Below, one piece after another: positions 1 to 64,000 of a DNA stretch of 64,000 nucleotides; position 1 is the first letter of the stretch, and each line of letters opens with the position of its first letter. Under the pieces are notes generated by a model. The model worked only from the letters and a program-made list of their open reading frames with translations, was not told the origin of the DNA and did not search any database. Source of the DNA: Oscillospiraceae bacterium. GTDB taxonomy: Bacteria; Bacillota; Clostridia; Oscillospirales; Ruminococcaceae. The stretch is taken from contig WRKL01000002.1 of assembly GCA_009778115.1 (NCBI GenBank), forward strand, positions 1 to 64,000, given 5' to 3'. The position numbers and the translations under genes are program-made.

Positions 1-162
1 AGATTTTATAAATCAAGTGTAACAAAACAACTTGGATATTCGATATGGCATCGCTCATACCACGACCATATTATCCGAAACGAAGAAGAATACCGGCATA
101 TATGGCAATACATCGATGAAAACCCAGCGAAATGGCAGGAAGACCGTTATTTTGCCGAATAA
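1..162 (+). CDS. Y1 (REP-associated) transposase, C-terminal end (partial)
   Basis: The window opens inside this gene; the last 53 codons and the stop are present. The visible peptide contains the typical C-terminal block of the IS200-like/REP-associated Y1 transposase family: a W-H-R-S-Y-H-D-H-I-I-R-N-E stretch, then Y-I-x-x-N-P-x-K-W shortly before the end. Family members nick and join single-stranded DNA through a catalytic tyrosine that lies upstream, outside the window. Whether the gene is intact cannot be seen. It is the only sign of a transposase here, and a short tandem repeat at 2313-2334 could be a remnant of a related mobile sequence. Confidence 0.85.
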   Translation, partial: RFYKSSVTKQLGYSIWHRSYHDHIIRNEEEYRHIWQYIDENPAKWQEDRYFAE

Positions 163-207
163 AATTTATATCCCTAACGGTTATCGTATTATAAGTCTTC
201 ATGGGTT

Positions 208-1032
208 CTAGGGGTTTCCCCTTTGGGAAAATATCCAGCTGAGCAATTCAGGTTCCAGGTATGCTCTATGCCAGCTTCCGCCATGGTCTGTAAGCGGATA
301 TTCGGTGTATTTGTGCTTAATAACATCGTTTCCGGCTTCATCCAGTGCATCAGCCATATCACGGCTGTACTGTACATCCACGGAAAAATCACGGTCTCCG
401 TGGAACGCCCATATTGGAACGTCCTTAAAATTTTCTACCGCTTCAGGATCACCGCCGCCGCAAATCGGAACTGCCGCGGCTATTTTTTCGGGATACCTTT
501 TTAAAAGCTCCCATGTGCCGAAGCCCCCCATTGAAATACCCATCACATATAGTCTTTCTTTATCGGCATTGTATTTTTCCTGCACTTCCTCAACCAGCTT
601 AACAGTAGAATCCAAAATATTATCGCTCCAGGAAAACTGATCCGGACACTGCGGAGCTATAATTATACAGGGGTATTTTTTGTATAATTCCTCGTCTTCG
701 GTCAAACGGTATAATATGTCCATATTTGTTTTCACTTGTCTTTCGTTATCCTCTCCCCGCTCGCCCGAACCGTGCAAAAACAAAAGGACGGGATAAGGCT
801 CTTTAGGGGACTCTTCCTGCGGAACAAAAAGACGATACGCCATATTGATTTCGGTGTCAAACTCCTCGAAATATACCTGATATGTAAGCTGTTCGGATTC
901 TTCCACAAAATTACGTTTGGATAACCCTTCGCCCGATTCATCGTTACCGGACGAACACGCCGCAAAACTGCACCCTGTGATACAAATAGCGGATAATAAC
1001 GCCAACGTTTTAGCAAATCCATGCTTTTTCAT
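208..1032 (-). CDS. Secreted lipoprotein alpha/beta hydrolase (esterase)
   Basis: A 274-residue protein with a lipoprotein signal peptide: a basic start, a hydrophobic stretch, and the lipobox I-T-G-C with Cys21 as the probable lipidated residue (a second candidate, F-A-A-C, ends at Cys26). The mature part is an alpha/beta hydrolase of the dienelactone hydrolase/feruloyl-esterase-like group. L-H-G-S-G near residue 87 forms the oxyanion region, and G-I-S-M-G-G carries the nucleophile Ser167. H-G-D-R-D near 211-215 carries the acid, and a histidine at 250 or 255 completes the triad. It probably cleaves esters, perhaps on plant polysaccharides, at the outer face of the membrane; the substrate is not readable. 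The Gfo/Idh gene lies just upstream on the same strand. Confidence 0.85.
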   Translation of the reverse strand: MKKHGFAKTLALLSAICITGCSFAACSSGNDESGEGLSKRNFVEESEQLTYQVYFEEFDTEINMAYRLFVPQEESPKEPYPVLLFLHGSGERGEDNERQVKTNMDILYRLTEDEELYKKYPCIIIAPQCPDQFSWSDNILDSTVKLVEEVQEKYNADKERLYVMGISMGGFGTWELLKRYPEKIAAAVPICGGGDPEAVENFKDVPIWAFHGDRDFSVDVQYSRDMADALDEAGNDVIKHKYTEYPLTDHGGSWHRAYLEPELLSWIFSQRGNP

Positions 1033-1092
1033 AGCTTTTCCTTTTCTTCTTTGAATATACTTCGTTCTATTTTGTTTATATATTTTTTTGCG

Positions 1093-2187
1093 CTATATTC
1101 TTTTTTTTAGCTCGCTGTAAAACAGTTCTTCATCCAACGGTAGTGTTATACTTTTTCCCGTCCATGCCGAGAGATGCATAGCGTTAGAAATAGTAAGCCC
1201 GTTAATACCCTCTTCGCCTTTAGCGATCAATGGTTTACCATGTAACACCGCCCCCGCAAATGCGTTTAACACCTCCGGATGCTGTTCGGATCTACCGTCG
1301 GTTTCAACCTGTGTAACCTCGCTCTCCGGCACGGCGTACGGTTCTTTGTTCACACGGGTAAATTCGTTTTCGGGCATACATAACTTGTGCTTGATCAATT
1401 TTCCGTTTTCCGCAAGCAGTTTTCCGCCTGAAAGCGTGATTTCAAATCTGTTCACACCGGTAGGGTCGCCGGTTGTAGTAACGAATATTCCGGTCGCGCC
1501 GTTTTCATACTCAACATAAGCGGTAGCATCATCTTCTACTTCTATATCACGCCATTTCCCGAAATGCAGATGCGCACACACCGTTTTGGGCATACCGCAG
1601 ATCCACTGCCATAAATCGAAATTGTGCGGACATTGGTTCAACAGCACACCGCCGCCCTCGGTTTTCCATTTTGCGCGCCAGCCCCCCGAATCATAATATG
1701 CCTGCGGACGATACCAGTCGGTAACAATCCAGCTTGTGCGGCGTATCTCGCCCAATTCACCGCTTTTTATGATTTCGCGCATTTTGCGGTAAACATGGTC
1801 GGTCCGCTGATTATACATTATACCGAAAACAACATCGGTTTTCGCCGCTACTCTGTTCATTTCTCTAACCTGCGCCGTATATACCCCCGAGGGTTTTTCG
1901 ATCATCACATTCAAACCCCGCCCGAATGCACTTATCGCCAATTCAGGATGGTCGTAATGCGGAGTCGTAATAAGAACTGAATCTATAAGCTTGCTGTCCA
2001 TCAGCTCCTCTGATAAAGCAAACCGCGGAACATCCGAAATATTCTCCCGTGCCCAGTTCAAACTATCCGGGGATATATCGGAAACTGCCGTCACTTCTAT
2101 TTCCGGACACTTTCCCTGTATAATGTTGTTGATGTGAGCCTTTCCCATGTTGCCGACACCTATAACACCTAAACGGATCTTACCCAT
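1093..2187 (-). CDS. Gfo/Idh/MocA family NAD(P)-dependent oxidoreductase
   Basis: The 364-residue protein begins with a Rossmann fold, G-V-I-G-V-G-N-M-G, for NAD(P) binding. The E-K-P motif of the Gfo/Idh/MocA family follows near residue 115, and then the C-terminal substrate domain. Members oxidise or reduce sugars and cyclitols; the substrate cannot be told. The open frame extends 23 codons further upstream, but the start at 2187 has a clear GGGAGGAAAT ribosome binding site and lets the protein begin directly at M-G-K-I-R-L-G, as is normal for the family. It is followed on the same strand by the lipoprotein esterase, so the two may act in one carbohydrate pathway. Confidence 0.9.
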   Translation of the reverse strand: MGKIRLGVIGVGNMGKAHINNIIQGKCPEIEVTAVSDISPDSLNWARENISDVPRFALSEELMDSKLIDSVLITTPHYDHPELAISAFGRGLNVMIEKPSGVYTAQVREMNRVAAKTDVVFGIMYNQRTDHVYRKMREIIKSGELGEIRRTSWIVTDWYRPQAYYDSGGWRAKWKTEGGGVLLNQCPHNFDLWQWICGMPKTVCAHLHFGKWRDIEVEDDATAYVEYENGATGIFVTTTGDPTGVNRFEITLSGGKLLAENGKLIKHKLCMPENEFTRVNKEPYAVPESEVTQVETDGRSEQHPEVLNAFAGAVLHGKPLIAKGEEGINGLTISNAMHLSAWTGKSITLPLDEELFYSELKKRI

Positions 2188-2312
2188 ACGTTTTATTTCC
2201 TCCCAGTAAAATTCTAAAACCTGCCCGCTTATCCTGCTGCCCCCCTGATAACCCATTATCGTATATCTTCACAAAGCAGAAAATACAAGCGATAGCCTTT
2301 GAAAAGCAAGAG

Positions 2313-2334
2313 ACATAGGGGACATAGGGGACAT
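2313..2334. repeat. 9-bp tandem repeat ACATAGGGG
   Basis: Two full copies and a part of a third copy of ACATAGGGG stand head to tail in the gap upstream of the oxidoreductase gene. Short GGGGACAT-type sequences are often seen near REP-associated transposases, and one such transposase end lies 2 kb away, but a link is only inferred. Confidence 0.6.
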
Positions 2335-2401
2335 CTTATGATATGGCAGGTTCTTATTGTTTACATTATACAAGCGTTGCAATACCATGTCAAGCATATA
2401 G

Positions 2402-2440
2402 AAAAAATATCCACCGATATATTTCGATGGATATTTTTTT
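2402..2440. terminator. Bidirectional intrinsic terminator
   Basis: A-rich left arm (A6-TATCCACCGA) and T-rich right arm (TCGATGGATA-T7) pair almost perfectly around a short loop. The hairpin has T-tracts in both directions. On the minus strand it lies directly after the stop of... the upstream-facing gap, i.e. between the end of the 852-residue secreted protein gene (stop at 2484) and the oxidoreductase start, so it most likely ends transcription of the secreted protein gene. Confidence 0.8.
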
Positions 2441-2483
2441 ATTGTTCTATGGAAAACGGGTTGTCAGAGGTTGGTTTTATAAT

Positions 2484-5042
2484 TTATCTGACGTTTACTC
2501 TTACCGGACGGGTATATGCTCCGTTAAACTTTGTGCCGTCAATCGCCGAAACTCTTACCCTGAAATAATGGGTTCCCTTTTTCAATTTATTGACGGTGAT
2601 TCTGTTGGTTTTTACGGTTCTCGCCTTTCCGACATTCCGCCCCTTGTTGTTCACCTGCTGCACCTGGAAAGTAAAGCCTTTTGCCGCTCTCCAGGATATT
2701 GTCGCCTTGCCTTTTTGCGCCTTTGCCGCTTTCACGCTTCTCGGAGCTGTGCTGTTAGGCGCGAAACGGGCATAAAGAGTCATGTTCTTATTGATTCTTG
2801 TTGATCTGAAGTTGAATTTTTTCGTAAACTTTTTGGAAGTATACCAGCCTATGAAAGTATTCCTTGCTTTTCTCGGTGTCTTAGGACTTGATGCTCTGTT
2901 GTTGAAAAGAATATTCTGGTTTTTTATACCGCTCGCACCGGAAAATTTCACCGTGTATCTGCTACGGGTATATACCGGCACACATCTCATATTTCCGGTT
3001 ACCGCTGTGACGGACGGATCGGGATTCCAGCGCACAAAAGTGTGTCCCGCTTTAGCCGGACCCCGGGGAAGCTGGCTTTTGGTCATTCTCGTCCCGAATT
3101 TTACCTGCCTGCTGGCGACATTGTTTCCGTTTTCATTAACAAAGTCTACAAACCATTCGAGCTGCGGCCATTCGTTATAAACTTTTGTAGCGTTCGCCCA
3201 TACGCTCTGAGCATCTCTTGTTATGAAGCTGGAATCTTCTTCGCTGGACATAAAGGATGTGTAGGAAGCTCTCATTTGTTCGTAAGCTGTTTTGAAAGGA
3301 AGCCACCTTGCGTAGTTGATTTGCCTAAGCCGCGCACTGTCATCCGCTACCGGCTTGAGATCTCTTATAATTCTGCTTGAAAGGTTGAAGCCTTCTAACT
3401 CTCTCCCTCTCATTTCATTGCCTTCCGTGAAAGTTTCAAACCTGAATAATGCGCCGCTGAAGCCTTCCATGCCAGGCCATAATTCATTACTTCTCGCTAC
3501 TATCGTACCCGCGTTTGTTCCCGTACCTAACGCTATACCGAACCTGTTGCCTATCCGCACAAAGACAGATCTCAGTCCCGCATCAATATAGGGAGTAACA
3601 TCGACTCTGACATCGACGGGATATGCCGCCCAGTTGGGATCTCTGAGCCCGGGTATATAGCTACCTCTTTCCATATCTTCCTGAGTCCACGGCTTGCCCA
3701 TGAATATATTGGTGTTGCCGCCAACAATTTCAAAACGTCCGCGGCTGTCAACATAGTCATTTCTGCTCCAGGTGTCCTGATATTGACCGACATCCTTGGT
3801 AAGGTCAGGCAGCCTGGGGTCACTCATTTGGTCAAAACCAGCATCTTGTCCGGCTTTGTACATATGTGATCCGTCTATCATAAACAATTGGGGTTCATTA
3901 GCTGCCCTTTTTGAATCGTCAAACCATCTGTTTCCCGAAACAAAAACAGCGGCTCTGGTTCCTCCGACGGTTAACGTCAGATGTTGCTTTTTACCCGGTT
4001 CTTTCGCAACATTTAACGGAAACTCATAAATAACGCTGTTGTAGACCTGATCGACCCAAACACGACCGTGCTGCTCTTCGCCGAACGCGGAGGCGCATCC
4101 CATATCAGGATTATTCGGATCCACGCTACTTGTCCACCACGGCATATAACCGAGCCATTCTCCCGAGCGTTGCTGGGTTTCGGTGATAAGTCCCTGTGCC
4201 AGCACGCTGTAATCCAGTCTCGGGCCATACTCTTCGGTAGCGTACATAACACGACCCAGCACAAATGTTTCTTCTCTTTCTCTGAATTGCGGCTTTCCGT
4301 CGCTGTCCAATAATGGATTTCCGTTTTGATCGTTCACAGGTTTATCATCATCGTCTACGTTCCGAACCATATCGGCTATTCCCACAATTTGGACATACGC
4401 AAAACCATCGCCTGCGAATCCTTCTGCTTTGTTTTCCGGTGTATCGATCGCTTGGCTTATTTCCAGCGTAAGGCTTCGGTTCGGTTGTGTTTGCAGTTGC
4501 TTTTTATCCGCTCCTCTTACCGGGTATCCATCCTCGTTCACCGGGTTTTTACCGGTTGAGTCCAAATGTACCCTGCCTTGATCTTCTCCGCCTTTATCCT
4601 TGTCAAATGTTCCGTCTTTGTAAAGATATACTTCAAACGGGCTCATGCCGGACAAGAATACAAACGCTCTTTCCGCACCTCTCCACAAAGGTAATTTATA
4701 GCTAATTACCATGTTTCTCTGATTGCTGCCTTGTCTAACCAGATAGCGTCTCCATGTTCTAAAAAAGCCGTTGCTTCCGTCCCGCGTATCCGGATCATTC
4801 GGATTTTCCGGAACGCCTTGATAGCTATGTTCGCGGACAATATACTCACTGTCCATAGCTTCGTTTTCACTATCTCTACCGGGATGAAAAAAGTAAGGGT
4901 TTCGGTCGATGACTCCCGCTTTTTGTGCTGCACCCGCACTGAACGGGATGCAAAGAATCATTCCACCGACCAAAGTGAGTGCTAAAAACAAGGAAATTAC
5001 CCTCTTTATTCCCCGTCCTTTGGTTGTTGTTTTTTCTGCCAT
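2484..5042 (-). CDS. Large secreted protein with InlB-type repeats and a fibronectin III domain
   Basis: An 852-residue exported protein. Residues 1-38 are a classical signal peptide ending in the S-A-G-A-A region. Residues of about 45-600 are a large beta-rich region that I do not recognise. Residues of about 630-695 and 697-765 are two InlB B-type (Listeria-Bacteroides) repeats, recognised by G-H-T-F-V-R-W and N-T-F-I-G-W-Y cores. The last 85 residues form a fibronectin type III domain ending in R-V-R-V-N-V-R. There is no LPXTG motif and no transmembrane tail, so it is probably released or held on the wall non-covalently. The C-terminal third is rich in Lys and Arg. The start has an AGGGAGGA ribosome binding site. 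It seems to be transcribed alone. Adhesion or polymer binding is a guess from the domains only. Confidence 0.85.
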   Translation of the reverse strand: MAEKTTTKGRGIKRVISLFLALTLVGGMILCIPFSAGAAQKAGVIDRNPYFFHPGRDSENEAMDSEYIVREHSYQGVPENPNDPDTRDGSNGFFRTWRRYLVRQGSNQRNMVISYKLPLWRGAERAFVFLSGMSPFEVYLYKDGTFDKDKGGEDQGRVHLDSTGKNPVNEDGYPVRGADKKQLQTQPNRSLTLEISQAIDTPENKAEGFAGDGFAYVQIVGIADMVRNVDDDDKPVNDQNGNPLLDSDGKPQFREREETFVLGRVMYATEEYGPRLDYSVLAQGLITETQQRSGEWLGYMPWWTSSVDPNNPDMGCASAFGEEQHGRVWVDQVYNSVIYEFPLNVAKEPGKKQHLTLTVGGTRAAVFVSGNRWFDDSKRAANEPQLFMIDGSHMYKAGQDAGFDQMSDPRLPDLTKDVGQYQDTWSRNDYVDSRGRFEIVGGNTNIFMGKPWTQEDMERGSYIPGLRDPNWAAYPVDVRVDVTPYIDAGLRSVFVRIGNRFGIALGTGTNAGTIVARSNELWPGMEGFSGALFRFETFTEGNEMRGRELEGFNLSSRIIRDLKPVADDSARLRQINYARWLPFKTAYEQMRASYTSFMSSEEDSSFITRDAQSVWANATKVYNEWPQLEWFVDFVNENGNNVASRQVKFGTRMTKSQLPRGPAKAGHTFVRWNPDPSVTAVTGNMRCVPVYTRSRYTVKFSGASGIKNQNILFNNRASSPKTPRKARNTFIGWYTSKKFTKKFNFRSTRINKNMTLYARFAPNSTAPRSVKAAKAQKGKATISWRAAKGFTFQVQQVNNKGRNVGKARTVKTNRITVNKLKKGTHYFRVRVSAIDGTKFNGAYTRPVRVNVR

Positions 5043-5286
5043 ATGCGCTAATCCTCCCTGTTTAATTGAATTTTTGAATCGATAATATTATGCACAACTG
5101 CACATATATTTTACCATGATTTTTATTGAATGTCAACAAGAAAATAACAACGAAATTCAAATAGTCAAAACACACAAAAATAAAAATGTTTTTTGTGTGT
5201 TTTGCGGCTTTTAGGCTTGTCGTACCAATATCCAATAAAAGTAAATATTGGTATCATATTTTTTTCGTTTTTCGCATAATAGTAAG

Positions 5287-5508
5287 TAGACCTCTTCGGA
5301 AATTAAAACATGATGTATGAACACAGATGATTTTTCGTAAAACAAGGAAATTTTGACGAGAGTATCATGGATATTTAAGGATAAATTAACGTCGTGTGAC
5401 GGAAAATCTTCCGTTCATACGCTGCGAAATGATTCACTGCGAAATAATTCACTGCGAAATGATTCACTGCGAAATGATTCGCTGCGAAATGATTTTCGAG
5501 ATGGTCTA
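5287..5508 (+). mobile_element. MITE-like element, copy A (222 bp, with expanded 15-bp repeats)
   Basis: It begins TAGACCTCTTCGGAAAT and ends TTTTCGAGATGGTCTA, which are imperfect terminal inverted repeats of about 17 bp with TA at each tip. The body is shared with copy B (35665-35824) base for base over most of its length. At 5399-5414 there is a small palindrome, ACGGAAAATCTTCCGT. Copy A carries five 15-bp repeats near its right end where copy B has one, which explains the size difference (222 against 160). There is no coding potential. A TA target duplication would fit mariner/IS630-type mobilisation in trans; that is inference. Confidence 0.8.
5421..5495. repeat. Five tandem 15-bp repeats inside MITE copy A
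   Basis: The unit GCTGCGAAATGATTC is repeated five times with one- or two-base differences. Other copies of the element have a single degenerate unit here, so the array arose by expansion within this copy. Confidence 0.9.
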
Positions 5509-5567
5509 GTATAAAATGCAAAACATCGGAGTGCTGCGAAAGCTTACTGCGCGGAGGAAACATAAAA

Positions 5568-5819
5568 ATGGTTGGAATTATCATAGCTTGTGCGGGATTA
5601 TTTATTATTGTTATAAGCTTTTATGCCCGGAGCGAAAACCCGGTACGCAGTGCGTTCGCGGGAATGGGGAGTGGGTTCGCGGTTCTGATCGCCGCTTGGC
5701 TTTCGCTGCCTTTTTTTGATATATTTTTGCAATTGAATGCGGTTCATATTTTTATGTCGCTGACTCTCGGGCCGCCGGGAGTGGTTTTAGCTACGGTTTT
5801 TCAATTGATTTATAATTAA
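5568..5819 (+). CDS. bofA: BofA-like (pro-sigma-K processing inhibitor) membrane protein
   Basis: An 83-residue, very hydrophobic protein with two or three membrane segments. Length, layout and the C-terminal block (L-N-x-V-H-I-F-M-S-L-T-L-G-P-P-G-V-V-L) agree with the BofA family. In Bacillus subtilis BofA holds the intramembrane protease SpoIVFB inactive in the outer forespore membrane, so that pro-sigma-K is cleaved only on a signal from the forespore. The usual Leu-Pro-Gly of the family reads Pro-Pro-Gly here. The start has a strong GGAGG site ten bases upstream. The gene stands alone, preceded by MITE copy A, which could influence its promoter. The assignment rests on a short protein and is therefore moderate. 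Confidence 0.65.
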   Translation: MVGIIIACAGLFIIVISFYARSENPVRSAFAGMGSGFAVLIAAWLSLPFFDIFLQLNAVHIFMSLTLGPPGVVLATVFQLIYN

Positions 5820-5822
5820 TAA

Positions 5823-5906
5823 GCCCGTTTTACTTGCCGCTTTTTGATAGACTTGCTCGAAAATCAAGCGCAGTATTTTTTACGGGCGACTTTTTCAGCA
5901 CAACCC
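5823..5906. repeat. Dispersed repeat family 2, copy 1; convergent spacer
   Basis: The gap between the ends of two convergent genes. GCCCGT at its left pairs with ACGGGC at 5883-5888, with a further small stem inside. The stretch AAAATCAAG-x-GCAGTATT and then CGGG-x-G-x-x-TTTTTCA-x-CAC-x-x-CCC recurs at about 50117-50167, and its last part again at 62259-62281. It could serve as terminator for both genes. Confidence 0.55.
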
Positions 5907-5908
5907 AC

Positions 5909-6412
5909 TTATTGTTGATTTCCGATTATTTTGTCCGGGCTTTCCGGCTCTTGAAATTTCGCATCGAGATACTTCCTTAAATCCTCGCTTATTATGTATC
6001 TTCGTACCCCATCGTTTTTTTGATCATATTTACGGTTTCGCTCCTCAAGCCAGCGCAGGCGCAAAGATTCATCCGTTTTTATGTAGTGAAGTTCGGTGGT
6101 TATATTTTTAGACACGAAAAAACGCCTGAGGGCGTTTCGTTCCGCTTCATAGAAATATCCTGCATCCAGCACGGCACTAACTCCCGATCTGACAACGGAA
6201 AGGGCTGTATCCCGCAAAAAGCATTTGCTTCTGCTTTCATAAAGATCGTGCGCATCGTTAAGACACTCATCGAAAATCGTCAGCATAAGACGGTCGCAGG
6301 ATAATACCACCGCGTTTTTGCTCTTTTCGAGTTCTTCGGCGTAGGTGGTTTTTCCGCTTGCCACTTTTCCGCACAGGATATATACTACAGTTTCATTGTT
6401 TTTCGTTTTCAT
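5909..6412 (-). CDS. P-loop kinase / AAA-type ATP-binding protein
   Basis: About 167 residues. A Walker A motif G-K-V-A-S-G-K-T stands at the N-terminus and an L-D-A-G segment follows about residue 85. A basic W-L-E-E-R-N-R segment could be a lid. This is the layout of small P-loop kinases of the zeta-toxin/chloramphenicol-phosphotransferase-like group that phosphorylate small molecules or tRNA-related substrates; the substrate is unknown. The frame is open back to a TTG at 6430, immediately after the rplQ stop; the ATG at 6412 is preferred, but neither has a good ribosome binding site. It is the last gene of the ribosomal superoperon, at a position where Clostridia normally carry ecfA-ecfT or truA. 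Confidence 0.65.
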   Translation of the reverse strand: MKTKNNETVVYILCGKVASGKTTYAEELEKSKNAVVLSCDRLMLTIFDECLNDAHDLYESRSKCFLRDTALSVVRSGVSAVLDAGYFYEAERNALRRFFVSKNITTELHYIKTDESLRLRWLEERNRKYDQKNDGVRRYIISEDLRKYLDAKFQEPESPDKIIGNQQ

Positions 6413-6430
6413 AGTTTCATGGATCGGCAA

Positions 6431-6775
6431 TTATTCAACAAGCTGCAAGATAGCCATTTCGGCAGCATCGCCGCGCCGAGGTCCAATCTTTATTATTTGG
6501 GTGTATCCGCCGGCCCGATCCGCGTACTTAGGTGCGATTTCATCGAATAACTTTTTGGCGACATCTTCTTTTGTGATATACGCCAGCGCCTGACGTCTTT
6601 TATGCAGGGTATTTGTCTTGCCTACCGTTATCATCTTTTCCGCTGCCGAACGAACTTCTTTTGCTCTTGTCACCGTTGTTTGAATTCTGCCCTTTTCCAA
6701 CAAATATGTCACCATTGAACGCAGCATAGCGCGCCGCTGATCCGTGGGCCTTCCCAGCTTTCTGCTTCCCGGCAT
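6431..6775 (-). CDS. rplQ: 50S ribosomal protein L17
   Basis: The 114-residue product starts [14 protein letters not shown] and shows the R-A-M-L-R-S-M-V-T block typical of bacterial L17, which sits near the peptide exit tunnel. It follows rpoA by 88 bases, the standard end of the alpha operon. The P-loop kinase frame opens directly at its stop codon, suggesting coupling. Confidence 0.97.
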
Positions 6776-6863
6776 ATATAATCAACTCCTTATCCTTGAC
6801 TTTAAGTTTGAAAAAGAATTTTTGCAATTTTTCAAACTATTTTAACTTTTTATTGCGAAACCT

Positions 6864-7814
6864 TTAATCCTCTTGCGGAACCAGGTCGTATCCCAGTGTG
6901 TTCAGCTTGGATATGACTTCTTCTAATGATTTTCGTCCCAGATTACGCACTTTCATCATATCTTCTTCGGTTTTGCTTATTAAATCTTCAACATTATTTA
7001 TTCCCGCACGTTTAAGACAATTGAAAGAACGCACGGACAAGTCGAGATCCTCTATCGTCATTTCAAGCACTTTTTCTTTACTCTTGTCGCTCTTTTCCAC
7101 CATTATCTGTTCGGTCATTTGTTCTTCGGACATATTGACCAGCAGATTAAGATGCTCGCTGAACACCTTTGCGCCCAGTGACACGGCTTCTTTTGCCGAA
7201 ATAGTCCCGTCTGTCCAGGTTTCGATTGTAAGTTGGTCGTAGTCCGTGATCTGACCTACCCGGGTGTTCGCTACCGAAAAATAAAATTTGAGAACCGGAG
7301 TATATATGCTGTCAATAGGTATCACACCTATACCGGACTGCATATAATGCTTGTTTTTATCGGCGGTGTCGTAACCTCTTCCTTTATCCAGAACCAGCTC
7401 CATGCGCAGTTTCGCATCTTTCTCAAGGGTTGCAATGTGCATACCCGGGTTGAGTATCACCACTTCGGAATCTGTTTTTATATCGCCCGCCGTAATTTCG
7501 GTTTGATTTTCCACCTCAATATATGCCGTTTTTGGTCCTGCGCCATGAATTTTTGCGATAACGTTTTTCATATTCAGCACAATTTCGGTAACATCCTCTT
7601 TTACTCCGGGGATCGTTGAAAATTCATGCAATACCCCGTCTATTTTGATGCAGGTAACCGCTACTCCGGGTAAAGAGGAAAGTAGTACGCGCCGTAGTGA
7701 ATTGCCCATTGTTGTGCCGAAACCACGCTCGAGCGGTTCGATGACGAACTTGCCGTAAGTACCATCCGGCTTAAGATCAACAGCATCGATCCTCGGCTTT
7801 TCAATTTCTATCAT
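6864..7814 (-). CDS. rpoA: RNA polymerase alpha subunit
   Basis: The 316-residue product has the N-terminal dimerisation domain with the [15 protein letters not shown] block near residue 32. It ends with the C-terminal DNA-binding domain: [13 protein letters not shown], then L-G-R-K-S-L-E-E-V near residue 293. The alpha dimer nucleates polymerase assembly, and the C-terminal domain contacts UP elements and activators. Length and position between rpsD and rplQ are standard. Confidence 0.98.
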
Positions 7815-7915
7815 ATTTACCCTCCAAAAGCAATCTTCAACAACCAGATAACCATTCCTCAGGCTACCTGTGCGTAGATCACCGGCTTACTTTTTACCAT
7901 TCACCAAACTTATAT

Positions 7916-8548
7916 TTACTTAGAGTAAAGCTCGACGATCAGGGTTTCTTCGACTTCAAGATCAATTTCATCGCGATTGGGGGGTCTTTCTATTGTCGCG
8001 ACACAAGCTTCCCTGTCGGCGGTCATCCATTCCGGAGTCGGCCGTGCGCTGTTTTGTTCCAGCACCATCTTAAATTTTTCTTTTTTCCGGCTGTTGTCTT
8101 TAAGCGCAACCGTATCGCCTTCCGACATCAAATAAGACGGAATGTTCACTTTTTTACCGTTCACCATAAAATGGTTATGCAGTATTAACTGCCTTGCTTC
8201 GGCACGCGACGATGCCCAACCCAGACGATATACTACATTGTCCAGTCTTGCTTCTAAAAATCTGAGAAGATTTTCACCGGTCAAACCCGGTCTGCGCGCC
8301 GCCATTTCGTAATAATGGTAAAACTGCTTTTCCAGTATACCGTAATAACGTTTTGCTTTTTGTTTTGCGCGTATTTGTATTCCGTATTCCGATGTTTTTC
8401 TGCGCATACCGCCCTGACCATGCTGTCCCGGAGCGTAAGCGCGCCTCGTGATACCGCACTTTTCCGAATAACACCGCTCGCCTTTTAAGAACAATTTTTG
8501 TTCCTCACGCCGGCATAATCTGCACACTGCGCCTCTATATCTTGCCAC
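7916..8548 (-). CDS. rpsD: 30S ribosomal protein S4 (zinc-type)
   Basis: The 210-residue product begins M-A-R-Y-R-G-A-V and carries Cys9-x-x-Cys12 and Cys26-x4-Cys31, the zinc-binding pattern of C+ S4 proteins. The S4 RNA-binding domain lies in the middle ([10 protein letters not shown]). S4 is a primary binder of 16S rRNA and in other Firmicutes and Proteobacteria regulates translation of its own operon. It is separated from rpsK by an unusually long 137-base gap. Confidence 0.97.
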
Positions 8549-8685
8549 TTCTTAACGATCATCCTTTCACGGACTCCTTCGGAGACCGAATTGATAATTA
8601 TGGAATCACCTTCAGGTGATATTTTATTTCGTTCGCTTAAATTTTCTTGATCGCATTAATCGCGTTGATCTGCGTTGATCGTGCC
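8549..8685 (-). other. 137-base rpsK-rpsD spacer with a hairpin
   Basis: Most genes in this superoperon are less than 100 bases apart, so this gap stands out. It contains a palindrome ATCACCTTCAGGTGAT at 8605-8620 and, next to rpsK, a run of GATC-centred near-repeats (GCGTTGATC-like). On the transcribed strand the hairpin is not followed by a T-run, so it is not a terminator of this operon. A regulatory site for S4 is possible but not shown. Confidence 0.35.
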
Positions 8686-9081
8686 TTAAACTCTTCTGCG
8701 TTTCGGAGGTCTGCATCCGTTATGCGGAACAGGGGTAACATCCCGAATCATGCTTACTTCCAAACCCACCGACTGTAGTGCCCGGATAGCCGCTTCCCGC
8801 CCGGAGCCCGGACCTTTCACGAAAACTTCAACGGATTTCAGCCCGTGTTCCATTGCTGCCTTTGCTGCTGTTTCCGCTGTCATCTGCGCCGCAAAAGGTG
8901 TAGATTTACGGGAACCTCTGAAAGACAGTCCGCCGGCACTCGCCCAGGATATAACATTACCCCGGACATCGCTTATGGTAACTATGGTATTATTAAAGGT
9001 TGACTGGATATGCACCGCACCCCGTTCGATATTCTTACGCTCGCGGCGGCGAGTCCCGCCTTTTTTTGGATTTGCTGGCAT
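8686..9081 (-). CDS. rpsK: 30S ribosomal protein S11
   Basis: The 131-residue product shows the S11 signature blocks: [15 protein letters not shown] near residue 24, then [11 protein letters not shown] and a basic end P-P-K-R-R-R-V. S11 forms part of the 30S platform near the E and P sites. It follows rpsM by 20 bases. Confidence 0.98.
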
Positions 9082-9101
9082 TTATAACTCATTCCTTTCC
9101 G

Positions 9102-9473
9102 CTACTTCTTTTTGTTTGTTATTTGTCCTCTTTTAGGACCTTTTCGTGTGCGGGCATTAGTTTTTGATCTTTGACCGCGTACAGGTAACCCTTTGCGATG
9201 ACGTATCCCGCGGTAGCAATTGATTTCGATCAGCCGCTTGATATTCAACGCTGTTTCACGGCGCAAATCGCCCTCAACCGTATAGTTTCTGTCGATATGA
9301 TTACGCAGCGCATTCACATCTTCTTCGCTTAGATTCCTCACCCGTTTATTCGGGTCCACGCCGCAAGCTTTTAAAATATTCCGCGACGAAGTTAAACCTA
9401 TTCCCAAAATATAGGTCAGACCGATCTCAACCCTTTTTTCGCGCGGTAAATCCACGCCGGCTATACGAGCCAT
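9102..9473 (-). CDS. rpsM: 30S ribosomal protein S13
   Basis: A 123-residue protein beginning [13 protein letters not shown] and ending with the basic tail ([15 protein letters not shown]) that reaches towards the P-site tRNA. It sits in the 30S head and makes the bridges to the 50S subunit. Placed between rpmJ and rpsK, as usual. Confidence 0.98.
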
Positions 9474-9500
9474 CTATACTTGCACCCCCATAAAATAATT

Positions 9501-9614
9501 CTATCCTTGTCTTTGTTTGTGTCTGGCGTTTTGGCAGATAATTCTTATTTGCCCCTTACGTTTTATTATCTTGCATTTATCGCACATAGCCTTTACCGAA
9601 GGTCTTACTTTCAT
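9501..9614 (-). CDS. rpmJ: 50S ribosomal protein L36
   Basis: A 37-codon gene readable on the minus strand in the gap between infA and rpsM. The product starts M-K-V-R-P-S-V-K and ends H-K-Q-R-Q-G. It carries the zinc pattern C-x-x-C, then Cys27 and His32 (C+ type L36). It is too short for common ORF length limits but is certain from sequence and position. Confidence 0.96.
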
Positions 9615-9665
9615 ATTGATCATTCCCTTTCAATCAACCAGTTTCGGTTTCTGTGTTTGATCTGT

Positions 9666-9884
9666 TTACTTTGACCGCCATGTGATGCGTCCCTTAGTAA
9701 GATCGTAGGGCGACATTTCGATCGTCACCTTGTCGCCAACCAGTATTTTTATATAATTCATCCTCAGCTTGCCCGATATGTGAGCTAAAACTTTATGCCC
9801 GTTCGATAACTCCACGATAAAAGACGCATTGGGCAGCGCTTCGGTTACGACCCCTTCAACTTCAATAACATTATCCTTTGACAA
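9666..9884 (-). CDS. infA: Translation initiation factor IF-1
   Basis: The 72-residue S1/OB-fold protein shows the family blocks [16 protein letters not shown] and [16 protein letters not shown]-1 binds the A site of the 30S subunit during initiation. It lies 13 bases after the KOW-domain gene. Confidence 0.98.
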
Positions 9885-9897
9885 TCAAACCAACCCT

Positions 9898-10140
9898 TCA
9901 TCCATAATTCCATTTCCACAATAATCTGCGTATCGCCGCATCGGTTTTTGTGTTTTCAAGATCCGCGAGTTCCTTCGTCGGGTGCAGATGTTTCAGATTT
10001 TTACGCTTCGGTTTGCATAACTTACGCTCTTTTCCGTCTACTACCAACGCAAACTTTTCTGAAACTTCCAACGCCAGCATATAACGTCCTTTGTCGCGCC
10101 CTGCTCCTGAACGCACTATGTTCCCTGCGCAAATATCCAA
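9898..10140 (-). CDS. KOW-domain RNA-binding protein (L14e-like)
   Basis: An 80-residue basic protein with a KOW motif at its N-terminus (G-N-I-V-R-S-G-A-G-R-D-K-G). A Lys/Arg-rich centre (R-K-L-C-K-P-K-R-K-N-L-K-H-L) follows. This small gene is found between map and infA in many Firmicutes; it resembles archaeal/eukaryotic L14e and presumably binds RNA, but its role is not established. It begins with TTG at 10138-10140, supported by a GAGGTG site eight bases upstream. Confidence 0.85.
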   Translation of the reverse strand: MDICAGNIVRSGAGRDKGRYMLALEVSEKFALVVDGKERKLCKPKRKNLKHLHPTKELADLENTKTDAAIRRLLWKWNYG

Positions 10141-10185
10141 TCTGTAATCACCTCAGCGACACCCTCCGGGCATCCAGCCCGCAAA

Positions 10186-10935
10186 TTATTCCAACGATGT
10201 CAATATAACCGGTCCGTCATGTGTTATCGCTACCGTATGTTCAAAATGCGCTGACACGCTGCCGTCCATCGTCTTTATTGTCCAGCCGTCGTTTTCACGA
10301 AACACTTTTTCACTTCCGGCGTTTATCATAGGTTCTATCGCCATAGTCATTCCGGCCATCAGCCGCGCTCCTCTTCCTGCGGCTCCGAAGTTCGGTATAT
10401 CCGGGCTTTCATGCAGATTTTTGCCTATCCCGTGACCTACATAATCGCGCACAACTCCGAACCCTGATTTTTCCGCTATAGTTTGAACCGTGTGCGAAAT
10501 GTCACCTACTCTGTTGCCTATCTTTGATTTTGCTATCGCTTCATGCAAACACTTCTTTGTGGTTTTTAACAGCTTTTCGATTTTCGGATCCACCGTTCCC
10601 ACTTTGAATGTATAAGAACTGTCGGTATGATAACCTTTGTACATCGAACCTATGTCCACGGACACTATATCACCCTCATTTAACCGACGCGCTCCGGGAA
10701 TGCCGTGAATGACTTCATCGTTAACGGATATACAAGCAACTCCCGTAAAACCTCTATAGCCCAGAAATGACGGTACAGCTCCTTTTGAAGTCAGATATTC
10801 TTCGATCTTCGCAGCGATTTGCTTGGTAGTGTACCCCGGCTTGCAATACTTTTCCGCTGTTTTTATAGCGTTCGCCGTTATTATACCCGATTCCCTCATT
10901 ATTGCCAGTTCTTTTGCCGTTTTCAGGATGATCAA
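10186..10935 (-). CDS. map: Methionine aminopeptidase, type I
   Basis: The 249-residue cytosolic metalloprotease removes the initiator methionine. Visible family blocks are G-H-G-I-G-K-N-L-H-E-S-P and the metal ligands spread along the pita-bread fold: D in V-S-V-D-I-G, D in Y-H-T-D-S-S-Y, H in G-H-G-I-G, E in M-A-I-E-P-M and E near the end in H-F-E-H-T. There is no N-terminal zinc-finger extension. Translation starts at a TTG (10935) with the AAGGAG site overlapping the adk stop, which couples it to adk. Confidence 0.96.
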   Translation of the reverse strand: MIILKTAKELAIMRESGIITANAIKTAEKYCKPGYTTKQIAAKIEEYLTSKGAVPSFLGYRGFTGVACISVNDEVIHGIPGARRLNEGDIVSVDIGSMYKGYHTDSSYTFKVGTVDPKIEKLLKTTKKCLHEAIAKSKIGNRVGDISHTVQTIAEKSGFGVVRDYVGHGIGKNLHESPDIPNFGAAGRGARLMAGMTMAIEPMINAGSEKVFRENDGWTIKTMDGSVSAHFEHTVAITHDGPVILTSLE

Positions 10936-10938
10936 AAG

Positions 10939-11571
10939 TTACTCCTTCAATGCCTTTAATGTCAGTGCCGTTGTATCCTCGACTTTTTGCTGTCCCTCAA
11001 CTATCCGAAGTTTATTCTGCTTGCTGTAGTACTCCTTAAGCGGTTCGGTCTGATCGTGGTAGTTTCTCAATCTCTCCAGTACAGTTTCAGGCGCATCGTC
11101 CTTGCGTTGTAAGGTTTTCCCTCCGCAATCGTCGCATTTCCCTTCGGTTTTAGCGGGCTTGTAGAACGTATGATAGGAGCAGCCGCAATCCTCACACACT
11201 CTGCGTCCGCCAATCCGGTCGCATATTCTTTGGTCTGATACTTCGATGTCAATCACTTTATCTATATTCACGCCCATCTCGTCGAGTTCTTGTGCCTGCG
11301 GGATGGTGCGGGGGAATCCGTCAAGTATAAATCCGTTTTTGCAATCATCGCTGCCGATTCGTTTTTTTATTATTGCTATTACCACATTGTCGGGGGCAAG
11401 TTTTCCCTGATCTACATAACCCTGAGCTTTGCGCCCCAGTTCGGTTTGGTTTTTAATCGCTTCGCGTATTATATCCCCGGTAGCGATCGAAGGGATCCCC
11501 AAATGTTTTCGTATAACTTCAGCCTGCGTACCCTTACCTGCTCCGGGTGCTCCCAGTATAATAAGATTCAT
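10939..11571 (-). CDS. adk: Adenylate kinase (zinc-lid type)
   Basis: The 210-residue enzyme interconverts ATP + AMP and 2 ADP. It shows the P-loop G-A-P-G-A-G-K-G-T, the D-G-F-P-R-T motif and a long lid with C-x-x-C at 130-133 region and C-x-x-C about 16 residues later, the structural zinc site common in Gram-positive enzymes. Its ATG overlaps the secY stop by one base (TAATG), a sign of translational coupling. Confidence 0.97.
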   Translation of the reverse strand: MNLIILGAPGAGKGTQAEVIRKHLGIPSIATGDIIREAIKNQTELGRKAQGYVDQGKLAPDNVVIAIIKKRIGSDDCKNGFILDGFPRTIPQAQELDEMGVNIDKVIDIEVSDQRICDRIGGRRVCEDCGCSYHTFYKPAKTEGKCDDCGGKTLQRKDDAPETVLERLRNYHDQTEPLKEYYSKQNKLRIVEGQQKVEDTTALTLKALKE

Positions 11572-12914
11572 TATTCCAAAAATCCTTTATGATGCCGCAT
11601 CATCATCTGCGATTCCAATGTCCGCATTGTTTCGAGCGCTACACCTACGATAATGAGAATTGATGTTCCTCCCAAACCGATATGCCGCATTTCTTCATTG
11701 GGTGAGAATTGTGCAAACAATGTCGGGAACACCGCTATCAATCCTAAGAACATAGCTCCGAGGAACGTGACCTTGGACAAAACTCTCTGGATGAAATCCG
11801 AGGTCGGCTTACCCGGACGGACCCCGGGTATCGCGCCGTTATTTTTGCGCAGATTGTTGGATATTTCTATCGGATTATATTGTATCGCTACATAGAAGTA
11901 GTTGAAGCCTATGATCAAGAGGAAATATAATACGGCATAAAACCATGAAGTCGTGTTAAACAGGTTGAAAAAGCCTACCCAAAAACCGCTTTCCGGCTTG
12001 ACAAACCGTAATATCATTGACGGCATCGACATCAACGAGCTTGCGAATATTATCGGCATAACGCCGCTCATGCTCACCTTGATGGGTATATGCGAACTCT
12101 GACCGCCGTACATCTTGCGCCCGACAACCCGTTTTGAATACTGCACGGGTATACGGCGTTCTGCATTGGTCATAATTATAATAAAGGTTATCATTGCTAT
12201 AAATATCAACACGATCAAGGGTACTATCACGAAATATTCAGGATAATACACGCCCGGTTCTTCGCCGAATCCAAAACCCCACCAGCGTATCAAAGCCGCT
12301 ATAGCAGAAGGTCCTCTGGAAATAATACCTGCAAACAGTATTATCGAGATTCCGTTGCCTATACCTTTTTGGGATATAAGCTCACCCAAAAAGACAATTA
12401 TCGCTGTTCCCGCCACAAAGGCTATAATTATAACCGCCATAACGAACCATGACTGCCATCCGGTTTTTAAATGTTCCTGTAACACGGGTTCTGCGCCGTC
12501 GCCGCCGTTTCTCACGAGCAAAAAATACCCCAGTGCCTGAACAAAAGCCAAGCCTACCGTTAGGTAGCGGGTGATTTTCCCGATTTTTTTGCGTCCTTCT
12601 TCGCCTTCCTTTTGCCAGCGGCCCAACGCCGGAATAGCAACCGTTAAAAGCTGCATTATAATAGATGCGTTGATATAAGGGGTTATCGACATAGCAAAAA
12701 CCGTGGCATTTTCCAAAGCTCCGCCGGTCATTACATTTATATAGTTCAAAAAGTCGCCGGGATTATCCCCTATCATTTCCGCTATTGCTGCCGGGTTCAA
12801 AAAAGGAACAGGAATCGCCGAACCTATACGGAAAAGTACAAGTATCATCAGGGTGTATAATATTTTCTTGCGAAGATCTCCGGTAGCGAACGCGTTTCTG
12901 ATCGTATCTAACAT
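11571..12914 (-). CDS. secY: Preprotein translocase subunit SecY
   Basis: The 447-residue protein has ten membrane spans and forms the protein-conducting channel with SecE and SecG. Characteristic parts are the N-terminal R-K-K-I-L-Y-T-L, the plug region after P-F-L-N-P, Q-K-G-I-G-N-G-I-S and the cytoplasmic basic loop P-V-Q-Y-S-K-R-V-V-G-R-K. It lies two bases after rplO. Confidence 0.98.
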   Translation of the reverse strand: MLDTIRNAFATGDLRKKILYTLMILVLFRIGSAIPVPFLNPAAIAEMIGDNPGDFLNYINVMTGGALENATVFAMSITPYINASIIMQLLTVAIPALGRWQKEGEEGRKKIGKITRYLTVGLAFVQALGYFLLVRNGGDGAEPVLQEHLKTGWQSWFVMAVIIIAFVAGTAIIVFLGELISQKGIGNGISIILFAGIISRGPSAIAALIRWWGFGFGEEPGVYYPEYFVIVPLIVLIFIAMITFIIIMTNAERRIPVQYSKRVVGRKMYGGQSSHIPIKVSMSGVMPIIFASSLMSMPSMILRFVKPESGFWVGFFNLFNTTSWFYAVLYFLLIIGFNYFYVAIQYNPIEISNNLRKNNGAIPGVRPGKPTSDFIQRVLSKVTFLGAMFLGLIAVFPTLFAQFSPNEEMRHIGLGGTSILIIVGVALETMRTLESQMMMRHHKGFLE

Positions 12915-12916
12915 CC

Positions 12917-13354
12917 TTAAAGCACCTCTACGCTTCCTCCCGCTGATATGATTTTTTCTTTAGCAGCATCGGATATTTTATTGGTCTTTACTGAAAGCTT
13001 TACAGAAAGTTCTCCTTTTGCGAGAATTTTTACGCCGTCATATATTTTTTTGACAAGACCGGATGACTGCATAGCCGCAGGATCCACCGTATCGCCGTCA
13101 TTAAACCTGTTGAGGTCTTCGACATTCACTATGGCGTATTTTTTCGCAAATATATTATTAAATCCTCTTTTCGGTACGCGTCTTATCAAAGGCATTTGCC
13201 CGCCTTCAAAGCCCGGTCTTACACCGCCGCCCGCACGCGAGTTCTGTCCTTTGTGACCTCTGCCGGCGGTTTTGCCGTTACCCGTACCCGGTCCGCGTCC
13301 TTTACGTTTAGGTTTTACAGCACGCTGCGAAGGTGACAATTCATGTAGCTTCAT
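12917..13354 (-). CDS. rplO: 50S ribosomal protein L15
   Basis: The 145-residue product begins [12 protein letters not shown] and has the glycine/arginine-rich N-terminal extension ([19 protein letters not shown]) of L15. The frame is open 12 codons further upstream, but the start at 13354 has the GGGTGG site and matches the family N-terminus and length. Confidence 0.97.
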
Positions 13355-13563
13355 TGTTATCCACCCTTTTATAAAATTTAGTCCGCTCAAGGTGTGACCC
13401 TTGTGACCCTGCGGTCCTGTGATCCTTTGACCCCTAAAATTTGTTTTTGACTGCGGACAAGGCCGTTCACGAACAAGTCCTTGCGCAAATCTTATCTATG
13501 TGAATAAAATTTGCGTGAAAACAGCATCCGTCCGCAAATAGAATTTGCGTGAAAATTATGTTT
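13355..13563 (-). other. 209-base rplO-rpmD spacer with short repeats
   Basis: This is the widest gap in the superoperon. It holds GTGACC/GTGATCC-like near-repeats at about 13392-13430 and an exact 14-base direct repeat, AATTTGCGTGAAAA, at 13508-13521 and 13542-13555. No convincing gene or terminator was found. Confidence 0.5.
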
Positions 13564-13770
13564 CTAAGAGGATTCTTCCGTTTTTAACAGATGCTTTATT
13601 TTGAATATTTTGCCTTTGGTCGCCGGGTTATCGGGTTGGATTTTACTGTCCCCGATCTTTCTAAGCCCCAGCGCGTGAGCCGTAGCTATTTGACCCTGCT
13701 TCGAGCCTATAAGGCTTTTTACCAGCGTAACTTTTATATTTTCAGATTTTACTTTTGCTTTTCTGGGCAT
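13564..13770 (-). CDS. rpmD: 50S ribosomal protein L30
   Basis: A 68-residue protein with the L30 core V-T-L-V-K-S-L-I-G, then A-L-G-L-R-K-I-G-D. It has a short basic N-terminal extension of about six residues. It sits between rpsE and rplO as in most bacteria. Confidence 0.95.
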
Positions 13771-13836
13771 AATCGCAACGAAACTCCTTTCAAAACAGGA
13801 ATTATAAAACTGTATACTACAGATGTTCTATTATAT

Positions 13837-14340
13837 CTATTTTATTATAGCTTGCGCTTCTTTACCGCGTCTTTTTGCGACTTCGGTTATGCTTTGCAAG
13901 CGCAACAGACCTTGCATTGTCGCCTTGACCACATTTACAGGGTTGTTCGAGCGCAACGATTTTGTACGAATATCCTTGATTCCCGCAGTTTCAACCACGG
14001 CACGCACCGAACCTCCGGCGATAACCCCGGTACCTTCGGGAGCCGGTTTCAGCAGCACCCTGCCTGCTCCGAATTTTCCGATTATCTCATAAGGTATAGT
14101 TGTTTTGCGCAATGAAATCCTAATAAGGTTTTTTTTCGCATCCTCGATACCTTTTCGTATCGCATCGGGAACTTCTCCGGCTTTACCCAGCCCGTATCCG
14201 ATTATCCCGTTTCCGTCACCTACCACGACCAATGCCGAAAACTTGAAAATTCGTCCGCCTTTAACCGTTTTTGCAACACGGTTGATAGAAACTACCTTTT
14301 CCTGCAAATCGAGGACTGAGCCGTCTATTCTCTCCATCAA
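13837..14340 (-). CDS. rpsE: 30S ribosomal protein S5
   Basis: The 167-residue product shows the S5 double-stranded RNA-binding fold block ([15 protein letters not shown]) and the G-Y-G-x-G-K-A-G-E-V loop. S5 acts in decoding fidelity and mRNA entry. Confidence 0.98.
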
Positions 14341-14400
14341 TTATTTCACCTCTCTAAAAGTCCGATCCAAAGCTTCATCGCAAAATCCACATTTTATTAA

Positions 14401-14754
14401 TTAAAAATCCAATCCGTTCTTACGGGCATTTTCTGCCAATGCCGCGACCCGTCCGTGATAAAGATAGCCGCCACGGTCGAATACAACTTTTTTAATCCCT
14501 TTTTTGATAGCCTTTTCAGCGATAAGTTTGCCAACTTTTTCCGCCGCCGCTTTATTTCCGCCGTAACCTTCGAAAGCTTTTCCTTCCGATGACGCAGCCG
14601 CCAGCGTACTCCCAATGGTATCGTCAATGATTTGAGCGTATATGTGCTTATCTGAACGGAACACGTTCAAGCGCGGACGTTCGGGAGTTCCCGATATTCT
14701 GCCGCGTATCCTGCGGCTTCTGTCTTTACGCGTTGTAACGCCGGTCTTCTTCAT
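14401..14754 (-). CDS. rplR: 50S ribosomal protein L18
   Basis: A 117-residue protein with [20 protein letters not shown] and the C-terminal [12 protein letters not shown] block. L18 carries 5S rRNA into the large subunit together with L5. Confidence 0.98.
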
Positions 14755-14799
14755 TTTTCTATTGCTCCTTTTGCTATACTCTAATGGCTTTTTATTGAC

Positions 14800-15342
14800 T
14801 TACTGCTTCTTGCCGGCTTTACCTTCCTTGCGTTTTAAGTATTCACCGACATAGCGAATTCCTTTGCCTTTATATGGTTCGGGTAAGCGTTTTTCACGGA
14901 TCTCGGCGGCGAATTGACCGACCTTTTGTTTATCGAAACCGGTGACAACAATTTTGTTTGGTGACGGAACATCAATAGTTATTCCATCAATCGCTTTGAC
15001 CACAACCTGATGGGAATATCCGAGGTTCATCACAAGATCCTTACCTTGTTTTATCGCACGGTAGCCCACTCCGTTGATTTCCAGTTCTTTGGCGTAACCC
15101 TGTGTCACCCCTACTATCATGTTGTTTATAAGTGAACGGGTCAGTCCGTGAAGACTCTTGTGCAGTTTTTTTTCGGAAGGACGCGTAACATTGATAACGC
15201 CTTCCTTCATATCTATATTCATGTCCGGATGCAATTCCTGCTCTAGTGTTCCCTTAGACCCTTTTACCGTTATGTGTGAGCCGTTCAATTTAACGTCCAC
15301 ACCTGCGGGAACTTCGATTGGCATTTTTCCGATTCGTGACAT
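14800..15342 (-). CDS. rplF: 50S ribosomal protein L6
   Basis: The 180-residue product begins M-S-R-I-G-K-M-P-I-E-V-P and ends with the family signature P-E-P-Y-K-G-K-G-I-R-Y. L6 lies at the base of the L7/L12 stalk near the sarcin-ricin loop. Confidence 0.98.
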   Translation of the reverse strand: MSRIGKMPIEVPAGVDVKLNGSHITVKGSKGTLEQELHPDMNIDMKEGVINVTRPSEKKLHKSLHGLTRSLINNMIVGVTQGYAKELEINGVGYRAIKQGKDLVMNLGYSHQVVVKAIDGITIDVPSPNKIVVTGFDKQKVGQFAAEIREKRLPEPYKGKGIRYVGEYLKRKEGKAGKKQ

Positions 15343-15403
15343 AATCCTGACCTTCTTTCCGAATTCCTAATTCCTGTTTTCCAAACAGTTTCTGATTGCT
15401 TTC

Positions 15404-15802
15404 TTACCAGACGTAAGCTAAAACTTCACCGCCCACGTTTTCTTTGCGCGCCCTTCGATCCGTCATTATACCCTTTGGTGTTGACAGAATAACTATTCCC
15501 AGCCCTCTCAGCGCTCTGGGTATTTCTTCGCAACTTGTATATATCCGGAGCCCGGGCTTAGACACACGCCGTAAGCCTTGGATTGCCGGCAGTTTGCTTT
15601 CACCGTACTTCAAAGTCATCCGGATCGTTCCTTGTTTCGCGCTTTTTATGACTTGATAATTTTTAACATACCCCTCGTCGAGTAATATTCTGGCAATAGC
15701 CTTCTTTATGTTAGATGCAGGAATATCAACGGTATCGTGTTTCGCGGAATTCGCATTCCTTATCCTTGTAAGCATATCCGCGATTGTATCGGTTATTTGC
15801 AT
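15404..15802 (-). CDS. rpsH: 30S ribosomal protein S8
   Basis: The 132-residue product has the N-terminal [13 protein letters not shown] and the C-terminal [10 protein letters not shown]-x-A-R block. S8 is an early binder of the 16S central domain and in other bacteria represses the spc operon. Confidence 0.98.
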
Positions 15803-15835
15803 TATTCAGACCCCCAAAAAAGTAATTGAGATAGA

Positions 15836-16021
15836 TTACCAGCTTGCTTTTCTCATGCCCGGGATATAACCCTTGTACGCCAGATTTCTGAAGCAAATAC
15901 GGCAAACCCCATACTTGCGCAGATATGCGTGCGGGCGTCCGCAGATATTGCACCTGTTGTGGGCACGGGTAGAAAACTTGGGTTCGCGTTTTTGTCTGAC
16001 CTTCATCGACATTTTTGCCAC
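15836..16021 (-). CDS. rpsN: 30S ribosomal protein S14, zinc-binding (type Z)
   Basis: A 61-residue short S14 with C-N-I-C and C-R-I-C, the four zinc ligands of the type-Z protein usual in Gram-positive bacteria. It lies between rplE and rpsH. Confidence 0.98.
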
Positions 16022-16122
16022 TATATAATCCCCTTTACTAATTACTATTTCCTAATCAGTTATTCATTACCGGGCAACGGAACAAACATCCCGTCAATCT
16101 CCCCGCGCCTGATTTATGATTT

Positions 16123-16662
16123 CTAGTCGGCAAACGGAGCCCCCATAAGCGAGAGCAGTTCCCGGGCTTCCTCATCGGTTTTAGCGGTGGTTACAAAACA
16201 CACATCCATACCGCGTACTTTATCTATTTTATCATAATCTATTTCCGGAAAGATAAGCTGTTCCTTTATTCCCATCGAATAGTTGCCCCGCCCGTCGAAA
16301 CTGTTTGCATTAATCCCGCGGAAGTCACGCACACGCGGCAGAGCTATGTTGAACAACCTGTCTACAAATTCGTACATTCTGTCAGCGCGCAATGTCAGTT
16401 TTACGCCGATATTCATACCCTCACGAACCTTGAAGTTCGCTACGGATTTCTTAGCTTTGCAGATTATCCCTTTTTGTCCTGTAATATCCGCTAAATCTTT
16501 CAATATAGCATCTATCACCTTGGAGTTATCCCGCGCTTCGCCGCAACCTACGTTGATTACGACTTTCTCCAGTTTAGGAACCTGCATCACGCTTTTATAG
16601 TTGAACTTCTTCATCATAGCCGCTGATGTTTCGGCTTTATACATTTCTTTCAACCTTGCCAC
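16123..16662 (-). CDS. rplE: 50S ribosomal protein L5
   Basis: The 179-residue product shows the [14 protein letters not shown] block at residue 29 and the R-D-F-R-G-I-N block. L5 binds 5S rRNA in the central protuberance. Confidence 0.98.
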
Positions 16663-16702
16663 ACTAAACTCTCCTTTTTCCAGCTTCTAACCTCATAGCT
16701 TT

Positions 16703-17026
16703 TTAGAACAGTGCCGCACAATCCTTTTTGGTGCAACGGCGTTTTTTCTCGTTGCCGTCCATTCCTTTTGCGGCGCGGGTGGGCTTGTTACACTTGGGGC
16801 ACAACAGCATAACCTTGCACGCATACAACGGAGCTTCTACCTTAATAAGTCCGCCCTGCTGACCCATTTTTCGAGGTTTAACGTGCTTTGTTGCAACGTT
16901 AACGCCTTCTATAATAACTTTACCCTCTTTGGGGGAAGTTTCCATTATCTTTCCTTTTTTTCCTTTGTTCTTACCGCTTATCACAACGACTCTGTCGCCT
17001 GATTTTATATGCAGTTTGTCCGCCAT
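16703..17026 (-). CDS. rplX: 50S ribosomal protein L24
   Basis: A 107-residue protein with a KOW motif (H-I-K-S-G-D-R-V-V-V-I-S-G-K-N-K-G). Near the end it has C-P-K-C and C-x4-C, a zinc-ribbon arrangement seen in many L24 proteins. The frame is open four codons further to a GTG that falls inside the GAGGTGG ribosome binding site, so the ATG at 17026 is the start. Confidence 0.97.
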   Translation of the reverse strand: MADKLHIKSGDRVVVISGKNKGKKGKIMETSPKEGKVIIEGVNVATKHVKPRKMGQQGGLIKVEAPLYACKVMLLCPKCNKPTRAAKGMDGNEKKRRCTKKDCAALF

Positions 17027-17104
17027 CGCAAGTTCCACCTCTGTTTCGGAATTTGAAATTCAAAATTGCTGTATTGATCACCGATCGTTATTTTAAAGTT
17101 GTAT

Positions 17105-17473
17105 TTATAACACTTCCGGAGCCAGCGAAAGTATCTTCATATATTCTTTCTCTCGAAGCTCTCTGGCTACGGGTCCGAATATACGCGTACCTCTCGGGTT
17201 TTTATCTTCTCTTATGATCACGGCTGCGTTTTCGTCAAAACGTATATACGTTCCGTCGTCCCGGCGCAATCCTTTAGCTGACCTGACGATAACCGCTCTT
17301 ACGACCTCACCTTTTTTAACGACACCGCCCGGAGCTGCTTTTTTCACCGAAGCAACTACTACATCCCCGATTTTGGCGTACCTTTTGCGCGTACCGCCTA
17401 AAACACGGATACACATCAATTCCTTCGCGCCGGTATTGTCCGCCGATTTCATATATGACTGCATTTGTATCAT
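17105..17473 (-). CDS. rplN: 50S ribosomal protein L14
   Basis: The 122-residue product begins [18 protein letters not shown] and ends with [23 protein letters not shown]. These are unmistakable for L14. Confidence 0.98.
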
Positions 17474-17489
17474 AGGATCGTTTCACTCC

Positions 17490-17747
17490 CTACTTCGCTT
17501 TTTCGAGTATTTGCACGACTCTCCATCTTTTTTCCTTAGACAGCGGGCGCGTTTCCATTATCTGAACTCTGTCACCTGCCGCACATGAATTCTGTTCGTC
17601 GTGCGCCTTAAATTTATTTGTGCGCTTTATTATCTTTTTATACAGAGGATGACGAACATTGTCTACGATAGCTACTACTACCGTTTTATCCATTTTATCG
17701 CTCACGACTCTGCCCACGCGGGTTTTCCTCAAATTTCTTTCACTCAC
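17490..17747 (-). CDS. rpsQ: 30S ribosomal protein S17
   Basis: An 85-residue OB-fold protein with the block [14 protein letters not shown] and the motif [13 protein letters not shown]. It is a primary 16S rRNA binder. Confidence 0.98.
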
Positions 17748-17832
17748 GCCATAAACCTCCCAAATAATGCGGATACATTCATCATCTTGTCTTCTTCCCG
17801 TTAACTATCCAACTTGGTAAAATGAATTCGTT

Positions 17833-18048
17833 TTACGCCATCTCCTGCTTGCCGGCTTGCTCCAGCTCACGCTGCCTTAATATGGTTTTGATCCGCGCTA
17901 TCTCTTTCTTCACCGCGTTGATCCGCATCGGGTTTTCAAGCTGATTTATGGCAAGCTGAAACCTCAACTGAAACAACTCCTGCCTTAAATCTTTTTCAAG
18001 TTTAATTAACTCATCGGTTGCTTTTTCCCTTAATTCAACTGCCTTCAC
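17833..18048 (-). CDS. rpmC: 50S ribosomal protein L29
   Basis: The 71-residue two-helix protein (L-R-E-K-A-T-D-E-L, then L-F-Q-L-R-F-Q-L-A) starts with GTG at 18048. It overlaps the rplP stop codon by four bases. L29 sits at the tunnel exit and forms part of the docking site for trigger factor and SRP. Confidence 0.96.
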
Positions 18049-18470
18049 GCCTGAACACCACCCGTCTGCGCTGTTATAAATTTACATTTGATAGGAAGCT
18101 TGTGCATCGCCAGACGCATAGCTTCTTTTGCAACGTCTTCGGGAACTCCGGCTATTTCAAACATCACGCGTCCCGGTCTCACCACTGCCACCCAATATTC
18201 GGGCGAACCTTTACCCGAGCCCATACGGGTTTCGGCAGGTTTTTCGGTAACGGGCTTATGCGGAAATATCTTTATCCAAACCTGTCCTCCGCGCTTGATA
18301 TAACGGGTCATTGCAACACGAGCCGCTTCTATCTGGTTCGAGGTTATCCAACCCGGAGCCTCTGCCTGTAATCCGTATTCGCCGTAAGTCACTGTGTTTC
18401 CGCGGGTATCTCTGCCTTTTGTGCGTCCGCGCTGTACCCGGCGGTATTTTGTACGCTTTGGTATCAGCAT
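18045..18470 (-). CDS. rplP: 50S ribosomal protein L16
   Basis: A 141-residue protein starting [16 protein letters not shown]. It has the block [20 protein letters not shown], which includes the conserved arginine loop near the peptidyl transferase centre. It overlaps rpsC by one base. Confidence 0.98.
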
Positions 18471-19213
18471 TATCTGACGCCCCCTTCCCTCTGGGGTTTG
18501 CGCGGCGGACGTCTGCGGCGGTCACCGCCGGGACCTGCGCGTCTGTCGCGCGGTCTCATAGCAGGCGGTTCCTTGCTGACTTCGCCCTTGAGCAATTCGC
18601 CTTTATATATCCAAACCTTGACTCCTATGCGTCCGTAGGTGGTATGCGCTTCCGCAGTTCCGTAATCTATGTCTGCCCTTAACGTCTGCAAGGGAATCGT
18701 ACCTTCATGATAGCTTTCATTACGCGCTATTTCTGCGCCGCCTAAACGTCCAGAAACACGGGTTTTTATTCCTTTTGCTCCCAGCTTCATCGCACGCCCT
18801 ATGCTTTGCTTCATCGCACGCCTGAAGGATATACGGCGTTCCAGTTGTGCAGCTATATTTTCGGCTACTAATTGAGCATTGATGTCCGGAGTGCGTATTT
18901 CAACTATATTAAGGTTGATCATCTGTCCGGTCATTTTTTCGATTTGTGCCTTAAGCTTTTCGATCTCTGATCCGCCCCGGCCTATAACTATACCCGGTTT
19001 AGCACAATGAATATTGATGCGTACTCTTGCCGGTCCGCGTTCAATTTCTATCCGCGACACACCTGCGGCAAAAAGCTTTTTCTTTATAAATCCGCGAACC
19101 TCGTAATCCTGAAAGATCAGGTCGCCTATATCTGCTTTTTTCGCGAACCAACGCGAGTCCCAATCTTTAATCACGCCTACGCGCAATCCGTGCGGATTGA
19201 CTTTTTGTCCCAT
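18470..19213 (-). CDS. rpsC: 30S ribosomal protein S3
   Basis: The 247-residue product begins [13 protein letters not shown]. The KH domain has G-R-G-G-S-E-I-E near residue 78, and the C-terminal domain contains [20 protein letters not shown]. The tail of about 30 residues is rich in Arg, Gly and Pro and longer than the minimum for the family. S3 helps to form the mRNA entry tunnel. Confidence 0.98.
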
Positions 19214-19242
19214 GCTTTGGTATCATTCCTTTCCGACAGCGA

Positions 19243-19578
19243 TTACTCTTTTTCTTCCAGTTTTATCGTAATATGTGAAGTCCTCTTCAGAATTCTTGCC
19301 GATCTTCCGCGCGCTCTTGCCCTTATTCTTTTCAAGGTAGGACCCGGCGATGCAAAGCATTTGGATATGAACAGTCTTTCTTTTGTCATACCCAGATTGT
19401 TTTCGGCGTTCGCTACTGCCGAATTCAACAGCTTTATCAGATGCTCGCTCGCGGCTTTGGGTGTATGATTCAAAACCGAGAAAGCATATCCTACATCTTT
19501 ACCCCTGATAAGATCGAGCGAAATTTTAACTTTGCGCGGCGATATCCGCAAATATTTTAAGTGAGCCGTTGCTTCCAT
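19243..19578 (-). CDS. rplV: 50S ribosomal protein L22
   Basis: The 111-residue product shows Y-L-R-I-S-P-R-K-V and the C-terminal R-A-R-G-R-S-A-R-I-L-K-R-T-S-H-I block. The extended hairpin of L22 lines the exit tunnel. Confidence 0.98.
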   Translation of the reverse strand: MEATAHLKYLRISPRKVKISLDLIRGKDVGYAFSVLNHTPKAASEHLIKLLNSAVANAENNLGMTKERLFISKCFASPGPTLKRIRARARGRSARILKRTSHITIKLEEKE

Positions 19579-19643
19579 TTATATTCCTCCGATATTAAAT
19601 GATGGGTAACTCGGAACGGTTTTTTATAGATTACCTTTATGTC

Positions 19644-19919
19644 TTACTTTCTGGTGGTTTTGGAACCCGCATGACCGCGATATGTGCGGGTAGGTGCGAA
19701 TTCCCCCAGTTTATGTCCTACCATGTCTTCGGTTATATAAACCGGTATATGCTTTCTGCCGTCGTGTACCGCAAAGGTATGACCGACAAAATCGGGGAAT
19801 ATCGTGGACGCTCTGCTCCATGTTTTCAAAACCCGTTTGTCGCCGGTTTCATTCATTGCGAGTACACGTTTCATGAGCGCCGGTTGTACATACGGACCTT
19901 TCTTTACGCTTCTTCCCAT
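19644..19919 (-). CDS. rpsS: 30S ribosomal protein S19
   Basis: A 91-residue protein starting [11 protein letters not shown], with [10 protein letters not shown] and the end [10 protein letters not shown]. It resides in the 30S head beside S13. Confidence 0.98.
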
Positions 19920-19947
19920 TTTCTTCTCCCCTTAATAGTCAATTATC

Positions 19948-20781
19948 TTATTTCTTGCCGCGGCGTTTTACTATATATTTATCATTAGGGTGATTCTTTT
20001 TGCGGGTTTTATATCCCAAGGTCGGCTTACCCCACGGAGTTACGGGCCCCGGCCGTCCTATAGGTGATTTTCCTTCGCCGCCTCCGTGCGGGTGATCAAC
20101 GGGATTCATAACCGAACCGCGAACCGTAGGTCTTTTACCCATATGACGGTTTCTGCCCGCTTTACCTATGCTTACGTTTTCATGATCGATATTTCCTACC
20201 TGTCCGATTGTCGCTTTACACAGAACCGGAACATTACGCAGTTCTCCGGACGGAAGCCGTACCAAAGCATAACCGCCTTCGCGAGCCATGAATTGTGCCA
20301 TATTTCCGGCACTTCGCACTAACTGCGCACCTTTGCCCGGATATAATTCTATATTATGGATAAAGGTTCCCACCGGGATATGTGTCAAAGGCAGTGTATT
20401 GCCCGGCTTTATGTCCGCACTCTCACTTGACATCACAGTGTCGCCGGTTTTCAGCCCGAGCGGCGCAATTATATATCTTTTTTCGCCATCCGGATACTCC
20501 ACGAGAGCTATATGCGCACTGCGGTTAGGATCATACTCCAGCGTTTTCACAACACCGCCGACATCAATTTTGCTGCGCTTAAAATCTATAATACGGTACT
20601 TCCGGCGGTTTCCTCCGCTTCTGTGGCGTACCATTATCCTGCCTGTATTGTTCCTGCCTGCGTGCTTTTTTAAAGGCTTCAACAAACTTTTTTCGGGTGC
20701 TGTCTTTGTCAGATCCGAATAATCCGTTACCGACATTGAACGCCTTGACGCGGTAGTAGGTTTATATTTTTTAATAGCCAT
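19948..20781 (-). CDS. rplB: 50S ribosomal protein L2
   Basis: The 277-residue product has the N-terminal [11 protein letters not shown], the centre G-R-N-N-x-G-R and the C-terminal signature [14 protein letters not shown]. That signature contains the histidine near the peptidyl transferase centre. Confidence 0.98.
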
Positions 20782-20800
20782 GGTAAACCTCCTTGCTCCT

Positions 20801-21097
20801 TTAGGTCATACCCTCAAAGAATTCTATTGTTTTAGAATCTTCGGTTAATGTCACTATCGCTTTTTTCCAGTCCGACCGATAACCTGAAGTGCGCCCCTGA
20901 CGGACAAACCGTCCTTTGCAATTCATGGTGCGAACTTTCGCCACTTTAACTCCGAAAAGTCTTTCCACCGACTTTCCTATTTCGATTTTGTTGGCTTTTT
21001 TGTCAACTTTGAAAGTATACTTTTTTTGTTCCATACCTTCCATCGAACGTTCGGTTATTATCGGCTTGATTATTATGTCCTGAGCGGTTTTCTGCAT
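20801..21097 (-). CDS. rplW: 50S ribosomal protein L23
   Basis: A 98-residue protein with [11 protein letters not shown] near the start and [12 protein letters not shown]23 is the main tunnel-exit contact for trigger factor and SRP. It overlaps rplD by one base. Confidence 0.98.
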
Positions 21098-21720
21098 TAC
21101 GCGAACACCTCCTCAATTCTGGCGATTGCATCCTTCGCCGCTATGAGCTTGTCATGGTTCAGTATATCATATACATTAAGCGAACTCGCGCAAATAGTAG
21201 AAACCCCGGGTATGTTGGATGAACTTTTTATTATTTTATCATCGGCATCTTTCAATACGATCAGAGCTTTTTTGTCCGCACCGAGCGAGCTGAGCATTTT
21301 GATTATCGTCTTGGTTTTGTATTCCTCTGCTGCAATTGAATCCAAAACGATTATATCGTTGTCCGCCGCTTTGGAAGATAACGCCGACTTCAATGCTAAC
21401 CGTTTTACCTTTTTGTTCAGCCGATAACTGTAGTCACGAGGTTTCGGAGCAAAGGTTACTCCGCCGTGTGTCCATATAGGTGAACGTGTCGAACCGTGTC
21501 TTGCCCGTCCCGTACCTTTTTGGCGCCAGGGTTTACGTCCGCCGCCGCGCACTTCCGCGCGCGTTAACGCTGACTGTGTCCCCTGCCGTCTGTTCGCTAG
21601 ATAGTTGACGACCGCCATATGCATAACACCCGTGTGGGGTTTAATTCCGAATATAACGTCCGAAAGCTCGATTTCTCCCGCTTCTTTGCCGCTCATATCA
21701 AAAACTTTAAGATTAGGCAC
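21097..21720 (-). CDS. rplD: 50S ribosomal protein L4
   Basis: The 207-residue product contains the tunnel loop [17 protein letters not shown]. In E. coli L4 also attenuates the S10 operon; whether it does so here is not visible. Confidence 0.98.
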
Positions 21721-21732
21721 TGCCGTTCCTCC

Positions 21733-22365
21733 TTACTTCTTGACGCTGTTTGTGACGACCACTATGCCGTTTCTCGGTCCGGGAACCGCACCTTTTATTG
21801 CAATCAGGTCATTATCGGCATCAACTCTGACTATTTCGAGGTTTTGTATCGTCACCCGCTCGGCACCCATACGCCCCGGCATCTTTTTGCCTTTAATTAT
21901 ACGGGACGGACTGCTTCCGGCACCCATCGAACCCGCGTGCCTTACCACAGGTCCGCTGCCGTGACTCTCTTTCAGTCTAGATGTGTTGTGACGTTTGATC
22001 GTGCCGGCGAACCCTTTACCTTTGGAAGTCCCGGAAACATCAACATAATCTCCCGCCGCAAATATGTCTGCTTTTATTATATCGCCGATATTCAGGCTCT
22101 GGGCATCCTTAAGTCTGAATTCCCTCAGATGGCGTTTAGGAGCTATGTCCGCTTTTTTGAAATGTCCCGCCAGCGGTTTTGACAACTTTGTGGTTTTTGT
22201 GTCGCCGAAGCCCAGCTGAACCGAATCATAACCGTCGTTCTCTCCGGTTTTTATCTGTGCGACGGTACACGGCCCTGCCTGTACTACGGTTACGGAAAGA
22301 ACTTTTCCGTTTTCATCGAAAATCTGCGTCATGCCGATTTTCCTTCCGATGATACCCTTCTTCAT
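21733..22365 (-). CDS. rplC: 50S ribosomal protein L3
   Basis: The 210-residue product begins [16 protein letters not shown] and has the block [15 protein letters not shown]3 is an early assembly protein near the A-site side of the peptidyl transferase centre. Confidence 0.98.
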
Positions 22366-22378
22366 CGTTCAATTTCTC

Positions 22379-22690
22379 CTAGAATTTTATTTCTATTTCA
22401 ACGCCTGCCGGAAGTTCAAGACCCTGCAGAGCTTCCACCGTCTTGTTGGACGGTCGCTGTATATCAATCAGTCTTTTATGTGTTCTGGTTTCAAATTGTT
22501 CACGCGAATCTTTATATTTATGGACGGCGCGCAGTATAGTTACAATTTCTTTTCTCGTCGGCAGGGGAATCGGCCCCGTTACCCGTGTGCCTGTGCGTTT
22601 CGCACTTTCCACAATTTTTTCGCACGCCGCATCAACCAGTGAATGGTCATAGCTTTTGAGCTTGATGCGAATTTTCTCCTTGATCGGCAT
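22379..22690 (-). CDS. rpsJ: 30S ribosomal protein S10
   Basis: A 103-residue protein beginning [16 protein letters not shown]. It is the first gene of the superoperon. The frame is open 35 codons further upstream, but that part resembles no S10; the start at 22690 with AAAGG site gives the normal length. Upstream a divergent V-ATPase operon replaces the usual str operon (rpsL-rpsG-fusA-tuf). Confidence 0.97.
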
Positions 22691-22818
22691 ACCGTCAAAC
22701 CTTTCTTTTCTCTTTAACAGAGGCGAAATGCGGGATGCTAGAGTTTGGATTTTGCCAAGCTTTTGCAACTCGTTACACGTTCCCAAGCGTTCCATTTTTT
22801 ACGGTCACGCCAAAACAC

Positions 22819-22854
22819 TGTATCACAACAGATATATCTTTGTCAAGCATTATA
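22819..22854 (-). promoter_or_regulatory. Probable S10 superoperon promoter(s)
   Basis: On the minus strand TTGACA (22841-22846) is followed after 16 bases by TGTGATACA, an extended -10 with GATACA at 22819-22824. A second, perfect TATAAT lies at 22849-22854 but has only a weak -35. Either would give a leader of about 130-160 bases before rpsJ. Confidence 0.55.
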
Positions 22855-22940
22855 ACAGCGAAATATTGTGAACAATTTGTAAATTCGAGGTTTTTATCGA
22901 ATTAAGTACAAATATTTACCCTATAAACTTAAATTTATAC

Positions 22941-22969
22941 TTGACACCGCAGACGGAATGCGTTAATCT
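22941..22969 (+). promoter_or_regulatory. V-ATPase operon promoter (sigma-A type)
   Basis: A perfect -35 TTGACA (22941-22946), a 17-base spacer and -10 TAATCT (22964-22969) lie about 90 bases before the first gene of the V-ATPase operon. Confidence 0.75.
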
Positions 22970-23065
22970 TAATAACTGAGATTAATAGAAAGGTTTATTT
23001 TGGTTTTATAGAGCCTGCTATTATTCACAACATATATTAAAGTTATTTAAAAGGGAGTGTAGACC

Positions 23066-23371
23066 GTGGCACAACAAGCACTCGATCTTATAAGAGAAGC
23101 CGAACGAAAAGCAGCCGATCTTGTAAGGGATGCCCGCACCGAAGCGGAGGATATCATCAATAACGCAGAGAAGGATGCGGCAAAAGCATACGCAAAACTG
23201 ACTGCGCAGTGCAAAGAACAGGCAGCAAACGGCAAACTGGCCGCTTCGGCTGATGCACAGGCAAAACGTGCGGAATTTGACCGTCAAACCGAATCCCTTT
23301 GCAAAGAACTTACGGACAAGGCTTCGGCAAACAAACATGATGCTGTCCGGACTATAATCTCGATGCTGTAA
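23066..23371 (+). CDS. V-type ATPase subunit G/H (peripheral stalk)
   Basis: A 101-residue, almost wholly helical coiled-coil protein rich in Ala, Lys and Glu (R-E-A-E-R-K-A-A-D-L-V-R-D-A-R). This is the form of the small peripheral-stalk subunit (AhaH/NtpF-like G) that pairs with subunit E. It starts with GTG at 23066 after a GGGAGTG site and is the first gene of the operon, the usual place in Clostridia. Family naming for this short coiled coil rests mainly on context. Confidence 0.8.
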   Translation: MAQQALDLIREAERKAADLVRDARTEAEDIINNAEKDAAKAYAKLTAQCKEQAANGKLAASADAQAKRAEFDRQTESLCKELTDKASANKHDAVRTIISML

Positions 23372-23404
23372 TAACTTCATCCCTTATGCAAGGAGGGTTT
23401 TCTT

Positions 23405-25447
23405 TTGGCGATACTTAAAATGGATAAAGCTGTAATTTACGGACTTCACGCAAACCGGAAATCTATCCTGGAAGAACTTCATAAAAGAGAAATCATCGAC
23501 GTTTCTGAAGTTTTGGGGGAAGATTTTGTGCGCAAAGAAACCGGCAAAAGCATCTCACAGTTTGAAAACATTTTACGCCTGTCGGAGCAAGCTCTCGAAA
23601 TTTTAGGTGAATACGTCCCCGAAAAGTCCGGTTTATTCAGTAGCCGGAAAACTCTGGGGGTAAAAAAATACAACATGAATTCAACACAGAGCAACCAGGT
23701 GTATAAAACTGCCCGGAATATAGTTGATATTTCGGACAAAATACGCGAAAGCTTTGAAAATATCCGTACTATCGAAACGAAGCAGGCGGCGTTGGCGGCA
23801 TACACCGGACTTGATGCACCGCTTAACGTAACCGGAACCGAAAGCACATCCGTAAAAGCCGGATTACTGTACGGCTTATGGACTGAAGAAAGAATCAAAA
23901 GTCTGCTGGCTGAAAATGAATTGGACAAGGTTTATTTCGAAATATTGTCTGCTTCCAAGGAATATACTTCTCTTTGGTTCGTTTTCGCCAAGTCGCACGA
24001 ACAAAATATGCGTTCCTTTCTGCTGGATTTGGGCTTTTCAGAGCCATTGGTTACATCCCACCATCTTACCGAAAAAAAGATAAAGCTTCTTAATGAAGAA
24101 ATAAAGAAGATAAAAGCGCAAACCGAAGTGTACGAAACCGAAATAAAAGAGTTGTGTGAACGGCGGCGCGATATTGAATTGCTGTGCGACCATATGCGGC
24201 TCCGTATAGAAAAATATCAGGTTCTCGGAATGATGGGAATGACCGAACACACTTTTACCGCGCAGGGGTATATTCCTAAAGAATACAGTTCGCAAATTAA
24301 AGAACTTTTGGAGAGCAAATATTCCGCTTTCGTTGAGTTGAGCGAACCTGATAACCCGGAGGATGCGCCTGTCGCATTACGAAACAATTCTTTCTCCGCT
24401 CCGGTAGAAGAGATCGTCGCTACTTATAGTATGCCGTCCGGCGTTGATATAGACCCGACCCCCATTGTCGCGTTCTTCTACTATCTGTTCTTCGGAATGA
24501 TGTTTGGCGACGCGGGCTACGGCTTGATGGTAATGGCGGCTTGCGGATATCTGGGTTTTAGTTCATATTTGGAGAAAAAGAAACGCAAAAACTATCAAAT
24601 GTTCTTTTACTGCGGGGTTTCCACTACACTTTGGGGACTTATGTACGGCAGCTTTTTCGGTGATATTATAGATGTTATACCCCAAACTTTCTTTGGTGTG
24701 GAATATTCCCTCAAGCCGTTGCTCCTCAATCCGGTTGAAAGCTCTCTTTTCCTTTTGATATTCTCTGTCAGTATCGGGCTTGTACACGTTCTTATCGGTT
24801 TATCAATAAAGTTTTATATGCTGATCCGCCAAAAAAAGATCGTGGATGCGGTTCTTGATATCGGACTTTGGGGGCTAGTCCTGCTAAGTGTCGCTATGCT
24901 CGGATTAGGCATGGGCATCGCCGGCGCGGCTGTGCCTGAGGTAAGCACACCTCCTCTTCTTAAGGCTATATCATATCTGGGCTTGAACCTTAAAGAAATG
25001 GGCGCAGATTCGGTTTTGTCCGCAATCGGTATGTACGGTGCGATTATCGGCGGCGTAGGACTGGTAATAACCGGCGGACGCAAAAGCCCGAGCATACCCG
25101 GCAAGGTTATCGGCGGTGTCGTCGGTCTTTACGATATTACAGGATATGTCAGTGATTCGCTCTCTTACTGCCGCTTGATGGCTTTAGGGCTTGCAAGCGG
25201 AGTTATCGGAAATGTTGTAAATCTGCTCGGCAGTATGGGCGGCGCATCCGTTGTCGGCGTAATAATGCTGCTGTTAGTCGGTGCGGTCGGGCATTTATTG
25301 AATTTCGCTATCAATATGCTTGGCGCTTATGTTCATACCAACCGTCTTCAATACGTTGAATTTTTCAGCAAGTTCTATGAAGGCGGCGGCCGTAAATACA
25401 CCCCTTTCAGCATGGACACAAAATACTATGTGTTTTCTGAAGATTGA
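23405..25447 (+). CDS. ntpI: V-type ATP synthase subunit I (membrane stator)
   Basis: The 680-residue subunit I/a has an N-terminal cytoplasmic half of about 345 residues with coiled coils and a C-terminal half with about seven membrane spans. It includes the Y-D-I-T-G-Y-V-S-D-S-L-S-Y-C-R-L-M-A-L-G-L region near residue 578, whose arginine is the one expected to face the rotor carboxylates. It forms the ion half-channels beside the c ring. It begins at TTG 23405 with a GGAGG site. Confidence 0.96.
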   Translation: MAILKMDKAVIYGLHANRKSILEELHKREIIDVSEVLGEDFVRKETGKSISQFENILRLSEQALEILGEYVPEKSGLFSSRKTLGVKKYNMNSTQSNQVYKTARNIVDISDKIRESFENIRTIETKQAALAAYTGLDAPLNVTGTESTSVKAGLLYGLWTEERIKSLLAENELDKVYFEILSASKEYTSLWFVFAKSHEQNMRSFLLDLGFSEPLVTSHHLTEKKIKLLNEEIKKIKAQTEVYETEIKELCERRRDIELLCDHMRLRIEKYQVLGMMGMTEHTFTAQGYIPKEYSSQIKELLESKYSAFVELSEPDNPEDAPVALRNNSFSAPVEEIVATYSMPSGVDIDPTPIVAFFYYLFFGMMFGDAGYGLMVMAACGYLGFSSYLEKKKRKNYQMFFYCGVSTTLWGLMYGSFFGDIIDVIPQTFFGVEYSLKPLLLNPVESSLFLLIFSVSIGLVHVLIGLSIKFYMLIRQKKIVDAVLDIGLWGLVLLSVAMLGLGMGIAGAAVPEVSTPPLLKAISYLGLNLKEMGADSVLSAIGMYGAIIGGVGLVITGGRKSPSIPGKVIGGVVGLYDITGYVSDSLSYCRLMALGLASGVIGNVVNLLGSMGGASVVGVIMLLLVGAVGHLLNFAINMLGAYVHTNRLQYVEFFSKFYEGGGRKYTPFSMDTKYYVFSED

Positions 25448-25511
25448 AAAGGTGTTTTAAATTGTTTCGGTTTATCTTAAAAATTTAACATAGATATTAA
25501 TGAGAAAGTAG

Positions 25512-26000
<489 letters not shown>

Positions 26001-26074
26001 AAAACGGCGAAGGTATCTTGCGGGATTCAAATGATTGAGGTTCTGTTTTCATAGTTTTGGTTTTTATTAAAAAT

Positions 26075-26109
26075 TAGAGCGGTAATTACAATTATGTCTT
26101 CCCGCTCTA
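26075..26109 (+). other. Hairpin after ntpK
   Basis: TAGAGCGG (26075-26082) and CCGCTCTA (26102-26109) form an eight-pair stem in the 230-base gap between subunits K and E, the widest of the operon. There is no T-run, so it is more likely an RNA processing or stability element than a terminator. A second stem, CAAAAGTC/GACTTTTG at 26170-26200, sits just before ntpE and could affect its translation. Confidence 0.45.
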
Positions 26110-26230
26110 TGAGAACGGGTTCCTCAAAAATCTTTAGCGTGAATATTAAAGAAAGGAACCAGGTCGGCTCAAAAGTCGCACGGATTTATTATGACTTTTG
26201 TGCAGACAGATTTGGTGCATAACTTTTTCT

Positions 26231-26818
26231 ATGGATGCGTTAAACGGAATTACAGACGGTATAATGCTTGAAGCAAAAAAAAGTTCGGACGAAATAATCG
26301 GAGAAGCTAACCGGAAAGCGGCACAGATAAAAGCAAAAGCCGAAGAGGATCGCGCGGTTTTGAAAAAAAAGCTCGATGAGGAATCGGCTAAAGATTTCCG
26401 CGAGATTTCCCGGCGCGCTGACTCCGCGAACCGTCAGAAAAGACGTCAGGCTTTACTCGGAGCGCGCAACAAGGTGATCAACGAGGTTGTAGCACAGGCA
26501 AAAGCCGAATTGACAGCTCTTCCCGACAAAGAATATTTTGATTTGATGTTTCGGATTTTCGAAAAGAACGCTTGCGCATCGGACGGCATACTCTGCTTTG
26601 CCCCATCGGATCGCAAACGGATTCCCGGCGATTTTATCCGGCGCTGCCGTGCGCTGTACCCGGATAATTCTCTGGAATTGTCCGAAGACGACGAAAATAT
26701 ACGCAACGGTTTTGTTATCAAGTACGGCGATATAATCCAAAATTGTTCCTTAGACGGTATTTTTGAAGCAAATAACCAGCTGTTCCGTGATAAGGCGAAC
26801 GAAGTAGTCGGGTTCTGA
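26231..26818 (+). CDS. ntpE: V-type ATP synthase subunit E
   Basis: A 195-residue peripheral-stalk protein: an N-terminal helix of about 80 residues rich in Lys, Glu and Ala, then a small globular C-terminal domain. The frame is open 11 codons further back to a TTG, but the family usually begins shortly before the G-I-x-x-x-I/M-L-E-A motif, so the ATG at 26231 is taken; its ribosome binding site is weak. Confidence 0.92.
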   Translation: MDALNGITDGIMLEAKKSSDEIIGEANRKAAQIKAKAEEDRAVLKKKLDEESAKDFREISRRADSANRQKRRQALLGARNKVINEVVAQAKAELTALPDKEYFDLMFRIFEKNACASDGILCFAPSDRKRIPGDFIRRCRALYPDNSLELSEDDENIRNGFVIKYGDIIQNCSLDGIFEANNQLFRDKANEVVGF

Positions 26819-26880
26819 GCAGAATCATTAGACATTTTAAGCTCAGATTCCCGCATACTGCTATGGAGTGATATTTCATA

Positions 26881-27864
26881 ATGAAAGAAACAGCATACGC
26901 ATACGCAGTCGCGTATACACGCGCGTTGGAGAACAGAATGCTTCAAAGAGCAGATCTTGAGGCAATGCTGGCGTTGCCGTCTGAAAAAGATGCCTTGAAG
27001 TATCTGGCGGACAAGGGGTATGGGAATTCGGGTTCTAAAACTGCGGCAGGTGCTGAAGAAATGATGAAAAACGAACTTGAGTACACTTGGAGCGAGGTTC
27101 AAAATGCCTGCCCCGAAGGAGCTCCTATTGATATTTTGCTGTATCAAAACGATTTCCACAACCTCAAGACGATTTTAAAATCTATCTTCGACGGCTCGGT
27201 TTCCGGATATGAATCCCTGCTGCTCGGTCCTTATATCACCGATCCGGCTTTTATTTACGAGTCGATCACAACCGGAAAAACGGACGATTTTCCTCCGCTT
27301 TTGCGTGATGCAGCCAAACGTGCCTACGACATTTTAGCAAGTACAAACGATGGTCAGCTTGCCGAAATAGAACTCGACAAGGCGGCATTTTCCGCAATGG
27401 CAGAGGTAGCCGCAAATTCCCGTGAACCGTTTCTTATCGGCTGGGCGGATTTAAGCATCGCCCTTTTGAATATGTCGATTGCTTTGCGCGGCGCGAAAGC
27501 CAAGAAAAGCAAATCTTTTTTGACCGGAGCAATGCTTAAATGCAAGAATATAGATAACAGCGTTCTGCTTAACGCGGCAGAAAGCGGTTTAACCGAAGTT
27601 ATAGCAGCGTTTACGCAATGCGGGTTCGAGGATGCCGCCAAAGCCGCTGAAGAATCCGTCAGTGAATTCGAACGGTGGCGCGACAACAAGCGTTTGAATT
27701 ATCTTAAAGCGGCACGCTACAAAGCGTTCGGATTTGAGCCTTTATTGGGTTTTCTGGTCGGCAAACAAACCGAATTACAGTCGGTTCGTATAATATTGTC
27801 CGGACTGCGCGGCGGAATTGATGCCGAAACATTACGCGGAAGGTTGCGTGATTTATATGTGTAG
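26881..27864 (+). CDS. ntpC: V-type ATP synthase subunit C
   Basis: The 327-residue helical protein is the d/C subunit that joins the rotor axle to the K ring. It begins with the family pattern A-Y-A-Y-A-V-A-Y-T-R-A-L-E and contains N-D-F-H-N-L-K-T near residue 97. Its last codons overlap the start of the F subunit gene by eight bases. Confidence 0.95.
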   Translation: MKETAYAYAVAYTRALENRMLQRADLEAMLALPSEKDALKYLADKGYGNSGSKTAAGAEEMMKNELEYTWSEVQNACPEGAPIDILLYQNDFHNLKTILKSIFDGSVSGYESLLLGPYITDPAFIYESITTGKTDDFPPLLRDAAKRAYDILASTNDGQLAEIELDKAAFSAMAEVAANSREPFLIGWADLSIALLNMSIALRGAKAKKSKSFLTGAMLKCKNIDNSVLLNAAESGLTEVIAAFTQCGFEDAAKAAEESVSEFERWRDNKRLNYLKAARYKAFGFEPLLGFLVGKQTELQSVRIILSGLRGGIDAETLRGRLRDLYV

Positions 27865-28177
27865 TATAGGTGTTATCGGTGATTACGACAGTATCTGCGG
27901 ATTTTCTGCATTGGGTCTCGATATTTTTCCGGCGGAGAATATTGAGGATGCAGGACGCGAATTAAAATCGCTCGTAAGCCGGGGTTACGGAATTATTTAT
28001 ATCACCGAAATTTATATGCAGCAGCTCGCTCTTGAATGTGAGCATTACCGCGAAGCGCAAACGCCGTCCATCGTCCCTATTCCGTCCTGTACGGGCGTTA
28101 TAGGGGTCGGAAAAGCTCTTTTAAAAAAATGTGTCGAGCAGGCTGTAGGGTCTGATATTATATTCAAGGACAACTAA
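27857..28177 (+). CDS. ntpF: V-type ATP synthase subunit F
   Basis: A 106-residue Rossmann-like protein with [13 protein letters not shown] near the start and the usual I-V-P-I-P-S segment near the C-terminus. It binds the central stalk with subunit D. The start at 27857 gives the normal N-terminus; the frame is open a little further into ntpC. Confidence 0.94.
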
Positions 28178-28199
28178 TGCCGAAAGGAATGGATGTTTT

Positions 28200-29975
28200 A
28201 TGGAAAACAGTGTTGGGATTATCAAAAAAGTTTCCGGACCGCTGGTAGTTGCCGGCGGTATGCGAAGCGCTAATATGTTCGATGTCGTTCATGTTAGTAA
28301 ACACCGCTTAATTGGAGAAATCATCGAAATGCACGGCGACCTTGCCTCTATACAGGTTTATGAGGAAACCTCCGGATTAGGTCCGGGCGAAGAAGTTTTG
28401 TCTCTGGGAAGTCCGCTCAGCGTTGAGTTGGGTCCCGGACTTATGAGTAATATTTATGACGGTATACAACGTCCTTTGGATGCGATAAAAGCAAAAATCG
28501 GAACCAATCTTGAACGCGGAATACAGGTTCCTTCGCTTGACCGTGAAAGCAAATGGAAATTTGTGCCTTCCAAAAAACTGGGTGATAAGGTTGTCGGCGG
28601 CGATGTAATCGGAACGGTACAGGAAACGGAAATTATCGTCCACAAAATCATGGTCCCTCACGGATGCGACGGCGAAATTACCGGATTGGAAGAAGGCGAA
28701 TTTACCGTAACCGAAAAGATCGGCACGGTTAAAAAAACCGACGGCAAGATTCAGAATTTGACCCTGATGCAGGAATGGCCCGTGCGTAAAGGCCGCCCTT
28801 ACAAAGAAAAATTACCCCCGGATATTCCCCTTATTTCGGGTCAGCGTATTATTGACACACTCTTTCCTATCGCCAAGGGCGGTGTCGCCGCTATCCCCGG
28901 TCCTTTCGGGAGCGGGAAAACCGTCGTCCAGCATCAGCTCGCAAAATGGGCGGATGCGGACATTATAGTATACATCGGGTGCGGAGAACGCGGCAACGAA
29001 ATGACCGACGTTTTGTTGGAATTCCCTGAAATTCTTGATCCGAAAACCGGAAAATCCCTTATGGAAAGAACCGTACTCATCGCAAACACATCGGATATGC
29101 CGGTCGCCGCGCGGGAAGCATCGGTTTACACCGGGATCACGATTGCCGAATATTACCGCGATATGGGATATAGTGTAGCACTGCTTGCGGACTCCACCTC
29201 ACGCTGGGCGGAAGCACTCCGCGAAATGTCGGGACGCCTGGAAGAAATGCCGGGTGAAGAAGGTTACCCCGCTTATCTCGCAAGCCGGCTTGCCAGCTTT
29301 TATGAACGTGCCGGGCGTGTTATAACTGCCGGGACTGAAGAACGTCAGGGTGTGCTTAGCGTTATCGGCGCGGTTTCACCTCCGGGCGGAGATATATCCG
29401 AACCGGTATCTCAGGCTACTCTGCGTATCGTCAAAGTGTTCTGGAGCCTGGATTCTGCGCTTGCTTATCGCCGTCACTTCCCGGCAATAAACTGGCTGAA
29501 CAGTTATTCGCTCTACCTTGATTCGATGCAGGATTGGTTTGAAAAAAACATAGCAAAAGACTGGACGGATCTCAGACTGAAAATTATGTATCTTTTGCAG
29601 GAAGAAGCGGAACTCGACGAAATCGTCAAACTGGTCGGTATCGACGCTTTAGGTCCTAATGACCGGATGAAACTTGAAGCTTCCCGGTCTATCCGCGAAG
29701 ACTATCTTCATCAGGATGCTTTCCACGAAATTGACACTTTCTCGTCTACCAAACGCCAATATCTTATGCTGAACCTCATCGCTGCGTATTACGACCTTTC
29801 GGTCAAGGCTTTGGAAAGAGGGATAAAAATCAATCAATTGATTGATCTGCCCGTCCGTGAGCGGATAGGAAGATTCAAATATGTAACCGAAGATGAAATA
29901 CAAAAAGAGTTTGAATCCGTAAATGCACAGTTGCAAAAAGAAATCGGCGATTTTTCATCAGTTGAGGAGGAATAG
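28200..29975 (+). CDS. ntpA: V-type ATP synthase catalytic subunit A
   Basis: The 591-residue catalytic subunit has the Walker A motif G-P-F-G-S-G-K-T near residue 235, the Walker B region [11 protein letters not shown] and the large non-homologous insert typical of V/A-type A subunits before the P-loop. Three copies alternate with subunit B in the head. Confidence 0.98.
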
Positions 29976-29978
29976 AGT

Positions 29979-31349
29979 ATGCCAAAAGAATATCGTACTA
30001 TTCAGGAGGTAGCCGGTCCCCTTATGCTCGTCCGTGATGTAGAGGGTGTTACCTATAATGAGCTGGGCGAAATAAAGCTGGCAAACGGCGAAACCCGTCG
30101 TTGCCGCGTGCTTGAAATAAGCGGTTCGGATGCGTTGGTTCAGTTGTTTGAAAACAGTGCGGGTATTAATCTGGACGAAGGCAGAGTAATTTTTTTGGGA
30201 CACGGTATCGAATTGGGTGTATCCGAAGATATGCTCGGACGGGTTTTTGACGGCATGGGTAACCCTATTGACAGCGGCTTGGCTATTATACCCGAAAAAC
30301 GTCTGGATATAAACGGCGTACCCATGAATCCCACTGCGCGCGACTATCCTGAAGAGTTCATCCAAACCGGGATCAGTGCAATAGACGGGTTGAACACCCT
30401 TGTCCGCGGTCAAAAGCTTCCTGTGTTTTCGGCAAGCGGACTTCCGCACGCTAACCTTGCCGCACAAATCGCAAGGCAATCCAAGGTTTTGGGCACGGAT
30501 ACGGAATTTGCAGTTGTTTTCGCCGCCGTGGGTATAACCTTTGAGGAATCCAACTTCTTTGTCGAGGACTTTACGCGTACCGGCGCTATTGAACATTCTG
30601 TTTTGTTCATCAACCTGGCAAACGACCCTGCTATCGAGCGTATTGCAACTCCGCGTATCGCGCTTACGGCAGCGGAATATCTTGCTTTTGACCTTGGTAT
30701 GCACGTTCTTGTTATCATTACGGATATAACCAACTATGCCGATGCTCTGCGCGAGGTTTCCGCGGCTCGTAAAGAAGTTCCGGGAAGACGCGGTTACCCG
30801 GGTTATATGTACACCGATCTTGCGTGTATGTATGAGCGCGCCGGACGGCTTCAGGGTAAGGATGGAAGTATCACCTTTATTCCGATACTTACCATGCCCG
30901 AAGACGACAAAACCCATCCAATCCCCGACCTTACGGGTTATATTACCGAAGGACAGATCATACTTTCCCGCGAGCTTTACCGCAAGAACCTTTCTCCGCC
31001 TATCGACGTTCTCCCTTCGCTTTCACGGCTTAAGGATAAGGGTATCGGCAAAAATAAAACCAGAGAAGACCACGCCAACACCATGAACCAGCTTTTTGCC
31101 GCTTATGCAAGGGGTAAAGAAGCTAAGGAATTGATGGTCATACTGGGCGAAGCGGCTTTGACCGATATTGATAAACTATATGCGAAATTTTCGGACGAAT
31201 TCGAAAAGCAATATGTTTCTCAAGGCTACAACACCAACCGCAGTATCGAGGAAACCCTTAACCTTGGCTGGAAACTCCTCTCGATTCTGCCCCGCAGTGA
31301 ATTGAAGCGTATCAAAGACGAATATATCGACTTGTATTACGGCAAATAA
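29979..31349 (+). CDS. ntpB: V-type ATP synthase subunit B
   Basis: The 456-residue non-catalytic nucleotide-binding subunit lacks the P-loop: the region reads [10 protein letters not shown]. It shows V-R-G-Q-K-L-P-V-F and [14 protein letters not shown]. It starts three bases after ntpA's stop, with a GAGGAGG site inside the end of ntpA. Confidence 0.98.
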
Positions 31350-31389
31350 GGGTTGAATGATAACCGCGGCAGGAGTTACGCCCTACGAA

Positions 31390-31408
31390 TCAGGGAATTA
31401 TTCCCTGA
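31390..31408 (+). other. Short palindrome between ntpB and ntpD
   Basis: TCAGGGAAT-T-ATTCCCTGA is a perfect nine-pair inverted repeat in the 82-base gap before subunit D. No T-run follows. It may be a stability hairpin in the long operon mRNA. Confidence 0.45.
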
Positions 31409-31431
31409 AAGATTAATATGGGGGTTTTTAT

Positions 31432-32109
31432 ATGTCTGTAATTAACGTAAGTCCAACCCGTATGGAACTTACTAAAATAAAGAAAAGGCTTGCTGTCGCT
31501 ACCAAAGGGCACAAACTGCTTAAAGATAAGCGCGATGAGCTTATGCGCCGCTTTTTGGACACGGTACGCGAAACTAAAGACCTGAGGGAACGTGTTGAAG
31601 TCAAAATCGCCGAAGCCAACCGGAGTTTTGCTTTAGCCAGTTCGATAACACAACGGGAAGCGATCGCCACAGCTTTGATGCTGCCCAAACAAAAGGTAAG
31701 CTTGAATATTTCCGCAAAGAATGTAATGGGCGTGAATATCCCGGTTTTCGATATAGAAGAAAAAACACGCAGCAAGGACGACTCCCTATCTTACGGATAT
31801 GCTTTCACCAGCGGAGATTTAGATAATTCTATTTCTATATTATCTGAAACCTTTAGCGACCTGCTTCTGCTTGCGGAAAAAGAAAAGATGATCCAGATGC
31901 TTGCAGTGGAAATCGAAAAAACACGCCGCCGTGTCAACGCTTTGGAATATGTTATGATTCCTAATTATCAGGATACAATACGTTATATCACCATGAAACT
32001 GGGCGAAAACGAGCGCGGCAATATTACTCGCCTTATGAAAGTCAAAGATATGATGGTAGAAAAACAAATCGAAGCAAGAAAAAGGCAGAACGAAGCGTTG
32101 TCAGGATAA
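31432..32109 (+). CDS. ntpD: V-type ATP synthase subunit D
   Basis: A 225-residue, helical axle protein beginning with V-S-P-T-R-M-E-L-type residues and G-H-K-L-L-K-D-K-R-D-E-L-M, with N-A-L-E-Y-V-M-I-P near the C-terminus. It transmits rotation from the head to the K ring and is the last gene of the operon. Confidence 0.96.
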   Translation: MSVINVSPTRMELTKIKKRLAVATKGHKLLKDKRDELMRRFLDTVRETKDLRERVEVKIAEANRSFALASSITQREAIATALMLPKQKVSLNISAKNVMGVNIPVFDIEEKTRSKDDSLSYGYAFTSGDLDNSISILSETFSDLLLLAEKEKMIQMLAVEIEKTRRRVNALEYVMIPNYQDTIRYITMKLGENERGNITRLMKVKDMMVEKQIEARKRQNEALSG

Positions 32110-32216
32110 TAGGCGAGATAGGCAATGCGCTGATCTGATTGAAATATACGGTTGATTCCGCCGTGTGTATTATACTTTCAGATATTTATTATTTTTATTA
32201 TACAAGAGGTAAAACA

Positions 32217-33047
32217 ATGAGCATTAATAACGAATTAATTATTTCCGGAGATAACGTTGATATAGCCATTGAAAAAGGCTGTAAGCAACTGGGGCTTTCC
32301 AAAGACGATGTTACGATCGAAATAATCGAAAAAGAACAAAAAAGTTTGTTCGGGAAATTAAAATCACCCGCTTCGGTACGGCTTATCAGCAAAATATCGG
32401 ATTCTTTCGGCTCGAACAAAGGAGCTAAGGCAAAGGCATATCTTACAAAAATATTATCGGTTATGGACATTGGTGAGTTTGACGTAAGCATGGAAGAAAC
32501 CGAAGAAGCCGCGCTTATTGAACTGAACGGTGAAAATATAGATGAAGTAGTGGGACGGCACGGCGAAACACTGGATGCAATACAATATCTGTCTTCATTG
32601 GTCGCGAATGCCGGCGGCGGCGATTATTACAAAATTACGATAGACTGCAAGGGTTTTCGCAAAAAGAGAGAACAGGAACTTGCAAAATTAGCATCTTCGG
32701 TAGCTGCCGTGGTTAAAAGGACGGGGAATTCCTCAACCCTCGAATCTATGAATCCTTTTGAACGGCGTGTTGTCCATGCCGCAATATCCAAAATAGAGGG
32801 CGTTTCCTCAAGATCTATAGGCGAGGAACCTAACCGAAAAATAGTAGTAACATCGGATAGGGTCACTCCAGGCGGCAGATATAGCGGCAGACGTCCGGCA
32901 TTTCCGGTCGAAAGAAAACCCCGCTCCGAACCGTCCGTACCAAAAGGCAACGGCGATATTTACAGCTTTGAAAAGGGGTTCAAAAAACAGGAATCCAAGG
33001 AAGAAAAATTGGCGAAACTTTATTCTAAGATCGATATTGAAGAATAG
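32217..33047 (+). CDS. khpB: RNA-binding protein KhpB (Jag), KH and R3H domains
   Basis: About 276 residues: an N-terminal Jag domain (residues 1-50, S-L-F-G-K-L-K), a KH domain around the I-G/V-G-R-H-G-E-T-L-D-A-I-Q motif, and an R3H domain with N-P-F-E-R-R-V-V-H. A Gly/Arg/Pro-rich basic tail follows. KhpB with KhpA binds many transcripts and influences cell elongation in other Firmicutes. The gene normally follows rnpA-yidC; here it follows the V-ATPase operon. The start at 32217 with an AGAGG site gives the family N-terminus; a longer frame upstream is unlikely. Confidence 0.92.
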   Translation: MSINNELIISGDNVDIAIEKGCKQLGLSKDDVTIEIIEKEQKSLFGKLKSPASVRLISKISDSFGSNKGAKAKAYLTKILSVMDIGEFDVSMEETEEAALIELNGENIDEVVGRHGETLDAIQYLSSLVANAGGGDYYKITIDCKGFRKKREQELAKLASSVAAVVKRTGNSSTLESMNPFERRVVHAAISKIEGVSSRSIGEEPNRKIVVTSDRVTPGGRYSGRRPAFPVERKPRSEPSVPKGNGDIYSFEKGFKKQESKEEKLAKLYSKIDIEE

Positions 33048-33173
33048 TGTGAACCCCCGTGGAACAAAATTTGCGGCAGCTGCTGCAAACCGCAGTAAAA
33101 TATACCGCACCGATGATTATTTTGTCGCATTAGATTTTTTACAGCATACTATAAACTAAGCGGAAAACCCGCA

Positions 33174-33252
33174 CGCTGTAGGACGGTAAGTGGCAAAATA
33201 CGAGGTATCCCACATTTTGCCCATAGGGGAGCTTACGTTCTACATTACAGCG
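33174..33252. other. Long imperfect stem-loop after khpB
   Basis: CGCTGTA at 33174-33180 pairs with TACAGCG at 33246-33252. Inside it, ACGGTAAG pairs with CTTACGT allowing a bulge, and GGCAAAAT pairs with ATTTTGCC. The result is a nested stem of nearly 80 bases. It has no T-run and lies just before a separate terminator. It may be a structured RNA or a palindromic repeat. Confidence 0.5.
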
Positions 33253-33271
33253 GCACGGATCCCGCTTGATA

Positions 33272-33306
33272 TAAAAATCCCCCCGGCAATCGCTGGGGGG
33301 ATTTTT
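33272..33306. terminator. Bidirectional terminator between khpB and thiT
   Basis: AAAAATCCCCCC and GGGGGGATTTTT form a perfect 12-pair stem around a short loop between two convergent genes, with T-runs in both directions. Confidence 0.92.
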
Positions 33307-33336
33307 ACTTTCGCGTATTTTCGCACCCTTTTTGTG

Positions 33337-33915
33337 CTAATTCTCTGTTTCTAATCTATTTTGCACATAAGACAATCCGATCAGCAATCCGGCTGCTACG
33401 GAAGTAATCACTATTTCGGGTCCCATATAACCTATGTTGTACACAAACGAGTACAGAACGGCAGACCAGTCTTCGGGAGCATATTCACCCCACACGATCG
33501 CACCTATGATAAAATGACAGACAAATCTTGCGGAAACTCCAAGTATACTTCCGGCTATAATCGACATAGCAGGATTTTTTATAATATCCTTAAATATTCC
33601 TGCCAGACCTACCACCGCGAACGCTACCAAAAAGTCCAAAACTATCACAGCGAAAAAAGACCCCGGTGTCTTCGCAAAGCTGGGAAGATCACCCAACCCC
33701 TGCAACAATAATTGCAGGACACCATGTACAAAACCGCAGCCTATTCCCCAGCGCACACCATATTTATACGCTAAAAATACGATAGGCAGCATACTCGCGG
33801 GAGTGATTGATCCGCCGTAAGCCCAAAACGCTCCTATTTTGAAATAAGACAGTGCCAGACCTAACGCCAGCAACACCCCGCTTTCGGCAAGCATAAATGT
33901 TTTTCTGTTCTCCAT
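33337..33915 (-). CDS. thiT: Thiamine transporter ThiT (ECF S component)
   Basis: A 192-residue membrane protein with six spans. It has the ThiT-like features A-S-M-L-P-I-V-F-L-A-Y-K-Y-G-x-x-W-G, H-G-V-L-Q-L, and the stretch S-A-R-F-V-C-H-F-I-I-G. It binds thiamine and works with an ECF energising module (EcfA, EcfA', EcfT) that is not in this window. The start at 33915 has an AAAGGAA site; a longer frame exists. The TPP riboswitch upstream confirms the substrate. Confidence 0.93.
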   Translation of the reverse strand: MENRKTFMLAESGVLLALGLALSYFKIGAFWAYGGSITPASMLPIVFLAYKYGVRWGIGCGFVHGVLQLLLQGLGDLPSFAKTPGSFFAVIVLDFLVAFAVVGLAGIFKDIIKNPAMSIIAGSILGVSARFVCHFIIGAIVWGEYAPEDWSAVLYSFVYNIGYMGPEIVITSVAAGLLIGLSYVQNRLETEN

Positions 33916-33960
33916 TTTAAAAAATTCCTTTCTATTTAAGCGCAATAAAATACGCCTTAA

Positions 33961-34030
33961 TACAAAATAAAAATCCCACAATCTTTACAGTCGATACAGT
34001 AATACCTGTTAAGTCTGTGAAATTTGTGGA
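33961..34030 (-). terminator. Riboswitch expression platform (terminator hairpin)
   Basis: On the minus strand CCACAAATTTCACAG pairs with CTGTAAAGATTGTGG at 33975-34030, followed by ATTTTTATTTT. It lies between the TPP aptamer and thiT and is the probable terminator formed when TPP is bound. Confidence 0.65.
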
Positions 34031-34042
34031 ACTATCAATAAA

Positions 34043-34128
34043 TCTCCCTACGACGGTATTAACCATATCAGGTTCAAAGGGACCGGAGGGGATTCCTCAC
34101 ATCTCAGCCGTTTATACAGCGCCCCTGA
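34043..34128 (-). promoter_or_regulatory. TPP (THI-box) riboswitch
   Basis: On the minus strand the aptamer shows CAGGGGCGC at the 5' side and GCTGAGAT. CCTTTGAACCTGAT follows, then GGTTAATACCG and CGTAGGGA, i.e. all conserved blocks of the thiamine pyrophosphate riboswitch in order. It stands upstream of thiT and should turn it off when TPP is plentiful. Confidence 0.96.
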
Positions 34129-34151
34129 TTTTTATGTATTCATTTTTTATT

Positions 34152-34180
34152 ATAATAATATCTCTGTTCGTTTTTGTCAA
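34152..34180 (-). promoter_or_regulatory. thiT promoter
   Basis: On the minus strand a perfect TTGACA (34175-34180), a 17-base spacer and TATTAT (34152-34157) lie immediately before the riboswitch, so that transcription would begin close to its first base. Confidence 0.8.
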
Positions 34181-34367
34181 GTGTTTTTTCAAAATCTTTT
34201 GTTCTTTTTTATTATTTATTCGTCTTTTCGAATATTTTCGGCGGCTTACAGGCGTTTTCCATAGTTTGATTCAATCAGGAAATATTTTTAACGAAAACAT
34301 TTTAACTTTTTATAACCCGTAATTTCCCTTAAAATTATAAAGTATTTGTAAAATATTGAACTACCCC

Positions 34368-34396
34368 TTGTAATAAAGCAAAATATTTGTTAAGAT
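34368..34396 (+). promoter_or_regulatory. Possible gapA promoter
   Basis: TTGTAA, a 17-base spacer and TAAGAT (34391-34396) lie 65 bases before gapA. Each hexamer matches the consensus at only four positions. The surrounding 300 bases are AT-rich and otherwise empty apart from the thiT promoter. Confidence 0.4.
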
Positions 34397-34460
34397 GATA
34401 TTTATAATTCAAAAATAAAATGTCGGAGGAAACGTTCTCCGCGAAAGGATGGTCTGGTAA

Positions 34461-35480
<1,020 letters not shown>

Positions 35481-35504
35481 TAAAACAGAAAAGGGGATTT
35501 CACT

Positions 35505-35651
35505 GTGAAGCATATCAAAACAATTTATCGCCGTGATTTGAAAAAAACCGTTAAAACAGGCGGATGCGGCGAATGTCAAACTTCTTGTCAGTCGGCGTGC
35601 AAGACCAGCTGCACTGTAGCCAATCAAAAATGTGAAAATTTGCAAAAATAG
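35505..35651 (+). CDS. scfA: SCIFF ranthipeptide precursor (six cysteines in forty-five)
   Basis: A 48-codon gene starting with GTG at 35505 behind an AAGGGG site. The peptide starts with M-K-H-I-K-T-I and has G-G-C-G-E-C-Q-T-S-C-Q-S-A-C-K-T-S-C, then T-V-A-N-Q-K-C-E-N. The cysteines are residues 21, 24, 28, 32, 36 and 43. This is the highly conserved SCIFF family, whose cysteine sulfurs are joined by a radical SAM enzyme to carbons of acceptor residues (thioether bonds off the alpha carbon, hence ranthipeptide). The maturase gene follows after 300 bases. SCIFF is nearly universal in Clostridia; a role in quorum-like or metabolic control has been suggested but is not settled. Confidence 0.95.
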   Translation: MKHIKTIYRRDLKKTVKTGGCGECQTSCQSACKTSCTVANQKCENLQK

Positions 35652-35664
35652 CAAAAACTTTTAA

Positions 35665-35824
35665 TAGACCTCCTCGGAAATCAAAACGATGTATGAACAC
35701 AGATGATTTTTCGTCATACAAGGCAATTTTGACGAGAATATCATGGATATTTAAGGATAAACTAACGCCGTGTGACGGAAAATCTTCCGTTCATGCGTTG
35801 CGTAATGATCTTCGAGAAGGTCTA
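35665..35824 (+). mobile_element. MITE-like element, copy B (160 bp)
   Basis: It begins TAGACCTCCTCGGAAAT and ends ATCTTCGAGAAGGTCTA. It matches copy A over nearly its full length and in the same orientation, but it has only one 15-bp unit. The palindrome ACGGAAAATCTTCCGT stands at 35775-35790. It has inserted, or been kept, in the gap between the SCIFF precursor and its maturase, starting 13 bases after the precursor's stop codon. Confidence 0.8.
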
Positions 35825-35853
35825 ATTATCGGCTGCACCCATGTGCCTTTGTA

Positions 35854-35929
35854 CCCGATAAATTCGGTTGCGTATGTTAATACGATCCCGAATTTATCGG
35901 GATTGCCGATTAAAACGGCAAAATCTTTT
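35854..35929 (+). promoter_or_regulatory. Strong hairpins before the SCIFF maturase
   Basis: CCCGATAAATTCGG (35854-35867) and CCGAATTTATCGGG (35888-35901) are a perfect 14-pair inverted repeat whose loop contains a further CGTAT/ATACG stem. Next comes TGCCG-x7-CGGCA followed by AAAATCTTTTT (35904-35929), which looks like a weak terminator. Together they may attenuate read-through from the precursor into the maturase, giving more peptide than enzyme. Confidence 0.55.
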
Positions 35930-35953
35930 TGAACAAACCCTTAGGAGATTTCT

Positions 35954-37348
35954 TTGAACAATATACATAAATTTACCCTGAACGGTTATTATATAGTTCT
36001 TGATGTTCCGAGCGGAGCCATACACAGCGTTGACGAGCTTACCTATGAATTGCTTGGTATTATATGCTTCGACGAGCATGGAACGCCTGTTTTGCCGCCG
36101 GATGCGAACAAAACTCTTACCCGATATAGCAGGGATGAGATAGACGAAACGTTTGCAGAAATATATGAATTGTATCAGGACGGACTGCTGTTCAGCACAG
36201 ACGAACGGGTAGACGAATCTGTATATAATACAAAAAATGCCACGGTCAAAGCCCTTTGCTTGCATATCGCACATGATTGCAACCTGCGTTGTAAATATTG
36301 TTTTGCGGACAAAGGAACTTTCGGACAGGAAAAAGAATGGATGCGTGCAGAAACCGGAATCGCGGCTATTGATTTTTTAGCTGCAAATTCATCATTCCGC
36401 ACAAATCTGGAAGTAGATTTTTTCGGCGGGGAGCCGCTGATGAACTACGAGGTTGTGAGGACTGTCGTAGATTATGCGCGCGGTATAGAAAAAGATTTGG
36501 GCAGGCGCTTCAGATTCACATTGACTACCAACGGATTGGCATTAAATGATGCTATCATTGAACACATCAACCGGGAAATTGACAATGTCGTGCTTTCTTT
36601 GGACGGGCGCAGGGAGGTCAACGACCGAATGCGTCCGCGGATCGACGGTAAAAGCAGTTATGACATAGTCGTCGAAAAATTCCAAAAGCTTGTAAAACTG
36701 CGCCGCAGCGGACAAAGCAAAAGCCGCTCTGTTTCTTATCCGGATTATTTTATCCGCGGTACCTTTACCCGGAACAATCTTGATTTTTGCGAAGACGTTT
36801 TGCATATTGACGGTTTAGGGTTCGATCACATTTCGATAGAACCTGCAATCGGTATAAATAATGATTTTGTGATTGGGGAGCAAGATCTCCCTATAATCTT
36901 TGATGAATACGAAAGGCTTGCTAAATTACTCATAAAAAAAGAGCGTATTGGAAAACACATATGCTTCTTCCATTTCAACCTGGATTTGAGCGGGGGACCG
37001 TGCTTGCTTAAACGGCTGAAAGGCTGTGGTGCGGGTGTTGAATATCTGGCAGTCACTCCGTCGGGGGATATTTATCCTTGCCATCAATTTGTGGGTATAC
37101 CGGAATGGCAGATGGGGAATGTGCATACCGGAAAACTTGATGTGAATAAAAAAACAACCTTTTCCAAAACCTCTATTTACGAAAAAAAAGGATGCGCAGA
37201 TTGCTGGGCACGTTATTTTTGCAGTGGTGGCTGCAACGCAAACAATTACAAATATGCACAGGATATTTTAACCCCATATAATATCGAATGTGAATTACAA
37301 AAAAAGCGGCTCGAGTGCGCCATTATGATGAATGTATCCAAAGGATGA
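35954..37348 (+). CDS. scfB: SCIFF radical SAM maturase (SPASM domain)
   Basis: A 464-residue protein. An N-terminal recognition-type domain covers about residues 1-95. The radical SAM motif C-N-L-R-C-K-Y-C follows near residue 115, and G-G-E-P-L near 157. A C-terminal SPASM/Twitch region carries many cysteines (G-C-G-A-G, Y-P-C-H, then C-A-D-C and F-C-S-G-G-C) for two auxiliary Fe-S clusters. It cuts SAM to a radical and forms the thioether bonds in the SCIFF peptide. It starts at TTG 35954 with an AGGAG site six bases upstream. Its stop lies four bases before the prfB start, so prfB is probably co-transcribed. Confidence 0.95.
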   Translation: MNNIHKFTLNGYYIVLDVPSGAIHSVDELTYELLGIICFDEHGTPVLPPDANKTLTRYSRDEIDETFAEIYELYQDGLLFSTDERVDESVYNTKNATVKALCLHIAHDCNLRCKYCFADKGTFGQEKEWMRAETGIAAIDFLAANSSFRTNLEVDFFGGEPLMNYEVVRTVVDYARGIEKDLGRRFRFTLTTNGLALNDAIIEHINREIDNVVLSLDGRREVNDRMRPRIDGKSSYDIVVEKFQKLVKLRRSGQSKSRSVSYPDYFIRGTFTRNNLDFCEDVLHIDGLGFDHISIEPAIGINNDFVIGEQDLPIIFDEYERLAKLLIKKERIGKHICFFHFNLDLSGGPCLLKRLKGCGAGVEYLAVTPSGDIYPCHQFVGIPEWQMGNVHTGKLDVNKKTTFSKTSIYEKKGCADCWARYFCSGGCNANNYKYAQDILTPYNIECELQKKRLECAIMMNVSKG

Positions 37349-37352
37349 AAAA

Positions 37353-38459
37353 ATGTTTGAACCGTTAATTTTTGAAGAATTTAAAATTGAATTAAACTCC
37401 GCGGATTCCGAATTGAATGAATTGGAAAAAGCGATGGATATACCCGGATTGTCTGAAAAATTGGCACAATTGGAAGCCCAGACAATTGGCGGCGAATTTT
37501 GGTGTGACACAAAAAAATCAGGGGTAGTGCTGAAAGAAATAACCGCCGTAAAAGGAAAAATCAAAGCTTTTAACAAATTAAAGGAACTGCGCGAAGATGT
37601 CTTTACTTTGATAGAAATAGCCCTTGAGGAATCTGATGGATCATTGGAAAATGAAATCAAAAAAAGTCTTCACACCCTCAAAACCGAAACCGAAACCCAA
37701 AGCCTTGCCATTCTGCTTACAGGTGAATACGATGCTAAAAACGCGATCCTGTCCTTTCATGCAGGCGCCGGCGGAACCGAAGCGCAGGACTGGGTCGCGA
37801 TGCTGTACCGTATGTATACAAGATGGACTGAACGCCACGGATATAAGATAAAAACCTTGGATATTTTATCCGGCGAGGAAGCGGGTATAAAAAGCGTAAC
37901 GGTCTTGATAGAGGGTTTAAATGCTTACGGTTTTCTCAAATCTGAAAGCGGCGTACACAGACTTGTGCGTATATCACCGTTTGATGCATCGGGTAGGCGG
38001 CACACATCTTTCGCATCGTTGGAAGTAATGCCTGAAATTGAAGAAAATACCGAAATCGAGCTAAAAGAAGAAGATTTGCGATTTGATACCTATCGCGCGA
38101 GCGGAGCGGGAGGACAGCACGTTAACAAAACCGAGTCGGCGGTACGCGTCACTCATCTGCCCACAGGCATAGCTGCCGCTTGTCAAAATGAACGCAGCCA
38201 AATGCAAAACAAAGCCGTTGCGATTAAAATGCTGCTTGCCAAACTTGCGGAAATAAAAGCGCGTGAACACCTCGAAAAAATAGAGGACATCAAAGGTGTC
38301 CAACGCGAAATTGCATGGGGCTCACAAATCCGCTCCTATGTTTTCATGCCATACACACTGGTTAAAGATCATCGCACCAACTTCGAAAACGGAAATATCA
38401 ATGCGGTTATGGACGGGGATTTAGATGGGTTTATTAACGCATACCTTATTTCCTGTTAA
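37353..38459 (+). CDS. prfB: Peptide chain release factor 2
   Basis: A 368-residue RF2 recognising UGA and UAA. The stop-codon reading motif S-P-F lies in I-S-P-F-D-A-S-G-R-R-H-T-S, and the catalytic G-G-Q in S-G-A-G-G-Q-H-V-N-K. Many bacteria make RF2 through a +1 frameshift at an in-frame TGA near codon 25; here the frame is open throughout, so that autoregulation is absent. A start at 37353 with AAAGGATG is preferred over the ATG at 37332 inside the maturase gene. Confidence 0.96.
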   Translation: MFEPLIFEEFKIELNSADSELNELEKAMDIPGLSEKLAQLEAQTIGGEFWCDTKKSGVVLKEITAVKGKIKAFNKLKELREDVFTLIEIALEESDGSLENEIKKSLHTLKTETETQSLAILLTGEYDAKNAILSFHAGAGGTEAQDWVAMLYRMYTRWTERHGYKIKTLDILSGEEAGIKSVTVLIEGLNAYGFLKSESGVHRLVRISPFDASGRRHTSFASLEVMPEIEENTEIELKEEDLRFDTYRASGAGGQHVNKTESAVRVTHLPTGIAAACQNERSQMQNKAVAIKMLLAKLAEIKAREHLEKIEDIKGVQREIAWGSQIRSYVFMPYTLVKDHRTNFENGNINAVMDGDLDGFINAYLISC

Positions 38460-38475
38460 TAATTCAAAATGGCAA

Positions 38476-38526
38476 AGAAATCACAAAACAAAAAAGCTTA
38501 AATGTTATTTTTGTTTTGTGATTTCT
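38476..38526. terminator. Bidirectional terminator between prfB and whiA
   Basis: AGAAATCACAAAACAAAAA (38476-38494) and its exact complement (38508-38526) make a 19-pair stem with a 13-base loop. Its right arm is at the same time the last six codons of whiA. Confidence 0.85.
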
Positions 38527-39113
38527 TCTGCGATTGCGTTTATTTTTTGGAGCCGATGATTAAGGCCGGAGCGGCTGAGTTTCTTTTCAGATAAACGGCA
38601 AAGCTCGCTTAAACTGGCTTCGGGATTTTCCTGACGCAGCTTTGCAACCGACCGCAAAGAGAGCGGAAGAGAATTCAACCCGCGAACCGAATCAATAATA
38701 TTAATATTCGCAAGCTGAGAAGCAGCAGCGTATGCAAGCCGATTCATGTTGGCGTTATCGCAGTTGGTCCGGCGGTTCGCATCACCCCGGGCTTCCTTTT
38801 CGATTTTTATGTCAAGCAGCTTGAACATACTTTTAGTCGCCCCTATAGTGGTCAAAAAATCTAATATGTTACCGTTATCCTTTAAGTATATTACAAGCTT
38901 GCCTTTACGCAGAGTCAATTTCGGCAGAAAATTTTTGGCTTTCAACCGCGCCATCAATTTGTCCGCATCCTCTTTTCCCGGCGGAGTAAACTCCAGATCA
39001 TACTCTTTGCGCGGATCCGCTATAGTCCCCCATTTGATAAAAGCCTCGCGGAGATAGCCCCCGGAATCATTGCGGGACTTTAGTTCTTCACGCACTTCGT
39101 TGGAAAAAGACAT
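38505..39113 (-). CDS. whiA: WhiA-type regulator, shortened (lacks first LAGLIDADG repeat)
   Basis: The 202-residue product begins with the WhiA start M-S-F-S-N-E-V-R-E-E-L-K and ends with the helix-turn-helix domain (N-P-E-A-S-L-S-E-L near residue 170, S-R-S-G-L-N-H-R-L-Q-K). It also has Y-L-R-E-A-F-I-K-W-G-T-I-A-D-P, the beginning of the second LAGLIDADG-like repeat. Ordinary WhiA proteins have about 310 residues; here roughly 100 residues, the first LAGLIDADG-like repeat, are missing after residue 18, with no sign of a frameshift. WhiA controls cell division and sporulation-type genes in Gram-positives. The start at 39113 fits both the AAGG site and the family N-terminus. Confidence 0.88.
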   Translation of the reverse strand: MSFSNEVREELKSRNDSGGYLREAFIKWGTIADPRKEYDLEFTPPGKEDADKLMARLKAKNFLPKLTLRKGKLVIYLKDNGNILDFLTTIGATKSMFKLLDIKIEKEARGDANRRTNCDNANMNRLAYAAASQLANINIIDSVRGLNSLPLSLRSVAKLRQENPEASLSELCRLSEKKLSRSGLNHRLQKINAIAEEITKQK

Positions 39114-39202
39114 ATAACAAAGCCTTACCAAGTTACGCAAAAAAACCTGCGCTGACTTGATCCCTTTCCTGATAATAATTAAAAATCCTTAAGGGTATTT
39201 TT

Positions 39203-40066
39203 TTATCGTTTATTTATATCCCGATGATTTACCGTCACTCTGTTTCCGCTTGAACTAAGGCGGTCGCAAAGGGTTTGAGCGAACACTACAGAACGATGCT
39301 TTCCGCCCGTGCATCCAAAACCGATCGTCAGCTGGCTTTTGCCCTCATCAAGATACTGCGGTATAAGGAAGTCTATCAGGTCGGTGATTTTTTTATAAAG
39401 TTCTACCGCCCGGGCAGGCGCGAACACAAAGTCTGCCACATCTTTATCCAGCCCGGTTTTGTTTTTTAAGTCCTGTTTATAGAACGGATTGGGTAAACAT
39501 CTCACATCAAAAACCAAATCCGCTTCGCTGCATGAACCATATTTAAATCCAAAAGATACACAAGTTATAAGCATTCCGGTTTCAAAACTGCCCCGGAATA
39601 TTTTTCCCATCCGTTCTTTCAATTGTCCGACGGTGATATGGGTGGTATCAATAATATAATCTGCGCTCCTGCGGGCATACCCCAACAATTCCCGCTCCTT
39701 TTTTATCGCCTGTTCAACAGAGCCGTTTGTTTCGTTAATCAAAGGGTGTTTGCGCCGAGTTTCCTTGTAGCGTCGTTCAAGCTCCGCATCTCCGGCATCA
39801 AGAAACAACAGTTGATACGCAAGACCTTTGGTTTCCAGCTCTTTCAGGCTGTTGAAAAATCCTTTGCTGAATTCCCGTCCCCGTATATCCGTCACTATAG
39901 CGACACGGGACAGATTCAACTCGCTTGCCTGCGCGCATAATTCCGCAAACACGGGTATCAGTGATGCCGGAATATTATCTACGCAATAAAATCCCATGTC
40001 TTCCAGAGCGTTTATAGTCCCGGACTTTCCCGCGCCCGAAAGCCCGGTAATAATTATTAGTTCCAC
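39203..40066 (-). CDS. rapZ: RNase adapter protein RapZ (P-loop)
   Basis: A 287-residue protein with the Walker A G-L-S-G-A-G-K-S near the N-terminus, the block Y-C-V-D-N-I-P and, near the C-terminus, the signature I-G-F-G-C-T-G-G-K-H-R-S-V. In E. coli RapZ controls glucosamine-6-phosphate synthesis by guiding RNase E; in Gram-positives (YvcJ) it binds nucleotides and UDP-GlcNAc-type signals are proposed. It lies between murB and whiA, without the usual yvcK gene. Confidence 0.95.
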   Translation of the reverse strand: MELIIITGLSGAGKSGTINALEDMGFYCVDNIPASLIPVFAELCAQASELNLSRVAIVTDIRGREFSKGFFNSLKELETKGLAYQLLFLDAGDAELERRYKETRRKHPLINETNGSVEQAIKKERELLGYARRSADYIIDTTHITVGQLKERMGKIFRGSFETGMLITCVSFGFKYGSCSEADLVFDVRCLPNPFYKQDLKNKTGLDKDVADFVFAPARAVELYKKITDLIDFLIPQYLDEGKSQLTIGFGCTGGKHRSVVFAQTLCDRLSSSGNRVTVNHRDINKR

Positions 40067-40089
40067 TTATTTTGTCCCTGCCCTTTCAT

Positions 40090-40160
40090 TAGACCTCCTC
40101 GAAAATCATTTCGCAGCGTATGAACGGAAGATTTTCCGTCACGTTTTAATTCCCGAGGAG
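40090..40160 (-). mobile_element. MITE-like element, copy C (71 bp deletion derivative, inverted)
   Basis: Relative to copies A and B this copy is reversed. It retains one complete tip (TAGACCTCCTCGAAAATCA), the palindrome at 40124-40139, and the reversed left end GTTTTAATTCCCGAGGAG with the last GTCTA decayed. About 90 internal bases are missing. It stands between murB and rapZ. Confidence 0.75.
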
Positions 40161-40213
40161 TTTTGTTATCTTGGAATTGGCATTATATTAAATTTTACTC
40201 TTGGTCAATGTTT

Positions 40214-41122
40214 TCAGATTATTTTGATTTCAAGTTCAAGGTTTATACCCTTTTTATTGTATACGGTTTTTTTAACAATATCGATCAGCTCGATTATATC
40301 CGCACTTACCGCGCCGCCGGTGTTAATAATGAAACCCGCGTGTTTTTCACTGACCTCAGCATTCCTCACCCGGGCACCTTTAAGTCCGCACTCTTCGATC
40401 AAAGCGGCTGCATAATAACCCTCCGGACGCTTGAACACACTCCCTGCGCTCGGGAACTCGAGCGGTTGTTTTTGTTTGCGGCGAGATAAGATATCATCCA
40501 TTTTCGCTTTAATCTGTTCTCTGCTTCCGTGCGCCATTTGTAAAAAGACTCCGGTGACACAGTAATCCAGCGAAGTATATACACTCTTTCGATAGGAAAG
40601 TTTCAATCCGGTTTCTGTAAACGCTCCCGCGTTACCGTTACCGTCAATATGCGATGTTTTTTTAAGAATATCGCTCATTTCTCCGCCGTAAGCCCCTGCG
40701 TTCATGCAGGCGGCTCCCCCGACCGTACCCGGGATACCCCATGCGAATTCCAGCCCTGTCAACGAATTTTCCAACGCAAAACCGCATACAGCCGAAAGCG
40801 GCGCACCCGACTGTGCTTCGATAATGTTGCCGCTTCTCAACCTGATACCATTAAACTTTTCACCCGTGAATATTACCAATCCGTTTATTCCGGAATCTGC
40901 CACAAGGACATTTGAACCTTTACCGATAATATAATATTTTGTATCCGTCGCTTTGCAAATTTTTATCAGATCCGCTATTTCCCTCTCATTCGACGGAAAA
41001 GCCGCAGCCTTTGCTTTTCCCCCGGTTTTGAAAGTGGTAAAACGCGACATACTCACATCCGTGCGATATTCAATATTATTTCCCCGACAGAGTTTTATCA
41101 CACTCTCCATTCCGTATGCCAT
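40214..41122 (-). CDS. murB: UDP-N-acetylenolpyruvoylglucosamine reductase
   Basis: The 302-residue flavoprotein reduces UDP-GlcNAc-enolpyruvate to UDP-MurNAc in peptidoglycan synthesis. It shows F-K-T-G-G-K-A, the FAD block Y-I-I-G-K-G-S-N-V-L-V-A-D and G-I-P-G-T-V-G-G-A-A-C-M-N-A-G-A-Y-G. The catalytic serine lies in P-S-A-G-S-V-F-K-R-P. It is a type II MurB in length. Confidence 0.96.
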   Translation of the reverse strand: MAYGMESVIKLCRGNNIEYRTDVSMSRFTTFKTGGKAKAAAFPSNEREIADLIKICKATDTKYYIIGKGSNVLVADSGINGLVIFTGEKFNGIRLRSGNIIEAQSGAPLSAVCGFALENSLTGLEFAWGIPGTVGGAACMNAGAYGGEMSDILKKTSHIDGNGNAGAFTETGLKLSYRKSVYTSLDYCVTGVFLQMAHGSREQIKAKMDDILSRRKQKQPLEFPSAGSVFKRPEGYYAAALIEECGLKGARVRNAEVSEKHAGFIINTGGAVSADIIELIDIVKKTVYNKKGINLELEIKII

Positions 41123-41258
41123 GCACCAAAGCTACACAAAACGCCATTTAAAATAAATTTTTCCTGTCTCAACAAATGACTGTATACGCTGCTCCGGTTC
41201 CTTTCCTGAGTGTTTTTCGCGTTAATTTCTGATTTTATTATTTTTAGAAATTATTATT

Positions 41259-42215
41259 TTAATTATCCCAATTGCATTCATCATTCACTATATCCGTGGC
41301 AAAACCCAGGCTATTTAAAAGCTCATGTGCGGCGTTATGCCCAAGCTTCTTTTGACGGCTGTTCATAGATGCCACTTCCAAAATAATCGCGAGGTTGCGC
41401 CCCGGTTTTACGGGTATTGTTATAGCAGGCACTTCTATATCCAGTATTGTGGTATATTCATCATCCATACCCATACGGTCATATGTTTTATCGTTATCCC
41501 AAACTTCCAAATGTACAACAAGGTCAATTTTTTCGGTAAGTTTGACCGCACCCATACCGAACAGCCGCATAGCGTTAATAATACCTATGCCGCGCAGTTC
41601 CACAAAATGCCGTATATTTTCGGGTGACGAACCCACAAGCGTGCGGTTAGATACCCGCCGGATTTCCACCGCATCGTCAGCGATCAAACGATGTCCCCGT
41701 TTGACAAGCTCTATGGCTGTTTCGCTTTTTCCCACGCCGCTTTCGCCCAATATCAGCATACCTTCACCGTAAACTTCCACCAGCACACCGTGTCTTGTTA
41801 CGCGCGGTGCAAGTTCAACACTTAAGAAGCTTATAAGCGCGGACATAAACGTAGATGTATTATCCTGCGCCTTGAGCAAGGGAATACGATGCCGTTCGGC
41901 GGATTCTTCCAATTCATGTATTAACGGCAGATTTGATGTATCTACAACCGCAGGCACATTGTGAGCGAACAGCGAATCTACCCTTTCGGCACGGGTTTTA
42001 TCGTCCAGACTTTTTAAAAATGCCGCCTCCATCCTGCCTATACATTGGATCCTATACGGTTGAAAGTATTCATAAAATCCACACAAATGCAATCCGGGAC
42101 GGTTTACCTCCGGAGTTGAAATAAATATTTCATCCTCGGACTCATGCAGATATATCGGTGCTAAATCAAATTCCTTTATAAGTCTTGCAAGACTCACTTT
42201 ATACTTTTCCGTCAT
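41259..42215 (-). CDS. hprK: HPr kinase/phosphorylase
   Basis: About 318 residues, with the Walker A G-E-S-G-V-G-K-S and the HprK signature around D-D-A-V-E-I and G-I-G-I-I-N. It phosphorylates HPr at Ser46 and removes that phosphate, the central switch of carbon catabolite control in low-GC Gram-positives. The ATG at 42224 overlaps the uvrA stop, but the ATG at 42215 has the better-placed AAGG site. Confidence 0.95.
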   Translation of the reverse strand: MTEKYKVSLARLIKEFDLAPIYLHESEDEIFISTPEVNRPGLHLCGFYEYFQPYRIQCIGRMEAAFLKSLDDKTRAERVDSLFAHNVPAVVDTSNLPLIHELEESAERHRIPLLKAQDNTSTFMSALISFLSVELAPRVTRHGVLVEVYGEGMLILGESGVGKSETAIELVKRGHRLIADDAVEIRRVSNRTLVGSSPENIRHFVELRGIGIINAMRLFGMGAVKLTEKIDLVVHLEVWDNDKTYDRMGMDDEYTTILDIEVPAITIPVKPGRNLAIILEVASMNSRQKKLGHNAAHELLNSLGFATDIVNDECNWDN

Positions 42216-42220
42216 GCTTT

Positions 42221-45046
42221 TCATCCTTTCAAGGTTTTCTTCAAATACATACCCGTATATGATTTTTTATGTTTTGCGACTTGTTCCGGGGTTCCGCACG
42301 CTACTATATTTCCCCCCCGGTCGCCGCCGTCCGGTCCCAGATCTATAATATAGTCGGCACATTTGATGATGTCCAGATTGTGTTCAATAACCACAACGGT
42401 GTTTCCGGAATCCACCAGCCTTTCCAGCACCGCCAGCAAACACGCTACATCTGCGGCGTGAAGACCGGTCGTCGGTTCATCGAGCATAAAAATCGTTTTG
42501 CCCGTAGAGCGTTTAGACAGTTCAGTTGCGAGTTTTACCCTCTGAGCTTCTCCGCCGGAAAGAGTAGTGGACGGCTGTCCCACCTTAATATATCCCAGAC
42601 CAACATCAAACAGCGTCTGCAGCCTGCGTGCGATTCGGGGTACATTCGCAAAAAACTTCAACCCTTCCTCTACTGTCATTTCCAGTATTTCATATATGGA
42701 TTTACCCTTGTATTTTATTTCCAGCGTTTCCCGGTTATACCGCTTACCTTTACATACTTCGCACGGAACATATATATCCGGCAAAAAGTGCATTTCAATT
42801 TTAATTATGCCGTCCCCGGAACAAGCTTCGCATCTGCCGCCCTTTACATTAAAACTGAAACGCCCCGGACCGTAGCCGCGCATTTTCGCATCATTGGTTT
42901 GTGCGAATAAGGAGCGCACATCGGTGTATAATCCGGTATAGGTCGCAGGGTTCGAGCGCGGTGTGCGTCCGATAGGCGATTGATCCACATCAACAATTTT
43001 GTCAAGATATTCTATTCCGGCTATCTTTTTGAATTTGCCGGGGCGCGTGCGTGCGTGATTAAGTTTTCTTGCCAGCTCTTTGTACACTATTTCGTTTATT
43101 AACGAGGACTTTCCTGAACCTGACACCCCGGTGATCGCCGTAAATACCCCCAGCGGAATTTTTACGTTTATTCCGCACAGATTATTTTCATGCGCTCCGT
43201 ATATTTTTAAGGAATGCCCGTTACCGCTGCGGCGGATTTCCGGAATTTTTATGCTTTTTTTGCCGCTGAGATACTGTCCTGTTACGGATTTTTCGCAGTC
43301 TTCAATTTCTTTTGGTCTTCCGGCGGCAACGATCTGTCCGCCGTGTATTCCCGCACCCGGTCCAATGTCTATAATATAATCAGACTGGCGCATTGTATCT
43401 TCATCATGTTCTACGACAATCAGGGTGTTGCCCAAATCCCGTAATTGTTTCAAAGCCTTGATAAGTTTGTGATTGTCTTTTTGATGCAGACCGATGCTGG
43501 GTTCATCCAGGATATACAGCACCCCCATTAATGAAGAGCCTATTTGGGTCGCAAGACGGATTCGCTGACTTTCGCCGCCGGACAGCGATCCGGCAGATCT
43601 CGATAAACTCAGGTATTCCAAACCCACGTTCCTCAAAAAACTAAGACGTTCCCGAACTTCTTTTAATATTCGGGTTCCGATCATATTTTCCCGTTCGCTT
43701 AATTTCAGGGTGTCCATAAATTCCAATGCGCCGGACACACTCATCCGGGAAAATTCACTTATATTTATGCCGCCCACCGTAACGCAGAGTATTTCCTTTT
43801 TTAAGCGGGCTCCGTTACACTCCGGACACTTTATGGACGTCATATACTGTTCCAGATCGTCTTTAGACCATTCGCTGCCAGATTCTTTGTACCGGCGGTC
43901 AATATTGTTTATCAAACCTTCAAAATGCGCCTTGTATTCGCCTCCGCCATAAATACCGGCTCGTATAAGTTTTATCTTTTCGCCTTTTGTTCCGTACAAT
44001 ATTATATCCAATATTTCAGGCGGCAACTCACCCACCGGTGTTTCCAGTGAAAATTTATAATGTTTCGCCAATCCGTCAAAATACATTCCCGCAATCGTGT
44101 TTTCGGCATATATCCAACCGGAAACCCTTACCGCACCGCGCCGTATCGAGACTTTTTTATCTGCAAAAATAAGATCCGGATCGGTTTGCATGAACGTTCC
44201 AAGTCCTGTACAACGCGCACACGCCCCCGCAGGGTTGTTGAACGAAAACATCCGCGGGACAAGTTCGCTCATGCTCACGCCATGATCGGGACAAGCATAA
44301 TTTTGTGAAAACAATATTGTTTCACCGCCGATAACTTCCACGGCCGCCAGTCCGTCCGCAAGTTTCAGCGCAATTTCAAGGCTGTCGGCAAGCCGGGATT
44401 TTATGCCGTTATTTATAATAAGCCGGTCTACTATAATATTAATATCGTGGTTTTTATTTTTGTCCAGATCAATGGTTTCGCTCAGCTCATACATCGAACC
44501 GTCAATTTGGACACGCACGAAACCGCTTTTACGCGCGGACTCAAGTTCTCTGCGATGCTCGCCTTTGCGCGCTCTCACAATCGGCGCAAGTATCTGGATG
44601 CGTGATTCGGCAGGAAGACGGAGAACCTGGCTTACTATTTGGTCAATAGTTTGCTGTTTTATTTCGCGGCCGCACACCGTACAGTGCGGAATGCCTATGC
44701 GAGCGTACATAAGTCTCAAATAATCATAAATTTCGGTCACCGTACCCACAGTGGATCGCGGATTTCTGGAGGTAGTTTTTTGGTCGATAGAAATCGCCGG
44801 CGAAAGCCCCTCAATATGATCTACATCGGGCTTGTCCATTTGTCCCAAAAACTGCCGGGCGTATGCCGAAAGACTTTCAACATACCGTCTTTGCCCGTCC
44901 GCGTAAATTGTGTCAAAAGCAAGCGAGGACTTTCCTGAACCTGAAAGCCCCGTTAAAACGACAAATTTATCGCGTGGTATTTCTACATCTATATTTTTAA
45001 GGTTATGCTCCCGCGCACCTTTTATTATTATTTTGTCAATAGACAT
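42221..45046 (-). CDS. uvrA: Excinuclease ABC subunit A
   Basis: The 941-residue damage sensor of nucleotide excision repair has two ABC ATPase modules ([13 protein letters not shown] near residue 32, [11 protein letters not shown] near 640). Two L-S-G-G-E signatures and the zinc sites C-x-x-C (C-T-V-C, C-P-E-C, C-E-A-C) are visible. It is the first gene of the group leading to hprK. Confidence 0.98.
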
Positions 45047-45181
45047 CCAATAAAAAACCTTTCGCTATCATGTAACCTCTAATTTAGCGTTTCACAGTCA
45101 ATTCCCCGGAACCGCCAACCGGCGGCAATCCGTAACACTATGTATCCGCAAAACGATCTTTCAGGGGTTATCTTCAATAAA

Positions 45182-46258
45182 TCAAACTATTATTTTTTTA
45201 ATCGTAATTTCCAGCGCCCGCGGGTCGTTCTTTAAATCTATAAAATACGCTTCTTTGTCCTGCGCGGCATCAATCTTGATAATCGGGCGGGTCAGCAAAT
45301 CTTCGTGGTTTTTATATACAATACCTTCTACACCATTGGAAAGCAATACGTTGAACCCTTCGGGGAACGGTGTGATTCTTTTTGAGAATATTTCCACAAT
45401 CTTCGGATTGAAATGTTTACCCGAATTCCCGATCACATATTCATATGCCTCATGGGGCGATATTGGCGGACGGTAAGGACGTTCTGAAATCATAGCATCG
45501 TACACATCCGCAACCGCAATGATCTGGGCAAACAGGGGAATATCGTTCCCTTTTCTGCCATACGGATAGCCTGAACCGTCATATCTTTCGTGGTGCATAA
45601 GTGTTCCGATGCAAACTGAACTTGTGAATGTGCATTTATCTCTTATAAATATATATCCCAGCGTTGAATGTTTTTTTATCGTGTTGCTTTCATCTTCGGT
45701 CAACGGTTCAACTTTGTTCAATATGTTTTTATCAATAAAACTCTTCCCCATATCATGAAGTATGGAAGTAATAGCGAGATTTTGGAGCTGTTCATAGGAC
45801 AAGCCATAGGATATTCCGATAATCGTACTCAACACACACACATTTACCGAATGTTGGTAGGTGTATAAATCGAATGATTTTATATTCATTACGTTCATAA
45901 CGGATTGTTCGGAAGAAAGCACGGAATCTATAATTTTTTTCAACTGATTCATCAATTCCTTTAAGTCGTTGCGAATCAGACCTTTTTCGCCGGAAACAGC
46001 GTTCAGCATTATACTGCGGGCAGCTTTCATCGAACTATTGCGTATCTCATCCGAAATCACATCCGTGATTTGGATCCCATCCGAAAATTCATCCTGTATA
46101 TACAATCCTGAATATCCCATATTTTGGAGCTTTTTTATTAAAAACGGTGACATCGCAACACCATTGCGAACCAAAAGATCTCCGTTTGAACCGTGAACCG
46201 ATTGCGCTAAAATCATGCCCTCTTTCAACGCCTTTACGGAAACATAACGCACGAACAA
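45182..46258 (-). CDS. HD-GYP domain protein (c-di-GMP phosphodiesterase type)
   Basis: A 358-residue protein. The first ~120 residues are an N-terminal domain without a recognised sensor fold. The HD-GYP domain follows, with H-D-M-G-K, H-S-T-L-G and H-H-E-R-Y-D-G-S-G-Y-P-Y-G, so both the HD and the GYP residues are intact. It probably hydrolyses cyclic di-GMP. No transmembrane segment was seen. Partner cyclases are not in the window. Confidence 0.9.
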   Translation of the reverse strand: MFVRYVSVKALKEGMILAQSVHGSNGDLLVRNGVAMSPFLIKKLQNMGYSGLYIQDEFSDGIQITDVISDEIRNSSMKAARSIMLNAVSGEKGLIRNDLKELMNQLKKIIDSVLSSEQSVMNVMNIKSFDLYTYQHSVNVCVLSTIIGISYGLSYEQLQNLAITSILHDMGKSFIDKNILNKVEPLTEDESNTIKKHSTLGYIFIRDKCTFTSSVCIGTLMHHERYDGSGYPYGRKGNDIPLFAQIIAVADVYDAMISERPYRPPISPHEAYEYVIGNSGKHFNPKIVEIFSKRITPFPEGFNVLLSNGVEGIVYKNHEDLLTRPIIKIDAAQDKEAYFIDLKNDPRALEITIKKIIV

Positions 46259-46386
46259 CCAATCCCCTTTTTTTCACAGTTTTACAGTTTCACAGAGAGC
46301 CCGTAAGGGTCAAAAATATGAATTATAGATTTAATTAAAACATTATACCCGGGTACCGTTATTATCCGTTTTGTTTTTGGTTTATC

Positions 46387-47778
46387 CTATACCGGATGTG
46401 TTTTTTCTTTAAAATCCACATTTTCTGAATCTATCCCGACTTGTTTATTCCGGCGGTTTTCGAAAAATTTTACAGCTACCTTACCGAACTGCGCATAACT
46501 TAGCAGATCTTCTTCCTGCTGCATATAATTCTTGCATTCTTTACGCAGTTTTTCGAGTTCGGGTTCGAGCAGATCTGCAGGACGGCAGTCTATTGGTTTT
46601 TCGTCCCCTATTATCTTTTTTCTGAATTCCGGATCTATCGGCGCCGGAGTGGAGCCGTATTCACCGCGAATTATTCCCTTGAACTCGTTGGAAACCATTT
46701 TATAACGTTCGCCGGTCACGATATTTAGTACAGCCTGGGTTCCTACTATCTGCGAGGTCGGCGTTACCAACGGCACAAAACCTGCATCTTCGCGCACCCT
46801 GGGGACTTCCTGCAATACATCATCGAGTTTATCTTCTTTGTTTGCCTCTTTGAGCTGAGAAATGAGATTTGAAAACATTCCGCCGGGAATTTGATATTTT
46901 ATAACGTTGGCATCCACACCCAGCATACTGGGGTTAAGCCGCCCGGATTTTAGATATTTATTTCTCAGCGTGACAAAATATTCACGCAGCTTGAAAAGCT
47001 TTTGCAAATCCAAGCCTGTATCGTGTTCGGTATTTTTAAATGCCTCGACCATAGTTTCGGTCGCAGGATGCGACGTACCCAATGCCAACGGTGAGATAGC
47101 GGTATCAACAACATCCGCACCCGCTTCCGCAGCCTTTAGCAATGCCATTGACGCCATGCCCGAAGTATAGTGACTGTGTATTTGAATGGGAATTTTAACA
47201 GAATCCTTGATAGCTTTCACTAATTCATATGTGCCGTATGGATCCAGCAACCCTGCCATATCTTTAATACAAATCGAATGCGAGCCCATTTCCTCAAGCT
47301 GTACCGCCATTTTAACAAATTTTTCATTGTCATGGAACGGGCTTTTGGTGTAAGATATGGTCGCTTGAACATGACCGCCCTCTTTTTCGGATGCCTTGAT
47401 TGCCGTCCGAAGATTGCGTATATCATTAAGCGCATCAAATATCCTTAATATGTCGATTCCGTTCGCTATAGATTTTTGCACAAAATATTCCACTATATCG
47501 TCCGCATAATTACGGTATCCCAGCATATTCTGACCGCGGAACAACATTTGCAATTTAGTATTCGGCATTCCTTTTCTTATTACGCGCAAACGCTCCCACG
47601 GATCCTCATCCAAAAAGCGCAGGCAGGCATCAAAAGTCGCTCCGCCCCAAACTTCGCAGGAATAATATCCTATCGAATCCATAAGCGGCAATACCGGTTT
47701 TATTTCTTCCATTGTCATGCGTGTTGCTATCAAAGATTGGTGCGCATCACGCAGTACGGTTTCCATTATTTTCGGCAT
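46387..47778 (-). CDS. Pyruvate/oxaloacetate carboxyltransferase (5S/OadA-like)
   Basis: A 463-residue TIM-barrel carboxyltransferase. It shows the L-R-D-A-H-Q-S start and W-G-G-A-T-F-D-A, then F-R-G-Q-N-M-L-G-Y and H-S-H-Y-T-S-G-M-A. H-S-H is part of the metal site in the pyruvate carboxylase/OadA family. There is no C-terminal biotin domain; the biotin carrier is encoded separately just upstream in transcription. It moves CO2 between carboxybiotin and pyruvate/oxaloacetate. The start at 47778 has a GAGGGA site; a longer frame is open upstream. Confidence 0.9.
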   Translation of the reverse strand: MPKIMETVLRDAHQSLIATRMTMEEIKPVLPLMDSIGYYSCEVWGGATFDACLRFLDEDPWERLRVIRKGMPNTKLQMLFRGQNMLGYRNYADDIVEYFVQKSIANGIDILRIFDALNDIRNLRTAIKASEKEGGHVQATISYTKSPFHDNEKFVKMAVQLEEMGSHSICIKDMAGLLDPYGTYELVKAIKDSVKIPIQIHSHYTSGMASMALLKAAEAGADVVDTAISPLALGTSHPATETMVEAFKNTEHDTGLDLQKLFKLREYFVTLRNKYLKSGRLNPSMLGVDANVIKYQIPGGMFSNLISQLKEANKEDKLDDVLQEVPRVREDAGFVPLVTPTSQIVGTQAVLNIVTGERYKMVSNEFKGIIRGEYGSTPAPIDPEFRKKIIGDEKPIDCRPADLLEPELEKLRKECKNYMQQEEDLLSYAQFGKVAVKFFENRRNKQVGIDSENVDFKEKTHPV

Positions 47779-47924
47779 AAATATTTCCCTCTTTCTATCG
47801 GCAGTCTTTGAAATTTTATTTATCATCAAGCGTGTTTTTTAGACTGCCTATTTTAAATTCACGTTTTTGACATTGAAAGCTTTATGACAGGAAGCGTTTC
47901 TTTTACAAGCGGATATTCACCAAA

Positions 47925-48290
47925 TTATTTAATAAACGCCAGCTTATCGTTAGTTTTTACCGAATCACCTTCTTTGACCAGAATAGCGGAAACTGTTCCG
48001 TCGAAGGGCGAAAATATTTCGTTTTCCAGCTTCATCGCTTCCAGCACCAGCAATAACTGCCCTTTCTTAACCGTGTCGCCGGTTTTAACCCCGATTTTCA
48101 AAATTGTCCCGGGTACGGGCGCATTCACGGGATTACCTTCAGCAACACCCAAAGCTTCGGTAGGGGCAGCAACGGTTTTTGAAACTTTCGGAACTGCCGA
48201 TGCCGGCGCGGCCGGTACCGTTCCAGCGGAAACTTCCTCCACAACGACATCATAACTTACGCCGTCTACCGTAATTTTATATGTTTTCAT
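47925..48290 (-). CDS. Biotin carboxyl carrier protein
   Basis: A carrier of 121 residues (123 if translation begins at the ATG at 48296). The N-terminus is a short beta segment and the middle an Ala/Pro-rich linker. The C-terminus is a biotinyl domain with the target lysine in E-A-M-K-L-E-N, followed by P-F-D-G-T-V. It is close in size to the 1.3S subunit of propionibacterial transcarboxylase. It lies between the two carboxyltransferase genes. Confidence 0.93.
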   Translation of the reverse strand: MKTYKITVDGVSYDVVVEEVSAGTVPAAPASAVPKVSKTVAAPTEALGVAEGNPVNAPVPGTILKIGVKTGDTVKKGQLLLVLEAMKLENEIFSPFDGTVSAILVKEGDSVKTNDKLAFIK

Positions 48291-48363
48291 ATACATCTAT
48301 CTCCTTATATTTTTTATTTTCCGGATAATAACCCTTTAACGCCAAAATATAGTTTGCAAAAAT

Positions 48364-49674
48364 TTACAAAGTCAGGTTCGAACGTTTTTTGGGAGTTTTG
48401 AGAATTCTTTTCCCATCGAGTATATCGAATGCGGCGGCAATTACAGCCGGAACTTCAGCGGCCGTTATAACGCCGTCAACATAACCCTTTTCCGCCGCTA
48501 CACCCGCGCTTGCATATTCATTCTTATATTTATCAGCGAACTTTGCCCTGTCGGCTTGTATATCCCCGGATGCGGCAAGTTCATCTGAATACAAAATATC
48601 CACCGCCGCTTCAACCGGGAGTGTCGTCAGCAAGGCTCCGTTTAACGCATAGGTGAGATCCGCTCCGCTGAACGCCGCCAAAGACGCACCCACGCCGTCG
48701 CCGCAAATAAGACGAACCTTAGGCATTGTGGACTCAGCATAAATGCCTGCCAGTTTCGCCGCATCCCGAATGCTTCCTGCGGCTTCGTTCTTAGCGGAAA
48801 GTTCAAACCCTTCATTATCTATCAAGGTAAGCAAAGGTATGGAAAACGCATCACAGAAAGCAATGAACCTGGCGGCTTTGTTTGCATCGTTCGAGCCTAT
48901 TCTGCCCCCTGCTTTATCCGTGCCGATCATACCGGCCGCTCTTCCCCCGATAAAAGCAAAGGCTGTGAAGCAAGCCGATCCATATTCTTTTTGCAATTCA
49001 TAAAATGTGCCGTTATCCGCAAGCTCTTCCGCCAGCTTGCGGGGTTCGTTCAACGAGCAAACACTTTCACCGGCAAACTCAACCAGCGGAGCACTGTCCA
49101 GATTGTTCGCCGGAAGAAACGCGATCAACTCTTTGATTTTCGCAAAAGCGCTTTCTTCATCCTTGCATACCAGGTGTGCCGCTCCGGAAGTAAGACAGGC
49201 TTCGGCTTTTCCCGCATCCTCGGCTTTATCTCTTGACAAAAACGGCGGTGACAGGAATAATTGAGCATCTTTTGTCATAAATACAAAATCTGAGACCAGC
49301 GCGGTAAGCGCAAGCGAACCCATACAGTTCCCGGTAATAAGCGAAATCTGCGGAACAACGCCCGAAAGGTCGGTTGCCGCTTTGATAATATCCTCAAAAT
49401 TTTTGATAACGCCGATGCCTTCTTTCAAATCCGCTCCTTTGGAATTGAAAATTGAAAACAGGGGGGCACCGTTCTTTTCTGCCAACGCATAAATTTTCAA
49501 GAGCCGCGCACTCTCGGCTGAACTGAAAGCTGTTTCCCCCGTTTGACAGAAAACATACACGGGGCAACCGCCTACCGCGCCAAATCCGGTTATCGCTGTT
49601 TTCTGACCCGGGTTAATTTCGGTAAAACTGCCATCGTCAAAAAAATTTTCCAATAACTGCCGTGATTGAGACAT
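48364..49674 (-). CDS. Acyl-CoA carboxyltransferase (12S/MmdA-like), divergent
   Basis: A 436-residue crotonase-fold carboxyltransferase with two related halves, resembling methylmalonyl-CoA decarboxylase alpha/transcarboxylase 12S. It is shorter than the usual 510-520 residues. Landmarks are A-x-x-G-F-G-A-V-G-G, then F-C-D-A-F-S-I-P-L-L-T-L and A-A-E-K-G-Y-V-D-G-V-I. The region normally reading P-G-F-x-P-G-x-x-Q-E is G-F-E-L-S-A-K-N-E here, so the substrate may differ. It starts at 49674 with an AAGGAG site and is the first gene of the set. Confidence 0.85.
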   Translation of the reverse strand: MSQSRQLLENFFDDGSFTEINPGQKTAITGFGAVGGCPVYVFCQTGETAFSSAESARLLKIYALAEKNGAPLFSIFNSKGADLKEGIGVIKNFEDIIKAATDLSGVVPQISLITGNCMGSLALTALVSDFVFMTKDAQLFLSPPFLSRDKAEDAGKAEACLTSGAAHLVCKDEESAFAKIKELIAFLPANNLDSAPLVEFAGESVCSLNEPRKLAEELADNGTFYELQKEYGSACFTAFAFIGGRAAGMIGTDKAGGRIGSNDANKAARFIAFCDAFSIPLLTLIDNEGFELSAKNEAAGSIRDAAKLAGIYAESTMPKVRLICGDGVGASLAAFSGADLTYALNGALLTTLPVEAAVDILYSDELAASGDIQADRAKFADKYKNEYASAGVAAEKGYVDGVITAAEVPAVIAAAFDILDGKRILKTPKKRSNLTL

Positions 49675-49830
49675 AATCACTGCTCCTTCCACATGAAACC
49701 ACAATTTTTACCAGTCGGCTTCTAAATATTACCTGATCTGTAGACCGCCTCTGATGTATATATACATTATACACCAGAGCTATAGGATAAATCAAGCCTT
49801 TTTTGCTTACTTTTATTTTTATTTAGTTTA

Positions 49831-49915
49831 ATATGGATATTTGAGGATAAATTAACGCCGTGCGACGGGAAATCTCCCGTTCATTATGTTGCGGAGTTAT
49901 TTTCGAGGGGGTCTA
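49831..49915 (+). mobile_element. MITE-like element, copy D (5' truncated)
   Basis: It matches copies A and B from ATGGATATTT to the right end, TTTTCGAGGGGGTCTA. The left part is absent. The palindrome at 49865-49880 reads ACGGGAAATCTCCCGT: compared with the other copies both partners of one base pair have changed (A-T to G-C), so pairing is kept. Confidence 0.7.
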
Positions 49916-50046
49916 TTTTACTCTAAATTAATAATTTATTTCTTCACGCACGAAAATCTTTGAAAACATTTTTGCGCATCAAACGAAGCACGGTTTGGTT
50001 TAATCAAAGGCTTTAGGGATAGCGTAAAAACATGAATGAAAACAAA

Positions 50047-50086
50047 AAATCAGGTGAAACTATATATAAAAGTTTTCACCTGATTT
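50047..50086 (-). terminator. spoIVA operon terminator
   Basis: AAATCAGGTGAAA pairs with TTTCACCTGATTT. On the minus strand the stem is followed by a T-run, so it ends transcription coming from spoIVA. Confidence 0.8.
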
Positions 50087-50093
50087 CTTAGAC

Positions 50094-50167
50094 GGGGGTG
50101 TTGAAAAACAAAGACCGCTAAAAATCAAGAGCAGTATTCTTTGCGGGTGGTTTTTTCAACACCCCCC
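50094..50167. repeat. Dispersed repeat family 2, copy 2 (large palindrome)
   Basis: GGGGGTGTTGAAAAA (50094-50108) pairs with TTTTTCAACACCCCC (50152-50166), and an inner ACCGC/GCGGGT stem lies inside. The segment AAAATCAAG-x-GCAGTATT and its continuation to CACCCCCC match the spacer at 5823-5906. The last 23 bases also match 62259-62281. Confidence 0.6.
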
Positions 50168-50210
50168 AGACATATTTTAGGTTGAAATTATTTTTGGACC
50201 TGTATACGCG

Positions 50211-51689
50211 TTAAAGTATAATGCAAATCAAACCCTGACATCCTTCGTTAATTATCCGCTCAACCGTTTCCTGCATTTTAAGACGCGCCTCATGGGGCAT
50301 ACGATAGAGTTTGTTATGCAGCCCCTCGTTGACAAGCTCATGCAATGATTTACCAAAAATGTTGGATTCCCATATTTTCTGCGGGCTGTCCTCGAACTCT
50401 TTGAGCAGATAAAACGCCAGCTCCTCTGATTGTTTTTCGGATCCGACTATCGGATTTACTTCGGTCGTTATATCTGCTCTTAGCATATGTATAGACGGTG
50501 CGGAAGCTTTCAGCCGAACTCCATACTTCCCCCCGTGTTTTACAATTTCAGGCTCTTCGAGTGCCAGTTCTTCCATAGTCGGCATAACTATCCCGTATCC
50601 CGTTGCATTTACTTCCTCCAGCGCACCCTTGATTTTTTCGTACTCTCTCTTCATTTGCGCAAGTTCGACCATACAGGGCATGAGGTCGGATTCTCCGCCG
50701 ATCTGCAAACCCGTTGTTTCCCCTAATACCTTATAAAACAGATCTGACTTCAGGTTTACGGTAATCCTTGCTATCCCTTGACCTAAATCAATATTATCTA
50801 TATAGCTCTTTATTACATACTGACATTCCCCGATGACTTTTGCGGCTGCTTTAACTTCCCAAAGCCGGTTAATACCCTTTACCGCAGATTTTATACAGCC
50901 GTATACGTCAGATTTAAGCCAGTGTTCTTTGTCAAGATGCGCTATCCATCTCGGCATATCGAAGCTTATTTCTTTGACCGGAAATTCAAAAAGTATAACC
51001 GAGAGAATTTCTTTTATATCATCCTCGCCCATATCCAGACAGTTGACCGGCAACACGGGGACATCGTACTTTTCGCTCATTTCTAACGCCAGTTTTGATG
51101 CGCTTTCGGATTCCGGGCTAAGACAATTGATCAAAACTATAAAAGGTTTTTTTATTTCTTTGAGTTCTCCTATGACATTTTCTTCGGCTGCTGCGTATTC
51201 CTCACGCGGAATATCACTGATGCTTCCGTCTGAGGTCACAACCAATCCGATAGTAGAGTGATCCGAAATAACTTTTTGGGTTCCCACCTCAGCTGCCATG
51301 TTGAAAGGGACTTCATTGTCGAACCATGGTGTCATAACCATACGCGGATTCTCGTTTTCAATGTATCCCAACGAACTGGGCACGATATAACCCACACAGT
51401 CAATCAGACGGACATTAAGGCTCGCATTGTCTTCCAGCGTTATCCGGACGGCTTCTTCCGGAATAAATTTGGGTTCGGTAGTCATTATCGTGCGTCCTGC
51501 CGCTGATTGCGGAAGTTCATCCGTCGCACGCTCTTTACGCGCTTCCCCGTCGATATTAGGTATTACCAGCGTTTCCATAAATTTTTTGATGAAAGTCGAC
51601 TTCCCGGTTCGTACCGGTCCTACCACCCCGATATAAATATCGCCGCCTGTGCGATGCTCAATATCTTTGTATATGTTACGGCTTTGCAT
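50211..51689 (-). CDS. spoIVA: Stage IV sporulation protein A
   Basis: A 492-residue ATPase with the N-terminal Walker A G-P-V-R-T-G-K-S-T-F and the typical SpoIVA start Y-K-D-I-E-H-R-T-G-G-D-I-Y-I-G-V-V-G. In Bacillus it polymerises on the forespore outer membrane and forms the basement layer of the coat. Its presence is strong evidence for spore formation. It follows the SPOCS-LysM gene by 17 bases, with a GGAGG site. Confidence 0.97.
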   Translation of the reverse strand: MQSRNIYKDIEHRTGGDIYIGVVGPVRTGKSTFIKKFMETLVIPNIDGEARKERATDELPQSAAGRTIMTTEPKFIPEEAVRITLEDNASLNVRLIDCVGYIVPSSLGYIENENPRMVMTPWFDNEVPFNMAAEVGTQKVISDHSTIGLVVTSDGSISDIPREEYAAAEENVIGELKEIKKPFIVLINCLSPESESASKLALEMSEKYDVPVLPVNCLDMGEDDIKEILSVILFEFPVKEISFDMPRWIAHLDKEHWLKSDVYGCIKSAVKGINRLWEVKAAAKVIGECQYVIKSYIDNIDLGQGIARITVNLKSDLFYKVLGETTGLQIGGESDLMPCMVELAQMKREYEKIKGALEEVNATGYGIVMPTMEELALEEPEIVKHGGKYGVRLKASAPSIHMLRADITTEVNPIVGSEKQSEELAFYLLKEFEDSPQKIWESNIFGKSLHELVNEGLHNKLYRMPHEARLKMQETVERIINEGCQGLICIIL

Positions 51690-51706
51690 ATATTTTCCTC
51701 CTATCG

Positions 51707-53305
51707 CTATACTCCGGGTATTAAAAGCATTTCCCGTTCGTTTAATATGCCCGATTCCTGACCGGATGCGTTTTCTTCAAGCCCAGCGAGGGCATTTTCT
51801 TCAATAATCGCAAAAACAGCAGCATTGTATCTTTTTGCTATATCCCACACGCTTTCGCCCGCATCGGCAAAATAAACCGTCAATGCCGCCGAAGAATCCT
51901 TAAGCTTCGGCTTTTGTTCGTCTATTTCCGCTTCAATGACCGCATCCATTTTGCCTGCACCGAAAATTTCGCCGTATATCTTCATCTGAACGCGAAGCTC
52001 AACCTTATCCGTTCCCGCAAGCGTATGGCTCATCGAAACAATAGCCGCCCTGCAACCTGCAGTAACACTATCATTTTCCGCAATATCGTCGATCCGCCCG
52101 TCCGGCAGCTTCAATTCTAAGGGTAAAACACGATCAATGCAACAGGGAATATGATCGTTATCACAACCCAGCGCGCTCACATCAAGTTCGCATTTTACAA
52201 TGAGTCCATCGTCTGAATGTGAAGCAGCAACGTTCTTCACACCGTATAAAACATCATATAACTCAAAAATCTGCCCGCCCAGATCCAGTGTTTCTTTAAC
52301 ATCAAAGTCCTCGCGGACTACCTTTATCATTTTTTGTGTGTGAATGTTTTTTATTTTAAGCGAACTTTCATAGTTTGTGGAATAGATATCGGCGACTGCT
52401 TCGATCTCACTGCTTTTAAAAGCCGAACAGTTAACCGCAAGCAAAACTGTGCAGGAAATAATACTCGCTGCACCGTTCACATCCTGTACAAGTTCTGCAT
52501 CCGCTGATATAACATCAAAAGATACCGAACAATCGTAGCTTTCATCAATTTCCGGTATATCCACAATCTGGCTTACCTGAATTTCCTGCTCAATTACGCA
52601 GAGCTTGTTATCCTCGTTTGCCGTACTGTATAAAATCCGAAGCATTACACTGCCCTTAACCACAACTTTGTTTGCGATGATACGGTGTTCGCTTGAAATA
52701 GCATCCGAGCTGATATTGATAATATTTTCTGCCGGCATACCTGGCGGAACGTTGAATTCCTCATGCAAAGTGAACTGCTTATCCGCACTTTTTTTGTCCA
52801 GATCGGTTGGGAATTTTTGTTTTCGTACTTGCGCCCCCATTCCTTTTACGTCGGTCAGCAGCTGTTCACATTTCATTTCCGTGACTACTGTTTTACAGGA
52901 CACGGTTCCTCTTATATCCAACCGGCGGGGATTGACTACACGGCAGTTTATGTAATCTGTCCGCAAATCGGTTCGGATATGAAACTTTTCGGGAGCTTTT
53001 TTCAATTCCGCAGTTTTCGAAAAAGGCACCTTTTGTTCGATCGCCCTTATAACGTTTGTTTTTTCAGCTTCAGAATCCGCTTCCGCTACATACAAAATTT
53101 TGATAAAAATCATACCGTCCAGCACAAACTGGTCGCCGCTGATACGTTTACTGACAATTTTAGGGATCAGACGGCACTTCAAGATCTTGAATATCCCCGG
53201 GTTGTAGTCCGGTAGTATATAGTCCAATTCTACCGGCTGTTCAAGAACTGAGTCGTAAATGACTTCGTTTATACATATGGATTCATGGCTTCGCGTTAGC
53301 TCCAT
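51707..53305 (-). CDS. SPOCS (DUF3794) and LysM protein, spore envelope
   Basis: A 532-residue protein. Residues 1-140 and further blocks (about 150-420) show SPOCS/DUF3794-type sequence, beginning with V-E-L-D-Y-I-L-P-D-Y-N-P-G-I-F-K-I-L. The C-terminal ~50 residues are a LysM domain (V-Y-F-A-D-A-G-E-S-V-W-D-I-A-K-R-Y-N). No signal peptide was found, as expected for a protein made in the mother cell. LysM would bind cortex peptidoglycan and thus anchor the coat, as SafA and SpoVID do in Bacillus; transcription with spoIVA supports a coat-assembly role. Confidence 0.88.
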   Translation of the reverse strand: MELTRSHESICINEVIYDSVLEQPVELDYILPDYNPGIFKILKCRLIPKIVSKRISGDQFVLDGMIFIKILYVAEADSEAEKTNVIRAIEQKVPFSKTAELKKAPEKFHIRTDLRTDYINCRVVNPRRLDIRGTVSCKTVVTEMKCEQLLTDVKGMGAQVRKQKFPTDLDKKSADKQFTLHEEFNVPPGMPAENIINISSDAISSEHRIIANKVVVKGSVMLRILYSTANEDNKLCVIEQEIQVSQIVDIPEIDESYDCSVSFDVISADAELVQDVNGAASIISCTVLLAVNCSAFKSSEIEAVADIYSTNYESSLKIKNIHTQKMIKVVREDFDVKETLDLGGQIFELYDVLYGVKNVAASHSDDGLIVKCELDVSALGCDNDHIPCCIDRVLPLELKLPDGRIDDIAENDSVTAGCRAAIVSMSHTLAGTDKVELRVQMKIYGEIFGAGKMDAVIEAEIDEQKPKLKDSSAALTVYFADAGESVWDIAKRYNAAVFAIIEENALAGLEENASGQESGILNEREMLLIPGV

Positions 53306-53447
53306 ACACCTGTGCTCCTTTTAGATTTTTTTGTTTCGGTATTACAACATAACTATAATTATCTATATTCAAGGAATGTCCGTCATATTACAAGCTTGTG
53401 ATAAAAAAATGAAAGTTGGATAAGATAATTATATAAAGGAGTGATGT

Positions 53448-53864
53448 TTGATAATGACGGTTAAAGATGTTATGAGTTCCAAGGTTTGCACGGTGACACG
53501 AAGCGATACAGCGGCGGATGCTGCGCGGGTGATGAATAAATACGATATTGGTTCTGTTCCGGTGGTGGAAAATGAAAACCTATGCGGGATAATTACCGAC
53601 CGCGATATAGTGATACGATGTATAGCCGGCGGACGACAGCCCGATATGTGCAAGATAAATGATATTATGAGTCCCGCTACCGCTACCGTAACGTCCGAAC
53701 AATCTCTTGCGGAAGCGGAACGTTTGATGTCCAATGCACAGGTTAGGCGGCTTCCGGTCGTGGCTTCAGGTAGGCTGGAGGGGATAGTGAGCCTTGCGGA
53801 TATTGCCCGTATACGCCCGACTGCGGAGATCGCAAAAACCCTGAGCGAGATAAGTATGCCCTAA
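53448..53864 (+). CDS. CBS-domain pair protein
   Basis: A 138-residue protein made of two CBS motifs (V-K-D-V-M-S-S and I-N-D-I-M-S-P begin them; D-R-D-I-V-I-R-C and L-A-D-I-A-R end them). Such stand-alone Bateman modules bind adenosine nucleotides. The partner is unknown. The AGGAG site suits the TTG at 53448; an ATG at 53454 is the alternative. Confidence 0.9.
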   Translation: MIMTVKDVMSSKVCTVTRSDTAADAARVMNKYDIGSVPVVENENLCGIITDRDIVIRCIAGGRQPDMCKINDIMSPATATVTSEQSLAEAERLMSNAQVRRLPVVASGRLEGIVSLADIARIRPTAEIAKTLSEISMP

Positions 53865-53908
53865 AAAGCGGAAACGGTTTGTTAATAGAAATTTATAATG
53901 ACCGAACA

Positions 53909-53947
53909 AAAAACGCCGTCCGGCTGTTATAACTGAACGACGTTTTT
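53909..53947. terminator. Bidirectional terminator
   Basis: AAAAACGCCGT pairs with ACGACGTTTTT (one G-T pair) between the convergent CBS and EF-G-like genes, with A- and T-runs in both directions. Confidence 0.8.
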
Positions 53948-53977
53948 ATGATTTTTATTTTGGTTTATTTGAAGTTT

Positions 53978-56035
53978 CTAATCTTTTTTTAACGGGCTGT
54001 TGTCGATAACCGATTGCTTTAAGTTTTCGGGCAGCGGTTCATATCGTTCAAATTTGAAAGTATAAACACCGGCTCCCTGGGTTAATTGACGTAATAAAGT
54101 TGTGAAATCGCCCATTTCGCTTTGCGGTACATCAGCTTCTATTACCGTATATCCTTCCTCTTCCTCAGACGGATTCATACCCAGCACACGCCCGCGCAGT
54201 TTGTTCAGTTCGCCCATAATATCTCCGGTGTTAGAGTCCGGAACAGCGACTTTCAAACTCCCAATAGGCTCTAAAAGGATCGGGCTGGCCTGTTCGATAC
54301 CGGTGCGATATGCTATGCTTGCCGCCAGCTTAAACGACATTTCGGAAGAGTCCACATCATGATAAGAACCGTCCACCAATATTGCCTTTAATCCAACTAC
54401 AGGATAACCTGCCAGCACGCCCTTTTGCGCGCTTTCTCTCAACCCTTTTTCTACCGCCGGGAAGTATCCCTTAGGCACCGCACCCCCGAATATCTTTTCT
54501 TCAAAGATAAGATCATCGTCATCACAGGGTTCAAACTCGATCCAAACATCCCCGAACTGCCCGTGTCCGCCCGTTTGCTTTTTATGACGGCCTTGAACTT
54601 TTATCTTTTTACGAATAGTTTCACGGTACGCTATGATAGGTACAGCGGTGTTTACATCGACTCCGAATTTATTTTTCAGCTTGGATATGCATACATCAAG
54701 ATGCTGTTCTCCCAATCCGGATAGTATTTGTTGATGTGTTTCGGCATTGTTTTCGTATGAAAGTGTGGGATCCTCTTCCAGCAAACGCTGCATACCCGAA
54801 GAAATTTTGCTCTCATCCCCCTGAGATTTTGCGAAAACGGCTTTGGAATAACAGGGAGCCGGATATTCGATGGGAGCGACTTTCACGGGATTTGCCGGCG
54901 CACATAATGTATCGTTGGTATTTACCGTAAGCTTGGTCGCAACACCTATATCTCCCGCACTGATTTCTTTGACATCTTCGTTCTTTTTTCCAAACACAAA
55001 GAGGAGTTTACCGATTTTTTCATTTTGTCCGCCGGATGCGTTGTGCAGAGTAGAATCGCTCTTTATCGCTCCTGACAACACTCTCAAAAAGGACAGTTTT
55101 CCCACAAACGGATCCGCCACGGTCTTGAAAACGAACACTGCCGCAGGCGCATTTTCATCGCATTTTATTTCTTTGCCGTCTTCGGTTTTAAAGGAAACTT
55201 CGTTTGCGCTCGGGGTCTGACCGCAAAGTGCTTTCAAAAACAGCTCCATACTGTCCGGCTCAAAAGGACATCCGCAATAAACCGGACATATTTCGCCTGA
55301 TTTTATTCCGTTTTTGATCCCGAGTTCCAGTTCCTCGCGTGTGAATTCTTCTTCTGCAAAGAATTTTTCCATCAAATTTTCATCGGTTTCTGCGACAACC
55401 TCTTTGACAGCGTTCATCATTTCTTCGTATTGCGACAAATCTCCGGGCATATCGGTTCCGGTCATTTTCCCCTTGCCGTCACTCTTGTACGCTTTCATAT
55501 CAACCAAATCTATGTAGCTTGTTATTTTGCCATTTTCATAATGAGGGACTATCAGCGGGCAAACACAGGAACCGAACGCTTCTTTCAAGTTATCCACGGT
55601 TTTATAAAAATCTACACCTTCGCTGTCGAGTTTGGTAACACAGAACATCCGGGATTTATTCAGTTTTTTTGCCATTTTAAACGCTTTTTTAGTTCCTACC
55701 AGTGCACCTGATTTTGCCGAAACCGCAATTAATACGGTATCCGCAAAACCTATTCCCTCGTTCATGCCTGCGGCGAAATCAAACAGCCCCGGTGTATCTA
55801 TGATATTGAACTTTACTCCCTGATACTCGAACGGTGCCACGGCGCAGGTCAAAGTCGCATTGCGTTTTATTTCTTCGGGTTCAAAATCACATACGGTATT
55901 TCCGTCGAGAACCTTTCCCATACGATCGGTAGCGCCGGCAGCGAACAGCATAGCCTCGACCAAAGAGGTCTTGCCTTCGCCGCCTGCCCCGGCTACCGCA
56001 ATATTTTTAATTTTTTCCGCCGGATATTGTTTCAT
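53978..56035 (-). CDS. Elongation factor G paralogue (FusA2-like GTPase)
   Basis: A 685-residue protein with EF-G domain order: G domain, domain II, III, the IV region and V. The G domain differs from true EF-G. The P-loop reads G-A-G-G-E-G-K-T. Switch I R-G-I-T-I has become R-N-A-T-L. The D-T-P-G-H motif reads D-T-P-G-L, so the catalytic histidine is missing, and N-K-x-D reads T-K-L-D. Such paralogues are widespread in Clostridia; their role, perhaps on paused or resting ribosomes, is not settled. The canonical fusA of the str operon is not in this window. The start at 56035 gives the family N-terminus (M-K-Q-Y-P-A-E-K-I-K-N). Confidence 0.9.
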   Translation of the reverse strand: MKQYPAEKIKNIAVAGAGGEGKTSLVEAMLFAAGATDRMGKVLDGNTVCDFEPEEIKRNATLTCAVAPFEYQGVKFNIIDTPGLFDFAAGMNEGIGFADTVLIAVSAKSGALVGTKKAFKMAKKLNKSRMFCVTKLDSEGVDFYKTVDNLKEAFGSCVCPLIVPHYENGKITSYIDLVDMKAYKSDGKGKMTGTDMPGDLSQYEEMMNAVKEVVAETDENLMEKFFAEEEFTREELELGIKNGIKSGEICPVYCGCPFEPDSMELFLKALCGQTPSANEVSFKTEDGKEIKCDENAPAAVFVFKTVADPFVGKLSFLRVLSGAIKSDSTLHNASGGQNEKIGKLLFVFGKKNEDVKEISAGDIGVATKLTVNTNDTLCAPANPVKVAPIEYPAPCYSKAVFAKSQGDESKISSGMQRLLEEDPTLSYENNAETHQQILSGLGEQHLDVCISKLKNKFGVDVNTAVPIIAYRETIRKKIKVQGRHKKQTGGHGQFGDVWIEFEPCDDDDLIFEEKIFGGAVPKGYFPAVEKGLRESAQKGVLAGYPVVGLKAILVDGSYHDVDSSEMSFKLAASIAYRTGIEQASPILLEPIGSLKVAVPDSNTGDIMGELNKLRGRVLGMNPSEEEEGYTVIEADVPQSEMGDFTTLLRQLTQGAGVYTFKFERYEPLPENLKQSVIDNSPLKKD

Positions 56036-56210
56036 AAATTTGACACGCATCCTTCTTTATTATTATTCTTTCCAGAAAAAAATCAAAAGATTGATTAATT
56101 TTTGAATCGTATCTTTTAGTATATCATATCATGTGTGCCGCTTCAACAATATAGTCAAATAATCTCTTGTAGAAATTTAACGGTGAATCATGTGCATAAT
56201 TCACAAAAAA

Positions 56211-56466
56211 CCGTTATTGTCGCGCTGCGAACGTATCGTTCGCTAAACGTACCGTTCGCTAAACATACCATTCGCTAAACATACCATTCGCTGAACATAC
56301 CATTCGCTGAACATACCATTATTGTCGCTCTGCGAACGTACCGTTCGCTAAACGTACCGTTCGCTAAACATACCATTCGCTGAACATACCGTTATTGTCA
56401 CTCTGCGAACATACTGTTCGCTAAACGTACCGTTCGCTGAACATACCGTTATCGTCGCGCTGCGAA
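56211..56466. repeat. Minisatellite built on the 3' end of the neighbouring gene
   Basis: A 16-bp unit (ACRTACCRTTCGCTRA) is repeated five, three and two times in three blocks. The blocks are separated by a spacer beginning TTATTGTCGC-x-CTGCGAA. Distances between spacers are 105, 73 and 57 bases, i.e. 25 plus five, three or two 16-bp units. The last spacer copy (56449-56466) is the real 3' end, with stop codon, of the 888-residue gene, so the array seems to have grown from it. Confidence 0.9.
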
Positions 56467-59115
56467 TACCATGAACAGTATCACCGAGAATATTCCCTGA
56501 TAAAGCAGTGCCGCCAGCGGAGAAAGCTGAGAAAGCGCTCCCGCAACCACAAAGCCTGTCAGCATAATCAAGCCGATCACTATCGACGCAAGAACGACCG
56601 TCATTCCGAGCATTGAGGTATCGCGAAGCCTCTTTGCTGCGATTAATGATCTGACAAAGCCTTTAAATGAACCGTCATTACATACTGCACCCGGAAGTCT
56701 GGGCGCATATGACGTTTCCTCCTCCATAATAACATGATGTCTTGCCGGCAGGATCTTGAACATTTTTTCATCAACTTGGAATATTTTGCTGAGTTTTTCA
56801 CGCGACAGCATAGAGTCCACCGACTTTACTACCAGTCTGATCGAATTTTTCTCTAACGATTTTAATTCGTTTTTCACATAATATCCCGCTTCAAGACCAA
56901 CTATAAACAATGCGGTCAATTCGCCGGAATTAGAAAGATAGATCAATTCGGAATCATTTGCGGAATTCCTCCGCTCGTAATCTACGCTGGGTACATTTAT
57001 ATTGTGATGGATCATCAATTCGCGGTTACCTATAAGCACCCGTTTGTCGTTCACCCACGCCGAAACTCCCATCAAATCTTCGTATATCAGAGAATCGACT
57101 TCACGCAACAATTCCTTTCTTCCCAGTATAATTTTCAAGAATACGCTTGAAAGGATGCTGTTCGCATTATACAGTACACTTACGGCATCCAAAATGGCAT
57201 CGTCAATACGTTTGTCCGAAAATGTTTTTATAGCTTTTAAAACTACCGAACGTTCGGGGAACAAACTGTGGGCCTCTACCGCCGCACTGACCGCATAGTT
57301 CATTTCCCCCGCCGCATCGTATCCTAACACCGCAGATTTATGCCGGGTAGCCGAAAGTGAAATCTTCCACAACGGGAAGTTTATGGGGAACAAATATGAA
57401 ATCGGACAAACGAATAATAATGCCGCACTCGCCGCTGTAAATGCTGCCGCTGCCGAATCCGTCAGGTTTAATGTTGTGATAAAGAGTATAATCGCCGATA
57501 TAATAGAAACCGGCGACAAAATACGGCTTGCCTTGTCTGATAAGTCCTCCGCATACGAATAGTGCATTAAACGGGTAAAAAAGCTTGTTTTGCGATTAAC
57601 CGCCAAATCTCCCGGAACATCTATAAGCCCCAGCGTCATATCATACACATTCTGCTCATCTTCTACGGTTTTGACGGAATACTTTTCGATCCCCTGTTCG
57701 GAGAAAAACAAAAAGTTTTCGGTAAATCTTGCAATAATCAGCCATTTGCCGACTGCGTTCATTAACAACGCTAATATCGCAACAGGCAAATAGATATGCA
57801 CATTATCTGCGGCCACCGCAGCCGGCGGAATAAACAGCATAGATATCAGCTGCACAAAAACGCCCGCGGTCATAAGAGAAAACAAGCTGTCTCTTTCCGG
57901 TCGGAGCTTTATCAACGCTATTATTCCTCCGGCGATCGTGCTTAATGAAATCAAAGCACCCACTATCAGTATAGACAAGCTGATAAATAAATGCGCTGTC
58001 GGGAATCTTTCTATATTCAGAAAAGACGGCGCAAAACTCGTCGGACCGAAAACCGAAATATATATTGAAAGGATCGAAAGAATCGCCATAAGCCCTATCC
58101 GGCGTTTAAGAATTTTACGGGTGCGATGAAGATTCGCTATGATTTTGTCGTTCTGCTTATCGCTTACATATTCGTCACCCATTTGACCGGGACGATCGAA
58201 AATACCGGGCAAACGCCTTTCGCTATCCTCGGTTTGAACGTTTTCGCTATTATCTGAGCTATCCGGATCTACTTCATCTTCCTCACGCTCATGAAGTGTA
58301 AACTCGACAGCACGTTTCATACGGTTTTGTTTGAAATCACGATATACGCCCATATACGCAGGGTCAAGACGGCCTTCACTCCTGCGTTTTCCGTCGTCTT
58401 TTGCAAGAGTTTCATCCTCGCCGGAGCGGTCTTCTTTTTCGGTCGCCGGATCTTCCTTCAGGTTTTCTTCGCCGCCCGGCGTTTTTGCCTGCTCCTCTAG
58501 TTCACCCGGTTCATCCGGTTTTTCCCATATAATCTGTATTTCGGGTTTATCGGGTTTATCGGGTTTATCGGGTTTATCGGGTTTATCAAGTTTTTCGGGT
58601 TTTTCAGGCTCGCTGACCGTTTCTTCTTTTTTGTGCTTGTCGGTTTCGGTTGGTTTGATTATTTTATTGGAAGAAAATTTTTCGGGTGAAATTTCAGGTC
58701 TGGACGGCAGTCTTTCCCATAACGGAGGAAGTTTTCCCTTTTCACTGTCTCCGGCTTTTTTCGTCCGGTTATCATATTTTTCATCTTGTTCCCACAGCTG
58801 GGGTTTCTTTTCTGTTTGAGGGGACGAATCCTGCGAAGACAAATCTTCATCGCTGTCGTGCAGGGATGAGGGCATACCCTCCGGACGTTCCCACAACGGA
58901 GATTCCGGGTTTTCTTCTCCCTTTAAGCCATCTTTCGTTTTATCTCTTTCTTTTAAAAATTCCTTATAATCCGATGACGGATCCGTCATCGGAACTTCCC
59001 ATATGCGCACCTGTCTTGCGGAATGGCTTTCGTCCGCCCGTTTTTGACCGGAACCCTTGCGCTTATTTTCCAATTCGTACAATATGTCATCAATTGAATA
59101 TTTTTGATTACTCAT
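56449..59115 (-). CDS. P-type ATPase-like pseudoenzyme with disordered N-terminus
   Basis: An 888-residue membrane protein. Residues 1-330 are charged and without fold: five short motifs of the type (I/L)-W-E, and a K-P-D repeat at 176-195. The rest follows the plan of heavy-metal P-type ATPases: membrane spans near 339-360, 375-402, 411-430, 440-462, 534-552, 555-580, 838-856 and 862-884, with F-V-C-P-I in place of the C-P-C of the ion path. The nucleotide-binding-like part has V-L-I-G-N-R-E-L-M, matching the family. But the phosphorylation motif D-K-T-G-T is absent, the T-G-D-N region reads S-V-D-S and the G-D-G-x-N-D loop is lost, so it cannot work as an ATPase. Function unknown. It lies 19 bases after rlmB. 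The start at 59115 has a GAGGAG site. Confidence 0.7.
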   Translation of the reverse strand: MSNQKYSIDDILYELENKRKGSGQKRADESHSARQVRIWEVPMTDPSSDYKEFLKERDKTKDGLKGEENPESPLWERPEGMPSSLHDSDEDLSSQDSSPQTEKKPQLWEQDEKYDNRTKKAGDSEKGKLPPLWERLPSRPEISPEKFSSNKIIKPTETDKHKKEETVSEPEKPEKLDKPDKPDKPDKPDKPEIQIIWEKPDEPGELEEQAKTPGGEENLKEDPATEKEDRSGEDETLAKDDGKRRSEGRLDPAYMGVYRDFKQNRMKRAVEFTLHEREEDEVDPDSSDNSENVQTEDSERRLPGIFDRPGQMGDEYVSDKQNDKIIANLHRTRKILKRRIGLMAILSILSIYISVFGPTSFAPSFLNIERFPTAHLFISLSILIVGALISLSTIAGGIIALIKLRPERDSLFSLMTAGVFVQLISMLFIPPAAVAADNVHIYLPVAILALLMNAVGKWLIIARFTENFLFFSEQGIEKYSVKTVEDEQNVYDMTLGLIDVPGDLAVNRKTSFFTRLMHYSYAEDLSDKASRILSPVSIISAIILFITTLNLTDSAAAAFTAASAALLFVCPISYLFPINFPLWKISLSATRHKSAVLGYDAAGEMNYAVSAAVEAHSLFPERSVVLKAIKTFSDKRIDDAILDAVSVLYNANSILSSVFLKIILGRKELLREVDSLIYEDLMGVSAWVNDKRVLIGNRELMIHHNINVPSVDYERRNSANDSELIYLSNSGELTALFIVGLEAGYYVKNELKSLEKNSIRLVVKSVDSMLSREKLSKIFQVDEKMFKILPARHHVIMEEETSYAPRLPGAVCNDGSFKGFVRSLIAAKRLRDTSMLGMTVVLASIVIGLIMLTGFVVAGALSQLSPLAALLYQGIFSVILFMVFAARR
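58541..58588. repeat. 9-bp coding tandem repeat (Asp-Lys-Pro)
   Basis: Five to six copies of TCGGGTTTA on the plus strand encode a (K-P-D) run in the disordered N-terminus of the pseudoenzyme. The copies are almost identical, a sign of recent slippage. Confidence 0.85.
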
Positions 59116-59134
59116 TCGCGCTCCTCGCAATCAT

Positions 59135-59875
59135 TTATACTTGCATTTGATTATTCGTTATCGCAAACATCAGTACTGCGCCTGCCGCCGAAACATTCAA
59201 GGAATTCAACTTTCCGCGCATCGGGATGCCAACCAAAAAATCGCATTTTTCTTTTACCAGCCGGGAGAGCCCCTTACCCTCTGAACCCAGCACCAGTGCA
59301 ATTGCCCCGGAAAATTCCATTTGCGCGTAATTCGCACCGTCTGTATGCGCTCCGTAGACCCAAAAACCGTTCTTCTTCAGCTCGTCCAAAATAGAGGGAA
59401 TATTTGTCACTTTCATTATATTCTGACGGGAAACCGCGCCTGCCGCCGCTTTTTCTGCGGTCGGGGTTATCAAAGTCCCGCCGCGCTTTGGAATTATCAC
59501 ACCGTCGGCTCCCGCACCTTCGGATGTGCGGATTATTGCACCCAGGTTATGAGGGTCGCATATTTTATCACACACCACAACGAACGGCGGTTTGTTCCTT
59601 TTCTTTGCGCAATTAAGAATGTCTTGTAATTCGCAGTATTCCACGGGCGACACATATGTCGCAACTCCCTGATGAACACCGCCGCCGCTGATGTCGTCTA
59701 ATTTTTTTGCGTTTGTATATTTTACCGTTATGTTGTTTTCTTTTGCCAGTGCTATTATTTTAATAAGAGAACCCCTTATATCGCCGTCCGCAACCAAAAT
59801 CGTGTCCAGACCTTGTTTGGATGTTATCGCTTCGATTATCGGGTTTCTGCCGTATATCAACCGTACTTCATTCAT
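59135..59875 (-). CDS. rlmB: 23S rRNA (guanosine-2'-O-)-methyltransferase, SpoU/TrmH family
   Basis: A 246-residue SPOUT enzyme: an N-terminal substrate-binding domain (I-Y-G-R-N-P-I-I-E-A) and a C-terminal SAM-binding trefoil knot with D-P-H-N-L-G-A-I-I-R-T, L-V-L-G-S-E-G-K-G-L and the I-P-M-R-G-K-L-N-S-L-N-V-S motif. RlmB methylates G2251 of 23S rRNA; assignment to RlmB rather than to another TrmH member is by overall similarity. Confidence 0.9.
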   Translation of the reverse strand: MNEVRLIYGRNPIIEAITSKQGLDTILVADGDIRGSLIKIIALAKENNITVKYTNAKKLDDISGGGVHQGVATYVSPVEYCELQDILNCAKKRNKPPFVVVCDKICDPHNLGAIIRTSEGAGADGVIIPKRGGTLITPTAEKAAAGAVSRQNIMKVTNIPSILDELKKNGFWVYGAHTDGANYAQMEFSGAIALVLGSEGKGLSRLVKEKCDFLVGIPMRGKLNSLNVSAAGAVLMFAITNNQMQV

Positions 59876-60072
59876 AATAAACGCTCTGCGCCTGAGGTTG
59901 TGTAAAAAGCCATTTTTAAATGGACATATTTTTGCCGCAAAAGGCGCGCAGCCTCCGTTCTTTCCTTAAAAAGTATTTTTTAGAAAAAGCATTTTTTAGG
60001 TTATTCGTTATTTTTTTGTCTTTTTCCATCACCGGTAAACTTTTCACCTGTGAATTTTCCGCATTTCCGTAT

Positions 60073-62025
60073 TCAATAGTTTGCTATCGTCTTTTTTGTT
60101 TCTTCAAACCTTGAAACATACTTTTCGTACCATGTGAGAAAAACAAGAATTGTCCACAAAGGTCTGTAGTTGTCGGATTTCCCGCTTCGGTGATCGTCCA
60201 GCAGTTTGAGCGCCGTAGATTTTATTATAAATTCATCCGCATTCGAAAGCATAATGATATTTCTTGCCCATTCGTACATTTCGTTTTTCAGCCATTTTCG
60301 GACGGGCACGGGAAAACCCAGTTTGGGGCGCATAAAATGCTCCTCGCCTAAAATGTCCCGGAACGCATCCCGAAAAATGTATTTCGTGGTTTTGTGCGAG
60401 AGTTTGTCCTCGTTACATAAAATCTTAGCCGCCTCCCACACTTCCGTGTCCAGGTACGGAGTGCGTATTTCCAGCGCGTTTGCCATACTAAGCCGATCGC
60501 CCTTGACCAGTATATCGCCCTTGACCCATGTGGATATATCGCAATACTGCATTTTTGTCAGATAGGTTTCGTTTTTAACCTGTTCGAAGACCGGTTTTGT
60601 AATGTGGGTAAAATGCACGTTGGGGTCGTACCCGGTCAGTATATCCGCTTTTTGTTTTTCATCAAAAATAAAAGCGTTCCCGACGTATCTCTGCTCCAGC
60701 GGCGTTGTACCGCGCAGCAGTAAATTTTTCCCCTTTACAAATCCCGGCATGATTCTGCCTGCAAAAGCTAAAAATCTCCTCAGTACAGAGGGGAGGTTAT
60801 ATATTTTTTCGCATATCACGGAATCGTTGTAGACCCTATAACCGCCGAAAAGTTCGTCCGAACCCTCTCCGGACAATACTGCCCCGACGTATTTGGAAGC
60901 TTCGCGGCACAGAATGTATATCGCAATCGCAGACGGATCGGCAACCGGGGCATCCAAATGATATATAACCTTGTCATAAGCCGAAATGAAATCCTCAAAT
61001 GTAAAATCCAGTTTTATATGTTCGACATCCAGATTTTTTGCAATTCCGGAAGCATCGTTCAATTCTGAATATTCGTGTTCATGGAAAGCGATAGTGAACG
61101 CTTTTATTCCGGGCGATATCCGCGACGATAGCGCAGTTGTAACCGCACTGTCAACACCGCTGGACAAAAAAGCTCCGATTTCAACACAATCCCGCATATG
61201 AAGCTCAACCGAAGATTCGATAGCTTTTCGCAATCTTTTTACCTTTTGATCGTAAGTAACAGATCTGTCCGGCGTAAATTTTAGTTCGGAATATTTTTTT
61301 ATACTTATGCCGTCCGTTGTTTTTTCAGTATTTACACGCGTTTCTGAAGAATTCGTAATGCTGTATTCAAAATAACTTCCTGCATCCAAAATTTTTAGGC
61401 TGTCCGTGATAGTTTTGGGTTCGGGGACATATTGAAACGTCATATAATGCTGAAGCTGTTCTTTGTTTATTGAAAAAGGCTTGTCAAAACAATGTATAAA
61501 CGCTTTCATTTCGGAAGCGAAAATAATTTTGTTTCCTGCTTGGACTTTGCCGGACGAGAGTTCGTTCTTTATCACCGCGTAATAAAACGGCTTTATCCCG
61601 AATCTGTCGCGCCCCGCTATTATTTTATCATTTTTCAAATCATAAATCACAATGGCAAACATTCCGCGCAACCGTTCGAAAAACGAAACCCCTTCTTCCC
61701 GATACAATGCCAGCAATACCTCAATTTCTTCATCGGTATCGAATAGCCTGCCCTTTTGGATCAGTTCGTCATGCAGCTCGGAATAATTATAAATTGCGCC
61801 GTCCAGTACACCCACGCAATCCCAACGCTGTAAAATTAAAGATTGCTCCCCGCTTTGCCTGACCGTAGCTGCCGGATGCCGGAACGCTAAAGCCAAATTG
61901 TTGTTATATACGCCGGTTTGCGCGCTTTTCGGTCCTCTGTGTGCAACTGAAGCGGACATATCCCCAAGGGTATGCTTGTCCATATCACCGATATTCTTTT
62001 TGTATATACCCGCAAATCCGCTCAT
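60073..62025 (-). CDS. asnB: Asparagine synthetase B-like, glutaminase domain inactive
   Basis: A 650-residue protein with the AsnB layout: an N-terminal class II amidotransferase fold (~1-200) and a C-terminal synthetase with the pyrophosphate loop L-S-S-G-V-D-S-A near residue 293. The synthetase would form asparagine, or another amide, from a carboxylate and ATP. The glutaminase residues known from E. coli AsnB (Cys1, Arg49, Asn74, Glu76, Asp98) appear here as Ser2, His50, Asp75, Ala77 and Glu100. Hydrolysis of glutamine is therefore not expected and free ammonia is the likely nitrogen donor. The frame is open 17 codons upstream, but the start at 62025 with AAGGAG gives the family N-terminus. 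Confidence 0.85.
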   Translation of the reverse strand: MSGFAGIYKKNIGDMDKHTLGDMSASVAHRGPKSAQTGVYNNNLALAFRHPAATVRQSGEQSLILQRWDCVGVLDGAIYNYSELHDELIQKGRLFDTDEEIEVLLALYREEGVSFFERLRGMFAIVIYDLKNDKIIAGRDRFGIKPFYYAVIKNELSSGKVQAGNKIIFASEMKAFIHCFDKPFSINKEQLQHYMTFQYVPEPKTITDSLKILDAGSYFEYSITNSSETRVNTEKTTDGISIKKYSELKFTPDRSVTYDQKVKRLRKAIESSVELHMRDCVEIGAFLSSGVDSAVTTALSSRISPGIKAFTIAFHEHEYSELNDASGIAKNLDVEHIKLDFTFEDFISAYDKVIYHLDAPVADPSAIAIYILCREASKYVGAVLSGEGSDELFGGYRVYNDSVICEKIYNLPSVLRRFLAFAGRIMPGFVKGKNLLLRGTTPLEQRYVGNAFIFDEKQKADILTGYDPNVHFTHITKPVFEQVKNETYLTKMQYCDISTWVKGDILVKGDRLSMANALEIRTPYLDTEVWEAAKILCNEDKLSHKTTKYIFRDAFRDILGEEHFMRPKLGFPVPVRKWLKNEMYEWARNIIMLSNADEFIIKSTALKLLDDHRSGKSDNYRPLWTILVFLTWYEKYVSRFEETKKTIANY

Positions 62026-62085
62026 TAAACGTGTTCTCCTTACATGACCGGTTAAAAGTCCGGAGTTTAAAATCAACCGATTTTA

Positions 62086-62114
62086 ATAATACTACATTTT
62101 ACGGGTTATGTCAA
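62086..62114 (-). promoter_or_regulatory. asnB promoter
   Basis: On the minus strand a perfect TTGACA (62109-62114), a 17-base spacer and TATTAT (62086-62091) lie about 60 bases before asnB. Confidence 0.8.
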
Positions 62115-62198
62115 TAAATCAGACCGACTTTAGTTTTAAGGCTAAATAATGCCAATATATAACATATTATGCAATGTATTCCTTTTGCCGCCGCGCGT

Positions 62199-62227
62199 TT
62201 GACAAACGAATCGAAGTATGCTATCAT
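62199..62227 (+). promoter_or_regulatory. Lytic transglycosylase promoter
   Basis: A perfect TTGACA (62199-62204), a 17-base spacer and TATCAT (62222-62227) lie about 95 bases before the transglycosylase gene. The leader holds a copy of repeat family 2. Confidence 0.8.
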
Positions 62228-62258
62228 GTCCGGGTGAGCCGGATGAGCCGGGTTAACC

Positions 62259-62281
62259 GGGCAACTTTTTCAACACCCCCC
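62259..62281. repeat. Dispersed repeat family 2, copy 3 (end only)
   Basis: GGGCAACTTTTTCAACACCCCCC matches the ends of the copies at 5823-5906 and 50094-50167. It is preceded by short GAGCCGG/GGTTAACC-type repeats. Confidence 0.5.
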
Positions 62282-62320
62282 TTATATAATGATCAGGTTA
62301 AAAAGTGAGGCTGCAAACTT

Positions 62321-62938
62321 ATGAAGATAGCGAATGATATATACTGGCAGAAGATAAACGAAATACAAAGCAGACTTCCCGTTAAATTAAAAATAGCGGG
62401 CAGCGGGCAGTCCGATCTTTCGGCGGAAACTTTACAAAACAGCACGGTTGACCCTATGGATTTTCAAACCCTGCTGAACCAAAAGCTGGACGCGGATAAA
62501 GCCGCCGAGGCCGCGGACAGTCTTGCCGGCAACCCCAATGTGTGGGGAAGTGCGGACTATATAAACAGTGTCGCGGAATCAGCGGCCGAAAAGTACGGCG
62601 TTGACCCTTGTTTGGTAAAAGGTGTTATCAAAGCGGAATCGAACTATAACCCCTTTGCGGAATCCAGTGCAGGGGCTATGGGAATAATGCAGCTAATGCC
62701 GGGTACGGCAAAAAATATGGAAGTATCCGATCCGTATGATATAGAGCAAAACATAAACGGCGGAGTAAAATATCTCCGTCAGCTCATTGACAAATACAGC
62801 GGAAATATATCGCTTGCATTGGCGGCATACAACGCAGGGCCGGGCACGGTGACCAAATATAACGGGATCATACCGCCGGGCGGAAGTTTGCAAGGTTATA
62901 TAGACAAGGTGTTAAGTTACGCATCGGATTTTAGATGA
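62321..62938 (+). CDS. Lytic transglycosylase (SLT domain)
   Basis: A 205-residue protein. The N-terminal ~80 residues have no signal peptide and look flexible. The C-terminal SLT domain has V-K-G-V-I-K-A-E-S-N-Y-N-P, where the Glu is the catalytic acid, then G-A-M-G-I-M-Q-L-M-P-G-T-A and A-L-A-A-Y-N-A-G-P-G. It cuts peptidoglycan glycan strands, leaving anhydro-MurNAc ends. Similar proteins in Firmicutes have no classical export signal. A GTGAGG site precedes the ATG. Confidence 0.92.
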   Translation: MKIANDIYWQKINEIQSRLPVKLKIAGSGQSDLSAETLQNSTVDPMDFQTLLNQKLDADKAAEAADSLAGNPNVWGSADYINSVAESAAEKYGVDPCLVKGVIKAESNYNPFAESSAGAMGIMQLMPGTAKNMEVSDPYDIEQNINGGVKYLRQLIDKYSGNISLALAAYNAGPGTVTKYNGIIPPGGSLQGYIDKVLSYASDFR

Positions 62939-63076
62939 AAGAATTGAAGCCTGTTCTCAATAGAACGAAAGGGTTAGGATCAAAGTGGTATTGGACGTTC
63001 AAAACCTCAGAGCCTTTTGTCCGTAGTTTATTGAGAGCGGGTTCTTGTTATATGATGGGATGGGAGAAGATTTGAA

Positions 63077-64000
63077 ATGCCGGAAACAACTTGGGGGCTC
63101 CTTGTAGACATATTTAAAATCGCGGGCGGACTGGGGTTGTTTCTTTATGGAATGAACCTTATGTCCCACGGACTGGAAGTCATGGCCGGTGACAGGATGC
63201 GCTCTGTGTTGGAAAAAGCTACCTCGAACAGATTTTTCGGCATAGGAATAGGCACAGCCGTAACCGCTGTCATACAAAGTTCGTCAGCTACTACGGTTAT
63301 GGTGGTCGGGTTCGTCAACGCAGGTCTTATGAATATAACGCAGGCGATCGGCGTTATAATGGGAGCGAATGTCGGAACCACTATCACGGCGCAGATCATT
63401 TCTTTCAAAATCGATCCTATTGCCCCTTTGATCATTTTTATCGGATTAGTTGTAAATTTGATGATAAAAGACAACCGTGTCAAGAATGCCGGAATTATAT
63501 TGATCGGATTCGGTATGTTGTTCTTCGGCATATCGACGATGGGGGAGCCCTTAAAAGAATTTGCCAAAGACCCCGGATTTCAATCGTTGCTTACAACCTT
63601 TGAACATCCGCTGCTTGCGCTCCTGACGGGAATCGTTGTTACTGCTATTTTACAGAGTTCATCGGCAACTACCGGGATTGTTATAACTCTGTACGCAAGC
63701 GGAGTTGGTTTGGATTTTATGATTACGGCGTTTATAATATTGGGAACAAATATAGGAACCTGCATTACCGCGATACTTTCTTCACTTACTTCCAGCCGCG
63801 AAAGCAAACGTGCCGCGTTAGCTCATGTACTGTTTAACGTTTTTGGTTCGGTGTTTTTCGGGACACTGGTATTATTGTTCCCGGGTATATTAACCATTAT
63901 CCAAAATACCTGGCCGGAGGCGTCGCGTCAGGTCGCTATGTTCCATACAATCTTTAACGTGACTACGGTAGTGCTTCTGGTAGGTTTCGTAAAACAGATC
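63077..64000 (+). CDS. Na/Pi cotransporter family protein (NptA-like), 3' end outside window
   Basis: 308 codons are visible and the frame is open at the window edge. The protein has two inverted repeats, each with the family signature Q-S-S-S-A-T-T (near residues 63 and 194), and many membrane spans. The family imports phosphate, or exports it, with sodium; C-terminal PhoU-like domains often follow but lie outside. A GGGAGAAG site precedes the ATG at 63077. Confidence 0.93.
   Translation, partial: MPETTWGLLVDIFKIAGGLGLFLYGMNLMSHGLEVMAGDRMRSVLEKATSNRFFGIGIGTAVTAVIQSSSATTVMVVGFVNAGLMNITQAIGVIMGANVGTTITAQIISFKIDPIAPLIIFIGLVVNLMIKDNRVKNAGIILIGFGMLFFGISTMGEPLKEFAKDPGFQSLLTTFEHPLLALLTGIVVTAILQSSSATTGIVITLYASGVGLDFMITAFIILGTNIGTCITAILSSLTSSRESKRAALAHVLFNVFGSVFFGTLVLLFPGILTIIQNTWPEASRQVAMFHTIFNVTTVVLLVGFVKQI

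Follow-up and report, generated by a model that had tools for sequence, protein, structure and literature searches.

SCIFF ranthipeptides are widespread in Clostridia, and their biological role is still poorly known. In operons for peptide natural products, partial terminators stand between precursor and modification genes, as in the nisA-nisB type. The SCIFF spacer is like this type in having a hairpin directly after the precursor gene and the modification gene downstream. It differs in that read-through is only predicted for SCIFF and in that it is conserved over an order as an architecture, not as a sequence.

The SCIFF loci CteA/CteB and Tte1186a, both from Clostridia, are the closest described systems. 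The locus analysed here resembles them in its six-cysteine precursor with Cys32, Thr34 and Thr37, in its maturase (500 bits to CteB) and in the adjacent, co-directional arrangement of the two genes. CteA contains one thioether, from Cys32 to Thr34 or Thr37 (PMC8326336). In the SCIFF loci of relatives the most frequent flanking genes are TIGR04086/YajC upstream and SecD/ProC downstream, whereas the flanking genes here are gapA and prfB. The spacer here also differs in holding a MITE.

Correia/NEMIS, RUP and ERIC elements are 100-200 bp long, with inverted ends, a short target duplication, tens to more than 100 intergenic copies, a stable RNA fold and size variants (PMC10969869, PMC2229807). The MITE family described here is like them in all of these features. 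It differs from them in its 3-bp ANT duplication, in that no autonomous relative was found in the metagenome-assembled genome (MAG), and in that the repeat occurs in none of 60 relatives.

Identity of the scfA-scfB pair

The window, which is the whole stretch of 64,000 nt that was analysed, contains the following features at and around the SCIFF locus.

34461..35480, plus strand: gapA, type I glyceraldehyde-3-phosphate dehydrogenase (TIGR01534, 435 bits; cut-off 367)
35505..35651, plus strand: scfA, six-cysteine SCIFF ranthipeptide precursor (48 aa, GTG start, ribosome-binding site AAAGGGGA; TIGR03973 and PF13165 above cut-offs)
35663..35665: left AAT copy of the target-site duplication (27 of 37 family copies have identical 3-bp ANT flanks)
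35666..35823, plus strand: MITE copy of 158 bp with inverted ends AGACCTCCTCGG / CTTCGAGAAGGTCT, one end-to-end hairpin
35824..35826: right AAT copy of the target-site duplication (3-bp flank comparison of MITE copies)
35854..35901, plus strand: native, non-MITE spacer hairpin with 22-nt arms and a 4-nt loop
35903..35930 (stem 35903-35921), plus strand: weak terminator-like stem-loop, TTGCCG-ATTAAAA-CGGCAA then AATCTTTTT (terminator finder)
35954..37348, plus strand: scfB, radical SAM/SPASM SCIFF maturase (464 aa, TTG start after AGGAGA; TIGR03974 above cut-off)
37354..38459, plus strand: prfB, release factor 2 (TIGR00020 above cut-off)

In profile searches, the scfA product scores 87.1 bits against TIGR03973 (cut-off 50) and 89.6 bits against PF13165 (cut-off 27). 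Its six cysteines are at positions 21, 24, 28, 32, 36 and 43. The scfB product scores 624 bits against TIGR03974 (cut-off 425), a match that covers residues 4-461 of 464. The best solved structure for it is CteB (5wgg/5why; E 5e-149, 500 bits), which aligns over the length of scfB. In this alignment the radical-SAM CxxxCxxC motif reads CNLRCKYC, and the SPASM cysteines are also retained. Judged by the families of the precursor and the full-length maturase, this is a SCIFF ranthipeptide locus. The original prediction of an intact SCIFF pair is congruent with these results, as both proteins are full-length members above curated family cut-offs. Its expectation that the peptide loses six hydrogens is not, as the review gives only one thioether for CteA (PMC8326336).

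SCIFF is present in 146 of the 197 genomes in a survey of the order Oscillospirales. One scfB homologue (L036, G015:C20:3558-4919) contains a single in-frame TAG.

The MITE copy and its family

The scfA-scfB gap is 302 nt long (35652-35953). The MITE is inserted 14 nt past the scfA stop, 5' of the native spacer hairpin, and leaves the ribosome-binding sites of both genes untouched. Its inverted ends are imperfect. A MITE between precursor and maturase had been predicted, and the repeat family, the inverted ends and the AAT/AAT duplication bear this out. The element is smaller than had been thought, with 158 bp instead of 160 bp, and occupies about half of the gap, not most of it. Its RNA is predicted to fold into a single long hairpin of -61.9 kcal/mol (z -7.9), and a transcript of the locus would carry this hairpin, as had also been proposed.

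In a repeat search of relatives, the MITE repeat is found in 0 of 60 genomes. The original prediction had named the same sequence in the gap of related genomes as the outcome that would count against it; this outcome was not observed, and by its distribution the insertion is lineage-specific. The copy departs from the family consensus at 14 of 160 positions, which places it among the more diverged full-length copies and argues that it is not the newest insertion.

The family has at least 40 copies in the same MAG by BLAST. With up to two mismatches, its terminal repeat is found at 192 sites in 1.45 Mb, compared with 6 sites for the reversed pattern. This MAG (G000) is 65% complete and contains roughly one element per 12-15 kb. 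The copies fetched are 120-220 bp long, with an additional 76-bp copy at 40090. Within the window, elements are present at 5287-5508, 35666-35823, 40090-40165 and 49741-49915, and all four are located between co-directional genes. The elements are short, contain no transposase gene, and have inverted ends, a target duplication and many copies, as expected of a MITE. The copies were compared for compensatory change in the stem. Of 91 pairs that are changed, 58 still pair, only 4 of them with both sides changed, which is no clear sign of compensation.

The ends of 37 copies were re-read. Identical 3-bp flanks are present in 27, and every one is ANT. A TA target duplication of the IS630-like type was rejected because a 3-bp ANT duplication explains the flanks better. 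Such a duplication would fit the ISL2 group of the IS5 family, a candidate group for this MITE; in the literature searched, no confirmation of this group trait was found. Profile searches of the 65%-complete MAG for a parent transposase gave no match to PF13359, PF13586 or PF13613. Three PF01609 genes were rejected as the parent, as they are not flanked by MITE ends.

The outer end of the inverted repeat reads outward as CGAGGAGGTCTA, which contains a Shine-Dalgarno-like AGGAGG. This is seen at window 40090-40165 (minus-strand reading) and at the MITE copies L040, L045, L047, L061, L069 and L075. In several copies the Shine-Dalgarno-like end is followed directly by ATG, formed from the AAT duplication and a G. 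As the ribosome-binding site of scfB the MITE end was rejected, since the AGGAGA of scfB itself is located 130 nt further on.

The scfA-scfB spacer and expression of the maturase

In the window, the native spacer without the MITE and one AAT is 141 nt long and is predicted to fold still, at -44 kcal/mol. The hairpin at 35854-35901 was rejected as a second repeat family, as it is present in a single copy in the genome. Taken alone, the terminator-like element at 35903-35930 is within chance, since 4.5 kb contain 7 sites of this kind and 5.1 would be expected. A consensus promoter scan found no promoter-like site in the gap.

The spacer was compared in 66 other loci and then in an independent set, which consists of 40 loci whose genera are not represented among the first 66. 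A terminator-like element was defined as a G+C stem followed by a U-run and was scored in gaps of 40 nt or more. The control consists of 85 other co-directional gaps from the same contigs, called with a crude ORF caller. In the 66 loci, the gap is 0-307 nt long (median 105). Among gaps of 40 nt or more, 57 of 62 fold better than shuffles (z < -2), and all 62 contain a predicted hairpin of -14 kcal/mol or lower. The stem and U-run are present on the sense strand in 53 of 62 gaps, on the antisense strand in 21 of 62, and in 25 of 85 control gaps; the Fisher p of 6e-12 for the comparison with the control overstates the case, as the loci are related by descent and not fully independent, although most are from different genera. 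In the independent set, the element is found in 31 of 36 gaps of 40 nt or more on the sense strand and in 17 of 36 on the antisense strand, against a shuffled mean of 1.4. Taken together, the two sets have the element in 84 of their 98 gaps of this length. The terminator-like element is more frequent than chance as a class and weak at the window's own locus. Judged by the predicted folds, a hairpin between precursor and maturase is the usual state of a SCIFF locus, with or without a MITE, which the original prediction had overlooked. No report of a terminator in the SCIFF spacer was found in the open-access literature searched; subscription papers may hold one.

The hairpin is a strong tendency and not a rule. 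It is not indispensable, because 8 of the 106 other loci, including that of the same-genus genome G001, have gaps of 0-8 nt without a hairpin (L011, L038, L105, L111, L177, L179, L195 and L206). These loci are possibly translationally coupled instead.

We consider it fairly probable that the locus is a standard SCIFF operon with an attenuator in the spacer, into which a MITE was inserted with small effect. Here, scfA and scfB would be transcribed together on a single mRNA, and partial termination at the spacer hairpin would pass only part of the polymerases into scfB. The precursor would thereby be in excess, and the hairpin probably keeps the maturase scarcer than the peptide. The position of the stem is consistent with this. 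Its median position is 20 nt past the scfA stop, with a median of 39 nt left before scfB. Of the 84 loci in which a stem was called, 60% have less than 45 nt between stem and scfB, which is too little for a promoter and a leader. A separate scfB promoter is thus unlikely, and scfB is probably transcribed by read-through of the attenuator. The weakness of the window's own element and the hairpin-less 8-nt gap of G001 argue against an attenuator. Whether SCIFF loci across Clostridia share such a read-through attenuator after the precursor gene is evenly poised; it would be conserved as architecture and not sequence, would set the precursor:maturase ratio, possibly in a regulated way, and would allow a structured 158-bp mobile element to be added.

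In this lineage, an abundant IS-type MITE was inserted after the scfA stop with duplication of AAT, which adds a predicted 158-nt RNA hairpin. Under the attenuator reading, its likeliest effect would be small, either neutral or extra processing of the mRNA. Neutrality is the simplest expectation, and the MITE is probably tolerated in a spacer already filled with hairpins. Some effect is possible because RNase III can cleave MITE hairpins of the Correia/NEMIS type once they are transcribed (PMC10969869, PMC2229807). By analogy, the MITE may add an RNase III site, and a cut there would further part scfA from scfB mRNA. The insertion is ordinary and matters mainly as a sign that the spacer tolerates insertion. 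The widespread terminator-like spacer is the more useful finding, as it offers a testable rule for setting precursor and maturase levels.

The hairpin might instead mainly shield a processed scfA mRNA at its 3' end and not terminate transcription, with the MITE as reinforcement. The hairpin found in every gap of 40 nt or more among the 66 loci is consistent with this, as are the approximately 14% of gaps without a U-run and a Butyrivibrio stem without a strong one. The sense bias of the stem and U-run (53 against 21 of 62) fits termination, and we regard protection as the main role as rather unlikely. The Butyrivibrio stem is a conserved GGCAGCGGC/GCCGCTGCC pair with a variable loop, found mostly in this genus (L083, L086, L088, L090-L093, L099, L103, L113 and L118). 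The same gaps contain an additional outer stem of the AACTAAATAGTTTT type.

It is decidedly doubtful that the hairpin terminates transcription completely and that scfB is driven from a separate promoter, here perhaps in the MITE or in the next 130 nt. The frequency of the terminator-like element would agree with full termination, and the window gap is long enough for a promoter. The promoter scan, the short distance between stem and scfB in most stem-bearing loci, and the 0-8 nt gaps, which imply co-transcription there, are not congruent with separate units.

Neighbouring genes

Between the gapA stop and scfA there are 24 nt, in which no terminator was called, and prfB starts 5 nt past the scfB stop. 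Since only 24 nt separate them, gapA and scfA are likely co-transcribed in this organism. Upstream of scfA, the commonest neighbours are TIGR04086/DUF3792 membrane proteins (12 of 53), and gapA is found in 1 of 53, the window genome only. Downstream, SecD/SecF and ProC are commonest (8 of 30 each). Neither gapA nor prfB adjoins scfA or scfB in any other locus examined. The original prediction saw in gapA a link with glycolytic expression; a conserved tie is not supported because this neighbour is unique to the window genome. A regulatory role for which the MITE was acquired, linking SCIFF expression to gapA or tuning the one with the other, is very improbable: the 24-nt distance would favour this, but the adjacency is unique, and the same family is scattered genome-wide with all four window copies between co-directional genes.

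No programmed frameshift is present in prfB, which is read in one continuous frame. On the minus strand, a TPP riboswitch (Rfam RF00059, 78 bits) is located at window 34028-34136, upstream of a membrane protein ORF at 33337-33981 that is probably a thiamin transporter.
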